Positions 1-64,000 of a stretch of 64,000 bases of DNA are shown here, piece after piece. The stretch's first letter is position 1. Every line of letters starts with the position of its first letter. Position numbers and translations under genes: made by a program. Source of the DNA: Stereum hirsutum FP-91666 SS1. Lineage: Eukaryota > Basidiomycota > Agaricomycetes > Russulales > Stereaceae. The notes under the pieces were generated by a model. The model did not search any database and was not told the DNA's origin. It worked only from the letters and a program-made list of their open reading frames with translations. Where the stretch lies: NCBI RefSeq assembly GCF_000264905.1, contig NW_006763154.1, forward strand, positions 329,482-393,481. Reading direction: 5' to 3'.

Positions 1-3000
1 CACGATCACGTCAGATTCTACAGAGGGTGACCTCCTCTTCCGTGACGATGACGAAGTATCCTTCTTGACCGGAATCGGAACCGGGACATATACAGGTTTC
101 GTCGACGTCGAAGCGAACGACTTGCCCATGCCCATCGACTTCGGCGGTGGCGTCGGCGCTCGAGGCAGAGCGGCCGGTGCTGGTGCTGGTGCTCTCGTCG
201 TCGTACCCGTACCCATACCCATCAAAGTCGACGTCGAACCAGTCACTCCATTCAGATTCCTAGGCCTAGGAGCCTTGAACCCCGGAATCCTATACGACGT
301 ACCCCCTCCTCCCCCTCCCCCTCCGCCACCCCCATTCCCATTCCCTCCACTCGAGCCCCCGCTCCCATTCACACCAGGTCTCTGCGACGACACCCCAAAC
401 GCCGACACCGAAGAGATCGGACGCATGCCCAATGCCCGCGTCTGTGTGGGTCTTGGTGCCGGGGGGTTCGGGGGTGAGACGCTCGTGCCGTTTCCGTTCC
501 CGCTCCCGTTGCTTCCACTGCCATTGCTACCGATGTTGGTAGCGCCGTTGTTGCCGGTGATAGTGGAAGAAGAACCCGCCCGCCCAGTCGTATACACAGG
601 CTTCAACGTCGGCGAAGCAGACGGCACCGCAAACGGCCTCGTCGGCGATTTCGAATGTGTACGCGAATGTGTTTGGTGTGGACGGGCGTACGGTTGCCTT
701 GACGCGCCCGCACCCGCGATGGAGACCCTTCGCGTTTTAGTCGCCGTGCCCGCACCTCCTCCTCCTCCTCCCGCGCCCGAATTCGAGCCAGAGCCAGAGC
801 CGGAACCAGAGCCCAAGCCAGACGTCGAACCGCCCCCTCCCATCTTGCGCTTCGAAGATCCAACCATCCCCAGCCCCGACCCCACCGCAAACGCGAACGG
901 AACCTCAGGCGGCGTCGGTGTCTTTGGTGGACCTCCACCTCCCTCTCCAAATGACCCAGCGCCCTGCGAACGCGGTGGTGTGAAGGGCGAGCGGAACTGC
1001 AATCCTGCACCACTCCCACCGCCGCCGCCGCCGCCGCCGCCGAAGGCACCTCCACCGAAAGGACTTCCACTGAAAGCGCCTCCACCGCCGAAAGGACTAC
1101 CGAAAGCACCCCCACCCCCGCCTCCACTCGGCCCAGGCTGAGGCTGCGACAGCGATTTAACAAGCTGCGGGCTCTGACTCGCAGTCGGTGCGCTCCCCGT
1201 CGGTTGTCCACCATTCCCGTTCCCGTTCCCGTTCCCATTGCCGGTGGTCGTGTTGCCGGCCGTCGTGGTGGTGGGGAACTCGAACGCAGAATGCACCGAG
1301 GTCGGTCGTCGGCCGTTATCGAACATTTCGGCATCGATGTCCATCTCGAACGGATTCTGCGCGTCCATCGCGAATGTATTCCGCTCCTGATCCCGATCCT
1401 GGTCTTTCTCTCGGTCTTGATATTGCGCCAGCGCGTCCTGGTGATACCGCGCCAACACCTCAAAATCCATATCGATATCCCCATCCGCGTCCGGTTCGGA
1501 CCGTGCGGGCGTCGCGATCGTGCTCGAGGGGGAATGACTGTATTGCGGACTTGCGCTCGGTGGTGAATATTGCTGTTGTTGAGGTTGTTGAAGTTGTGCG
1601 TTGGTGGTGGTGGTGGTGTACGAGCGTCTGCGGCGTTCCCCTCCACCGGCGAATAATCTCGTCGACGTGGTGTTAGTGTCCTCGATGGGTGTGACGAAAC
1701 CACCAGCAGACCGTCTCCGAGAAACCGAAACCGAATCAAGATACGCCTCTGCGCTCTCTGTTCTCTCCGTCCTTACTTTCTCCCTCCCCCCCTCTCTTAC
1801 CGCGTCCCTCTCCCTCTCCCTCGATCCCATCATTTCCTCCCTATCCCTCTCCCTCTCCCTCCCATCCCTCCCCCTCTCCCTCCCCTTCCCCTTCCCCCTC
1901 TTCCCCTCCTCCAACCCCCCACCCCCGCCCCCAGTCCAAGCACCTCAGCTTTAACCCCCCCTCCTCCCCCTCCTCCTCCCCCACCTAATCCCGACCCTAA
2001 CCCAAGACCATGCCCACCAACCCTCCCCCGACCCCTCCTCCGCTTAATCCTCTCCTCCTCCATCTTCCTCTCCCGTTCCTGTCTCATCTTTTCCGCTGCG
2101 TATTGCTTTGAGAGATCGAGCGCTGCTTTCGCTTTTCTGATCATTGGCATTGGGTTTGGGATGGGTTCTGCCTGGGGTGCGAGATGGGGAGAGTGCGGCG
2201 GAGAAGGCGTAGAGGGCCGGGGACCGTATTCATCTGATATGGATGTGGTGGCGGAGGTTGCAGCTGAGGTCATGGTAGTGGTGTTGGCCGTATCGAAATT
2301 CGTACTTATAGAAGGCCGCGGTCGATGTCTACCGGTGCCCGTGCCAGTGCCGGTGGTGGGCATGAGCGGCGGACCCATACTTGATTTCGATTTCGATTTC
2401 GATCTCGTAGAGTTAGAGACGAGTTTCGAAGACGAGGCGATTGCGTTTCCGTTGGAGGATGTGGATGTAGAAGCGCCTGGGGTGGGGAGGCGGAAGTAGC
2501 CTGTGCGGACGGTGGGGAGGACATCGTCGTCGTCGTCGGCGGGGGAGGTATCGGGATCGGGATCGGGGCGGGGTTGTTTGGCTGTAGGATCGTCGTAGGT
2601 TAGTTCGTGTTGCGATCATTGGAGTATAAGAATAGAATAGGATAGAAAAAAATGTAAAAGTGTAAAATGAAGAGATCAAGACGAAGATCGTCGAGACGAG
2701 ACGACCGTTTAGGGTATAAGTACCACGCCCAGCGTACAGAACACATCTACAGGACTCGACAACAACATCAAAGGGCACAGTTAGTCCACCACAGCCATAC
2801 AATTCATATGTCGATCCCAGTGCGTATTCACCACTCCCTCCGACTCTGGTGAAGGTCAATCCTTCATGAGAGGGGGTGCGACGGCACATCGCCCAAGCTA
2901 ACCTAACTCGTTCATCGACGTCGACAGGGGTTCCGTCACGACCGCATAACTCATGCACAGACATTGATTCGGGTTTGACTGTATGTTTGAAGTAGTCGAC

Positions 3001-4424
3001 TCTGGTGAACGATGATCTGCTAGGACAGGGGGGGGGGCGCCACACCGCCCAAACTACCCCCAACTCGTCCATCGACATCGACATCGGGATCGGGATCGGG
3101 TTCAACGCATACACATAACTGATCCGCATCTGAATGAACGACGTGTGCAATCACCAGACTGTGGGATTATTGGCGGGTGGACGCCAGACCAATATCTCCA
3201 CTACGCGATACAATACGGCTCGCGGCATCGGAGCGTCGAGATCAACACCATCCTGCCCTCCCTGAAGACGCTTTGATCCCCTCATTCATTCACCCCCCNN
3301 NNNNNNNNNNNNNNNNNNNNNNNNNNNNNNNNNNNNNNNNNNNNNNNNNNNNNNNNNNNNNNNNNNNNNNNNNNNNNNNNNNNNNNNNNNNNNNNNNNNN
3401 NNNNNNNNNNNNNNNNNNNNNNNNNNNNNNNNNNNNNNNNNNNNNNNNNNNNNNNNNNNNNNNNNNNNNNNNNNNNNNNNNNNNNNNNNNNNNNNNNNNN
3501 NNNNNNNNNNNNNNNNNNNNNNNNNNNNNNNNNNNNNNNNNNNNNNNNNNNNNNNNNNNNNNNNNNNNNNNNNNNNNNNNNNNNNNNNNNNNNNNNNNNN
3601 NNNNNNNNNNNNNNNNNNNNNNNNNNNNNNNNNNNNNNNNNNNNNNNNNNNNNNNNNNNNNNNNNNNNNNNNNNNNNNNNNNNNNNNNNNNNNNNNNNNN
3701 NNNNNNNNNNNNNNNNNNNNNNNNNNNNNNNNNNNNNNNNNNNNNNNNNNNNNNNNAAACGCCAAAGCAATGAAGCACCCCCGATACATCGCCACATCAA
3801 ATCGGGAGAATCTATCCACGATCCCTGAGAACACGATGCACCTAACACGCACCACGCACCACGCCCCAGCCCGATCCTCACGATTTCACTTGCGCACGGG
3901 CCATGAAGCGTGCGTGCGTGCATCACTATCCCCGTGCATCATTGTCACCATCCCCGTGCGTGCGGCAAAGAGACATCAGGACCATCGTCGTGTTCGCGAT
4001 GTGATCAAAAGGGAAACTGACGTAGGCGGCTAACAATGGACGGACGGACGGTGTTAAGCGCGGGAAGAACGCAGCCGCACATAACGCAGAAGAACGCGAT
4101 CGACGTGACGGGGCCGAGCGACGAACAGTTCTCCCCAGATCCAACGCACGAACAGCGACACCCACACCAAAGTATGACCACAAAAAGAAAAGCATGCCCA
4201 GAAAAAGGGGAAAACGACTCACGTATCACAATCCTCGGCGAATTCTTCGCCTCATAAATAAGACCCCTAAGCGGCCCACTATCCGGCTGCGAGTTCTCCC
4301 ACTGTATATAATCCTGCTGCAGCGGCGCCGTCTGTCGTTCGCGCTCGCGCTGGACGAACTGCGAGCCGGTGAGCTGGGAGGAGGAAGGGAAGGTGTCGGG
4401 GTGGTAGTAGTAGTCGACCTCCAT
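1..4424 (-). CDS. Large low-complexity Gly/Ser/Pro-rich protein, 5' part, runs off the left edge
   Basis: I do not recognise the family. Exon 1 is 4424-4223, with ATG at 4424 and donor GTGAGT. Its phase fits an acceptor after the branch-like CTAAC and ACAG, so exon 2 starts at 2581. The fitting intron is about 1.6 kb and contains the N gap, so more exons could hide there. Exon 2 stays open to about 1830. A second minus frame is open from about 1948 through base 1, so a short intron must lie near 1950-1780; I could not fix it. The product has an acidic Asp run, SKSKSK, a charged segment KMRQERERKMEEERIKRRRG likely to be helical, Gln and Asn-Gly runs, long Gly tracts, and a basic SSSRKRRS segment near the left edge. 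A nuclear regulator is possible, but no domain supports that. Confidence 0.6.
2841..3082. repeat. Imperfect direct repeat, two units of about 85 bp
   Basis: Unit 1 is 2841-2925 and unit 2 is 2997-3082. Both start CGACTCTGGTGAA and end in CATCGAC(G/A)TCGAC, with a shared middle CACA(T/C)CGCCCAA(G/A)CTA. They lie inside the presumed first intron of the minus-strand gene. A 9-G run sits in unit 2. Confidence 0.55.
3299..3756. other. Assembly gap, 458 N
   Basis: Unknown bases inside the presumed first intron of the minus-strand low-complexity gene. Exons may be hidden here. Confidence 0.99.
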
Positions 4425-5910
4425 CGTGCGGGGGGCATATGACGGTTGCGGTTTGATGTTTGTTGTTTGTTGTTTGCGGTGATGGGTGGTGGGCGGTGGG
4501 CGGTGGTTGGTGGAAGTGAGACTGTAGAGAAAGGGTGAGCGGAGAGATTGCGAGAGGACTGGATGGGGATACGCTACGCACCTCGTTTCGTTTCGTTTCG
4601 CTTTGACTGATTAGGACTTCAATAACGCAGCGCTGAATAAGCCGCTTCGTCGTACGTTTGTCGTTTGTCGTGCGTGCGCGCGATTGAGGTGTGTTCGAGC
4701 GAGCTGAGGGAGGACGCGTTGCGGCGGATGTGGGGCGGCAGCGAGCGACGATCGCGTCGAGAGGAAAAGGGCGAGGCGAGATTGAGCATGGTGGGAGAGT
4801 TGGCCCGATATTGGGGTCACGTGGGCAGACGCGTCGATTCAGAGACGCGTGTGGCCCGCTTCGTCTCATTATGTACGCGAATTACGGGATGGTCAGGGTC
4901 TACGGACGTTGGACGGACGACTGTCGTTGGATGGATGGTCAGTTCCTGGGGAGAGAGACAGACAGAGGAGCGCCTGTTGGTGATTTTCTTGCATTTTTGG
5001 GCTAGCGGCGTCGATCCTGACGACCCTGCACTCTGCTGTCAACGCACTCCTGTCTCACTCCCTTAGCTCCAAACGGCCTGTACTCTTTCGTCTGGAAAAC
5101 ATACCTCTCTCTCCAGTCCATCTTTCCATAAACCTCATTCAAAGTCGACTACGTCACCGCCCAACTTCACGCTTGCATCCTTCCATCCATCCATCCCGCC
5201 ACACATCCGTGCGAACACCTCCTCCCTCTTCCCATTCCCGTCCCGTGGACCTGCGCGCGTACATAAACAAACACAACCGTACACAACAAAATTTCATGCA
5301 TAAACAAGGGCGGGAGGTTTCTAAGCTATGACATCGACAGCGATCCATTCATGCATATGACTGGCTTACTCGGGTGTCCGAGTCGGTGATAAGGGAGCGC
5401 AGTGGCTGTCAGGGTGGTGGTGATCTTATTGATGTTGATGTTTTGTGCGACTCTGGTCTGGGCGTTTTACTTTTGGCTACGTCTCAGGCTACTTGGCGGT
5501 CGATGACTGGACGATGAAAAGTTGGAAGGATCCATGAGACGTTCTTGTCTTGAACCTGCTTCAACTCATTCTATATGATTTTTCTTCCAGACACAGACAG
5601 GCGAGCACGAGAAGAGGAGGTCCGAGGGACAGTCGCGATCGGAGTGTAGATCGGCTCCGAGTCCGAGGCGGTTTTATAATAACTCTGGGCGTGAGGACCG
5701 TGACGAAGATGGATGGGGATGGGGATGTACGTCAAACCTCCAGATCTCCTCTTGCACAGACTTCAGGCTCACCGTACCATCCCTATGCTTTGCTCTTCAA
5801 GCCCCGCATTCAAGTTCCTCCTTTCCCTCTCCTCTATTCCTCCACCGTGACCCCCTTCATTCGCAACGGCTTCGATTTCGACGTCATTGTAACCTCAAAC
5901 CTCACCAACC

Positions 5911-5990
5911 GTCGACCTCGACCTCGACCTCGACCTCAACCTGACTCACACACCACCTCCGACAAAGCCAAAGCCAAAGCCAAAGCCAAC
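5911..5990. repeat. Simple repeats (CTCGAC)n and (AAAGCC)n
   Basis: 5911-5941 is four to five units of a CTCGAC-type hexamer. 5964-5990 is four units of AAAGCC. A TTCCAAG triplication follows at about 6018-6040. Confidence 0.8.
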
Positions 5991-7122
5991 TCACATCCAC
6001 CGCCGTGCATCATCCCAAGTTCCAAGTTCCAAGTTCCAAATCAAGCTCGCATTCCAAGTCTGAATCGCGACGACCCCTGTCTTTTCCTTCTCCCATGCCA
6101 TCCCATTGCATCTCATCTCTAACTCTTATCTCTCGCTCTTCCACTCCCCATCTCTAACTCTCGCTCTTCCACTGGCAGTCCCCAACTATGAGTCTATGGC
6201 TATGGCCGTCCCAGTCCCCAACACTCGCTCTCGCTCTTCCAGTGGCAGTCCCCAACTACAGTATGTCTATATCCGTCCCATTGACAGTCCTTCAACTCCT
6301 TCCATGAACCACACCTAAACTCTCTACGCTCCGCTCTCTTCCTCGTTTGTTCTTACATACGACCGATTCAGAGAACGAGGACGCTAAGCGGACTCGGACC
6401 TTGCCTCCTTCGTCCGCTTTGGCTGCTTTGATTCTTCGATTGTCAATGGTTTGATCCTTTCGACTGCTTTGATTCTCCTCTTTCGATTCCTTAGCTGGAG
6501 ACCCTAGACCCTAGAGGCTTTGAGACCCTAGACCCTGCAGGCTTTAACAGCTCAGGAGGATCTCAGCTCGGGTCTTTATATCACGGTGGCCGTCTGGAGG
6601 ACCTGAAGTTGAGCGGTTTGGGATAGTGTGCGGTATAGTATGTTCATGAACGGGGTCCGTCGTCCTTTCCTTCGTCCGACTTACCTTCGTCCGACTTGCG
6701 TCACTACTTGAACGCCACAGAACACACCAGTCCCCTTCTCCTCGAACACGACCCGAAAACGCCACACGCCACACGCATCCTGGACTGACCACCATCCCCA
6801 TCCCCATCCCCGTCTCTATCATCCTAGAACTGCCTATCCTCACGTTCACGTTTATGCTCATACGTATACGTAACCCACTACGCCGTAGACAAGGACACTT
6901 AATCGACCACATATACTGTATGTCATTGTGTAGGAGCTGACATACACGACGACTACGGGCTCGACTCTGAATCTGACTCGGTTTCCTGGATAGCTACGCT
7001 ACACTAAGTATCTGTCGCGGGGCTGCAGTCTCGTTCCTGTACGTTCCTTACATTCTTACATGCCTACAACGTTGGTCGCCACCTCCACCTCCCGTTCCCC
7101 CGTTTATCACATCTCATATACA

Positions 7123-7178
7123 TACCATCTCCATCCGATCCATCCATCCATCTCCATCCATCCATCCGATCCATCCCC
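7123..7178. repeat. (CCAT)n-type microsatellite
   Basis: Repeated CCATC/CCGATC units in a pyrimidine-rich stretch. Confidence 0.75.
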
Positions 7179-7510
7179 TTTCTTTTTCGTTTTCTTTTTA
7201 TACCTACGTTCTCCACCGGCTAACACTCGCTGATCAAACATAATAACTCTCCATCCCATGCAATCCAGGCTACCCTCGTCTCGAGTTCGGGAGTTAGCAT
7301 TCAGTTCTCACCATCAAATTCGACAATGTACGACTCTTGAATCTTGAATCTTCACCGCGCCACAATCACAGTCATATTCACACTGACACTGACACTCATA
7401 CTCACACTCACCAAATCCCCAAATCCCCAACTCCCTGGAAGATTCGCTCAAGACATCCACAAACAAAACGAGAACGCTTCCGAGACGTCGGACGCGCGTG
7501 CCTTCGATTT

Positions 7511-7570
7511 TTCATTTTTATTTTATTTTATTTTATTTTTATTTCGACTTGGACTTGGACTTGGACTCTG
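7511..7570. repeat. (TTTTA)n followed by (TTGGAC)n
   Basis: TTTTA units from 7511 to about 7545, then CTTGGA hexamers to about 7570. Confidence 0.8.
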
Positions 7571-7729
7571 ACTGTGTACGAATCACGACCAACGACCAAG
7601 GATCCGGAGTACTAGATGGGTGACGTCGTTTGGGTCCTGTCTTGGTCCTCCTATGATACGGATAGGGATATGGATAGGGATATGGATAAAGCTGCCAGAC
7701 GTCGCCGGTCGGGGCGGCGATAGAACGTA

Positions 7730-7759
7730 GAGATAGAGATAGAGATAGAGATAGAGATA
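7730..7759. repeat. (AGATAG)n microsatellite
   Basis: Five units of a GATAGA-type hexamer, ending in GATAATGATAG. Confidence 0.8.
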
Positions 7760-9435
7760 ATGATAGAGCCTATACATTCAGTCTTGATACGTCGGGGCGG
7801 TGCTATAGCTAGTCACGAACGGGGGCCCGAATTAGAAGACGCGATGGAAGATGGAAGATGGAGATGTTGAGCATGAAAACATGAAAAAAGCGCAGGAAAT
7901 AATTATAACGCAGCTAGCACTGAGCAGAAACACGATGCGCTTCACATGCGGGGATTTGAGACAGTACCAGTCGAAACGACCAGGGTCTGAATCAGTTCGA
8001 GCTCCTACCCACTGACACGAGACAACGACTCAGAGCCCGAATCCGTAACGTCACTGTAACTGAACGCGTCAAAGCAGCGAGCATCAAAAGTGGTTGACCG
8101 TACGCGTGGTGCGAGATACTGGCCCAAGTGCAGGGGTGTGAAGGATATCGATCAGTAAGAATGCCAATGGTTGGTGGTCAGGGACTTTTTCCAGAATTAA
8201 AGCGACTCATCCACAGCAGTATATGTGATTATATCGAACGCAGAGCCGAACCTAGTAAGGGATCCAGACCCAGACGAACCGTGAGCGGTGCTCCGACAAG
8301 ACCATCTCTCAACACACATCAGGCTAGGTATAATCAAATTTAAAGCCGTGTATTCTTCGAGCCCGACCAAGATATATTGAGTATTGAGCGTCCCACTCTA
8401 CCTAGATAAGTATTCCCCGTCTTCTCCTGGAGTGCCCGATTACACCGCCAAACAGTCGCACTAACCAACATAAAAGCACAGCCTGGAGTAGAGCAGCGGG
8501 AAAGACGACACGATGGCTCACCGTAATTTATTCATACTCTGCAGGTTCGCAGTACTACTTCGAACTCTGACACGCAATTTTTAATTTGGAGGCGGAGCTC
8601 GATAAAAAGACCTGTATCGAGTGATATGAATAGAGGGCGGCCTGAGGGAGAAGAGAAAACTCCGAGACGCCACTACTTATTGTGAGTCGAGTCCTCAGTC
8701 CACAGTCCACAAGGCCACATGTTTCCTTGCACCAGGTCTAGTCCAGAAGGCACAACGCAGTTGTCACAAAACACAAAACCATCACGATTTTTCGTTTCCC
8801 AATAGAAGGCTAGCAGTACTATATATTTTGTTTTGTTCAAGAGATGCCCGAGACTTACGAGTACGATGAAAAAACCGGAGGCCATAAAAGGAGAGCAAAA
8901 GGTCCGGCACCGCAAGGCTGGGCAAAATGGGAGACAAGCCGGCGGACGTCAAATTAGTCCATGTTGGCTGCATATCTATATCATGTCGCGGACACTCTCC
9001 TTCTCCCTCAAGAGCATCCTCCTGCGACCCTCCACCGCCAATCGCTTTGCAAAGAAAGAACAAGCAAATCAGACAATCGACAACATTGACATGAACCTGC
9101 AAATCTATCATAGCCCCATGACCGTGACCATCGGCGCCCAGGATCAGAGCGCAAACGGAAAAGGAGCCCTGAGGACACAAAGGGCGAGGACTGACAGGGG
9201 GATCCATACGGGCCATCCGCCTACACTAGCCCAAGGTTTGTCCTCTTCAGCGTCGAGATGGTGTTGATTGACTGTCTGAAATAATCAATCTTCAGCTCAG
9301 CAGTCTGAAACGAAATGTTCGCGGCGTCTACCTCAGCGGGTGAGTATAACCCATCTTTGTTATGTCCATCGACCATGACGTTCAACCCTCTCAGTCCAAA
9401 GCGGACCCCGACGAGATAGTAAAATCCTGGGAGAG

Positions 9436-10870
9436 TCATGATACATAGGGTTTGTCGTCGCCGGTGGTTTTGAAACAGGTCCGTCCGTCCTACAATAAGA
9501 TACGTGTCAGAGAAACTGATTAGCAGATCACACAGGACAACACGTCGTCAAGCTCGTCAAACTCGTCACATAATGGAACACCCCATCATCGTCATCCGTT
9601 CCCTTGCGCAGATACGACTGCCAATACGACGCCGGAAATCTCTGCGACCCAAATCGGGGTACGACTCGCTCTCTCTTTTCCACCTTCAATCTTACCTCTG
9701 CCATAGGTAACTGACGATGTAGTATTTTACCATACAGGTATCTCAGTCCGGGAGGCAGCGCACGAGCGGCTCCTCCATTGACCGAACCAGCCACCCTCCG
9801 TATGCCGTGCCGTGCTGTCCCCTGCGAGCCTCGCAGGCATGGAAGCGCCCCCACGCCGAGCTACCCCTACCCGCTGGCAATACAAACATGCACAGGGGTA
9901 CATTTCATTCCTGAATCGACTGATATCCTCGAGATATCCGCCTTCATTGAGAAGGCAAGCTTCATCGTTACGCCCGAGATCGAGAGGCCGTTAGCCTGGA
10001 CAGGCACTTGATGACGGGTCGTCTCAACCAGCCGACTACTGATGTCGATACGCAACCTCAACGGGAGATCGGCGTTAAACACGGGGCGCTGTCTTCGACT
10101 ACTTACATCGCCAAGGGGCAAGAAGGCTTCGAAGAGGGAAGAGGGTGCACAGCGAGACGGAAGAGAGGGGCGACGAGGGAAGACGAAGAAGATGAGGTCT
10201 GACACACCACGAGGGGCGAAGCCTCAAGGGGATGTGGCCGCTGAGGCGGAACACCGACTAGAGCCTGAACCCCTCAGCAATGGAAAAAGATGAGAGGTAT
10301 AGCAGCTCAGAGTGACGGCGATGGGCCGTCAGCTTGAGAGAGCTAACCAGTTTCATCACCAGTCCACCGTGAGGGGTGACGTGCTCCGAGAAGGGGATGG
10401 CCGGGTGAAAATTCTGAGGGTGGGTGGGTAGATGTAGAGGACGCAGGAGAGAGATCGAATGGGGAGCGAGGGTCGATAAGAGGAAGAGTTCGGAATGTAG
10501 GGGTTGGGGGATGGTTGCGAATAGGTGGATAGGTTTGGGGGTGTACTTCGCGTTAGAGGATTCTGAGCTGTTTATTGTTTCCGGGTTGCACTCACCTTTT
10601 CCTTTTCCTGGCCTCGTTTTATTCTGGTTCCTCCTTCGTCCGCCGGGGCATGGGGAGACGAGCTCCTGCCTAGGTTGAACGTCAATATGTGTTTCGGCCA
10701 ACTTAAGGAACACGTACCCGTTAGGCGCTGCTCTGTTGTTTTCACTGCGTATTTGAGAACATCACGTTGTAACTTGATTCTCTCCTCCGGTAATAGTCTA
10801 ACGTTCCGATGGTTAGCAACGAGTGTCTCAGGCGGGGGGTTGAACACACGCACCTGCCCTCTCGGTCCAT
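9436..10870 (-). CDS. Unrecognised multi-exon gene
   Basis: The 5' end splices cleanly. Exon 1 is 10870-10854 (ATG at 10870), intron 1 is 10853-10798 with branch GCTAAC and acceptor TTAG, exon 2 is 10797-10718, intron 2 is 10717-10670 (GTACGT to CTAG), and exon 3 is 10669-10596 followed by donor GTGAGT. The product begins with a charged helix containing LLPEERIKLQRDVLKYAV. Likely middle exons start at 10413 and lie near 10200-10140, 10010-9870 and 9830-9700, but I could not fix all their joins. The 3' end is clear: exon 9641-9534, intron 9533-9490, last exon 9489-9436. That end encodes SYWQSYLRKGTDDDDG and then a Cys-containing tail TTCCPDGRTCFKTTGDD. I see no signal peptide in the first exons and no known domain. 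The strand is supported by splice phase. A competing open frame on the plus strand at 9778-10011 lowers certainty. Confidence 0.45.
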
Positions 10871-13800
10871 GTCATCCGTTTTCGCGCTCTCCTATAATTG
10901 TTGTGAGTCCATAGGTACACAATTTATACTCCCTGCTAGGTGCAACGGCGTCAAGGACAGTAAATAAAACGCACCAATATCATTTCTTCATCGTTTCTAC
11001 CGTAGCCACTGACACCTCAGACTCTTGTCTTCTTATACATCCATGTCTTCAGCGAAACGGGACAAAAAACGGCCCTCCCGTTAACTGTGTCTGTACCTGT
11101 GTCATGCATGAGACGTGCGTGAACGGGCAACGGACGTGCCCTCGAATCATCGATCCACGCACCATAAGACCGCATGCCAGCATGGGACTCCGCCCGGGTC
11201 GTTTCTCGGGAAACAGTCGGACCTTCTAGTAATTATTTTCCTAGAGTAATGATGATATTCTTTCGGGCATAGAGACAAAAAGTTAGACGAATAGGTGAGA
11301 GAAGGGGAACAAGCTCGGAACTCGACGCTTTTTCCGCGTTGGTCAGTACGCAAGGATAGAGTTCGTGTGGCGCCCAAGTTCACTGCACAGTCTCGTCGGC
11401 GCTCTTAGATTCGTTTTTCTAGGTTCCACCAACGCCGCGTGAGTGAGTTGTATCATGTAAGTATGAGCAGGTAAAAGTGCAGGTGTGTCACAGGCTCAGA
11501 CTGAGTCCTGACACACTTCCATTTGTCGGACTTTGTTTCGGCAGTTGAAAAACTGTCCACGTGATGGCGTTATGGGCGCCGTCCGTCGTTGCCTGTCAGA
11601 GACGGTGATCTCGAGCTATCCTCCCTTTCGTTCTTTTTTATGCAAGGATCAGGTACGTCCTTACATTTGGCGCGTCTTTGTATCCACAACAGATCGGTCG
11701 GTGAGCTGCCTGGTCAACCAATGTGAATGAGACTGCCTAGGCTCCGACGCGGCGGCGAAGCAAGCAGCTCACCGACAGTACTAGTCCTTGTACATTCGGG
11801 GCGCGCTCGAGTCCTTCTTAGTATCTCTATGCTGATTGTTTTGGTTTTTGTTTTTCATGTCGTGTTTTCCTGAAATATGCGCGTTTTTATCGCGGTTGGT
11901 CTTGGCGCAAAGATCGTGGAGCATGCGTGTGTGCGTTGACGTCGGTTGAGAGAAGGAGGCTGTGGACCAGACTTAGACCAGGACAGTACCTGGGGTTAAC
12001 CACAGCGTAAAGCCTCAGAATCCGCCGGCCGTATATCTTCGGCGTATTCTCTGAATTTAGGAGAACACGCCGGGAATGCGACGAGAATGTCTGAGTTGGC
12101 ATGTTCTTGTAAGTTTTGCAAGATACGGACTGAATCCGCTCAGAATGTCGCAAGATGCGACCAGGATCTTTGCGAACAAGCCCGGGTCTGCTGTAAATAG
12201 ACGGCATTGCTTGCACGCCAGGAATTTCCTTTTGTAGACCCTCTGGTTCCATTTATCGCTCCATTTTCGAGCATTTTGAAATGTTCACATATGGCCAGCC
12301 AGGAAATTAGGAAAATAATACTAGGAAACAGCTACCATGAAGCATACACTACGGACAAAACTACATATGTACTATGGGTCACGATGAATGGAAGCGAACG
12401 AACCCGCTCTGTCGCTGAACATGGTTATCCAAAGCCGCCGACTTCATCGCTTGCCGCTCTGCCTCAGAGCCCTTGGACTCGCACAACATCGCCCTGGATA
12501 GTTCGATATAGACAGATAGTATGGACTACGAAAGACTTGACCTCTGAGAATGCTAGCGAGGAAAGGACAAGGTCAGATGTGCGGTCACGGAAGCAAGGGG
12601 TCACTGGGTACTGCTGGGACGCACCTTCGACTCTTTATAATACCTGCACCCCTTGTCCTGACGGCATCCAGGTGCTATATGAAGCTATAGAACCAAAAGT
12701 GTATCAGTATGTCAGTGTGTCAGCGTGCTCAAAGGAGGGAACAAGAAAACAGTCCAGAGTGAGGAACATGGAGGAGCTCACTAAGGGAGCAAGTCCGCAC
12801 AAAAAAAAGTCTAAGTCGAGCCCGAGTGAGCGCTTGAGCTCCGGGCCTGCATAAGCGGGTTCGAAAACCTTGTTTTCTCGGATGCCAGGCGGATTCTCGT
12901 ATATCTTGGCAGTCGACAGAATTCCACGAGGACAGACAAGAACTGGACGAGAATGTCATCCCGTCGTGTTTTCTTGCATTCTCGGCAAACGCGGCACGGC
13001 GGGTTCAGGGAGATTCCCGTTGTATTGTGTAATTTGACCAGAATATGCCCTCGGCGAATTCTGGCGTTTTACGCTGTGGTTCCTGTCATGGACTAGCGCG
13101 GCCTAGAAGACGAAAGGATTAACGGGAACGGAACGGAACGCGAGAGGAGGGCAAGGTGATGCGACGATGCGTCACCATCTGAGAGTTTGGTCAAGGAACA
13201 GGACAGAGCTGTTAGGGTGCAAATAAACGATGTCATTTGTGAGTTATGTTTAGATTGAAAGAGGAACGAAAACCAGAAAAGGCTGTGAAAAGGAGGAGAA
13301 CAAGGAACGACGATGGCGACGTCACTCGCAGGAACCGGGACTCGGATAGGGGCTCACCTTTCCCCGGCTTGGCCCCAGGCTCGCACGCCACAACGCTCAC
13401 AAATGTCGATATTTGCAATTGTGGCCCGACACTCCGCCGCTTGCCATCCTCAGTACCATATTTTCCGCTCTATTTAGCTCTTACTCGGGTGGTCAAGCGC
13501 AATGCTCACCTGGCCAGCGGGTATTCCAAAGATGACCGGCTGGCAAGCTCTCGCAGAAAGAAAACCTGCTTGGTCGGCCATCCCTTTCGATCGCTATGGC
13601 ATATTATCACGTCTTCTACCAGCGAACCATGACGCATAAGCTCGCTCGAGCCTCAGTTTGCCCTTTCAAGACCGAATATAAGCCGTTTCGAGCCCGAGCA
13701 TGACCGAACCGCTTTTGCAGCCTTCAGGGTGACATGGTCGAGAAAAAGCCTGAGCAAAGTAAAAGAGACTAACTTCAACAAGCATGTTAACGCGCCACAG

Positions 13801-14038
13801 GTTCATGGGGTGGGTCGCTCCAAACGGAGCAAGCTCTACGAGGCGCGAGAAATACAGAGCGGACAGACGAAACAGATGGTGAAATAAAACAAAAAGCAAC
13901 GCCTACCTACCTGAACGTTCGAGCCAGGACCTGGACACACGCTATCTAGTATCCTGCTGTCCTCATCCACGCGCAATCCGGTAATTACCTCCATTCATGC
14001 GTTGACAGGAACATTCGTGCGACGCCCTCCTGAACTGG
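10871..14038. other. No gene supported
   Basis: About 3.2 kb. An open frame of 215 codons at 12207-12854 (+) has no motif and no splice support. GAGAATGTC and GAATTC/TCGGCG-rich words recur at about 12.0-12.2 and 12.9-13.1 kb and may be remnants of a degraded repeat, but I could not define ends. Confidence 0.45.
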
Positions 14039-14044
14039 TATAAA
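14039..14044 (+). promoter_or_regulatory. TATA box of the YGSS-repeat gene
   Basis: TATAAA lies 121 bases upstream of the ATG at 14165, a usual distance for a short-leader fungal gene. Confidence 0.6.
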
Positions 14045-14164
14045 GACCCCCGCGAGGGTACCTTCATAGTCTCTCCACCCCGTTCACCCACGAACAGCCC
14101 ACCTCCTCCCAACGCTCAACGCCCAACTCTCATAGCCCCTTCCCCTTCCTCATATCTACGTATC

Positions 14165-15205
14165 ATGTCATACGGTCGCGACAACGACAACTCGTACGGT
14201 GGAGGAAACGACTCGTACGGCGGAAACAACTCCAACTCCAACTCCAACTCCAACTCCAACTCCGATTCGTACGGCAGCTCCGGAGGAATAGGCAGCGGCG
14301 GACGTGACGAGTCTGACTCGTATGGCTCTGGCGGCGCGGGAAACAACAACACCTATGGGTCTGGTGGAGGGAGAGGTGGGGACGGTGAAGGTTATGGTTC
14401 GTCGAGGAACGAGTCCGACTCGTACGGGTCTGGTGGAGGCGGAAGGGGTGGGAACAACAACGATAGCTCCAACTCGTACGGCTCGTCGGGCGGCAACGAC
14501 AATACCTACGGCTCTTCCACCAACCGCGATCGTGACGATAATACCAATACCTACGGCTCCTCGAACAACGACTCGTACGGTTCGTCTACCGGCAACCGCG
14601 ACCGGAACGACAACAACAGCTCGTACGGTTCCAACGATAAAGACTCGTACGGGTCTTCCAACAACAACAACAACAACAACAACAACAGCAGCAACGATAA
14701 AGACTCGTATGGCTCCTCTAATAAGACTGCCCACGGTTCCTCCAACACCGACTCCTACGGCTCTTCCACCAACAACTCCAACTCGTACGGATCCAACGAC
14801 AGCGACTCGTACGGGTCTTCCAACAAGACCTCCCACGGCTCCTCTACCAGCGACACCTACGGTTCTTCCAACAACAACTCGGGTACCGCTGGCACGCACC
14901 AATCGAGCGGCAAGAGCGGAGACTGGGCGGATAAAGGTGTTGCGTACGCCGCGAAGAAGGTGGGATACAACATTGTGCGTAGGCTTTCTGTTTTTCTTTT
15001 CGTTGGTACGGGTGTTATGAGTGTGTGGCGTAGCTTGACACTCGTCGCTGGCTCATGTATTTCTTCTTCTTCTTTCGCCTCGGCTCTTCGCGATATACTA
15101 CAACTACTGACATTTATTCTTATTCTCTAGGACGAAAGCACAGCCGACAAGGTCGGCGACCAGCTCGAGGCGGGGTTGAAGAAGTTCGGGGGCGGCAGTT
15201 TCTGA
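14165..15205 (+). CDS. YGSS-repeat, Asn/Ser/Gly-rich protein
   Basis: Exon 1 is 14165-14974. The intron is 14975-15130 (GTGCGT to CTCTAG, 156 nt). Exon 2 is 15131-15205. The product is 294 residues. Residues 1 to about 240 are almost entirely Gly, Ser, Asn, Asp and Tyr, with about 20 SYGSS/TYGSS/SYGS units spaced by acidic or Asn runs. The conserved-looking tail (about 250-294) begins GDWADKGVAYAAKKVGYN and ends in a Lys/Gly-rich amphipathic helix. There is no signal peptide or membrane segment. The Tyr-rich low-complexity body resembles prion-like or stress-inducible disordered proteins, but that is only a composition argument. A TATA box precedes it. The minus-strand frame across the same region is an antisense shadow. 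Confidence 0.8.
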
Positions 15206-15989
15206 TTCTATCACGGACGGATTCTGATCTCGTCGTGGACGCGCGGACTGGTGGCAGTTTGGCTGCCGTGTTTAAGGAGCTTCGATTGATGGAAGGAGGG
15301 GGGTCGGATGGATGGATGAACGAATGAAAGGATGGACGGATGAACGAACGGATGGATGAGGAGGTTCGTGCAGCGGAGACAGTATCAACGGTCGAGGGCT
15401 CCGGACCCGCGGACTCCGAACGAAGTATACGAGTTGTTTGTATTACTGTACAATATACCGCGCCTATATCATTTCTGGCTTTCCCTTAACGTTGTACGAA
15501 AACAATCTGAATCTCAACCCGACTGCGAACTGTCGCAGGCCCCCCAAATTGCCACGCGCTAGCTTCGAATCGCCTACAGCAAAGGCTCACAGAAAAATCG
15601 TCAGCAAGCCATACACTGGGAAGTCGAGTTACATGTCGCTATTCACCCAGCGGCATGCACCCGAGTTATATCTCATGTTATGATCCTTTCGCTCGAGTCT
15701 AAGGCCGCCCGTACCTGCCCTTGTTGCGCCTTGAGTGCAACGGAACCAACGATCACTCGGGGCTCGGAGATCATGTAAGGGCATATATGTATATTCAAAA
15801 AATAAAAGGATGTAGCGGCATACAAAGGCATATCCATGTTGTGGAAAATGAAGAAGCATACGAAGTGCGACTGGTACTCATAGCGTAGGAGAAGGAATGA
15901 CGAGAAGAAGAAACAGAGAAGGGCTCAACCATCCGCGATAAGACCAGCCAACCACGACGACGAGCAGTAGAAAGAAGATAGATCCGACT
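15206..15989. other. Intergenic, converging 3' ends
   Basis: Between the plus-strand YGSS gene and the minus-strand Crinkler-type gene. GATG-rich simple sequence lies at about 15290-15360. No gene is seen. Confidence 0.6.
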
Positions 15990-18900
15990 CTAGGCAGTAG
16001 CGCTCCCCTCCATTCTCCCCAACGGACGGACGGGCTCGTTCTGGGCGGTGGTCGCAAACCGCCAAGACGGGCCAAGGTGCTTTTCGAACGGCTCACTCAA
16101 CATCAAAGCTGGAACCTGGCCCGGACGGTTCAAGCGTCTGTGCATCTCAGATACGAACCAGGCGGGAGCCTGCCAGTGGGCCGTTCCTGCGAGCGCAAAA
16201 CCACAGACGGTATGGGGAAAATTCTCCTCTGTGAGCTCTGGTGGCAGAAGGGCCGGGTCATAGGTGTTGTTCGAATCGATGTCTTCTGCGTTCCGCATCT
16301 CCTTAAGACATTCGAGGATCTCCTTGCCCTCCTTGACGAGCCACTTCCTCTTCTTTGATGAACCCTGAATATTTTGAACGAAGGTAAGAAAAATTTTGAC
16401 GAGCGGGAACGAGAACAAGGGCGAAAATGAAGACGAAAGGAATGCGCACCTTGGGTTTGTAGTATCTTCTCGGGTCGTTAGCTTGCAGGGCCTTCTCCAA
16501 CATTTCCGGCCGCAGTTTGCCATCCTTCCCGGCGGAGAGCTTGGCTTGGTCCACGACCATGATATAGTGCTTGCTCCCTTTGACCTTGTAGAACTTGATG
16601 TGATCTCCGCCATGAAAAATGTCGGGATTGATGATGCATGTTGCCCCACCATCTTTCAAATGCTCGAGTAATTCCTTGGGAGAGTTGGCCTTGAAGCCCA
16701 TCTGGGGAGAAGGTCCGAAACCGGGACCAGCTTGGGTGGCGCGCCACTTGCTATCTGGTCCTCTAAACATGGCAACGAGCTGGACTTGAAGCTTCGCCAG
16801 GAACGCAACTTCCTTGTGAAATTGATAGAGGTTTCCCAAGCTCGTGAACTTATCCCGGTGGCCGTGAACTTTAGCTGCCACGTATGAGATCTGGGGTTCG
16901 TAGGCGAAGCCGTTCATGCTGTTGTTGAGTCCAAGACGCATGCCTTGCAACAGGGTGTCAGCCACCTTCTCCGGGTACCTGGCCATTACCGCGCTAACGG
17001 TCAAGAGTTCGGTAAGATACACAGCGCCTGCACCAGAGGGATCATTGGCGTCGGTGGCGGCGTTGACGGTCACGGAGGGTTCACTGGTGGTATCACCGTT
17101 GTCGTCGTCATCGTCACTGTCGTCGTCATTGTCAATGTCGTCGATGTCGTCGTCGATGTCGTCGTCGATGTCGTTGGCCTCGTCGGCACCGTCATCGGGG
17201 GCAGCATTGTTGGTGGCGATCACTGGCCCTTCGGGGACAACGCGGGGGGTGACGATCTTGGAGACGGTGAGATGGCCAATGCCGACCTCGATTAACCTCT
17301 TCTGATCGCCGTCCAGTGCGGTATACAGTCCTTGAATAGCAAGACGCGTCACCATCTCGAAAATACAGCGTTTGGTGTCTAGGCCGCACACAGCGATAAG
17401 TTCGTGAAGATGCAGGATTTCAATCGACGACGTACCCTGATCGAACTCCTCGAACATGTCCCAGTCGATTATTTGGCCGGTAGCGTTTATCGCGTCTTCC
17501 TCTCTCTTTGATAGGGCAGACTCAGCAGACTCAAACTTTCCACCATCCGTAAGAAAGAAGCCTCCCAGTCTCAGAACAAACGCGGTGAGAAATCGGTGAG
17601 GAGATTTTGTTCCTGTGCGCAAAATCAGTTCACAGCAACACGTCGTGACCCGATATCTACAAAATGAAGATACATTCTTGAGTAAAGTCTCATACGAGCG
17701 AAGAGTGATGCAATGGCACTCACCGACCACGAAGTATGAGGGTCATGCGAACGACGAGATAGTCAAAGGATTCCTCGGAGATACCAATCTCGTCGGCCCA
17801 GGGCCGGAGTTTGTGTACTATATAGCGCCGTTGCTCCGCCTTGTCGAAGAATCCGTCTGCCATAGTGAGTTCCACGATACGCGCGTTCAAACGAGCCGTC
17901 GTAGACTGCAGGGCAACATCGAAGATTTTCGGTGACAGACTGATCCCAGAGATCACACATCTTGTGAATATCTTGGGCTTCATGAGGTTTTCTACCACCG
18001 GGGTCAGAAGCGGTCGAGACTTATTGCGGTTGGAGGCGGAGAGAAAGTGCACGGAGCCGAATTTAGATGCGAGGGCCTGTGCTTCGTCAATGAATAAAGG
18101 ACAGTCCTCAACGAGATCCGGGTAGTCAGAGCAGAGACCCTCCCAGTAGTGATTCAGGAGCCACTCGCATGCGTAGGGTGAGGCGAATCGAAGCACTCTG
18201 AGGAGACGCTCATAAATATCCGGGTGCCCGGGAGTCGAGCAAAATAACGTTGGATCCAGCTGAACAATACCACAGTCCCGCTTCCGCTCCTTAGAAGACA
18301 AGTCGGCCGGTTGGCTGTCGAGAACTTTCCGTATGACTGCGAGGCGACTCACAAGCAGGCTCATGCAGAAATCCTTGACAAGAGAGATATTAGTATCTGC
18401 CTGTCCTGGGTTGGTGGTGATCTCCTTGAATTCGCTCCTCTGTTCCAGGTGCTCGAGCGCGGTCTGCATGTCGTGAGAGCCGCGGCCCACGGCGTCGTCA
18501 GCGAACACCCCCCCGTGTGCCCCAGTTGGACAGGTGAAAAGGACGCCGAAATGTTCCAAAAGGTCTCGTGCGCATGTAAGACTCTTTCCGCTTCCGGAAC
18601 TGCCTTTGAGAAGCCTTCAAAAATATCAGTGTGGTCCATGACGCAAGGAAAAGGCTGAACTTATGTGATCTGACCTCGGACGCAGATACCAGCGACCTGA
18701 CGATCAAGCGCAGGAGAATCCGAATCTAACGCATCCTGCATGAAGAGCCTTGATCCTTTGCCAACATGGTAGCGATCAGATAGTCGATGGGACTTCAGGT
18801 TATCGAAGACGGGCTTGTATTCCACAAAAACATTGTCGAATTTTTGTTGGATAATTTTAGGACCATCTTTCTTGGGTGTGTCTACCACGTTTGGTCAGAA

Positions 18901-19132
18901 CAGGGGCAAAAACGGGAAAGAGTAAATTGTGTAGCTCACAAGGTGCTACCATAGCTGGCTCACGTACAACTGTAGCGGCTGGTGTGAAACATATCAGATC
19001 ATTATACATTGATGATGAAAGAGTGGACGTACGGATGGGAACGGCCTCTGGTATGTAAGGTCGATCTGACCACGCTTCTATGGTTCGAGTCAATATTAAC
19101 GGTTTTATAGGAGCTAAGGAAAGACTTGCCAT
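15990..19132 (-). CDS. Crinkler-type protein: P-loop NTPase with REase-fold nuclease
   Basis: Exons are 19132-19033, 18969-18964 (6 nt), 18881-18675, 18603-17724, 17656-16450 and 16364-15990; all phases agree and give 924 residues. The start context CCACCATGG is ideal. The header has EAWSDRPYIPEAVPI, followed by TPKKDGPKIIQQKFD and FVEYKPVFD. The NTPase has Walker A GSSGSGKS at about residue 105 and Walker B LFIDEAQ at about 275. An Asp/Ile-rich acidic tract lies at about 556-585. The C-terminal part has a PD-(D/E)xK-like pattern near residues 740-765 (PDIFHGGDHI, then VVDQAKL). The NTPase-REase pairing is the basic Crinkler architecture described for eukaryotic effectors. Roles proposed for the family are host-directed effector or an internal conflict function; the sequence does not decide which. 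No secretion signal is seen. The C-terminal 125 residues have no recognised domain. Confidence 0.8.
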
Positions 19133-19718
19133 GGTGGACGAGTTTATAATAGTATGGTAATAAGACAGATAAGTCCTTCCCGGCCCTTAGCAGGTCTTGA
19201 AAGAGCCTTATCAATGTTTCAAGACTTTCATGCACATCAAGAAGTGAAGAGGCATCCTGTTCGTTCGCCGTACGATGTATTGCAAAACATCTGAGGACAC
19301 AGTGTGGGCTCATATACCCCCACTCTCGGGATGGTTTCTTCATACTCTTCTCTGCGGCCGTCACCAGTTGTTGACACCTTCCTTCGTACACTGCCTTGTC
19401 ATTGTCCGACAGGCTCTCCCATTGGGGGATGAAGAAACGAGCAAATGGTGTCCTTGCCACAGCCTGTGGGAATGACGTAGTAGCTAGAGTGAGTGGATGC
19501 GGAGCGTCGAACACTGCTACAGGTGACCACAGGCATTGAACTTGGGCAAGAGGGTCGGGTTCAGATGAAGGGGATCGTCGACTGTCAAGAAGCTGTTGAT
19601 TGAGATCCCCAGTCGGGGCGAAAAACTCGAGTTCTTCTGAAGAACCACGGCGACGTCGCTTTGATGCCCGTGAGGAAGAGGCGAAAAAGTCCCGGATTTT
19701 CCGCCTTCCTTTAGCCAT
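19002..19718 (-). CDS. Possible separate ORF upstream of and overlapping the Crinkler-type gene
   Basis: The ATG at 19718 opens about 235 codons. The product starts MAKGRRKIRDFFASSSRASK followed by an Arg run, a nuclear-localisation-like start, then a mixed globular-looking part. The frame runs across the start of the Crinkler-type gene (19132) in another register, so its true 3' end or splicing is unknown. It could be a gene of its own, an alternative 5' exon of the Crinkler-type gene, or chance. It is divergent from the plus-strand gene starting at 20092. Confidence 0.35.
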   Translation of the reverse strand: MAKGRRKIRDFFASSSRASKRRRRGSSEELEFFAPTGDLNQQLLDSRRSPSSEPDPLAQVQCLWSPVAVFDAPHPLTLATTSFPQAVARTPFARFFIPQWESLSDNDKAVYEGRCQQLVTAAEKSMKKPSREWGYMSPHCVLRCFAIHRTANEQDASSLLDVHESLETLIRLFQDLLRAGKDLSVLLPYYYKLVHHGKSFLSSYKTVNIDSNHRSVVRSTLHTRGRSHPYVHSFIINV

Positions 19719-20091
19719 AGCACTTTCCAAGAATCGAAGAACAGAGCGAGCAGGGTCGGGGCTAGAGAGTCAAGAAAGTTACCGAGTCCTTATGAGGAGG
19801 GAGGCCGGGGGTGATGGTGGAAGAGAGGAGAGACGCGGAGAAGAAAGAGCAGGCGACACGAGAGCTTTGAACGGCCGACGTTGGGTTTGCGGATCGTTCC
19901 GCGTCTGTGTCGTGCAAGCGAGGAAGATAACGGTCGGGCCCGACGCATGGCGTGACTCGTTTGGACACCGTGGCACCGTGGAAAAGCGGACCGCAGCGGC
20001 CGACGCGCTCGCGTCATGCCACGTGCCCGGTTCCTTTCACCTCGACTACCGCATACGTCCTTTCACGCTTGGACAATCCAGTCTATGTACG

Positions 20092-22382
20092 ATGTACCCA
20101 CTTCAAGCCATACAGAATTGCACAGAAAGGAAACGTCGACGCGAAGATGTCGATAGCCCAGATGTACCGCCAGCAAAGCGGCATCACCAGCGACATCTGA
20201 CATCCACACCATCGAAGCGTAAGGCGCGTCTCTCGACGAAGCCAGCCCTCTCGACTCAGAGACGCTATTCTCTGAGGGCAACCGCAGAACGAACACGAAG
20301 CAATATCGCAAAAAATCTAGCTCATATCCCAGTTGCTCCCGCTCCTCTTCCCATTCCAACCCCAGTTCCCGCCCCAATCCTTCCGACAACCCGCATCCCC
20401 ACCAAACGTCTACGCAACGCTCTGGAAGCCGATATTTGTGAAGAGCCACCGGCAAAGCGTCACCACCAGCGACATCTGACATCCCCACCACCGAAACGTA
20501 AGACCCGTTCATCGACAAGGGCGACCGCCCCTACCCAGAGCCGTTATTCGCTCAGGAACACTGCAGATCGCGTTAGAAGGAATACCGCTGCAACACACAA
20601 TCCGACTATCCTAGCTCCCATTCCCGCTCCAGCCCCGGCTCACGCCCTAATCGTCTCTCCGCCTCCCGTCCTCACGAAGCGTCGACACCTCACTGTCGAC
20701 AACGATTTCGACGTTGATGTCTCCGAAGAACCCCATGCAAAGCGTTATCGTCTGGCACCGTCACCTTCGAAACACGCGAGCCATTCGTCGACCAGGCCAG
20801 ACATCATCATTCAGAGCCGTTATTCTCTTAGGATGACTGCAGATCGTATGCGAAGAAACATTGCAGCGACTCCTCCTCGCAATCCAGCCGCTACTCCCCC
20901 TTGTATCCCCGTACGACCCACTGCTCGTGGATCAATGCCTGCCTCTCCGATCTTCACGGCCCCTGCCCCAACTTCCCCTGACGCTCCTGCTCCTGCTCCT
21001 CCTTCAGCTCGCACCTCTGGTCGTATCGAAACTCGCCGTATCCCCATCCAAAGCTCCAATACCGCCGCAACTCCCCTTCCCCTTCATCCTTTGGCAGGAA
21101 TCCCCACTCGTCCTCCCGTTGATGTCTCGGTTACCAGCATGACGTTTAAACGCACGCATGTGCCTTGGGGTCAACTTCCCGAACGCCAGCAAACTCGTCT
21201 GTCCACAGTATGGGATGCTATGATCATTCGGCTATGGAGGAGACATTCCCTGTTTAGTTTTGGGGGCCTTGATACCTATGGCCGAGCGCTGGGTCTATCG
21301 TCCTGCGACGAGCCTGATGATCTCATGACGCTGGCCGCGCTCGATAAATACCCAGACCTCGATGATATTGTCATTGCTTTTCGCAAGGATTTTCACCAAC
21401 TTCATGAGTTTTGTAACCATCGTGAGTGCAGCTACTCAATTTTACTTATCCCTTCACTCACTGAGGAATCTCAGGTGCCTTCCATGACGACCTCGACGCC
21501 TCTATTGACGCGGCATTATCAAGATTAGAGCCCTTGTTTATCCCCTCGGCAGTACTTCATCGCTCCTCGTACCGGACACCAAGACACAATACTCATTACA
21601 ATCCTTTCGCATTTGAAGAGCTTGCATTTCCCCGCTTCTCCATACTGGAGCACGTATGGGATATATTTGTACGGCGAAAGTGCGTTGAGAATTCCCCTCT
21701 TATTCTCATTTCTTTCATTCAGTCGAACCTACTCTTCTGTAGACCACATCAGACCCCGAAGCCCGAACCGCAGACTCTGGAGCTCGTGTACGGCGTAAGC
21801 GCATGTTGGGGTCTCTATTTTGCATATTCGCCAAACAAAACAGTAGAAGAAGCTCGCAAGAGTAATATGTCACAGGACCTCATCCTCGCCATCCAGGAGC
21901 TCGGTGCCACCATCGACACTGCGACTCTCAGCCCTGAAGCTATATCACGCCGCGCCGCCATAGCCGAGCTCTGTTTCTACACCCTTTACCTCACCCGAAT
22001 TATCGTGCTCTCCCGATTCTTGGAATGTCTTCCTCAAGACATATTTGTGCGATTTGCACGCTCAGAATGGGCCGTTTTTCAACGTGACCCACCTCGTACA
22101 TCGGAGGGCGATGATGTTTTCTCCGTAGTCTATCGACATGTCGCGAAGGCTCGACGCTCCATTGCGGGTCTCAAGCGGACGGTAGAAACTCGTTTCGAAA
22201 CTTTAGTTTACAAAAACAAACATCTATTCAACGACCAAAGTGACCCCGCCTCGATAATTCCATTCTACCTCGCAGTTGACGAAGTCGACACTCCCGTTGG
22301 CCAAACTCCGCTGAGCGGTCGCCGTCCCGCTTGCTCACGCTCCAGTGTCAATGCCCTCTTCTTCGGATTCGATACCCCGTGA
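20092..22382 (+). CDS. Basic repeat-containing protein, unknown family
   Basis: Exons are 20092-21421, 21475-21679 and 21743-22382, giving 724 residues. The third exon join is less sure: the 63-nt intron 21680-21742 (GTGCGT to CTGTAG, pyrimidine-rich) keeps the frame, and reading through adds 21 residues. The first 270 residues hold three copies of a unit of about 65 residues. Each has a basic PAKRHHQRHL or AKRYRL segment, a Ser/Thr-Lys spacer and a conserved (R/S)RYSLR.TA(E/D)R.R.N end. Pro/Ala-rich linkers follow. The second half (from about residue 360) is globular, with TFKRTHVPWGQLPERQQTRL, FGGLDTYGRALGL and a helical C-terminal part. Basic segments suggest nuclear location. I know no family with this layout. 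Confidence 0.7.
20128..20880 (+). repeat. Three tandem coding repeats inside the basic protein gene
   Basis: Units are at about 20128-20304, 20404-20598 and 20674-20880. Units 1 and 2 share CAAAGCGTCACCACCAGCGA-like DNA (CACCAGCGACATCTGACATC is identical). All three end in a CGTTATTC(T/G)CT-like block. The similarity at DNA level suggests fairly recent internal duplication. Confidence 0.7.
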
Positions 22383-23013
22383 GACGCTTAGCATACCATG
22401 TGCGTATCTGCTTTGACCCTTACCCCTTCGTCTCCCGTCTCACCTATTCTGACCGCCGTTGCTTCCTCATCCTTAGTTGCCACCATTCACTGACTTGAGT
22501 TCGACCTCGTCGATCACATTGCCAGGCCCCTGCATCTCGCATTTGCTGTCGCGGTAGGAGGATACCGCCGCAGCCAGGACAGTCTTCGTCAGTGCTCAGC
22601 GGTTTCTTTGCGGCCGGTCTTGTTCCCTGCAACGTCCTGGGCCACGATACCGTATCATAGCCCGTTCACGCCACTTCAAGCTAATGGCCCCGAGCGTGTC
22701 AGGCCTGCCTGGCTTACCAATACGCATGTCGAGGTCTATGCCCCGATCCAGTCCATTGCCAGCAATCAGCTGGCTTCGGAAGCTAGCTCTTCCGAGTCGA
22801 TTCTCGTGTGGCGTTTCTACATACTCGACCGTCTTCGTGGATCTGACAGTCGTAGACGTGTTCTCTGCTCCTACGACGTCGCAATGTCGGTCCACCTCTC
22901 GCGTACTGCGACCACGTCCTATCAGCTCGATCACACTTCTCTTTTTGCTTTCGCAGCGTGACCGACGCTCGCTATCCCTCATTTATCCCTCTTCTCCTCG
23001 TATCGGTTACAAG
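22383..23013. other. No gene supported
   Basis: Downstream of the basic repeat protein. Open frames exist on both strands but show no coherent splicing. The word CCGATCCAGTCCATTGCCAG near 22743 faintly resembles the following tandem repeats. Confidence 0.4.
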
Positions 23014-23870
23014 ACCATGTCCTGGCGCAGTCCATCTATAGCGATCGGCTGTGTCCAGCGCGTGACCTATTCACGCCTGTGGTCTACGTAGCCGTACTAG
23101 TTCCTCTTTCACCCACTTTTTTTCTCGTGCTTTGCTCTTTTGTTCTCGTTCGGCTGCTCTTTTTTTTATTCTTTCGGTAGCGATCACACGACCATGTCCT
23201 GGCGCAGTCCATCTACAACGATCGGCTGTGTCCAGCGCGTTACCCATCCACGCCTGTGGTCTACGTGTCCCTATTGTTTCCTCTTTCACCCACCTTTTTT
23301 CTCGTGATTTGCTCTTTCCCTCGTTTTGCGGCTCTTTTTATCTCTCTCTCGGTAGTGATCCCATACACACGGCCATGCCCTGGCACAGTCCATCTACAGC
23401 GATCGGCTGGTGTCCAGTGTGTTGTATTTTCAGCACCTGTGGTCAATGTACATGTATTACTCGCCTCACCGCCTTCTCATATCTTTGTTTCATCTTCGCG
23501 GTCTGTTTCTTCTCGTCCTTTTTTATAATTATTTGCATTCGCCTTCTTTTCGGAGTACTTTGGTGCACCTTACTTATTACCATGTCCTGGCGCAGTCCAT
23601 CTACCGCGATCGGCTGACGTCCAGCGTGTTGTCTTTTCATCACCTGTGGTCAATGTAAGTAGACTACTACTCACCTTCTCCCCCTTTTTTGTTTCGTTAT
23701 CTCTCGTTCGTGTTCTCCTTTTTTCGTGGTTCGTTTTTGTTATCGTTCCGCATTTAATGTTTTCCTGTAATGATGTCGGATCCCTGTATTATCACGTCCT
23801 GGCACAGTCCATCTACAACGATTGGCTGATGTCCAGCGTGCTATCCTTTCAGCGCATGTAATTCAAGTAC
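23014..23870 (+). repeat. Five tandem exon-like repeats, period about 175-215 bp
   Basis: Cores of about 75 bp are at 23014-23090, 23190-23265, 23372-23450, 23578-23657 and 23791-23870. Each contains (C/T)CTGGC(G/A)CAGTCCATCTA followed by an (A/C)GCGATCGGCTG-like block and a CACCTGTGGTC-like end. Spacers are T-rich and intron-like (TTTTTTCTCGTGCTTTGCTC). Translated cores 3-5 keep LAQSIYxDRLxSSVLxF(x)HLW. This looks like amplification of one exon plus intron, or a satellite derived from a gene. No full ORF links the units. Confidence 0.7.
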
Positions 23871-24472
23871 CTATATTCATACATCCGTCCTCGAATCCTC
23901 ATTTGTTTTACTCGTCCTTGCTTTTGTTTCGGGGGCCCGTGTTTACCATATTCACTACTTACACTGCAAATTCATATCCAAACCACCCGCGTGGTACACT
24001 CCGCACTTTCGGTGTCGCTCAGAGTGTCCGGCGGATCTACTATCGATGTGAGACAGCACTTTTCCTCGTAAGTCGAACTCTCCGCTCAAAGTTCGAGATT
24101 CGATGTAGCATGTATCATGAACTTGCATTGTCGTGAGCATATCGTCTCGCAGCACAGTGTTTTGCTCCAGTTGGACACCATGCGGACGGACGCAGATATC
24201 GCGACTTCAAGTCTAGCCTAGTTGGACGTTGAACGAAAGGAAGAGATCCGCATCCAAAAGGTGCCACGGTGAATAATTTCGAGCAATCGATCTGATCAGT
24301 TCGGAGACATCGAAAGGTGGGGTAAACACATGTGGCACTGATTAGGCTTGCGCGAAAGGGCGACAAGGGGACGGTATCACAGAGCATAACAACAAAATAT
24401 GTACATTCGATCTATGTGTGAGTGTGAATAAGCCTGTATCAGACGAGAAGACGCAAAAATGAAAGCGTACCT
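23871..24472. other. No gene supported
   Basis: Between the tandem repeats and the dioxygenase gene 3' end. Nothing recognised. Confidence 0.5.
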
Positions 24473-26518
24473 TCACGCAATAGTTCTGAGCCACTGGGCG
24501 TCGGGACATTTGCCGCCTGCAGTTCGAAGAGCCCAGAACTTTGGTTTATTTTCCAGGGTAAGAAACGACTTCTTTGGAAAGAAAAAAACGTGGGAGATTC
24601 GACCAGGCGTTAAATTCCTTCTGACCCAAGAGTCGGGAACTGGGACAGGGCGCCATTCTGCAACAGAGTGATACAGAATACCACTGAGGGCGATCACAAT
24701 ATCGCCCGGCGCATATCTGTTGCGAGTCAGTATCGATGGCACAGGTAAATACGAGAAGAGACTCACCTAAGCTTGGCGTGTAAGTCAGGGAAGTAGTATT
24801 CGCCACCTTCGAAACACCCCGCATTGAATGTGACGGTGAGCCCGAAGTCTCCGCGATCTTGACGAAGGCTGACCTGGAGTTTATAGACCAAGACACGCCC
24901 GAGGAAAGGCCCGCGATCCTCACGGACCCACACTCCAGCATCGAACGCTTGCCGATATTTGGCGTAGAAGCGAGGCCAAAAGACTTCGAAATACGCTGCA
25001 ATCCGAACAGCAATGGGATCCGTCGCAAGGAAGTACCATGTCGCGACTTGGCGCCTGGTGACGGTGTCGCCAAAATCGGCAGAATGGTACATCTTGTCCA
25101 GAAAACGCAAGTCGTCGTTATAGACGAGTTCAAAGACGACAAAAAGTGTAAAATGCTCACCGCCGTCTTCCGCCCTTGCATAGCACCACCGTGGATAAGA
25201 TGGGTAGCACCTGTCCTCTCCGCCTTCTTTGACTTCTTCGCAGCAGCACCTCCACTATCGTTGCACTCCATGCTTCTCATCCCGCCTTCCTCCAACCCCG
25301 TCCTCGCGTTCCCATATAAGACATCAAAGGGTGTATCCTCCTCCTCATCAGATTCGTCACCAGATTCGATCGCGCTCAATGGTGAATCGCCTGGGGGTAG
25401 TTCGGTAGGATTCGATGATGGGCTAGGGAGAGGAAGGGGCACGTCATTGAGCATTGGCTCGTCGAACGGCATCAATCGAAGGTCTTTGTGGTTGTTTTCG
25501 ACATGGCGTATATCGCGCTCGGCACAATGGGGAAGGTTATGGGCGTGAAATATTTGAGCAGCTTCGACAGCGCGCTCGAGAATTGCTCCCTGGAATCAGA
25601 ACAGATTAGCTACCGACTCGAAACCGATGGACCAAGGGATCGTACCGAGAATCCATCACGAACGACAGACTGGCCATTTGCTCGCGCGGTGTTTACGTCC
25701 GCGACTCGACGATTCTTGTATTGTTCGTATATGGGATGCTGATAGACACAGATGAGCGTTGGGAGAAAAATACGAAGGGAAGCAGAGGTGAAATTGACTT
25801 ACGATGTCGGCTGTCGAAGGGATATACTCGTGCAAATCGGATGGATCACGTTGTTTTTGTGCTGTAGGACACGGCAGAGGTGGGGCATCAGGCTTGGACG
25901 GAGGATTGGCCGGAGGATGTTGCGGAAGAATACGGTCGGAAAGTACGATAGCGGCGAGACGATTATGCTTGTCGATCCAAGCACCCGTGGTAGCCTGTGC
26001 TTCCTGATGAGCGAGGGAATCCTTGATCAGCACCTTCAGCACCTTCAGCCTCTTGATCTCCTTCAACGAGTTCTTCGGACGACTCGCGAGCTCAGCAATA
26101 TCGAAGTCGCCACGGAAGTAGGGCATGGAGGCCTTCGCTCGCTTGGCCCACTTCCGACACTCCTTGTGAAGGGTCTGTGCTGACTTCATATGTTCGTCAG
26201 ACTGCTGGAGGGCCGGTGCGAGGGAGTCCACGGTCGGATTGACGACAAAGGTCTGATAGGAAAGTTTTGGCATCTAGGGAATGGGAAGATGGTAAGTTTA
26301 TCTCCTGATGATGGAAAGAGCGAAGGCGACATACCCCTGACGCGAGTATGTCGGGATCCGGTCCGTATGCAAGCAAGTTAACCTCCGCCTGGTCAACATT
26401 GCGCGTCCCTTCTTCTTGAAGCTAAGTTGGAAGAATATGCAACAGAAACTTCAAACTGGCCACGAAATCCGCAACGGCATACACTTAGTACATGTTGGAA
26501 GCGCGGACGATGAACCAT
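24473..26518 (-). CDS. 2OG-Fe(II) dioxygenase-like protein with altered iron site
   Basis: Exons are 26518-26492, 26421-26335, 26273-25803, 25738-25646, 25589-25161, 25092-24767 and 24716-24473; every phase fits, giving 558 residues. The N-terminal half is helical and Ala/Lys-rich, then Ser/Asp/Glu-rich. The C-terminal domain has the double-stranded beta-helix signatures seen in mushroom 2OG oxygenases: GLTVTFNAGCFEGGEYYFPD, then RYAPGDIVIALSGILYHSV, then a VFFFP strand. In this family the first metal motif is HxD before GDxGLTVTF. Here it reads R446-Q-D448 (codon CGT at 24864-24862, one transition from CAT). The distal His (H494) is present. The enzyme may therefore be inactive. Mushroom genomes carry expanded 2OG families of the TET/JBP type near transposases; whether this one belongs there needs alignment. 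It is divergent from the PHD-type pseudogene. Confidence 0.75.
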
Positions 26519-26535
26519 CGAGGAGCGTTTCTCCT

Positions 26536-29045
26536 TCGCAACACCATCCCTCAGACGCCTTCGGACTAATCCCAAAACTACAATCCTCGCTCCTTATGAC
26601 ATCCCTCTCTTCAAGATCCCGCTCGCAGCCGATGACAACAAAGATGACGACGAGGACGATTTTCGGCGTCCAGACGACGATCTCTCAGCGTCGGATGCTC
26701 TCGATGGTCTACGGCAGCTCGAGGATGTTGCTGGAGATATTGACTGGAATACCTCAGGTGATCCGAAGAGGTTCTCAAGGGCGGTCACAGTCGATGGGAA
26801 ACCCGTCAACAAAGCACGAGCACTTGCTCAGAGGTTCAAGTATCAAAAATCCTCGTCTTCGACCGACCGATTAAGGAGAGTGGCACAGGAGGATCGGTAT
26901 CGAGCTGTCGCTGGCATAGCAGATGAGGAGGACCATACAGGACCGTGCCTCTCGATCTTCGACCCAGTTCCCAGCCTTGTACGCTGCGAGGAAAAGTACT
27001 TCCTCTGCGTTGGAGAGGTGAATAGTGTTTCGGTCGACTCAAAGACCAGACAACGTGTGGCCCTCAACTTGCTGCCCGAATCCACCGTCCGTATCTCGTA
27101 CCAGATCCTGCACATTGTTCCTGCCACCACCGACGATGACCCGACTGCGAAGAACGACTGGCGATCTTCTCGCCCTCCTCCGTACACGTTCACAGTGCCC
27201 GGAATACTCGTTCAGCCGATCAACCCTCCAACCTCACTGTACACTTCAGGGTCGCCCCGCCTCCTATTTGACAGTGGCTCCTTGCGAGCTCTGGCTTCCA
27301 GTCTTAGAGACAGGCTACCTCGTATGCGACTACGAGAAGTGCCGACAGCCAAGGTCAGCGCAGACTTTCCATACCGTGAGAGGGCAGGTGCGCATCACAA
27401 CAACTTGGATTATCGAGCTGGATGTACATACTTACGATGAATCAACTCATGAACAGGTCACGCCTGCTTTTTAGCGGACGGCAGCTCGGACATACACGAT
27501 ACTATCCCTCACACCTGCCCGAATTGCTCACCTCTAGTGAAGCTCGACCGAAAGCACCCTCAAACGATCATAGCGCATATCGCTGCACATATTTTGAAGG
27601 ACAACACGCTCGATCTTCGCCTCGAGCTATGCAGAATGTGCCTTCGCCCCGCTGCAATATGCAAATACCACATTCGAAAAACGAAGGGGGAAGCCGAGAA
27701 CTACACCATCATACCGAGAGGTATTACCTGTCCGAACTTCGCCAAATTCTCTTGGGCCGTTGCAGCGAACTCCGCTTCATCTTCACCATGCTCGAACGCC
27801 CCTCTTCGCTGCCCCATATGCCCAGAAGGTAGTCCAGCCGTCTGGCGATATAACATGAGGGTACATTTCGAGAACACGCATCCCACAAATGTTGCGAGTC
27901 CGCAGTATCAGAAGCTTTAGGTGCTGACGAACTTCGAGGAGGAGAAGATGGAGGCGTTGTGGAACAATCGCCAGAAGAAGAAGGCTACTCGGAGGAAGAA
28001 GAACGCACCAGTCGTACCGAGATTGGTGATCTCCGAAGCACATAGTGCGAGCGCTACATTAAAGTTCGTATTCGGTCCTGTTCATTGAGACTTTGATGCT
28101 GATGAACGAAATAGCAATGCGCGTGAGTTGATGATCAGCAACATTGACGGAGAGACACAAGAAGATGACGACGACGACATGGGTGAAACGGAAAGCATTG
28201 ACGGCAATATGGAGGGTGCGAACAGCGAGGAAGGGGATAAAATAGACGATGGACGCGACGATGATGAAGATGACAACGGGGAAGAGTTCGCGGAAGACCT
28301 GTACGCACCCGTGGAAAGTCCTCAGGTTCGCAGTAAGGACAAGAACGGACAGACGGAGGATCTCCGTCAAGAAGCTGAGAATGTGTGGCAGGATGCTGAG
28401 GACGAGTCGTCTGGTGCGGCTGGGCAGGGCACAGGTGATGGAGGACAGGGTGGCGATAGGGGCGATAGGGGCGAGATGGAACCGGAGGACACGCATGTTT
28501 TCGATAAGGTGAGTGGGACATCTAATATGATTATGCACTCCCAGTGCGGTCGACGTCAGCTAATACTGATTTTATAGACCACTGACAACCCAGACGCACC
28601 TGATATTGTTCAAGACATTGTCAACGATCATGACAATGCCACTATGGGTGGCACTTCATGTGTCCCCACGACGTCCCGAACTCAACAAACTATCTCGGTT
28701 TCTGAGACCACCACCATCTCGGGTGACGTTCCAAGTGACGTTGCCAGCAGTCGACCATCTCGCTCAGGCCGTAAACGGATGGTGGAGGTCTTGACAACAT
28801 TGTCGGAGTGCATATGTGGCGAGCATGTGACAGATGCGGAAGTAGCAAAGGCCGAAGATGTCGTGCGATGCAAGGCGAGTGGCTGCGAGACGCAATGGGT
28901 GAGTGAATATGCAACATGTCCCCGTATTTGTGAGCCTGACACCCACCATGACTAGTAACATCTCTCCTGCGTGGACCTCGAGGTGGTTCCGCAAGTCTTT
29001 ACATGTCGGTCTTGCTCGAAGGGAAAGAGGCGTCGGGGACAGTGA
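26536..29045 (+). pseudogene. Broken zinc-binding/PHD-finger protein gene
   Basis: Likely exons are about 26536-27387, 27457-28063, 28115-28508, 28578-28898 and 28956-29045. The N terminus is not found because the frame begins just after a stop. The product has an acidic start, a VLETGYLVCDYEKC strand-rich domain, Cys-pair segments (HTCPNCSPLVKLD, LCRMCLRP, CPICPEGSPAVWRYNMRVHF), an acidic linker, and a C-terminal PHD-like finger (CICGEH, then VVRCKASGC, then HLSC, then FTCRSC). Three lesions break it. The register shifts by one near 27235-27250, the end of exon 1 being open only in the next frame. TAG at 27918-27920 interrupts a continuous frame. TAA at 28956-28958 falls where PHD fingers usually have an aromatic residue before the zinc-binding His. 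The splice sites are intact, so decay is recent. Confidence 0.65.
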
Positions 29046-29955
29046 ATGACAAGGTAATTCGAGGTAGATTTAGCCGTAGTCAACTGAGAAAGTGATCCAA
29101 TAGTCGCATACAAGGCCCCCAGTCAGTTGCTGCTACATTAGAAGAAGATAGAAGTGTGCGAGACGTCAGGACTTACAGTTGATGGAAGTGTGGCAACCGA
29201 GAGATCTTGTGGCGTTTGAAGCCACGCAACCCCGACACGTGTATTTCCATATATGGGTATGTGCCTGATTACGTAGTTAGTTAGTTCAACCCGGATGGCC
29301 GTTAAGAGAAAAATCGAGTCCCGGTGTAGAATTATTTTTGTCAGCCCCCCTTGAGAAGTCTTGTCGGTTGTTTTCCGTTGTTCTATGGTGATAGTTGTTT
29401 GCATCTGTCGTTGGATTTTCGATCCTCTGAGTCAGAACCGTTCTCCATGACAATGTTGCGCAACTGGCCTGCCGTCAGGACTCAGGAATGACACAGCTGC
29501 TGTTCAAAGTTAGGGATAAATGACAGAGAATGCTCATACAGGCCGCAAGTATTCAAATATGTGCCAGTGTAGTCCTTCCCAAAGTCCTGACCGTCACCTG
29601 CCAATACGCGAGGATAGCAGTATGCGTTTTTAAGGTAAACGAAAACAAAATGAATGACGATAACGATAACGGCTCAAACAAAGATAAAAAGCAAGCAATC
29701 GACGAGTCCGTTCACGTTCTACACTCAGACGTAGCCATAACCATAGTCTCCTTGATCATCAACGCACCGGTCGACTCGCCCTCACTCGACCGCTGGGAAT
29801 TGGCACCGTGGTGAAGGAGAACGGGAGGGTAGGGTAGCTGGGGTGAGAAGAGTAGAGGCAGTAGAGTAGGTAGCAGCTAAAGAGAGAGGGAGTAGGGAGT
29901 GATAGGTAGGGAGGTAGGGATTGAGGGAAAGGTATTTCGGATTCTCGGTGCGATC
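29046..29955. other. Intergenic
   Basis: No gene recognised between the PHD-type pseudogene and the HsbA-like gene 3' end. Confidence 0.55.
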
Positions 29956-30768
29956 TTAGAGGTTGATCCCGATGCTGAGCCCGATGTGCACCAAGACGTT
30001 GTACGACTTCTTGAACCCACAGCCCCAGAGAGAGTCGGTAACCCCACCGCCGAGGAGTCCACTAAGGAGGTTATCAATGTCATTGAGAAGGGTGGAGACG
30101 AGGTTTGTGATGGCCGTGAGTAATCCACTGAGTGAGATACTATATGTCAAAGGGAGAAGGAGAGAGTGTGTGAGTGGTCAATGCAAAGTCTAGTATGCGC
30201 GAAGAAAGGTTCGAGGTGAAATGATACGTACTCGATCTTGGCGAGGATGGCAATTATAGTGGGGTCATTCTTTGACGTCTCCTTGCACTTGTTGACGGCG
30301 CTGGTGATTTCCTAGACAACAATGCGTATCGCAGCCAGCCTGTGAGTGCCCATATTATTACCTCTAAAATGGAGTGAACGCGTACAGCCACGAGGTCTAC
30401 CATGATATCGATAAGGTCGCTGGAGTCGCCGGAGGAGGAGCCCTGGCATGCGCTCTTCACGGCTTCGAGCTCTGCGTTAATTGAGACGACAATGGTGGTA
30501 ACCATGGTGGGATCAGCCGCCTCCTTGGGAGAGAGACCGCCTAAACAACGCGATATGGTCAGTACGTTCTGGGACAAATATAAGGAACATGATACATACT
30601 GAGATGGTCGCAACCGCTCTTAACATTAGCTGCGTGGGTCTTCACGGCGTCAACGCCAGTAGCATTCGTGCGCCTGGAGACAGCGTTCGTCGGGGTGGGA
30701 GCAGCGGAGGTCATGGCGACACCGAGGGCAAGGGTGGCGAAGACGGCTTTGGTGATGGAGAACAACAT
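29956..30768 (-). CDS. HsbA-like secreted surface-binding protein (copy 1)
   Basis: Exons are 30768-30600, 30540-30362, 30311-30232 and 30139-29956, giving 203 residues, a usual size for the family. A signal peptide is clear (MLFSITKAVFATLALGVAMT, with cleavage likely near SAAP). The helical HsbA-type domain follows, with alternating Val/Leu/Ile and small residues, GDSSDLIDIMVDLVAV, KCKETSKND and a Gly/Leu-rich C terminus (LLSGLLGGGV). HsbA (hydrophobic surface-binding protein A) adsorbs to hydrophobic surfaces and recruits lytic enzymes in Aspergillus; in mushrooms the family is large. The tail after GGGV (about 30 residues) is less hydrophobic than in copy 2. A TATA box lies 129 bases upstream of the ATG. 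It is a paralogue of the gene at 40178-40972. Confidence 0.75.
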
Positions 30769-30896
30769 CGTGGCAAAAGAGAGTGATAGTGAGAGGTAAA
30801 GCTCGGGAGAAGGGGTCAAAAGATTGTGGGACTCTGAGGGAAGCGAAAGTGCTATGAGCCTGAGAGGTGAGGAATGAACCCACGAGCTTCAAAGAG

Positions 30897-30903
30897 CTTT
30901 ATA
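30897..30903 (-). promoter_or_regulatory. TATA box of HsbA-like copy 1
   Basis: TATAAAG on the minus strand, followed by CTC. The same TATAAAGCTC word precedes copy 2. Confidence 0.6.
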
Positions 30904-33900
30904 CCTCGGCGGGACCTTGGAAGTCGTCGAGGTCAAACTGGCATCGTCATTGGCACACGGTCTCTTCCGAGCGTGAAATGTTCCACGAGCATGATGTGGA
31001 GCGTTATGCCGTAGGGCTGTCACTTTAGGATGAAATTGTAGGGTCAAGCCTACTCTTGACAAAGACAAGTGAATAGCTGTCAGTGCTTGGATGGTGGATC
31101 ATCAATCGGGGAGTAAAATGAGGCTTCCCATCATTTGGAGTCCTTGAACCGAGCAGCCCTATACTGATTCTTACCGTTCCAGGAGGGGATTACTGACCCG
31201 GAAGGTGCGCAAATCCAGTGGATAGACAGCCCAAAATTAACCCAGAGGACGCTGCTTTATCGTATGCCTGTGAGGTATGCTAGCAAAGGAAAACAACATC
31301 ACACCAGATGCGCTTGTCAAAAGTCCATAACGGTCGCCACTTCTGTGGCACCGTGGCTCCTCGACAGGCGTCCATTCTGACGTTTGCCGTAAGCGTTCGA
31401 TCGTACTTAAGGTTGCTATTATGGCCTTCGAAGAGAGTAGATCGGCGGAATACGCAATACCCGGACGAACGCCTGAAATCTGGCATATTGAGACAACCTG
31501 AGGTGTTTGATAATAATCCTGCACCAAGATATCAGGCAAATGGGAGGACAAAACAGAACTGGCCATGAAGCGGGTCATTATGGGCTGAACTGCAGGAATA
31601 ATACGATGTGCCGAAAAGCAACCGTATTGTCTACCAAATTTGGCGGTATCGTCAATTTCGAAAGCAAGACAGCTCAAATAGAGATTGATTGGAAACCCAT
31701 CTATCTCCATGGAGTTACCACCGATATATCATGCTGGGCGGTCACACCGGCGACCTGTTTCTGTTCGATAGCTGCCTATCGTGTACGCCTCTGAGAACTT
31801 GAGGCCGAAAAAAATGGTAACCTTCTAACAGGACGCCGAGGTCATGATCTGGCACTGCAAAAGCGTGCTGATGGTGCTGAAACACAACATCGCGAAGCTG
31901 ACGAGCCATTGCCCCTAGAGGGCCCCAACCTTCACCGGCCTCCGACTAAGCTACTTGTTTGGGCAGGGGAACGGACTAGACGGCGAGAACATCGCCGCTG
32001 TCGCAGGCAACATCGGTAACTTTTGACAGTGTCAGGGCCACAGATCTCTTGGTTTCAGCGTTTCGAATTCAATAGATTCCCGAAACGAAATGAGTGAGTG
32101 CCAGCCCTAAACGGGTTAGATACTCCCATACCCACAGGGAAAACGAGAAGAGCCCAATCTTGCTGCTACAGCCCGCGGACGATGGACACGGTTCAGCGGC
32201 TCATCTTAGCGCAATGCGCACCGCGACATCGCACATAACGGAGCTAGACGGTCAGAGTGGAAGAGAGCCTGTCCGAATATCCCGACGTCTATGCCACAAA
32301 GCCACCAGGTACCAGAGCCCAAGGTCGTGTCCGTCCGAGAGTACTGACAAAAATCGTCCTGGACCAACTCGAAGAGGCCGTGAATACAGTGAAAATATAG
32401 ACTCACCTTCACCCACCTTCTTTCAACTGGGCATGGAAGCTGAAGGCTGAAGGAAGATGTTACCTTGCTTGAAGGTCCTTCCTACCCCCGTAATTCCTCA
32501 GAATCGTCCCGGAAATAAATAAGGACAAACAGCGGACTTATTATGTGGCACCGGTGTGTGGCGCCGCAGAGGGTCTACTTTCAGACGTGACTGCAGCGAT
32601 TCAAATGCAGACGTTGATGTTCACGAATCAGTCTCGCGCTAGACGGATAACTTGCCGTCGGACGCAATGAGGGCCCATACCGTTCGCTGCCTTGACATTT
32701 GGGTTCATCGGCCTCTGCTTTGCCTTGGAGGAATCTCGAGTCAACTTGACTGGATCACAGAATGTTGACAATGTCTGGGCCCGCCGGGCACGGCGTAAGC
32801 ACTCCCAATCCCGTTCAAGAACATGCGGTATAGAGCAGACCAGAAGTGCTTGTGCAAGTTATTTACCAAGCAAGGTGGCTGCTGCCGAAGGTAGCGCTCC
32901 CCCAGTTCATGTAACTTATGTAGCATGCATCAGTTCGAGTGATCGAATTCCGATTTCGCCCGGGCCTTCCGAGGTGCCCGCCTCGCCACCGCCACTCAAA
33001 TTCAATTGAAAGCCCTTGCTTGCCCTTGCGCACTCTCATACTTACTGCGGAGTCAAAGGAGAGGCTACGATTAAAACCATTTATGGAGACGATCTCATAC
33101 TGGGGGAAGTGTCGACTTCGTCGCCGGACACCTTGCTTGAAATATTTACTTTGGTACATGTGCAGTTTCCCATTCATAAAGTTAAACAATGTATTTCGAA
33201 TATCTCCGGCTCGTTAACATTGCCGATATTATTGGGTCAATGGCCGTGCTTCGTTACATGCAAATGTACGTGCTCATTGTACTGGGCCACACAAATTGAC
33301 ATGCCACACAAATTATCAGCCACATTAACTGGAATATGCTATCGTCATAAACCTATTGGGTTCATTGTTCGGTTACTTTGGAGTTTTGACAACAAACTGT
33401 TCTTGACCAGGCACCGTGCACAGTTTCGGACTCTGGCAGACTGGGCACACTAGGTTGTGGTAGACTGAGCAATGGACATAGTGAACAGCACAATAGCAAC
33501 CGTAATTTCACATATGTGGTGGTAATATCGTCTCGAGGATGCCTTTGGAGCAAAAAACATAGAGGACAAGAATGCGCGTTTCACGCAAGCGGCAAGACTG
33601 AAGCATAAACGGCAAACGCCGGGAGTACCGGGGAACGCCGGTTGATGCTGCGTTGTTCTTCCCACGATTTGTGGATGTCCAGAGACCTTGCAAGCAAGGT
33701 GACACTACAAGAGGCCATAAAAGCCGCGACTCTTAGGGATAATGGCAAACGAGGACTCGGAGCCACACTGTACATACTAGTAAGAGTGACTACAAGGGAG
33801 CCTCATTGTATGAACCGCCCAAGTAAATATCACGGAAAGTGGGGTATATCTGAAAAGAGAAGAGGATGAAATCAAGAAAGTGATGGCGAACAACACTGTC

Positions 33901-34090
33901 CTATACGGTGACACCCATGGTACAGAGGTGATCAAAGCGGACGGCCGCCAACATGCATGACGGACTCATGAGAAACACAATCTTACAGCATTGAATACTG
34001 CACTTATGCCTACGCATGACCTTCAATCTCCCTATGCATCCACTGAAACACAGCGTGTCGTTGAACCTCAGGAACCCCCGCCCGCGGTAC
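30904..34090. other. No intact gene; possible decayed coding remnant
   Basis: About 3.2 kb. At 31828-32013 (+) one frame is open except for a single TAG and has coding-like codon use (ends GQGNGLDGENIAAVAGNIG), suggesting a relic. A 145-codon frame at 33016-33453 (+) has no motif. Nothing else is recognised. Confidence 0.4.
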
Positions 34091-35733
34091 CTAACCCCTG
34101 CCGTTCATCATCCAGGTTTTCAAGAGCTCCTTACTCGCCACACCACCGTCGACCAGTACTGACATGTCGGGTAAGGGCACAGTTCCATGTACGTCGGACG
34201 CTTTCCACTGGTGAACAAGGCTGGATATGGTGTTACGAGAGAAGTCGGCGGTGCTGGCCGCGAGTTTGGAGATACCGATGTCGGGCCACGCGGATTTGGC
34301 AGACATGGTGCTAGACTGGATAGCGGAGAAGAGGCCGCTTGTGTAGGGCCCGTAAAATGTGGATTGAAAGGACGCAGCCCACGATCCTGAGCATAAAGAG
34401 CAGAAAGTAAGGAATCAAGCCACAAATGCACAAAAGAAAGAGACGGTGATTGACCTGCGTCAGGGCCCAAGTCGGAGAACCCCAGCATCCGCAGAAAAGA
34501 ACCGATGGCATGGCCAAGTGTTAGACTACCAGCTCTAAATATTATCATAAGAGCCCCTTGGATGCTGGCCGCGAGTTCTGAGAGACCGAGCAAGTTGGCC
34601 ACAGGTTGGGACACAGACTTGGCCTTCATTGTGATAGATTGGATGAGGGAGAAGATTCCGCGAGTGGAGGGACCGTAGAAGTTAGATTGGATGCGCGCGG
34701 CCCACGAACCTGGACATAAAGAGCATGGAATAAGAACAGAAGCCACAAATGATCAAAATCAAGATATGGGAATTGACCTGCGATAGGGCCCAATTCTGAG
34801 AATCCCAGCATACGGAGGAAGTACAACGCGAGCTCATTGGGACCGTATAGGAGGATAACAGCTCCAATTACTGTCAAAATGGCCCCCGCAACTACTACGT
34901 GTGGATGCTCCGCCCTATACTGATCCCATTGAGCGATGGCACCACGAACCGCGTCTGGGAGCCCATCAACCTGGTCTAGGACCTTGTCTTTCATTGACCG
35001 GAACATCTCCGTAATTCGAGCTGATCCGCTCTCGGTCCCAGCAGAGAGAGAGCGACGGATGTCATCGAGCGTGGGGAGGGTTGCAGTGTCGGTTGGGTTG
35101 TGTTTGTTGAGAGATCGAGAGTGGGACTTGGTAGTGGAGGTATCAACGTGACCATCCACTGGGTCTGCGGACTGGTAGTCCATGTCATCGTCATACGGGA
35201 TATATGTGCCAGACAACGCTTCATCATCTCCCGTGTGTGAAGACATGAGCTCCCGAACTTTGGAATGTCGTCAGCTCGCTTGAAAGGATAACTATGAATA
35301 TTAGCACTTACAAATCTTGGAGATTTCTGCATGAGGGACGAAACATGTGAGCACATTAATGGAACGATACTTAGAGACAAGGAACAGTCAAATCCTCACC
35401 AGAAAGACGCGTAGTCTCATCCTTGAACCATTCCCAGGTAACGCCACCGGAATGCAACTCATCTCCGTCGCTGACTACCTGCTCAAGTGCAGCCACACGC
35501 TTTTCCATCACGCCTTGCAGTTCTGGTATATCTGCCAGCCCCTTCTCAATAGCGTACGACACCATTCGACTCACAGGGACATGTTCATCCCGAAACCGAG
35601 TCTCCATGTACTCGAACCACGCCTCTCGGTTGTCGTCTGAGAACTTTACGGCCTGGCACTTCAACCCGCCAAACCAGATAATAGCGAGCATGGCGGCGAG
35701 CATAGAGCAACAGGTCTGAGAGAAGCAACGCAT
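34091..35733 (-). CDS. IFI6/IFI27-like membrane protein with two modules
   Basis: Exons are 35733-35400, 35326-35312 (15 nt), 35257-34778, 34709-34455 and 34386-34091; the phases agree, giving 459 residues. The N terminus has a hydrophobic signal or anchor (SMLAAMLAIIWFGGL), then a charged helical region, then a Ser/Asp-rich linker. A membrane segment lies at about 235-255 (VVVAGAILTVIGAVILLYG). Two copies follow of the module RMLGFS(E/D)LGP(I/D)AG-GSWAA.(I/F)QS.FYGP.(T/S).G(I/L)FS.IQS, the Gly/Ala/Ser signature of the interferon-induced 6-16/ISG12 family. Animal members act at mitochondria or ER in apoptosis; fungal members are uncharacterised. The exon 3/4 and 4/5 junctions both cut the LGPxAG motif at the same place, with introns of 68 nt each. 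Confidence 0.75.
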
Positions 35734-36758
35734 GTCTGGGATAGTCGTGGTACGAGTACAAGAAGCTAATAAGGAGCAGTGGCGTTCAACCGCTTCTGCA
35801 GGCGCTCATAGGGCCGGCGAACCTTGTAATTGCCAATTGGGGCCAGCCGTCGGAGGGTTTCCGAGCAATTTAAGCGCCGCGTCTTGCATTGCCGTCGTCG
35901 TCGACAGCGTCGACGACCCATAGTGAGCAAAGGTGCGTGAAATACAGTATGTGGCTGATGTTGTGTTAAATGATCCACTTGCTGCCCCCAGTTAATTTTA
36001 CGATTTGATATGCACGTATGACTCGACGGTACCCGATGCAAGAACCTCCCCGCCAGAGAAGGCGCCGTTCAGACTTCAAGACGATTCTGCTTTTCTCCAC
36101 TTCCACGAACTCACGCTATCGACAAAATAGTTTGCTATGCAATGGTTATATTGTATCTCACTGTGCAAAATTTTTCTCAAGGCAGGATATGAGTGGACAG
36201 GCGTAGGGGAATTTATCTTTCGATATTGCATTTCTCGGCCATCTTACCATAGAGTAGGGGTCGTTCGGCTACCAGTAAGTCAATGCTGGAGCGTTTGTTC
36301 CGCCAAACAGTCCACTACTCGCGAAATTTCAGAGTAACGCGCTTCTCCACCGTGGGGGGAGAGTCGGACTCGTTACCCGCACACAGTTACAATTGGTAGC
36401 GAATCACAACGGTGTGAGTTACAGCGAGCCGAGAAACAGTGATATTGCAAGTATCAAGTATTGCAAGTAATATGCCAGGCAGAGGGCGAAAAGCAGTACA
36501 CAAAAGCAGGACATAACAATAGACTGACATAAAGGACAACATAACAAATGGCTTCGATGGAGTGACGCGCGGCAAGGATTAGCCCAAGAGAACGATGAGA
36601 CCGAGAGATAGCGGTACTAGGCGTCCCAATGGATCCGATTTGATTTGAAACTCGATAGAGTCGTGGGGACTTGTTCGAAACGAAGCTCAACAATGCTAAG
36701 GGCAGGCATCGTAGATGAGAGGCCAAGCAAGCGATAGTATATAGACACGTACCATATT
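35734..36758. other. Intergenic
   Basis: About 1 kb between two minus-strand genes. It must hold the promoter of the IFI6-like gene and the 3' end of the next gene. No gene is seen. Confidence 0.55.
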
Positions 36759-38267
36759 TCATTCGATCCTGCGCCTCTTGTTAGTCCTCTCCTCTGGAGC
36801 GGGCTCAGAGGGCGGTTCCTTCCCTTTGCACGATCTCATGTGCCGCGCGACGAACGAAGGTATACATCTTGATAAGGTCTTGCCGCAACGGCGGCAAGTC
36901 CACTTGTGAAAGCCCAGATGAGCCGTCACGTGCTTTTCCAGAGCGGACACGGTCGTTAAAGCTGAGCCTGAGCAGTCTTTCCATTGGCAGTTGGGAGATG
37001 TAACGAAGCGTGTCGTCTCCGAGGTATTGCGCGCCGTCTTCGAGGTCTTGCGCGCACGGCCTTCTACTGGGGTTTTCACCAGGGCTGGCAGAGAATGTCT
37101 CGATAGACAGTGGTCACGCCAAGTAGACAACTTGGACGATGCGGTGCACTCTATGACTTGGCTGCAGGGCTCCCCATTTTGATCCAACCACAGGCAAGTG
37201 CCTGAGAGGCGGTCGCCGGGATGCAGGAGTATGACATCTGCCATTAAATCTTGAGTCTGATTAGCCTCGTCCTTGGCGTCGGAAGTGGATGCATGGGAGG
37301 AAAACGTTTCTCCTCCTTTGGGCACGACTTGAGAGGGTGATTTTAAAGGCTCCGAGGAACTTTCTGCAGCGTTCCTGTCACGGTGAAAACACCACGTCAG
37401 CATAAACGACGGCCAGTCGCGAGATATAACGCAAACAATGCTACCTTGTCTCTGGCCTCTGGTTGAAGTGGGTGGGGAACGAGCCAGTGAACTCTCTTTT
37501 TCCCCCAGACGAAGGTGGGTTTGGGAACGTGAAACTGCGTCAAGGTGTCAGTTCCACTTCAAGATGAACCGATGAAGCCCGCAATACCCACTTTCGATAT
37601 TCGTCTTCGCCAAACTTAAACACAGTCGACGAGGTTTTCGGCGCTGGTCGAGTCCCGTCCCAGTTTATGTACGAGGCCATTCTGATGGAAATATATGGGT
37701 GATTAAGACCATCGAAAAGACGTCGTAGAGTAGCTATGAACGGGCAATGAAGGGGCATAACTTACTCAGCCAACGCCAATTCTGGAGAGGCATTACTAGT
37801 ACTCTGTTGGTTAGGGACCGGTGTCCTATCTTCTGCAGGCCGGTCGTCGAGTACTCTGGGGGTGTCAAGTTAGCACCATATGGATGTCCGTGTATTGTTC
37901 GAGGCTGGTACTCACCGCTGGACATCGGCCGGGTTGCGGAATAAGGGCTCATCGATCTGTGGATGAGCTTCCGGATACCAATAGTTGAACTCTTGGTTAT
38001 CCGTGGGTGCGGTAGGTTCCTCGATGTTGACAATGTCGCTAATCGAGGAATATGAGAACGAGGACGGGGAACATCATCCATCCGAAAGCATTGTGTGCTC
38101 ACCCAGTGTCCAGCATATTGTCGCTAGTGACCGAAGTTCGAGTGACACCAGGGAAAGAAGAGGGCAACAATGAGATGACACGCGCGATGTAATCAGACAC
38201 TTTGCACTCACGCGTTCAAGAAGGATAGGCCGAAGAAGCCATCGGTCGCGGGCAGGTTTGGGTCCAT
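36759..38267 (-). CDS. Zinc-finger protein (C2H2-like), paralogue of the gene at 51.7-53.4 kb
   Basis: Exons are 38267-38212, 38123-38103, 38038-37916, 37855-37766, 37681-37592, 37534-37445 and 37374-36759, giving 361 residues. Three consecutive internal exons are exactly 90 nt. The N-terminal 180 residues are acidic and Pro/Ser-rich with no domain. The C-terminal part has three Cys/His clusters: TCLWLDQNGEPCSQVI with HCLSRH; CQWKDCSGSALTTVSALEKH with VTAH; and WTCRRCGKTLSRC with FVARHMRSC. The first two fit degenerate C2H2 fingers of the kind that follow a W(x)C..C layout. The protein ends NKRRRIE. It is probably a DNA- or RNA-binding nuclear protein. The paralogue has the same order of clusters and the end NKRRRVK. 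Confidence 0.75.
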
Positions 38268-40177
38268 TTGGTAAATTCTTCGTATGAAGGAAGAAAGGAG
38301 AAAAGTGGGAGAGTTTGGTGCCAGTGGAGGGGATCAGAAAGGTTGGTGAAAGGGAAGGGCGACACAAGGCAATGGTTCTTCAAGGACGCGGTTGTGGCGC
38401 CGGTTCAAAAGTCGCGTAAACAGTAGACAACAACAGAGGACATGAGCGACGCGCGAACGTGACCGGGTCGACGCGACACCGACACCGACGCGGGTTTGCT
38501 TTGACCTCTGACACTGCTGTTAATCTTGACCTATGCTCATGGATGGATGGTTGCCCGAAGCTGACGCATGACTCTCCAATGCGATTAACCGTAAACGAAT
38601 GGAGGAGCTGGCCACTGTGGTGAGTTCAGTGAAGTTTCGTTGGCCAGAAGAACGGGGATCTTTACTGACTTGTGTCTGTTGAGGGTGAAGTATGGACGAC
38701 ACTCTGAAAACTGGTCCGTAAGGTCAGTGAAGATTCTAATCTCTCGATAGCCAACTAACCTCTGGTGACCTCTGGGCGTTCTTTGGGTGGTGTCCTACAA
38801 TGGGTCCCCGACCGAGAGGGGAAGCCACGTTGAGTCGCATGCGTGTCCGTAACGGTTTCCGTATGGTATCGATTGTGTCACTTTGCAGCCAGAGAGCGAG
38901 CACCCTGGGCTATTCTCTGGGACATCGGGTACGGGGATACAGAGACAAGCTTTCTTTCCCATAAGATCCCTCTATGACCTCGGATTCTACGGTATAGGCC
39001 CCCGTCGAAGTGCGGACGAGGTGGTGTCAGAACACGCTGTACGACCTTCACCACCCAGACGCATAGCTATGTCTGATGATGTACCATTTCTTCCCCCATG
39101 TTGTCCACACGGCGGTTTCAGCGACTGTTAATCCTCTTGGCGGGTAACACTGGCGTAGTGTTTCACCAGTGTGGCGCTGAACGCCACACCAATGATTACG
39201 CGGGTGCCACGTCAACTACACTCCAGAGGTCTCTGCACCTTCTCTGCACCTCGAAGCACTCTTGCGTATGAGATAAAGCCAGTACCTGTATTGCTGGTCT
39301 ATATCAGTGGAACTTCCAGGGCGATATCCGCACCGAAGACTACGAGGAACAGCGGTGGCAAACGGTGCCGTGCGAGATACGCGAACAGCATTCGCACACA
39401 CTAGCTATCATCTATGACCAGAGAGCGAGAGCATAGATAAACCAAGGGTACTAGATTTCAAAAGGTAGACGAGCATGTCCTGAGTCGTCGAATGTTCAAG
39501 TTGATGTCAGGAGCCGCCAGCCGTGACAGACCGCAGGTTATTCCTAGTTTGTTGGTTTCCTTTTTACGCGCCCCATGATGACGAGTCACAGAGATCAGGG
39601 AGAGCTTTTCGACAAGGGCAACAGAGAAATGATATTGGCCACAGACAGCGACATGGAGGGGGACCTTCAACTTGAACGTGAAGGCCTTAGCGCTGAGCGC
39701 TGAAATGTAGGTGGCGCCATTCTGAAAATAAGGATTCCGGTGGCGTCCGATTCTCCTGACTTTTCCCGGGTACGTCCGACCATGGCAAGCCTTGATTTCA
39801 CGCTCGCTCTCCGCACTCGCTCCCAAACTCTTGTTTCAACTTTCGTGCGATACCGTGAGGTCAGTTTACAATGCCTCGGAAAAACCTCAGTTCTTGCAAA
39901 TGCGTGTCTCATTCGAAACAAGAGCGCGAGTGCCAGTGGTTGTTCCAAACCGCCAAGAAGCCAACTTCCTTGCCTCGACCACTTGTTATCGCACGCACAA
40001 TAGTTGAGATGTTCCAGGAGTATTATTTAAATTACTGGTATAACACAGTGCTTGGTATCACGAGCGTAAAGGAGGGACGATCCAATACTAGTATGTAAAG
40101 AGTGTATGTGGTACGAAAGACAGCAGCATCGGATATAAGAAGGGAGAGGGGTACATCAGCAGCAAACAACGAGCCCT
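38268..40177. other. No gene supported
   Basis: About 1.9 kb. Several 60-90 codon frames, none with motifs or splice support. It includes the promoter of the zinc-finger gene and the 3' flank of HsbA-like copy 2. Confidence 0.5.
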
Positions 40178-40972
40178 TTAGAGGCCGAGGAGGCCAAGGA
40201 GACCGGTGAAGCCGAGGCCGCTGAGGATGCCGGAAAGGCCGCCCAGGAGGGTGTCGAGGGTCTGCTTGACGACGTCGAGGATCTCACCGACGAGGGCAAG
40301 GACCTCATCGACAAGGCTGCCGAGGACGTCACTGGAGGTGCGGAAAGCAATGGTCAGTTAGACGATCGTAAGGGACTAAGGGAGAGATAAACGTACCCGA
40401 GGGGCGAGAGAGCAGCGGTGACGGCGTTGACGTCAATGCCCTCGAGGGCAAGGATGTTGCCAGCGGGGGTGGCAACAGTCTAAGAAAGTCATCCGTCGTA
40501 AGCCGACTGAGCTCGAAGAGGGGATGGGACACGAAGGGGATAACGCACAGAGATGACACCAGCGAGCGCTTTGGAGATGTCCTCAGCGGCGACGCTGACA
40601 GTGGAGTTGCCGAGAGCCTTGATGCTGGTGACGGTGGACTGCACAGTGGTGGTGATTTCAGAGACGATGGGGGTGATGACATCGGCGGTGGCATTGGCGG
40701 CGGTGATGAAGGCTAAGTAAACGATGCAAGCGATCAGTAAATCGTCGCTTCCGAGGATTAGGGACAAACGTACTGAGCTCAGTCACAGCAGGCGCAATGG
40801 AGACCTGGAGGTCCGCAACGATGGAAAGAAGGTCGCCAGACTGACGCTTCTCGACGAGGTCGGTAAGGTCAGAGACAGCGCTCTGGCCGACGGGGAGGTC
40901 GACGGGGACAGCAGATACGAGAGCGCTTGCGGCCAAGGTGGCGAAGGTGATGGCTTTGGTGAAGGAGAACAT
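40178..40972 (-). CDS. HsbA-like secreted surface-binding protein (copy 2)
   Basis: Exons are 40972-40774, 40712-40549, 40479-40397 and 40331-40178, giving 199 residues. The signal peptide is MFSFTKAITFATLAASALVS, with cleavage likely at SAVP. A QSAVSDLTDLVEKRQ segment with a possible KR processing site precedes the HsbA-type helical domain (SIAPAVTEL, FITAANATADVI, ISKALAGVIS). The C-terminal tail is very hydrophobic and Gly/Leu-rich (LLGGLSGILSGLGF). It has four exons like copy 1 and a shared start pattern M(L)FS.TKA. Probably extracellular, in surface attachment or wall coating. A TATA box lies about 112 bases upstream. Confidence 0.8.
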
Positions 40973-41083
40973 CGTCAAGGAATGTGCAAGTGAGTGGAAG
41001 GGTGCGTTGAGCGTGTGATGTACGAGGGAGAGAGCAAGAAGGAGAGGGAGAATGGGGAGTCGGTAAAGGCGACATCGCTTGAG

Positions 41084-41090
41084 CTTTATA
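41084..41090 (-). promoter_or_regulatory. TATA box of HsbA-like copy 2
   Basis: TATAAAG followed by CTC on the minus strand, the same word as upstream of copy 1. Confidence 0.6.
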
Positions 41091-42320
41091 GCCCGTAGGC
41101 CGTCGGTTGGGGGTCGTAGAGAGGTGCGCTAGGAAGGCAACGCCGCAGGAAGGAAGGAAAAGTGGAGCTGAGAAGCATCAAGACTTCGAACTCGTGATCG
41201 TAGGGTCAGAGAGACGAAAAATTGCGCACCCTTGGTGTTCAAGCGCACGATCAAATACGCTTGATAAATATAGACCCCGTCCGTAAAGACAGGGTTCGCT
41301 CTGGTTCACTACATAACCAGACGTCTGAGGCCGAGTCAAGCTAGGGAGATACCTGTGCCGCGCAGTCTCCAGCAATTTGAGTTTAGCTAAGAGAGTGAAA
41401 AGACGACGCAAAACGAGCAGTCTGAGTATCATTCCATGGAGTCTCGAGGAGGGTGAGCGACGTTCAGCATGTCCGTGCAGCAAGCGGAGTAGGGGTTGCG
41501 GGGGATCGAATCAGAGGTTTGTAATTAGTACGTTTAATGCTGGTCAAGCGCAGGTCCGGTTCCGAGTTCTCCAATCTACCGAAGCACTTGCAAAATTCCG
41601 AAGCAGGTGGACTAGGGTGGACTGTTCTACTTTCTACCCTGCTGGAAGCTTGCAAAGAACGTATCCTAAGGAGGCCTGAGGCCTGAGGAGCCAAATATCG
41701 CGGTTGAGCTTGAGAGGGAAGTCAACAGATTGTCTGCATCCCGATTCTGCTGGGATGTTGAGCAAGGCGCAAGACGAGGCAAGACGGCGTACCGAGCTGT
41801 ATTTCAAAGCGAAGCGTCCGAGATTGCTATGGTTTCGCTTCGAAATGTCTGGAACTTGGAAGATGAAGATGATGCCATGAATCTCGAGGAGCTCGCGTTT
41901 GAGGGTGGTGGTTGAACAAGAAGATTGAGTCCGAGATGCGAATGACATCATTGATCGACGCGCCGGAATTCCTCAGCAGCGAGTGGCGCTGTCGAGCTGC
42001 GTGTGGCACAACACGAAAAGTGATTTTTAATCCCCAGTTGCGCAACCCATCATGAAGGGCAGGCATTTGAGTATTCACGTGCTCAGAGGACAAGATTGTT
42101 TTATTTCCGCTGGGTAAGTAGTCTTCGGGAGAGTGTGATTCATCTTGAACCACTGTCAAGAAGCATGGCCCTGCGGCTCGATCTCGCGACTGCCCCGCCC
42201 AACTCTTCGCCCTCGCACACCATTCTCTCGTCCATTTTTGGATTGTTTATCTCTCCTCTTTGGGAAAGACGGAAGAAGAAGTCAACTCGGGCCACACACC
42301 CGGGAAAATGGAGGACACCA

Positions 42321-42410
42321 GGCTCCAGCAGGATTTGAACCCGCGCTCCCAGAGGGAGACAGATATTCGGGCTGTCATGATGAAGCCTTGAGCTTACGGC
42401 CTCGAGTGGG
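42321..42410 (-). tRNA. Degenerate class II tRNA-like sequence (tRNA-Ser type)
   Basis: The minus strand shows a T arm GCGGG-TTCAAAT-CCTGC (B box), a long variable arm (TCCC/GGGA stem), a GACAG/CTGTC anticodon-like stem around CCCGAATAT (CGA could be the anticodon), and a GAGGCCGTAAGCTCAAGGC D-arm-like segment. The 3' acceptor strand TGGAGCC has no matching 5' strand, so it is probably a pseudo-tRNA. Confidence 0.35.
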
Positions 42411-42551
42411 TACGTGTACAAGACTCTACGCGACCACAAATCACCCAAAACCTACCGTTCTCTTCGACACGGCGCAGTGGACATCTGTGACAAGCATATG
42501 GTCCCTGGAGGGGCGAGCAACGCAACTTACCGGTGATACTTTACGTTCCAT

Positions 42552-42594
42552 CCCGACTCGGAGTCGGCCGTCCACTGTTCGACTCCGAGTCCTA
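42552..42594. repeat. Inverted repeat forming a hairpin
   Basis: GACTCGGAGTCG is followed 13 bases later by CGACTCCGAGTC. The arm matches the T-arm/acceptor junction of the tRNA-like array at 57-63 kb in both orientations. Confidence 0.6.
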
Positions 42595-43210
42595 CCAGGT
42601 CCCACCAGGTAAAATCTTGGCATGCAGCAGCGCTATTTACTAGTAGAAGTATAGTGTCGGTATGTAGCTTGGAGAGAACGGCAAAGCCACGGCCGCCGAG
42701 TCATTTTTAGACAATTTTTAGAGAGAGTTCTGAAGACTATAAACATTTGTTATTTCTCTGAATTTGGACTCCGCTTTAGCAGGCTCTACAAAGTGGTTCC
42801 GCCGTCCTGAACCAACAGCAGGGGTCGCCTCCTGTCGCTCTTTGTATCGCGCGTCTCTCCCTACTCCGCCGTCGCCCGTCGCGCTCATCTTGGACAACAT
42901 GTCTTAACTTTCTGCCTACATAGTAGGAAGATAAGCAGCCTCCAAGGTCTTCTCAGAAGCAATGCCATCAATCCTCGGACAACTTTATCGTACAAGCTGG
43001 ATCTAAGATCTATGCTCTTCCTGGTACATCCTCGAGTTGTGCGCACACTTGAAAGCAGCCTCGACATCGACACCTCTATACTTAACAAACGTCTAAACCC
43101 TTGTGACTTGACCATTGCTATAAGCACTCCGGGGATATGAATGATATCGATGGGCGGGAATGTTTACGTTCGCCACTCTGCGTCCTGCGCTGTCCTGGGA
43201 AGGGAGCTAG

Positions 43211-43217
43211 AGATAAG
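43211..43217 (+). promoter_or_regulatory. GATA-factor type site upstream of the urea transporter
   Basis: AGATAAG, a match to HGATAR, about 200 bases upstream of the ATG. A second site, AGATAA, is at 43327-43332. Fungal nitrogen GATA factors (AreA/Nit2/Gln3 type) activate urea uptake genes; binding here is inferred. Confidence 0.45.
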
Positions 43218-43351
43218 GACCGTGTATCGGGCTAGTTTCGGAAGACCGCTCTCACTACTAGTAACCAATCGTCGATGATGTCGATGATGCCGGAGGCGCT
43301 TCGAGTAGCCAAGAAAATCGACTGGAAGATAAAGGTACGCTCCGTGACCGC

Positions 43352-43357
43352 TATAAA
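43352..43357 (+). promoter_or_regulatory. TATA box of the urea transporter gene
   Basis: TATAAA 61 bases upstream of the ATG at 43413. Confidence 0.55.
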
Positions 43358-43412
43358 TGGACGCAGGTCGTGGTAGAGAAGTTCTTTGCTCGCTCACTCA
43401 TCAACACCAAGG

Positions 43413-46400
43413 ATGTCGTCTGCCTCTACATCCATTCTTCCCCAAGGCGCAGGGTATGGAGTTGGTGAGTTTCCATACTACTGTCCAAGCGTTCAAGAAA
43501 TGTTGATACTAAGTCAATCATCGAACATTGTTTATAGTTGTGGGTGAGTATTTGCTGCGCGCTCATAGCCTTGCACCAGAGTTGACACAGTTGGATGGCA
43601 AGGAATCGGTCTCTTCTTCAGCGCCCTGATGATAGGACTGTCGGCCATTCAAGCGAGATACACTGCGTTTTCACCGAAGACATCAGAAGAATTCAGTAGC
43701 GCCTCACGTAGCGTCAAGCCTGGTCTGATTGCTTCCGGTATCGTATCAGCTTGGACATGGGCTGCGACTCTGGTAGAGTTTTCGCAAGACCAAGTTGAGG
43801 ACATGCTGATCTGATGTCTTGTTTATAGCTTCAATCTAGCGCTGTGGCGTATAAGTACGGTATCGTAAGTGCGAAATTCTGGATTTCTAGCGCACGGCTC
43901 ACTCACTGGACTTTTGATGCTAGAGCGGACCTTGGTGGTATGGGGTAAGTTGCGTTTCTCGCTTCTATCAATAGGTTCCAGGTCAATGAACGGTCATTTC
44001 AGGCTGGTGCCACAGTCCAAGTCCTTCTATTTGCCCAGGTGCGTGACTCTCTCTCATGCTGGAGTTGTATGGTGCTCATTAATCTCGTTCAAAGCTCGCA
44101 GCAAAGCTGAAGCTCAACGCTCCATTCGCACACACTTGGCTTGAGATTGTCGCTGCTCGCTGGGGAACAGCAGCTCATCTCGTCTTCATGTTCTTCGGGT
44201 GCGCGCTCTCTGTTCTTGGATCTAATCGCGTGTCGCCTAACGAGCAAAACAGACTTGCCACGAATATTATCGTGTCGTCTATGCTTATTCTTGGAGGCTC
44301 TGCGACCGTCACAGACCTCACGGGTATGAGTACGATTGCGGTACGTCCCAAGATGTTCCGGATCCAGACCATGTCCATGCTCATGCTCAACGAATGCCCA
44401 GGCGTGTTTCCTCATCCCTCTAGGTGTAAGCAAATCTCTCTTATATTTTACGCAGTGATGAAGACTGACAATTACTCAGGTGGCGATCTATGTTGTAGTC
44501 GGCGGAATGCGTGCCACACTGCTTTGTGACTAGTAAGCTCGCCACTTTCTTCTCACTCACACCTTTTCATCTAACCAATTTCCGTAGCACTCACACGACA
44601 GTCCTCTTCGCCATCATTCTCACCTTCGTCTTCACCGTCTACGCCACATCCCCCAAAATCGGTTCTCCTGCAAAAATGCACGAACTCCTCGAGGCTGCTG
44701 CTGCCGCCTCCCCCGTATCTGGAAACGCACACGGGTCTTACATGACGATGCGCTCCAAAAATGGCCTTATCTTCGGTGTGATCAACGTCATTGGGAACTT
44801 TGCGACTGTGTTCCAAGATCAGGCGTACTGGCAGAGGGCGATCGCGAGTAAACCCGCGAGTTGCGTGAAGGCTTACTTGCTTGGTGGACTTGCTTGGTGA
44901 GTTTCTACTACTGAATATTTGGTCCACTATCATGCTCACGTCGCCCACGATAGGTTCGCCATCCCGTTCTCATTCGCCACAACTCTCGTAAGTACTCGTT
45001 TATGCCTGCAATCCCGTTGGGATCGATTGACGATATCATCCTTATCAACTCCAACAGGGTCTCGCTGCCGTCGCTCTCAGAAACGACCCAGACATGCCCG
45101 CCCTCTCCGCTGCTGACGTCTCTGCTGGTCTCCCAGCAGCTGCTGCCGCCTCTGCCCTTCTCGGAAAGGCCGGTGCCGCTGCTCTCTTGGTCCTGTTGTT
45201 CTTGGCCGTCACCTCCGCGGCTTCTGCGGAGCTGATTGCTGTCTCCTCGGTGTTGACATATGATGTATACAAGGTAGGTGTCGGTTTCGTTCGTGACGTA
45301 GTGCCATATGCGAGATCGGTGGACTGTGCTGATGGGGGTTTGGTTGGCTGCAGAGGTACATCAACCCACATGCGACTGAGACACAGACCTTGAGGATGTC
45401 GCACGCAATGGTGAGTGCCTCTTCGAATGGTGCGTACCGTGAACGGCATGGGTTTATCCACGCACTATTTCTTTAGGTTGCGTTCTTTGCCATCGTCATG
45501 GGCCTTGCTGGTACCATCTTCTTCTATATCGGTGTTAGCATGGTAATTGCTCTTCTTTCCTCTTATCAAGTCCAATTCTGACCGGGTTTTCACTTTTGTA
45601 CTTAGGGCTGGCTCTACGTACGTGCCCGTCCCCATCCCCCAAGGTCCACTATTGTTTAAGCTGACATATCAATATGCAGACATTCATGGGTGTTATCCTC
45701 GGCTCTGCCGTTGTTCCCATCGCCATCTGTATCACATGGTCGAAAGCTAACAAACGGGGCTGCATCATCGGTTCGATCGTTGGTTTCGCGACTGGGATCA
45801 TCGCGTGGCTAGTGACCACTAGCACACTAAACGGAGCAGTGATCAATGTCACGACTACTGGCGGTAAGCCCTATCGATGCTTAACTTACGGACTGGTCGA
45901 GGCGAGCAACGGTACTGAACTGGGGTGATCTGTAGGTGATTATGAGATGTTGGCGGGTAACTTGGCCTCGATTGGCGTTGGAGCCATTATTGCCACCGTA
46001 TCGTCGCTCATCGTACGTCCCTTCTCTACGGACACAGTTCCGTTCGCCCTCTCATCTGACACTTTCTCTGTTCCAGTGGCCAGACAACTACGACTTTGGA
46101 TCCACCCGCGCCCTCAACAACCCTCTCATGCACTCTCAAAACCACACCAGCCAAAACACAGTCAACGACTCGCCACTCCCTGAGGACGAGAAACGCGACC
46201 GGGCGAATACCGACGAGAAAGACGACACCGTTGCTGATACGCGTTCCGCGTCTGACGAGCCTATCGTTCCGCTTGTGGATGTCAGCGACCTTGATCCTGT
46301 GGCGTTGAAGAAGGCGTTCAAGTTTGCTGCTTGGAGTTCTGTGGCATTGGTACGTTCTACCGTCCTTCATCCAGCTCTTTATTCTTTCCGCACCTTGGCT

Positions 46401-46794
46401 AACGGTTTATTCTGCATCTGATGTATTGCGAATCTCCTTACGATGGAATGCAGGTCCTCGTAATGCTCATCATAATCCCCTTCCCCCTCTTCTTCGCCCA
46501 AACAATCTATGGAGTCCGCGGTCTCTCCGCTTGGGTCGTCATCGGCATCATCTGGTGTTTCATCTCTGCGTTCTCAGTAGTTATGTATCCTCTGTGGGAG
46601 AGCAGGGAAGCATTGGGTCAGATCTCCAGGGGGATTATCAAGGTGCGTTTTTTGCCCAGTGTTTCTTCGTCTAGCTTTTAGAGAGAGTCAAAAGTCAACA
46701 CGGTGTGAGGTTCGTAACTGACACACTCTGTGAACAGGACGTGTTCTCGAAGGGAAGTGGGAAGTATGTCGCGCCGGAAACTTCGGCTGCATGA
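43413..46794 (+). CDS. DUR3: Urea active transporter, DUR3 type (solute:sodium symporter family)
   Basis: 21 exons: 43413-43464, 43538-43543, 43591-43772, 43829-43864, 43924-43944, 44003-44038, 44095-44198, 44253-44340, 44402-44425, 44480-44532, 44588-44896, 44954-44987, 45058-45273, 45354-45410, 45477-45542, 45606-45617, 45680-45863, 45936-46012, 46077-46349, 46454-46642, 46738-46794. All phases close, giving 691 residues, the size of fungal Dur3. Diagnostic stretches are PGLIASGIVSAWTWAATLL, YKYGISGPWWYGAGATVQ, NIIVSSMLILGGSATVTDL, VVVGGMRATLLCDY, NVIGNFATVFQDQAYWQRAI, FLAVTSAASAELIAVSS and YINPHATE. About 15 membrane segments are expected. A charged loop of about 60 residues (NTVNDSPLPEDEKRDRANT) precedes the last helices. 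It imports urea, and often polyamines, at the plasma membrane driven by ion symport. GATA-type sites upstream fit nitrogen control. It carries 6-nt and 12-nt micro-exons. Confidence 0.93.
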
Positions 46795-47148
46795 TGATGA
46801 TTATGTTGATGATTCACTACGTTGAGTATGAGGCCGGATATAGTGTATAAATAGAATGACTGATCTGCCTCACAAATGAACGACACTCGTACTGGTCCTG
46901 ATCAGGAGAGCTAGATTGTAGGTACCTCCACAGGAGGCGAGGCCTGAGCTTGATAGGAATGAATACCCGTACTGCTACATAGCGGTCCAAAAATACACTG
47001 TAGTAACTAATGGCTGTTATATGCATATGGTTACAACTTGAGACGTGCGTTCGTGCCACTGTGGCCCAATACACATGGAGTTGCTCGGCATCTGCCGTCG
47101 GACATGGTGTCCAAATTCCTCTCGCTTGTTTCTCGCCTTCGCTCTTTA

Positions 47149-48276
47149 CAGCGCTTTCAGAAAGTATGCGGAATCGCGCGTTTCGCGATTTCGCCTCAGC
47201 CACAGGCCAGCCGGCGGCGCGTGTCCCGGCTGGGGCATCTCCCGGGTCCGGCAGTGGCGAGCGAGCGGCCTCGTCATGTGGCCCACACCCCATGCTGGCT
47301 AACTGGGCTGCTATTCAGATTTTTTACTACATGTATCAAGCATAACATGACTCTCAAATATGTTCTTGGTGTTATGGGATACAGAGGAGGTGACTCTTTG
47401 GGGAAATGACCAGTGACAATATATAATGGATGGTGTCAGGCAAGTTTGTGTTCTTTCGAAGTCTTACTGGCGACTCGAGAGCCCCTGAACTCGCCAAAAG
47501 ATATCCCGCATAAAGAATAAATGTACGCGACTGCGTTTACTCACTGGAGTCACTTCATTGTCTCAACTGTGTGCTCATGGATGCATATTTGCNNNNNNNN
47601 NNNNNNNNNNNNNNNNNNNNNNNNNNNNNNNNNNNNNNNNNNNNNNNNNNNNNNNNNNNNNNNNNNNNNNNNNNNNNNNNNNNNNNNNNNNNNNNNNNNN
47701 NNNNNNNNNNNNNNNNNNNNNNNNNNNNNNNNNNNNNNNNNNNNNNNNNNNNNNNNNNNNNNNNNNNNAGGCCAGCCGGCGGCGCGTGTCCCGGCTGGGG
47801 CATCTCCCGGGTCCGGCAGTGGCGAGCGAGCGGCCTCGTCATGTGGCCCACACCCCATGCTGGCTAACTGGGCTGCTATTCAGATTTTTTACTACATGTA
47901 TCAAGCATAACATGACTCTCAAATATGTTCTTGGTGTTATGGGATACAGAGGAGGTGACTCTTTGGGGAAATGACCAGTGACAATATATAATGGATGGTG
48001 TCAGGCAAGTTTGTGTTCTTTCGAAGTCTTACTGGCGACTCGAGAGCCCCTGAACTCGCCAAAAGATATCCCGCATAAAGAATAAATGTACGCGACTGCG
48101 TTTACTCACTGGAGTCACTTCATTGTCTCAACTGTGTGCTCATGGATGCATATTTGCAGTTGGGCCACAGTCGCGATGGCCCGGAGAGAGCCGTGCCGAA
48201 GCTCGCTCCGTCGGCTGGCCTGTGGCTGGAGCGAATTCGCGAAGTTTACGATTCCGCATAATTTCTGAAAGCGCTG
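47149..48276 (+). mobile_element. Non-autonomous TIR transposon (MITE-like), interrupted by an assembly gap
   Basis: The left end at 47149 is CAGCGCTTTCAGAAAGTATG and the right end at 48276 is its inverse (CAGCGCTTTCAGAAATTATG on the minus strand). The imperfect terminal inverted repeats extend about 65 bp. TA flanks both ends (47147-47148 and 48277-48278), as expected for a TA target-site duplication of Tc1/mariner-type elements. 47204-47592 and 47769-48157 are the same 389 bases on either side of the N gap. Removing one gives a 563-bp element, matching the copy at 63450. It has no transposase ORF. Confidence 0.8.
47593..47768. other. Assembly gap, 176 N, probably spurious
   Basis: Both sides of the gap carry the same 389-base sequence, so two contigs probably overlap here and were not merged. 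Confidence 0.85.
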
Positions 48277-48278
48277 TA

Positions 48279-48935
48279 ATTGTGTACCCACAAAGACCGT
48301 ATCCACAAGGACGTTTGTTCGACTGTCGACACCAGTATGAGTTTACCTGTGTATCTCTTGTTCTACACCATTGTTATCACTCGAAGCTCTGACTACGGCC
48401 GCAATAGAGTCGCCCAGTTCGCCAGCGCCTGCCAGTGAGGGAGATTGACTTACACTCAGGCAGGCTGCTCACATCGAATTATCCAGGCTTTTCGAACGTT
48501 GATCCAGTTCTCGAAGCATTCTTCTCGGGTTGACCTAGACCGTCATCTAGTACACTGAACTTGAGAGACGAATGTTTCCGCTTGCACCCGCGTTCTTCCG
48601 ACGCTCCATTCTGGGAAGACTGTTGTTCTCGTGTTCATGATGGATGACGACAGGGAACAACAGCGGGTTCGTCCCATGTCCAGCACAGGGGCGGAGCCTG
48701 CTGACGCTCATCCTCAGCCGAGCCCCTGCGCCCCTATATAAGAGTCCAACTTTGAACTGGCAACATTCCCACCATCTATTTCCCGACAACCACTCCTAAC
48801 GCTACACCGCGCTCCCACTGCCATATCAGTTGTTTAGGTCTAACAGTTCTGGAGTTTTATTCTTAGTGAGTTCTACCATGTCCCATTTGAGACTTTCGCG
48901 CTCACCAGAGCGCGAACAGTCTGAACTTGTCGCCA
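48279..48935. other. Intergenic and promoter of the F-box gene
   Basis: Contains a TATA-like TATATAAG at 48735-48742, about 200 bases before the ATG. A short overlapping frame from ATG 48878 could act as an upstream ORF. No other gene is seen. Confidence 0.5.
48735..48742 (+). promoter_or_regulatory. TATA box of the F-box gene
   Basis: TATATAAG in a GC-rich context. Confidence 0.5.
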
Positions 48936-50651
48936 ATGCCCATACAATCTCCTCGTCCACAGACGCCCCTGTCCTCACGAGTCGCACCTCCCAAGGTCAT
49001 CTCTGGAGGCTCCCATGGACCTCCTCCCCAACTCTCTTCCGAGATTCTTCTTCGAATATTCAAAGCCCTCGGTATCTTCGACGTTCCTATCCATGACACC
49101 CAATTCCTCGACCTCGTCCGTGCGGACGATTCCGACCTCGCGCTTTCCATGTCGGTGACTGGAGACGGGCGCAGCGCCTATCGTCTGAATGCCTTCCGTA
49201 CGCTCGCGTGCGTTTGCAAAGGGTGGACAGAGCCGGCTAGGACTGCCTTCTGGAGTGCAGTTGATGTTTCCCAGGATGGGATGGTGGGCTTGTTGAAGGC
49301 GATGGAGGATTCAGGATCGAAGTCGAAGGTAGCGGCGATCAAACATTTCAGCATCTCGATGCACAAGAACCTCAACAAGGCCCAGAAGCAACCAGTCAGT
49401 GCGGACGACATCCGGTTCCTCCTACCCAGTATCCTCTTCAGACTCCCCCGCCGTCTCCGATCATTCCAAGTCTTATGCTCCGACGATAACGATCTCGGTC
49501 TCGCCGTATACGAAACAATCGTTAGCGCCCACGTTTCTTCCACTGCCCAATCACCCGCCTCGCTCTGGACCATCGATGCTGACAAGGTCGATATCCGCGC
49601 GCGAGGTCACGGGCACCCGTTGAGACTGTTCCTTCGCCATTTCACTAACGTTAAGGACCTGACGCTCAGCGCTGGCTGGCGTGACCATCGTCCTTCCGTC
49701 ATCTCTTCTCCTACCCTTTCCCCAACGCTTTCACCAAGACTCCTACCCAAGCTCGACACCGCTTCGGCCACGAACGGTAGTATACGCGCACCGCCCTTCC
49801 TTTCCGCATTCGACGGCCTTGACCTTCAGAGCCTCTCCATCATTCTCGACTGCAGCACGCCCACAAACGTCACAAACGAGCCAGACGCCATGGATCTCGA
49901 CGAGGAATCGTATTCAGGCCATATCCCTAGCGTCGCCCAACACCTCGCACTCGAGCTCCGTAACTCGGAAGCTTGTGCCAACTTACGTTCCCTCCACATC
50001 ACCATGGACAACTGGCACGATAACATCTCCCCCGAGGACAGCGTGCGCGCGTTCTCTCACCTGCTCTCCATCGGTGGCGAGAGTAGAGTCGGAGTCCAGG
50101 AGCTGACACTCGAAACGGATTGCGACAAGGAAACCTGCCCGAGGAGCGAAGAGTCGTCTCAACGCGTCAAGTCCCTCTGCGAGACGATATTCACGCACCC
50201 ATTCACGTCATCTTCATCGTCCTCCACCTCACCATACGACGCACCACTTCCACCCATCATAACTCCCTACCCCAACCTTACCCACCTTCGCCTTACCGAA
50301 TTCGGTCTCTCACCCCTCTCCCTCCCTCTTCTCATCCACACCCTCGACTGTTCGCCTACCCTTCAATCCCTGGACCTCACCACTATCGACGACCGGGAGG
50401 ACGAAGCTCTGGCTGTGGGGCATTGTTTGAGACTGGAGAGGTTGATGCTGAATTTGAGGGAGGTGAGGGTTCGGTTTGGAAGAGTGCCCAGAGGGATCGG
50501 AGAGGAAACTAGTGAGAGTGAACTGGATGGTCAGGTCGAAGCTGGCGGGTGGGTAGGGCTGGACTTGAGAGAGTCGTGGGGTGAGGTTGAGATGGTCGGG
50601 GCGACGAGAGGGGGGATCAATGTGAAGATTGTCTGGCCAGAGGAGGCATGA
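48936..50651 (+). CDS. F-box protein (mushroom type)
   Basis: A single-exon frame of 571 residues. The ATG at 48936 is the first in frame after an upstream stop. A Pro-rich start leads into an F-box-like motif at about residues 30-100 (PPQLSSEILLRIFKAL, then LACVCKGWTEPARTAFWSAV), where the usual LP..IL..IF and C..W hallmarks can be seen. The rest has Leu-rich alternating segments (LRSFQVLCSDDNDLGL, LRSLHITMDNWHDN, NLTHLRLTEFGLSPLSLPL, TLQSLDLTTIDD) resembling irregular leucine-rich repeats. Such proteins are substrate adaptors of SCF ubiquitin ligases; mushroom genomes carry hundreds of this kind. The substrate is unknown. A TATA-like box is upstream. Confidence 0.8.
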   Translation: MPIQSPRPQTPLSSRVAPPKVISGGSHGPPPQLSSEILLRIFKALGIFDVPIHDTQFLDLVRADDSDLALSMSVTGDGRSAYRLNAFRTLACVCKGWTEPARTAFWSAVDVSQDGMVGLLKAMEDSGSKSKVAAIKHFSISMHKNLNKAQKQPVSADDIRFLLPSILFRLPRRLRSFQVLCSDDNDLGLAVYETIVSAHVSSTAQSPASLWTIDADKVDIRARGHGHPLRLFLRHFTNVKDLTLSAGWRDHRPSVISSPTLSPTLSPRLLPKLDTASATNGSIRAPPFLSAFDGLDLQSLSIILDCSTPTNVTNEPDAMDLDEESYSGHIPSVAQHLALELRNSEACANLRSLHITMDNWHDNISPEDSVRAFSHLLSIGGESRVGVQELTLETDCDKETCPRSEESSQRVKSLCETIFTHPFTSSSSSSTSPYDAPLPPIITPYPNLTHLRLTEFGLSPLSLPLLIHTLDCSPTLQSLDLTTIDDREDEALAVGHCLRLERLMLNLREVRVRFGRVPRGIGEETSESELDGQVEAGGWVGLDLRESWGEVEMVGATRGGINVKIVWPEEA

Positions 50652-51658
50652 TTTTCGTGGCTGCTCGAGTCTTTGGGTGCGACGTTTATTCAGGCTGTTG
50701 CCGTGGTGAATTTGGATTCGTGTACGATGGTCTAGGGTAGCGTCTTCGTAGGCTTTGTCGTTTGTTGCTGTAAGTTATCAACTGCAGAAGAAGTCCTCGA
50801 TTGTATGTACGATGTCCGATTTGCTTAATGCTCGAGAAACGATGACTATTAGGACCGTATTGCATTTGTATCTAGTATTCGAATATCAGCCGCTGTAGTT
50901 TTCTTCTTTCCGGATCCGTTCGCTGCCGTGACTCCTTTCTCCTTACTGTCCCAAACAGTAATTTGTTCAAAAGGACCCCATGGTCTCAACGGCAGCCTGT
51001 TGGCTTTAAGGACGGTAGGCCACACTCAATCAGGAGCAGAGTTTCTCATCGGTGTCGATGCACTCCGCAGCGAGCTGTATGAACGTTCAGCTCTCTGGTA
51101 CGCGCATAGCGTGAGGTAGCTCTAGGTCAGGACGATGTACAAAACGATGTTGAGATTGCGCGTAAGTATTCAGAGCAGACGAGGCGGAGCCATAACTTGT
51201 AAGTAGCAGGAGACAACGAGACACTATGCGACTATGGACACAGACGTAAGCAAGGAAAGATGAGGCATAGTACTTTGAGACTTGAGGAGACTTGAGGAGA
51301 TCCGAGACGAGTACAGAATGGACGAATGGGTGGGTCTGGCTAGTGACTACAGACATTGTACAGAACAATGGGGGGAGTAGTACAGTAGCTATGACAAAAG
51401 TCGCTATGAGCGTCCGTGAGTGGTAGGGTTCAACGGTCGAGTAAGTGGATAAAAATACGGTTAAGTTGTAAGAGACAAAGGGAAAAAAGACAATAAATAA
51501 GATTGATGGTGGAAAACGAAGCATAACGGAGAGAGAGAAAACACGAGACATTGGGGAGAGGTGGGGCGGAGAGGAAGTCGTTCACCGGCAGGGGATCCAA
51601 CACATTGAAATGGAACGACCGGCCGAAGGAATACCAGTGCCCATTTCGTATCTCCTAC
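50652..51658. other. Intergenic, converging 3' ends
   Basis: Between the F-box gene (+) and the zinc-finger gene (-). No gene is seen. Confidence 0.6.
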
Positions 51659-53407
51659 CTACTTCACCCTCCTGCGCTTGTTACCACCACCCGAGGTTTG
51701 CGCGACGAAGTGACTAGTGGCGGTGGAGGCGGAGGGGATGGAGGAAGGGCCGGCGATGGAGGAAGGGCCGGGTTGGGATGTGGACGACGAGGCTTGGGCG
51801 GGGAGGACAGGGGAAGAAGGGACGACAGGAAGGTTTTCCTCGGCCGTGATGATATCGAGCTCGACGAGCTTGGCGTGTAACTCCTCCAAGGTAGTAGCCC
51901 CTTCTCGAGTGAAGGAACACTGCTTTCGGAGGTGGCCAATACAGCGGGCAGGTTGCCCACGCTCATTTCTCCACTCCCTGCAGAGCTGACAGTAAACGGA
52001 GCCGCTGACATGGCTCTCTATGTGGCGGGCTAATGACTCCAGCTTGATGCTCCTGCGACAGTGGTCACCCCACTGGCAAGTGACCCTCACAGGCACCGCA
52101 CCATTAATGGCAGACCCGACGCTGTGCTGCTCCTTGAGGTGCTTATACGCACCCGACTTCTCCGTGTAGATGTCATGACGGCTGTGTCCACCGGTAGACA
52201 GATCCCATTGGCAGGGAATTTCGGTTGCATAATCCGGGTCAAGGTCGAATAAATCTGACCCGACCCTAAACCGTGGTTTTACGGCCTCTAAGGCAAACAA
52301 GATCCTGAGGGTGAGGGGATCGTCTTCAGATACCGAAGCAGGAGCGTTAGATCTAGCCGCCCTCTTTCGGCGCAGGGTGCGATGCCGGCGGGAGACATTG
52401 TTCGCAGAGGGAGAGTGACCCTCCAACGCTGGTGAGAGTAGGGTGGATGAGGATGGATGAGGAGTGGGATCGATGGGTGTGTTGTCTACGGTCGGTAGGG
52501 AGGCTGGAGCGTGTAGGAGAGGTGTCTTGGCGGTGTCCGGAACGGGGTCTCTGTTCTGACTGATCTCCTCGAAAAATTCGCTGTAAGACCTCTTGCCGAA
52601 AGTGAACCCAGTCGTCGGTACAGGAGGCCGAGAGACTGCCGTCGAGGGAGGGATCGTGTCTTGCCGATCGATCCGTCGGCGTGCGGGTGAATTGGAGGTG
52701 GAGGATGGTGGAGGGAGGATGTTCTCTTTCGTGCTCGACGACGGTGGGTGGCTAGATGAGAAAGTAGGCTCAACTGTCAAACTGTGATCACGAACGAAAA
52801 GGGGAAGAACGCACTTTTTGGTGGGTGTCCCTTGCCCTCCTTTGACAACATCGTCTGTGTCGTCCGTCATCGTCGCCGTCCTAAAAAGCATCACATCAGC
52901 GTCTGACACAACCATGAAAGCCAAAGGTGGGGATGCATACAGCGTCGATCCTTCTTGTTGGTTCGAGATGGCGATGGAGAGTGTGTTTGAAATGGCGTTG
53001 GAGGGTGTGTTCGAGATGGTGGTGGAGGCTGTGTTCGAGATGGTGGTGGAGGGTGTGTTAGAGATGGCGGTGGACACAGGGTTCGAGATGGGGATGGAGG
53101 GTGGGCTGGAATGAGGTCTACGCGTGAGTCAACTGAGGGAGGGCAAAGAGATGGACAACGATAACGCACACAACGGATGGCCCGGGGATGGAGGAATTGC
53201 TCGCAGTGGCTTCCGCCTGGGGGGGCTCTTGTGGACTGATGGAGGACGGTATTAGTAATAATCGCACGACATCAAGCAGATCTAGACGTACGAATCAGGA
53301 GCCTCCTCGTCTTCCTCTGATACTAACCAGAAACCCCAGTCCACGGGGTCATCGGTAACTGCTGTAGGGGCGCGGGCAGTGTTCGGGTGAGTGGTGATGG
53401 AGAACAT
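51659..53407 (-). CDS. Zinc-finger protein (C2H2-like), paralogue of the gene at 36.8-38.3 kb
   Basis: Exons are 53407-53292, 53235-53170 and 53117-51659, giving up to 546 residues. Short introns inside the last exon cannot be excluded near 52.8-52.9 kb (GTTGTG to TTTTTAG; GTGCGT to CACAG). The N terminus is acidic (DWGFWLVSEEDEEAP), then holds six ISNT(P/A/L)S(T/N)(T/A) repeats. A GFTFGKRSYSEFFEEISQN segment corresponds to the FTFPNPPSSGGKREF segment of the paralogue. The C-terminal Cys/His clusters are CQWDLSTGGHSRHD with HLKEQH, CQWGDHCRRSIKLESLARH with IESH, and CQLCREWRNERGQPARC with HLRKQC. A Ser/Pro-rich tail ends NKRRRVK, a likely nuclear signal. A TATA box lies about 100 bases upstream. 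Confidence 0.72.
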
Positions 53408-53505
53408 GTTATGAAAAAGGGAGAGGTAGGAGATGGAGGGGCGCAGAGGAGGAAGGATGTGGAGGGAACGTGAAGGCTGGAGGTCAACCCGAGCTGAGTC
53501 CTGCG

Positions 53506-53513
53506 CTTTTATA
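53506..53513 (-). promoter_or_regulatory. TATA box of the zinc-finger gene
   Basis: TATAAAAG on the minus strand, about 100 bases before the ATG at 53407. Confidence 0.6.
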
Positions 53514-56500
53514 TCGTGACGGGCCCGGCCTATCGATGCTAGTGTAAGCGATTTTTCGTCCACGTTACGTAGCGTTATCAGCAGGATCATGCTGCTTCAG
53601 GGAATGGGCCTCAAAGGCCCGTCCCGAAACGAACAGCAAGCGCCCCGCGCGTTGGCGTGTAGACTGCACGTGATCGCGTCTTGGTTTCCTTCGTCGACCG
53701 TCGTTACTACGCCCCAGAAAACACGCCCTCACCGGCACGCAGGATAAAATTGCTGGCGAGTCCGAGGGTGCCGCTTGCTAACACATTGGGACGCGACTTC
53801 AGAGACGTCCTCGGTGCGGCCGCGCAGTCGACCAAAAATTTCCTTTTTCGTCGAACCAAAAGGTGCCATCGGTGGTTCCACCTTCTCGAACAATCACTCA
53901 TGCGTCGGTATGAGTCGGGAAAGCATGCGGCCTGTCTGGCACGGCACGGACGATGACGACGGCCACATAGATACCGTCCGTGGGTATTTCCTGCGTATCG
54001 ATTTAATTTCGCTCTGAAATGACTCGCGGAACTTACGCACCTATGGCAGTAGCAGGTTGGCACCAACGGATTGTGTATCACGAAATGGCCGCGGCCATCA
54101 TCGACAACGCTAGGGCCACAGCCCACCGTGGGCCTTGCCACTCACATCTGCCGGTGCACCTCTCTTGTGACGTCTCTCCCGACGACCTTTTTTGATGCCT
54201 CAAACAAGACCTCAACGTAGTCCATACTGTCAATGCAGCTACCTAGAGGTCTAGCGGCGACCGCGATGGGCGTATTAGGATCAACTTGCAGGCGGCTAAT
54301 GTCGGTAAGCCACGATATCTTTGACTCATGACACAATATAAGTCTGGACCGTCGGAGAGCATGATCAGTGGCGACGAATCGGATGCATGGAAATAGAGCA
54401 AAAACTTGAGGATTAATGAGGCGTGTGGCCCAATATTTTGTCGGTTTTCCGAATTCTAATCGACCACGACCATGGAATGCTCCAGTAAAGTGCACTTGTA
54501 TTCTTTACAGTCTATACATGCACGCTGTTGACTTGCAGGAAGCATCAACATCGAGTGTATACGAGAAGATAGGCGAAGACCTCCCACCACGGACTATCCT
54601 ACTCCTCGCCGAGCTCCTGCCTCTCGCGACTCTGGACCTCCTCCTACGTTCTTCGACTTCTTCTCAGCAAACTCACCTTCCCTCACAACGTCAACGATAG
54701 TCCTCCGACCCTGCTCCGCCCGCACTTAGCCACTGGCCTTTTCTCCTCTTATACTGTCGGATTCTCATCAGCGGCATCCACGATCTCTGTCTACACGCCT
54801 CCATCCACATGTCCTTCCCTCTCCTCTTCTCCTGGCCGCCGCCAGCCATACAGGATCCACCTTTACCCCACTTGCCATCATGCCCGACTAACGCACACGG
54901 TTCCGATCTGGCTAGTCTTACCATCATCCACTCTACAAACTCTAGTCTTTCCTCCTCCCATCCCCCTTCCTCCATTATCTCCATCCTGGATCGCGGTCGC
55001 CACGTCTACCTCTATTTCGCGTTTATCCACTCGAGAGCCGTCATTGTCGTCATTCCTGCAGAACAGATACAACTTCGAGGAGTTCGATCCAGCGCTGTCC
55101 CTTTCAGCAGCTAACTCCTCGCGCTGTCGTACAAGCTCCAGCGAAATCATCCCCCCGCGCTCCCATCTCCTCCAAAACCAACAACCCTCCTCATCGAAGA
55201 GCAAGAGCCGAGAATTTTCGGTCCCAATAATTCCAGGTCGCCTCCTCTCGTATTTGGCACCATTCCGCAAACTTTGAGCTCGAACTCTGCTCCTGTGGTC
55301 AACTTCGCTCCGGCGTAGTTCGGGATAATCGACGTCGGCGCGTCGAGCCGCTGGCGTCTCGGGTTGGAGAGTTTAAGCGGAGACTCATAGATTATGAGGA
55401 GCTGATTGTGTACTGGTGGAGAGGAGAGGAGTCTGTGGGCCAGGAACTGATGAAGAACCTTGTTTGGGTATGGAGGATGAATGTTGGCGGGACACGTCAC
55501 TATTCGGGGTGAGGAGGTCGAAGATGCGAGGGAGGGGTGTGGCATGATGCAAAATTTATGGACGCGGTGAACACGAGACCTAAGACGAGGAGAGACGGTT
55601 AGTTGGTCGTTGAGAGACGAGAGATTCAATATCGAACGCACGAGACTGGGAGCAACGATGAGGGTATATGAAACGTCGATCTCTACTCCCCATCTTTTGT
55701 GCTTGTGCCATTCATCCTCTAGAGCAACTTCTGAAGGCCCTGCTCAACCTCTACTCCATACAATCTTCTCTACTTGCTATGTCCAGCCTTATCAGATCTC
55801 TCTTCGACAGCTAGTGACGTTTCGGTGCGACCATGTCCGGCGAGAACGTGAGTGGATGCCGCGAATAATGCCAATAGAGCTTCAAACTAACAACCTGTCA
55901 GGATACAACGATATATTCGACGCGTATAGAGGCCAAAGATGATGACGAGGGTCGACCGAGGAGTGCACAAGTAAGGATGTGCGTTTCGAACCAAAAAGCG
56001 GAGATGTAAGGAGGTGAACTCGTTCACCGACGGTTACGAGCTCATATAGAATGAACTATTTTCTCTGCCTGAGACAACGCATAGTAGAAATCCCTTATGA
56101 GAAGAGTTGGATCCTGAGACGGCTGAGACAGACCAAGACTGAGGAAAAGATAGGAAAAAGATGAATAAAATCGAAGGTCCACCGTGACCGGACCGACTGC
56201 CGGCCGTGAATTCCCGGGTGTGGCAATTGTGGCACCCGCTCCCTCAGATAATTCTCACCTCCTCCAAGGAGCTCGAAACTTTTGATTGGTATACAACATA
56301 TGCATATAATGTAGCATGAAATTGATTGAGCACAGAGAAAGGACGTGCGACAGATGAGAAATCGAAAGTCGTCAAAATCCGTCCGATAGGTTCCCGCACC
56401 AACTCGACAGTTCGCCGCGTTAGAGTCGCCAGTGGCGAGCACTATGTCCTCCATAAAATCAATTCTATTTCAGAATATCATTCTCTCTGTGTGTCTGTGT

Positions 56501-57123
56501 GTGTAGAGGTCAAAGGTGGCGAGTTGAATCGGGAGAGAGTCTGGTCCAACGACTTGCCAACGACAGTAAGTTACGTCGTGCCCCATTTTGCTACATACTG
56601 TCCAAAGAGGCAGCATCGTTCGAATCAGCGTACTAGTGACCCAGCAATGACCTCTAGGTGGGTTATCTAAGGAGTGCCCACCAAGATTTCTACGGAACGT
56701 TGTCCAGCCTATCAAGGCCGGTGAATAGTAAAGATTTATGGAGCCCGAGAGGGTTCGAAGCATGCCATGCATCGCCCAGCGTGTAGCATTCGGCACCGGA
56801 AGATATCTATCTTAGTTTCGGTAAGTCAAGATATATCAGGTTTGAAGTCGTTGAGGGGAAGTGCAAGTAATCATGGGGCGGCGGCTCACCCTCGAACTCA
56901 GATTTTCAGACTCCGATGCAACCCGTACATACTCACGCCACAACGGTGACAAAAATCACCCCTTGCCACATATTCTCCACATTCTCATCCGAGCAAGTAC
57001 GCACATTTTTAATCCGTCATATGGTATGAGATCCTTAAGCACGAGTATCAGAGATCTCCAGGAAAACAAAACCCCAGCTTTGAGACAATGAAAAACCAAC
57101 GGCTCACAACTTGAACGCTCTAG
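53514..57123. other. No gene firmly supported
   Basis: About 3.6 kb. A 117-codon minus frame (54495-54142) with mixed composition, and competing plus and minus frames at 55.0-55.6 kb, could be parts of genes, but none has coherent splicing or a motif. Confidence 0.4.
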
Positions 57124-58131
57124 TAGCTCGACTCGGACTCGAACAAGACGGACAAGTCGATTATGGCCCAGAACACAGAGCAAAACATCCAACAGGTTCC
57201 GGAGTGACAAAAGAACCAGAAACCAAGGAAAAAGCTATTGATGAACTGTCACAATCAATAGCTCAACTATGAGTCGAATCGAGACCTTCCTACTGACCAA
57301 CAGGATCGAATGAATAAATGGAGAGACGCGCTACCATTACGCTACCCAGCCATGAATATAGCAGGAATACGGGGCCAAGATGGAAAAACCCAGAACCAAG
57401 CAGCCCGTAGGTGGTCCCCGAGTTTGAGACACTGTGTCCGTCAAAAGAAAGACAAAGGGAAGGGAAAGGGAAAGATAACGATAGGCTAGCAAAATATACC
57501 ATAGAACTTCGTCGTAGGCTCATAGCCAGACTCGGAGTCGAACCGAGATCTTCCTGTCAACAATTGCTTTACCTGCGGTAAGATATGTGGGCAGAGACGC
57601 GCTACCGTTGCGCTATCGAGCTGTATTTCTATATATGTCAAGATGGATAGGTTGGTCAATGCCACGACCTGGCTTGTAGAACAAAGCGACGTGCGGCCAA
57701 TTCCGAGTATAAATCACGTTACTCATCCCAGAGAACAAGAAAAGAAAGACAAAGGGAAATGGAAATGGAACAAAAAGTGCGAAACGCACATTGTCACAAG
57801 CAGTAGCTCGATTCGGAGTAGAAACGAGAACTTTCATTCTCAATCAATATAAGACAACTGGGATACGGGACTTCATTGATAGAGACGCGCTACCATGAGC
57901 TAAGCATCGAGCTATAGTTCTGTATCTCCAAACACGGATAAGGTGGTCATGCCCAGTCCAGGAAGTGGAAGAAGGAAGCTCACAGGAAGAGCCAGAGTCG
58001 TGATAGCGTATAGTGAGATGAAAGAAAGAAAAACACCACGAAATCGACGATAGCTCAACTCGGAGTCGAACCGAGAACTGTCTGTCGACCAGTAGGATCA
58101 AAGAAACAAATGGAGAGACGCGCTACCATTA
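57124..58131 (-). repeat. Left part of the tRNA-like array: five degenerate or truncated copies
   Basis: Copies lie at 57124-57143 (3' end only), 57259-57351, 57523-57622, 57804-57912 and 58051-58131 (5' part lost). All run on the minus strand. Only 57523-57622 keeps both a canonical A box (AGCGCAACGGTAGCGC) and B box (GGTTCGACTCC). Spacers share GAACAAAGCA and AAGACAAAGGGAA words with the right part of the array. Confidence 0.65.
57523..57622 (-). tRNA. tRNA-like gene, left-array copy with intact A and B boxes
   Basis: The D arm and T arm are canonical. The anticodon position reads CCA with C at position 33. The acceptor 3' strand is damaged (TCTGGCT instead of TCGAGCT). An insert of about 27 nt follows the anticodon. 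Confidence 0.45.
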
Positions 58132-58149
58132 TTACTTGGGGTCGACCGG

Positions 58150-59568
58150 CTAACGCCGCCCGAGCGGAGCCACAGCACGCAAGTCGTAGAGTACTCCCCA
58201 TCCGGGCTGCCCTCCCAATCCGCCATTGTACCAGGAGGCTTGGTGTTTCGCCAGCTGAAATTAAGATCAACCACAATCAGTCAGTGACCATATCTTCAAT
58301 ATCTGTAGAGGAAGATTCAGGAAAGGGAGAAGCATGGTAAAGAGACTCACCCTTTCCCGTTCCCATTGATAATTCTCTTTCTCGTCTCGAAGCTTCTCCC
58401 TCTTTTTCGCCTTCATTTTCTCTGTAAGACTCTTCTTTTTCATTTTTTCCTCGAGGGTTTTCAGTTCGGCTTGAAGGGCACGAATGTCCTTTGGGTTCCA
58501 GTAGGGAGTGAACTCCCACATGCTAGTGGCTGTAAGCGGATCGCGGACTGTTGAAAATATGTACGTCAGCAAATTGATCACGGGTCTGATGCGAAGACGC
58601 ATCAAAGGGGAAAGAAAACCTACAGCCAGTGTGAACGATCGAATAAAGCCAGTCTTCCTCAATACCCATTTGCAATGCTTCCTCTTCTTGAACAAGCCTG
58701 CAATTGTGGCAATCAACGCACAAGCCAGACGATTCCATGCGGTCAAATCGAGTTCAGCGTCAATTTTTAAGAAGAGTGTGTAATCAGAGAAATCTGAATG
58801 ATGACGGTGGTGGTGGTGGTGGTGAAGATTGCTTACCCATCCGTGATACATTTACTCGGGTATACACACGTTTGACGCCTCACAGTGAAGTCGACGTGCA
58901 TCGCGCCCTTCGCACCACAGACCTAGATATACGCATTCGTAAACCATTCATAAGAAGGAACCACAGCAATGTAAGCCACTCACCCAGCACGTATTCCCCA
59001 GGAGGAGATTCACCCATGCCGGTTCGGGATAGTCTTCGGGGCATTCGTACAAAGGCACCGGGTGGTTGTTCCAGATATCCAGCCAGATGGATTGCGAGCT
59101 CCGAGACCACAGTAATAGATGAAGTGCTTTGTTCGTCTTTGAGAGAGACAGAAGGTCCCGGGGACTGAGGTGTGATACAATCTGTCGAAACACGGAGGTG
59201 ACAGAACTTAATGAGAGCTATGTTAAACCATCTAAACAAGAAACGAACCTGTCGAAAAAGTTCCATAGGGATAGTCGACAAGGAATTTGGGTGGGATGCT
59301 TCGCTTGCTGTGTCGCTGCCGCTATTCGCAATTGGCTTGGACTTGCTTTCACGCTTGACTTTCTTTGAAGACCGTGTATCCTCTGGTTCTAAGAGTAACG
59401 GAAAAGGCACCACTTTCAGTCCAGACGGGACATCACTCAGTCGCGACACAGTGACTCACCTTCTGACGGTTCTCGGATTCGTACAAGGCGTTTGTTTGGT
59501 TTCCGCTCCCACTTCGGGTCGGTAACTGCTATCTTCTTCGTTTTGCGATGTCTGAGACAAGAGAGCAT
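58150..59568 (-). CDS. F-box protein with Cys-containing central part
   Basis: Exons are 59568-59460, 59388-59249, 59181-58984, 58922-58837, 58697-58624, 58547-58351 and 58254-58150; all phases agree, giving 302 residues. The N-terminal 60 residues are basic and Ser-rich (HRKTKKIAVTDPKW, SSKKVKRESKSK). The F-box is at about residues 76-120 (IPMELFRQIVSHLSPRDLLS, then LLLWSRSSQSIWLDIW). A short VCGAKGAMHVDFTVRRQTC segment, a Glu-rich helix (LVQEEEALQM) and WEFTPYWNPKDIRAL follow, then a Lys/Glu coiled coil (about 230-265). The C terminus ends APLGRR only 18 bases from the truncated tRNA-like copy at 58131. A mushroom-type F-box adaptor of an SCF ligase is the likely role. The gene sits between the two halves of the tRNA-like array. 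Confidence 0.78.
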
Positions 59569-60321
59569 GGCGGTAGTAAGTGATGTCGATGAAGTTGTGG
59601 AGGAAGGAATGAGAAGATGGTGGTGAACGATGAGAGAAGGCGACCTGAGGCCGGCCCCTCATATATGATGCGGAACAAAGGAGACACGCGGCAAGAACTT
59701 CTTGCCGACCACGTGGGACTGTGTCAGGGCCCTTGAACGTTGTTGGACCGAGTCACAATTCCTCGGTTCAATCATTTAGCCAGCTTTGTTCCCTACGCGG
59801 CAGGCGAAAAATAATTTCACATACTGTGTCTCAATAGCATCCAATCTACTTGGACAAGGTCGTTCTTAGCAACAATCCAAAGTGGTCGCGGGTCAAAGCA
59901 CGAGAAGCGATGATGATGCGACAGTCCAGGTGATGGAATGACCCCTCAAGACGAGCAGTGACTCTAGGGCACACCAAGAACCTGATCATCGGATTAGCGC
60001 AATCTGATGGAGCAATCCGGAGAGTGCGGCAGGATCAAGACAAAGGAGTCGACGAAATGGGCCGATGATGAAACTGCGGCGTAAAGTACCCCAGAGATAT
60101 ATTCCCAGTGGCAGAACGAAGTCTGCTATCAAGGGGCACAATCGAGCCGCGTTCACTCTAAGCTTCCAGAGCAGGAATAGAAGCAGCGAGGAATGACTGC
60201 CTCCGCGTCGAAGCTACACAGGAAGGGATGATTTCAGAACAAAGGAACAAAGGAACAAAGCACCTCAAGCGCCGGAAGGACGTGGTAATCGGGAAAAATG
60301 ATTGCTTCATTAGACGGCCAG
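59569..60321. other. Intergenic
   Basis: Promoter side of the F-box gene and approach to the right half of the array. No gene is seen. Confidence 0.55.
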
Positions 60322-60419
60322 CAGCTCGACTCGGAGTCGAACCGAGATCTTCCATCAACCATTAGGTCTACATCAATCTAAGATCGGGAACAGATGCGCT
60401 ACCGTTGCGCTATCGAGCT
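60322..60419 (-). tRNA. tRNA-like copy 1 (right array)
   Basis: A and B boxes are intact and the acceptor is paired. Anticodon stem TCTGT faces GATGG (poor). Positions 34-36 read CCG. Confidence 0.55.
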
Positions 60420-60539
60420 ATAGTTATAGCAAGGCGACCTCCTCGATAGTCATTTTTACCCGTACTTACGATATTATATCCTGGGAGGAAGAACAAAGCA
60501 ACCGGCAGGATAAAAAAAAGTAAACCGCAGGCTTGCTAG

Positions 60540-60635
60540 TAGCTCGACTCGGAGTCGAACCGAGAACTTTCTGTCAACTGTATTGTTCGCTCTAGAAGAT
60601 CAGAGACAGATGTGCTACCGTTGCGCTACCGAGCC
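60540..60635 (-). tRNA. tRNA-like copy 2 (right array), intact anticodon stem
   Basis: Anticodon stem TCTGT/ACAGA is perfect, T33 is present, and positions 34-36 read CTG. The acceptor has wobble pairs. A run of 8 T lies 21 nt downstream of the 3' end (60519-60512) and could terminate Pol III. Confidence 0.6.
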
Positions 60636-60844
60636 ATGTCCATAGCAAGGCGACCTCTACGATGAACCACTTCCATTCCTAGGTTCCTCTGTTTTCAATT
60701 GATGAAGACTTAGAATCCGGAAGAAAGCAGCACACAGGCGATTTCCGAGTCAGAGCCACTCTGTCCATCCAAGGCAAGAGAAACGAAAGACAAAGGAAAG
60801 ACCGAGAACCATCAACACAAAAAGCGACGGCTTAGCTTCGAACG

Positions 60845-60942
60845 TAGCTCGACTCAGAGTCGAACCGAGATCTTCCATCAACCATTAGGTCCACTCCGAT
60901 CCACAATAGAGAACAGACGCGCTACCGTTGCGCTATCGAGCT
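60845..60942 (-). tRNA. tRNA-like copy 3 (right array)
   Basis: Boxes are intact apart from one change in the T stem. Anticodon stem TCTGT/GATGG is poor. Positions 34-36 read TCT. Confidence 0.55.
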
Positions 60943-61101
60943 ATATCTCTGTGCCTCCTACGGCGGATAGGTTGATCATGGCCAAGGAATTTGCACCTAA
61001 AGCAAGGCGAGCCGTGACAGCCTAGACGCGAAGCAAGACAAAGGAAAGCCCGAGAAAAGATAACCGTCAAGATCGAAAATTACGAAAACACTATCCCTAC
61101 G

Positions 61102-61205
61102 TAGCTCGACTCGGAGACGAACCGAGATCTTTCTCTCCACCCATATAAGACAACTAGGACGCGATGCAAAGTGGGAGAGACGCACTACCGCTGAGCTATC
61201 GAGCT
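61102..61205 (-). tRNA. tRNA-like copy 4 (right array), intact anticodon stem
   Basis: D arm is GCTCAGCGGTAGTGC, anticodon stem TCTCT/AGAGA is perfect, and the loop begins CCCAC. The T loop is TTCGTCT. Confidence 0.55.
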
Positions 61206-61378
61206 ATGATTATAGCTGGATTATGGGGCCTAGATAAAAGAACGCAGAACAAAGCAGCGTACAGGAGAGCCCCAAGTCAGAGCCACTCTGTCCGTCCAAC
61301 GCGAGAGAAAGGGAGGAGAAAGGTGAAGGCCAGCATAGGCTTGAAAAATTATACGGTCTGTGGAACAGGCACGTTACA

Positions 61379-61476
61379 TAGCTCGACTCGGAGTCGAACC
61401 GAGATCTTCCATCAACCATTAGGTACACATCAGCCCAAAATCGGGAACAGACGCGCTACCGTTGCGCTACCGAGCT
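61379..61476 (-). tRNA. tRNA-like copy 5 (right array)
   Basis: A and B boxes are intact. Anticodon stem TCTGT/GATGG is poor. Positions 34-36 read CCG. A TTTTT run lies downstream on the minus strand. Confidence 0.55.
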
Positions 61477-61597
61477 ATAGTTATAGCAAGGCGACCTGCT
61501 CGATAGTCATTTTTACCCTTACTTCCGATATTATATCCTGGGAGGAAGAACAAAGCAACCGGCAGGATAAAAAAAAAGTAAACCGCAGGCTTGCTAG

Positions 61598-61700
61598 TAG
61601 CTCGACTCGGAGTCGAACCGAGATCTTCCCATCACCCATGACTGGAAACATATATAGGCAGCAAGTGGACGCAGACGCGCTACCGTTGCGCTACCGAGCT
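61598..61700 (-). tRNA. tRNA-like copy 6 (right array), CCA at the anticodon with U33
   Basis: After stem TCTGC the loop reads GTCCAC, giving U33 and CCA (Trp). The 3' stem strand GATGG pairs poorly. A run of 9 T lies 21 nt downstream (61577-61569). Confidence 0.6.
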
Positions 61701-61884
61701 ATGTCTATAGCCCGATGTCCTTTGCGATGGACTAGTCAAGATCTCAGAAACCCGAACGGAGAAGAAAGCAGCCCATAGGCAGTCCACGAGTTTGAATCAT
61801 GTCCCGTCAGTCCAGATCAAGAGTGGAAAAAAAGACAAATAAAAACAGGGAAACAAACGATAAATATGGTCCACAACCAATAGG

Positions 61885-61982
61885 TAGCTCGACTCGGAGT
61901 CGAACCGAGATCTTCCATCAACCATTAGGTACACATCAGCCCACAATCGGGAACAGACGCGCTACCGTTGCACTACCGAGCT
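61885..61982 (-). tRNA. tRNA-like copy 7 (right array)
   Basis: Nearly identical to copy 5, with one change in the D stem (GTGC). Positions 34-36 read CCG. Confidence 0.5.
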
Positions 61983-62124
61983 ATAGTTCCGTAGCTCCCA
62001 AGACGAATAAGTGAGTAACGGCCCAGGACGTAGAACAAAGCAACCTGCATCCAGACCCCGAGTCGGGACACCCCTAAGCACGATCAAAGGACGAAGAAGA
62101 AAAAACATAAGCTTTACGGACTAT

Positions 62125-62226
62125 TAGCTCAACTCGGAGTCGAACCGAGATCTTCATGTCAACCATTATTGGATTCATGGAAAAAGCCAAGTGGACAGTG
62201 ACGCGCTACCGTTGCGCTATCGAGCT
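62125..62226 (-). tRNA. tRNA-like copy 8 (right array), CCA at the anticodon with U33
   Basis: Stem TCACT is followed by GTCCAC, so U33 and CCA (Trp) are present. The 3' stem strand is mismatched. Confidence 0.55.
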
Positions 62227-62405
62227 ATAGCTCTATGTCTCCTGTGACGGATCAAAAGTTGGTCATAATCATGGACCTAGAACAAAGCAGCATGTAGGCG
62301 ATCCCCGACTCCGAGCCACTCTGTCCATCAGAAACAAGAGAAAAAGAAAGAGAGGAAGACAGAACGCGAAGTATGAAAAAACTAGGTTGCGCTAACGGAA
62401 TCCAG

Positions 62406-62509
62406 TAGCTCGACCCGGATTCGAACCGAGATCTTTCTGTCGACCATTAAGTCCGTGCCATTCATGATAAGAATTGGGGACAGACGCGCTACCGTTACGC
62501 TATCGAGCT
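62406..62509 (-). tRNA. tRNA-like copy 9 (right array), intact anticodon stem and CCA
   Basis: Stem TCTGT/ACAGA is perfect and the loop starts CCCCAA, giving CCA at 34-36 but C at 33. The B box is GGTTCGAATCC. Confidence 0.6.
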
Positions 62510-62692
62510 ATGTCTATAGCAAGGCGATTTCTATCATGGACCCCTTCTGATCACATTTCTCATAGATCTCGGGACATACGTAGTACAAAGCATCCCGCAA
62601 GACGTCCCCTAGCCTGAGCCACTATGTCCGTCAAAAGCAAAAGAAAGGGAAGACAAAGAAAGACAAAGAAAATATGACACATCATCTATAGG

Positions 62693-62790
62693 TAGCTCGA
62701 CCCGGAGTCGAACCGAGATCTTCTGTCGACCATTAGGTCAATTCCGATCCATAATAGAGAACAGACGCGCTACCGTTGCGCTATCGAGCT
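62693..62790 (-). tRNA. tRNA-like copy 10 (right array), intact anticodon stem
   Basis: Stem TCTGT/ACAGA with a 4-nt variable loop. Positions 34-36 read TCT. TTTT lies downstream. Confidence 0.55.
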
Positions 62791-62936
62791 ATGTCTGTAG
62801 GTAGACTATGGGTCCTAGAGAAGAGAACCCAGAACAAAGCAACCTGCACCGAGCCACTCGTCCCTCCAAAGCAAGAGAAACGAACGACAAAGAAAAATAG
62901 AATGAAAAGTGTAAAGGAACACCTGTTCAAACTACA

Positions 62937-63040
62937 TAGCTCGACTCGGAGTCGAACCGAGATCTTCCTGTCAACCATGATTCTACGTCAGAAAGAATGA
63001 AAGATAGGGAACGGATGCGCTACCGTTGCGCTATCGAGCT
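62937..63040 (-). tRNA. tRNA-like copy 11 (right array)
   Basis: A and B boxes are intact. Stem TCCGT/ACAGG has one mismatch. Positions 34-36 read CCT. Confidence 0.55.
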
Positions 63041-63449
63041 GTAACTTATAGTCAGAAGCCCTCTATAACTGACGAGTTAAGCTCTTGAGAATCAGCAAGA
63101 TGGGATCCCCGAGTCTGAATATGTTGGCTAGGAAGCCAACCGCCCTAAGCCCAGAATCATAGCCATAACCATAGTGGCATCCTTGAGAGAAACAGAGCAC
63201 GGCCTGCCCAAGACTCGAGAGAGATCTGGATAGATGCAGAGACGGGCATGGAGGTTGAGGACAAGTTGAAAAACTTTCGTGCACCTCCTCGGGATCGGCC
63301 CGCTAGCCGGCATTCCGAGCGGAGCCGCTTATTTTTGTTGTAAGTTTTTGACCACCACGGCCATCATGCTCTCTCTCATCGAACTCCTCTATTTGTACCT
63401 CTAGGATATCTTGCACTCGCATAAGTCCACCAGTACGTGCTCATACTTA
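63041..63449. other. Spacer between the array and the second transposon copy
   Basis: No gene is seen. The minus strand at about 63330-63294 holds GCGGCTCCGCTCGG followed by a GCCGGCTAGC-like block, similar to the last codons and stop of the F-box gene at 58150-58185. Confidence 0.5.
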
Positions 63450-64000
63450 CAGCGCTTTCAGAAAGTATGCGGAATCGCGCGTTTCGCGATTTCGCCTCAG
63501 CCACAGGCCAGCCGGCGGCGCGTGTCCCGGCTGGGGCATCTCCCGGGTCCGGCAGTGGCGAGCGAGGGGCCTCGTCATGTGGCCCACACCCATGCTGGCT
63601 AACTGGGCTGCTATTCAGATTTTTTACTACATGTATCAAGCATAACATGACTCTCAAATATGTTCTTGGTGTTATGGGATACAGAGGAGGTGACTCTTTG
63701 GGGAAATGACCAGTGGCAATATATAATGGATGGTGTCAGGCAAGTTTGTGTTCTTTCGAAGTCTTACTGGCGACTCGGGAGCCCCTGAACTCGCCAAAAG
63801 ATATCCTGCATAAAGAATAAATGTACGCGACTGCGTTTACTCACTGGAGTCACTTCATTGTCTCAACTGTGTGCTCATGGATGCATATTTGCAGTTGGGC
63901 CACAGTCGCGATGGCCCGGAGAGAGCCGTGCCGAAGCTCGCTCCGTCGGCTGGTCTGTGGCTGGAGCGAATTCGCGAAGTTTACGATTCCGCATAATTTC
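63450..64000 (+). mobile_element. Second copy of the TIR transposon, cut by the window edge
   Basis: Starts CAGCGCTTTCAGAAAGTATG after TA at 63448-63449 and follows the 47-48 kb copy with about half a dozen differences over 551 bases. By comparison, 11 more bases would complete the right end. No ORF encodes a transposase. Confidence 0.85.

Follow-up and report, generated by a model that had tools for sequence, protein, structure and literature searches.

An old single-locus tandem family of putative intron-containing tRNA-like genes in Stereum hirsutum

The window, a 64,000-nt stretch of Stereum hirsutum FP-91666 SS1 DNA (contig NW_006763154.1, here C24:329482-393481), carries a tandem array of tRNA-like copies on its minus strand between 57124 and 63040. 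A profile search located 16 copies there, in agreement with the count of about 16 on one strand given by the first-pass annotation. Fifteen of these are clear, with E 1.2e-13 or better, and the sixteenth (57124-57144) is a 21-nt remnant with E 0.0087. The array is interrupted once, from 58130 to 60322. Its features are as follows.

57124..57144, minus strand: copy remnant, 3' end (T arm/acceptor) alone; profile search, E 0.0087, marginal
57259..57350, minus strand: tRNA-like copy, triplet ATT, T arm diverged; profile search
57523..57622, minus strand: tRNA-like copy, triplet CCA; Rfam tRNA 39.4 bits
57804..57913, minus strand: tRNA-like copy with indels, excluded from per-position counts; profile search
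58051..58130, minus strand: tRNA-like copy bordering the interruption, 5' end missing; profile search
58131..60321, minus strand: array interruption of ~2.2 kb, with protein-gene reading frames that look F-box-like, judged only by eye
60322..60419, minus strand: tRNA-like copy, triplet CCG; Rfam tRNA 46.5 bits
60540..60635, minus strand: tRNA-like copy, triplet CTG paired with CAG; Rfam tRNA 45.4 bits
60845..60942, minus strand: tRNA-like copy, triplet TCT; Rfam tRNA 43.1 bits
61102..61205, minus strand: tRNA-like copy, triplet CAC, anticodon stem TCTCT/AGAGA; Rfam tRNA 41.7 bits
61379..61476, minus strand: tRNA-like copy, triplet CCG; Rfam tRNA 44.3 bits
61598..61700, minus strand: tRNA-like copy, triplet CCA paired with TGG; Rfam tRNA 43.0 bits
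61885..61982, minus strand: tRNA-like copy, triplet CCG; Rfam tRNA 39.6 bits
62125..62226, minus strand: tRNA-like copy, triplet CCA, anticodon stem poor; profile search
62406..62509, minus strand: tRNA-like copy, triplet CCA paired with TGG; Rfam tRNA 52.1 bits
62693..62790, minus strand: tRNA-like copy, triplet TCT; Rfam tRNA 53.0 bits
62791..62936, minus strand: example of a linker, running from the trailer of the 62937 copy with its T run through a conserved middle element to the leader of the 62693 copy
62937..63040, minus strand: tRNA-like copy, triplet CCT; Rfam tRNA 48.0 bits; the block's 5'-most copy as read

A Pfam search of two pieces of the protein gene in the interruption found no F-box.

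The array extends past the window. The whole family comprises 57 copies by profile search, all on the minus strand, in six blocks that span 76.6 kb of the contig (C24:386605-463161). A genome-wide count, proposed in the first-pass annotation, placed every match in this one locus, and the rest of the 46-Mb genome gave none: a DNA search gave at least 40 matches, 40/40 in the locus and on a single strand, and a body pattern allowed up to three mismatches gave 43/43 in the locus on the same strand, with 0 for the reversed-pattern control. The linker at 62791..62936 matched on C24 only (6/6). When two inserts and one trailer were searched against the genome with up to three mismatches, 18 of 19 matches lay in the array and one, with three mismatches, on contig C17. 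An exact search of viral and bacterial/archaeal collections with a 27-nt body pattern returned no match. One of the origins first suggested, a SINE (a retroposon derived from a tRNA) or a SINE precursor, would explain a tRNA-like body bearing A and B boxes, but no dispersed copies were found and the tandem spacing is regular; we rejected this origin, which is scarcely plausible.

The units are arranged head to tail, as in satellite DNA, with a length of 216-308 bp in 44 of the 45 units of the locus. The initial report gave a recurrence of 220-305 bp. One unit measures 461 bp and contains a partial copy. Tandem Repeats Finder did not list the window array, probably because the copies are too diverged. 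ARAGORN in bacterial mode reported just one window copy; its anticodon calls on the array were spread over many isotypes and intron positions and were left out of the analysis.

Several properties of the units resemble those of Pol III genes. Covariance scoring, also proposed at the outset, placed 11 of the 16 window copies at 39.4-53.0 bits against the Rfam tRNA model, above the tRNA-gene cut-off of 29, and six of the 11 were recovered in a whole-window scan too. Across the locus, a consensus A box is present in 45/57 copies, a B box in 42/57 and a T4 run within 60 nt in 55/57, with all three present in just 35/57. A T4 within 60 nt is weak evidence alone, as 72% of composition shuffles have one, but its position is non-random: the first T4 lies 17-31 nt past the gene in 47/55 copies, compared with 11.6 in shuffles (sd 3.0, maximum 24 in 2000), and it falls within the first 16 nt in only 2/55, compared with 18.6. 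The early report of internal A and B boxes followed by T runs is borne out. The eight canonical tRNA genes of the genome checked with long flanks have their terminators at 21-32 nt, close to the family's, and this similarity in 8/8 weakens the suggestion that the trailers are a source of small RNAs. The bases U8, A14, G18, G19, A21, U54, U55, C56, A58 and C61 are each found in 44-47 of 47 copies, A73 is found in 45/47, and a variable region of 4-5 nt fits best.

We then considered the insert. The arms of the anticodon stem are separated by 28-44 nt, and in its position after the anticodon and its pairing at the canonical offset the insert looks like a canonical eukaryotic pre-tRNA intron, whose 3' site would fall in a short bulge. 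Pairing of positions 34-36 with the triplet that lies 3 nt ahead of position 39 holds in 110/141 cells, the top of 63 offsets (next best, 102 and 101 of 141). With partners swapped among copies, pairing fell to 98.8 (sd 3.4) and 7/5000 swaps were as good, a count that, like those below, is not a probability, because the shuffles do not preserve relatedness. The complete triplet pairs in 24/47 copies, compared with 18.3 when swapped (53/5000).

Using the same approach for the stems, with a 4-6 nt variable loop permitted alike in data and shuffles, we found 212/235 pairs in the anticodon stem, compared with 203.3 (sd 2.6) after swapping arms (3/5000 as good). The T stem showed a weak excess (221 vs 217.0; 86/5000), and the acceptor and D stems showed no covariation above chance in arm swaps (316 vs 316.6; 180 vs 178.7). 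RNAalifold, run on 22 of the 57 copies, found the acceptor, D and T stems but missed the anticodon stem and showed two-sided changes in 0/16 pairs; we attribute this outcome to MAFFT ignoring the 4- or 5-nt variable loop. In single-copy folding of seven copies, the cloverleaf was the best fold in three, with z-scores of only -0.2 to -2.3; the copy at 62693..62790 folded alone into a cloverleaf with an extended anticodon arm. Terminator placement, invariant bases and anticodon-intron pairing strengthen the initial reading of the copies as intron-bearing tRNA-like genes, and support the view that each unit is its own candidate gene with Pol III signals.

If the units are genes, do they decode? 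Among the 47 scorable copies, CCA occupies the anticodon position in 18, four of them in the window, in line with the three to four noted before, and eleven different triplets occur on one body. U33 is present in 19/47 copies, C33 in 27/47 and a purine at 37 in 27/47. A decoding-driven expansion of ordinary, translating tRNA genes from several isotypes would be consistent with most of the invariant bases, with A73, with the CCA copies, and with the U33 of the CTG copies and of CCA copies of the GTCCAC type. However, the predominance of C33 and the eleven triplets on a single body do not fit a consistent elongator anticodon, and ordinary tRNA genes, three for Trp included, exist elsewhere in the genome. 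The closest isotype is only 67% alike among the canonical tRNAs compared, which were 41 ARAGORN predictions with duplicates collapsed, a part of the genome's full tRNA set. Expansion for decoding is improbable. The D arm had at first been matched to tRNA-Trp, but the three tRNA-Trp genes found in the genome have a different D arm (GCTCAGTGGTAGAGC), are 63-64% alike to the family and are not the closest to it among the canonical tRNAs compared. Given these differences, and CCA in only 18/47 copies, we rejected tRNA-Trp parentage.

Alongside four of the six blocks lies the 5' end of a methyltransferase-like gene on the plus strand. Its first exon occurs at four sites in the genome, each 1.2-2.2 kb from an array block and head to head with it. 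This arrangement, together with A- and B-box regions that are among the best-conserved parts of the unit, might indicate a chromatin boundary or Pol III factor array in which TFIIIC/TFIIIB binding is selected rather than an RNA. Truncation or rearrangement affects three of the four gene copies, though, so the link may merely reflect co-duplication; for two of the six blocks no such neighbour was found (the window block, one of these, runs into unread N); and neither intron pairing nor terminator position would be needed for box binding alone. We regard a boundary role as quite improbable.

Conservation differs sharply among segments of the unit. Over 45 units, consensus frequency is 0.89 in the 5' body and 0.91 in the 3' body (0.42-0.50 shuffled), 0.58 in the insert (0.44-0.51), and 0.49, near random, in the first 20 trailer bases (0.43); the remaining linker is conserved too, at 0.72 (0.47-0.48). 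The units are also mosaic. By similarity, inserts form 11 groups and trailers 22, and trailer and insert similarity are uncorrelated (r 0.01), whereas adjacent stretches of the linker do correlate (0.33-0.54 on the leader side, 0.25-0.43 on the trailer side). Large indels or truncations affect at least 6 of the 53 near-full-length copies.

The main rival explanation is a dead array homogenised by recombination: a non-functional satellite descended from an ancient, tandemly amplified tRNA gene, whose body stays similar through unequal crossing-over or gene conversion on identical stretches. Exchange within the body is evident from the mosaicism, and damaged copies would be expected. Body identity between blocks is 0.857 (846 pairs); the duplicated methyltransferase-gene pieces, which might serve as a neutral standard, are 68-79% alike over long alignments and 78-88% over the first-exon core. 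The body value falls within this 68-88% span, so it alone is no proof of constraint. But conversion of the body leaves unexplained a T run placed at 17-31 nt beyond near-random sequence, and accounts neither for the rarity of T4 in the first 16 nt nor for a covarying anticodon stem and anticodon-intron triplet. Of the earlier satellite proposal, the tandem repetition stands, while the tRNA body is far better kept than either the insert or the start of the trailer. The uneven conservation and the position of the terminator speak for internal genes, on which selection may have acted. We consider the dead array rather unlikely, while noting that body-focused recombination could by itself homogenise the body.

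Arrays of tandem tRNA genes are already known, best where the copies are nearly identical. In a literature search, none of the matches listed was seen to describe an array such as this one. Like intron-containing nuclear tRNA genes, whose general features are outlined in PMC4090602, the family has an internal promoter, a cloverleaf, an insert after the anticodon, anticodon-intron pairing and the terminator spacing of the genome's own tRNAs; unlike the ordinary genes outlined there, it consists of 57 diverged copies at one locus with an unfixed anticodon, mostly C33, and no close isotype relative among those compared. Plant arrays, as far as PMC12652284 describes them, include identical arrays and clusters of non-identical genes with two to 110 members, and tandem pairs more than 74.4% identical are consistently assigned to one and the same amino acid. 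The present copies likewise lie less than 1 kb apart through local duplication, but bodies averaging 86% identity bear eleven triplets and introns. The Entamoeba arrays of PMC2652664 are also tandem, with variable linkers and a function left open in that account; there nearly all tRNA genes are arrayed, with mostly uniform copies, whereas here a single non-canonical family occupies one locus. The tRNA-Ser(UGA)/Thr-like elements of Serpula lacrymans (PMC8450103) are similarly numerous in a multicellular fungus, with anticodon and body mismatched, but are described as identical copies with mostly identical flanks and judged repetitive elements, in contrast to the diverged, tandem, intron-bearing, single-locus copies here. 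Nematode nev-tRNAs, by the account in PMC4300185, form a lineage-specific family in which anticodon and charging disagree; they have a long variable arm, compared with 4-5 nt plus an intron here. The anticodon shifts of PMC3923123 also occur on a retained tRNA body, between syntenic orthologues as reported there; here they distinguish tandem copies, whose introns change as well.

The sequence itself displays the anatomy, confinement, differential conservation, pairing geometry and mosaicism of the locus; we infer that Pol III transcribes the units, that the products are spliced and that selection accounts for the conservation. The account that we favour, with moderate confidence, is an old tandem family, confined to one locus, of tRNA-like genes with introns, in which every unit is a putative Pol III gene in its own right. 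Each 216-308 bp unit would comprise internal A and B boxes, a cloverleaf interrupted after the anticodon, a trailer mostly of 17-31 nt and a terminator made of a T run. The family would have been maintained for transcription, for folding and probably for splicing of the tRNA type, with the anticodon free to vary and its intron partner changing along with it. Unequal crossing-over would multiply the copies, exchange points in the conserved body would reshuffle trailers and inserts, and segmental duplication would have spread the blocks, four of six together with the 5' end of the methyltransferase-like gene. The products are probably tRNA-like RNAs without a common decoding role. The copies still look transcribable and spliceable, and may represent tRNA-like RNAs of an unusual kind or else a tRNA array in slow decay. 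A more specific proposal, which we hold to be unlikely, is that these are non-decoding RNA genes on a tRNA scaffold, with Pol III transcription, fold and splicing selected and with anticodon loop, intron and trailer free or diversifying. The useful product would then be excised introns, trailers or odd tRNA-like RNAs, from a self-reshuffling locus.

Judged by their DNA, ~57 diverged copies appear to retain the features needed for a Pol III gene and by the splicing enzyme, and not those needed by the ribosome. If silent, the array would indicate that recombination alone can keep a gene-like body together. If transcribed, it would offer a natural experiment on the tRNA features that selection retains once decoding is removed, and a sign of the recruitment of tRNA genes to non-translational RNA or chromatin roles.

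A profile search of the window confirmed the tandem array of tRNA-like genes described in the first-pass annotation: window 57124-63040 holds 16 minus-strand copies, 15 of them clear and one a 21-nt remnant. With the Rfam tRNA model (cut-off 29), 11 of these 16 reach 39.4-53.0 bits; in a genome-wide comparison, the 63 best tRNA matches scored, of 1406 candidates, span 48-67 bits. ARAGORN in bacterial mode lists one array copy in the window. The window covers 329482-393481 of the array-bearing contig, C24. The same search of C24:289001-553000 gave 58 matches, 57 of which are minus-strand array copies at 386605-463161; the sole plus-strand match, at C24:501383, is an ordinary tRNA-Arg(TCG) gene and not an array copy. 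Since ~9.3 kb to the right of the window reads N, 57 copies is a lower bound. Counting the family genome-wide (46 Mb, 38 contigs), as had been proposed, placed 40 of 40 DNA matches in the array locus, all on the array strand. A pattern from the tRNA body, allowed up to 3 mismatches, gave 43 of 43 matches in the same locus and strand, and the reversed pattern gave 0.

Blocks of array copies, from the profile search
Window 57124-63040, minus strand: block 1, the window block, interrupted for 2.2 kb
C24 405.8-409.7 kb, minus strand: block 2
C24 422.3-425.1 kb, minus strand: block 3
C24 441.1 kb, minus strand: block 4, one copy
C24 452.3-453.1 kb, minus strand: block 5
C24 460.1-463.2 kb, minus strand: block 6

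Within the array, window 58131-60321 carries minus-strand protein-gene reading frames, F-box-like by eye; Pfam searches of two pieces of them returned only a sub-threshold condensin-like match, in one piece. At the right edge of the window, an element at window 63447-64000 has 86-nt inverted ends (63461-63546 and 63915-64000, 74% complementary), and window 47146-47592 and 47769-48265 are 98.8-98.9% identical to parts of it; the element resembles a MITE-type transposon with recent activity. At window 23009-23417, a unit of period 177 is repeated in tandem 2.3 times (83% matches).

The copies retain many tRNA features. Six of the 53 near-full-length copies have large indels or truncations and were dropped, which left 47 for per-position counts. 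U8, A14, G18, G19, A21, U54, U55, C56, A58 and C61 each occur in 44-47 of the 47, G53 in 43 and A73 in 45. At position 33, 27 copies have C, 19 have U and one has A. In the anticodon stem 212 of 235 cells are paired; exchanging arms among copies, with kinship uncontrolled, gives 203.3 (sd 2.6), and 3 of 5000 such shuffles do as well. The T stem showed a weak excess (86 of 5000 as good), and the acceptor and D stems none over swapped arms. RNAalifold on 22 copies missed the anticodon stem, with two-sided changes absent from 16 pairs; folded singly, 3 of 7 copies form cloverleaves.

The claim that the genes bear introns holds in geometry. The two arms of the anticodon stem are 28-44 nt apart, and pairing of triplet 34-36 with the insert peaks at the pre-tRNA intron offset, where the three insert bases ending 3 nt before position 39 pair in 110 of 141 cells. 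Among the 63 offsets compared this one ranked first, the runners-up having 102 and 101 paired cells; inserts swapped at the same offset gave 98.8 (sd 3.4; 7 of 5000 as good), shuffles that do not control for the relatedness of copies. Full triplet pairs are mostly CCA/TGG (11 copies), CTG/CAG (5) and CCG/TGG (4). A eukaryotic pre-tRNA intron is inserted one nucleotide downstream (3') of the anticodon and pairs with it (PMC4090602), and array inserts share this layout in insertion site and pairing. The triplet itself varies among the 47 copies: CCA 18, CTG 6, TCT 6, CAC 6, CCG 4, TCG 2, and five others once each.

The proposed likeness to tRNA-Trp was not borne out. Three tRNA-Trp(CCA) genes were found in this genome, with short introns and a D arm unlike the array's, and they are 63-64% alike to the array body; their anticodons were read by eye, and ARAGORN calls these genes Gly or Arg. 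The nearest canonical tRNAs, Ile-AAT, Lys-CTT and Arg-ACG, reach 67%, among 41 ARAGORN predictions (duplicates collapsed), a subset of the genome's tRNAs.

The internal Pol III signals could be confirmed, with a consensus A box in 45 and a B box in 42 of the 57 copies. A four-T run (T4) lies within 60 nt in 55 of 57, weak evidence since 72% of composition shuffles have one; both boxes and T4 occur together in 35. Terminator placement is more specific: of 55 copies, 47 have their first T4 17-31 nt beyond the gene, against 11.6 (sd 3.0) in shuffles, and T4 within the first 16 nt is rarer than in shuffles (2 of 55 versus 18.6). The position looks ordinary for this genome, because canonical tRNA genes have their first T4 at 21-32 nt (n=8, those with long flanks). 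Units, each a copy plus linker, measure 216-308 bp in 44 of 45 cases and 461 bp in the other. Consensus frequency is 0.89 in the 5' body, 0.58 in the insert, 0.91 in the 3' body, 0.49 in the first 20 trailer bases and 0.72 in the rest of the linker (shuffled controls 0.42-0.51). Conservation is strong in the body and intermediate in the linker beyond the trailer start, which is itself nearly random. Linkers such as window 62791-62936 contain a conserved middle element around GAGTGGCTCAGACTCGGGG and GCTGCTTTGTTCTG (minus-strand consensus), possibly an upstream Pol III element.

Exchange has left traces. Among 48 copies (1128 pairs; five near-full-length copies dropped), insert similarity shows no correlation with similarity in the first trailer bases (r 0.01) and a weak one with similarity in the leader (0.15-0.23). 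Neighbouring linker segments correlate at 0.33-0.54 on the leader side and 0.25-0.43 on the trailer side; exchanges thus occurred in the conserved body, chiefly towards the 3' end of that body. Of the 1128 pairs in another set of 48 copies, 44 share an insert at >=85%, averaging 0.91 for insert, 0.92 for body, 0.65 for leader and 0.55 for trailer (shuffled leader 0.49). Blocks have also multiplied as segments. Between blocks, C24:402785-405701 and 456997-460074 contain inverted and direct duplications (92-95% identity) with NTPase/WD40-like reading frames, by eye.

A methyltransferase-like first exon occurs at four genome sites, all on C24 and each 1.2-2.2 kb from an array block.

Copies of the methyltransferase-like first exon
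C24 411.8 kb, plus strand: joined to a later part of the gene
C24 426.1 kb, plus strand: first-exon region only
C24 454.0 kb, plus strand: first-exon region only
C24 464.1 kb, plus strand: only copy with the rest of the gene downstream

No such neighbour was found for the 441-kb block or for the window block, which runs into N. Stop codons interrupt the matched frame in two of the three truncated or rearranged copies (412, 426 and 454 kb). The match of a later exon to Pfam Methyltransf_2 (E 0.0016) falls short of the Pfam cut-off, and several named database relatives are methyltransferases. Among 31 database relatives of a neighbouring gene, ten carry an organism name, all from mushroom-forming genera, for example Hericium, Psilocybe and Mycena, which makes an Agaricomycete the probable source of this DNA. 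The duplicated gene pieces were tried as a neutral yardstick: they are 68-79% alike over long alignments and 78-88% over the first-exon core, so that a mean body identity across blocks of 0.857 (846 pairs) cannot tell constraint from homogenisation. The two are better separated by where the terminator lies, by the geometry of pairing and by the contrast between body and trailer.

In the portions available of the relevant accounts, plants have tandem tRNA arrays, both identical and non-identical (PMC12652284), Entamoeba has nearly all its tRNAs arrayed (PMC2652664), Serpula lacrymans has high-copy, identical tRNA-Ser/Thr-like repeats per tRNAscan-SE 2.0 (PMC8450103), and anticodon shifts occur between orthologous tRNAs (PMC3923123). 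None of these systems, as so described, unites confinement to one tandem locus with intron geometry and anticodons that drift; our literature search found no description of an array of this kind.

In the mechanism we propose, Pol III would transcribe each unit, using its internal boxes and stopping at the unit's own T run, and the transcript would take a tRNA fold that includes a canonical intron. Splicing, if it occurs, would leave a tRNA-like RNA whose anticodon loop mostly lacks U33 and varies among copies. The best-fitting reading of the sequence, which we hold to be somewhat probable, is that selection maintains transcription, fold and splicing without fixing the anticodon; its main rival, a dead array kept uniform by recombination, we consider rather unlikely.
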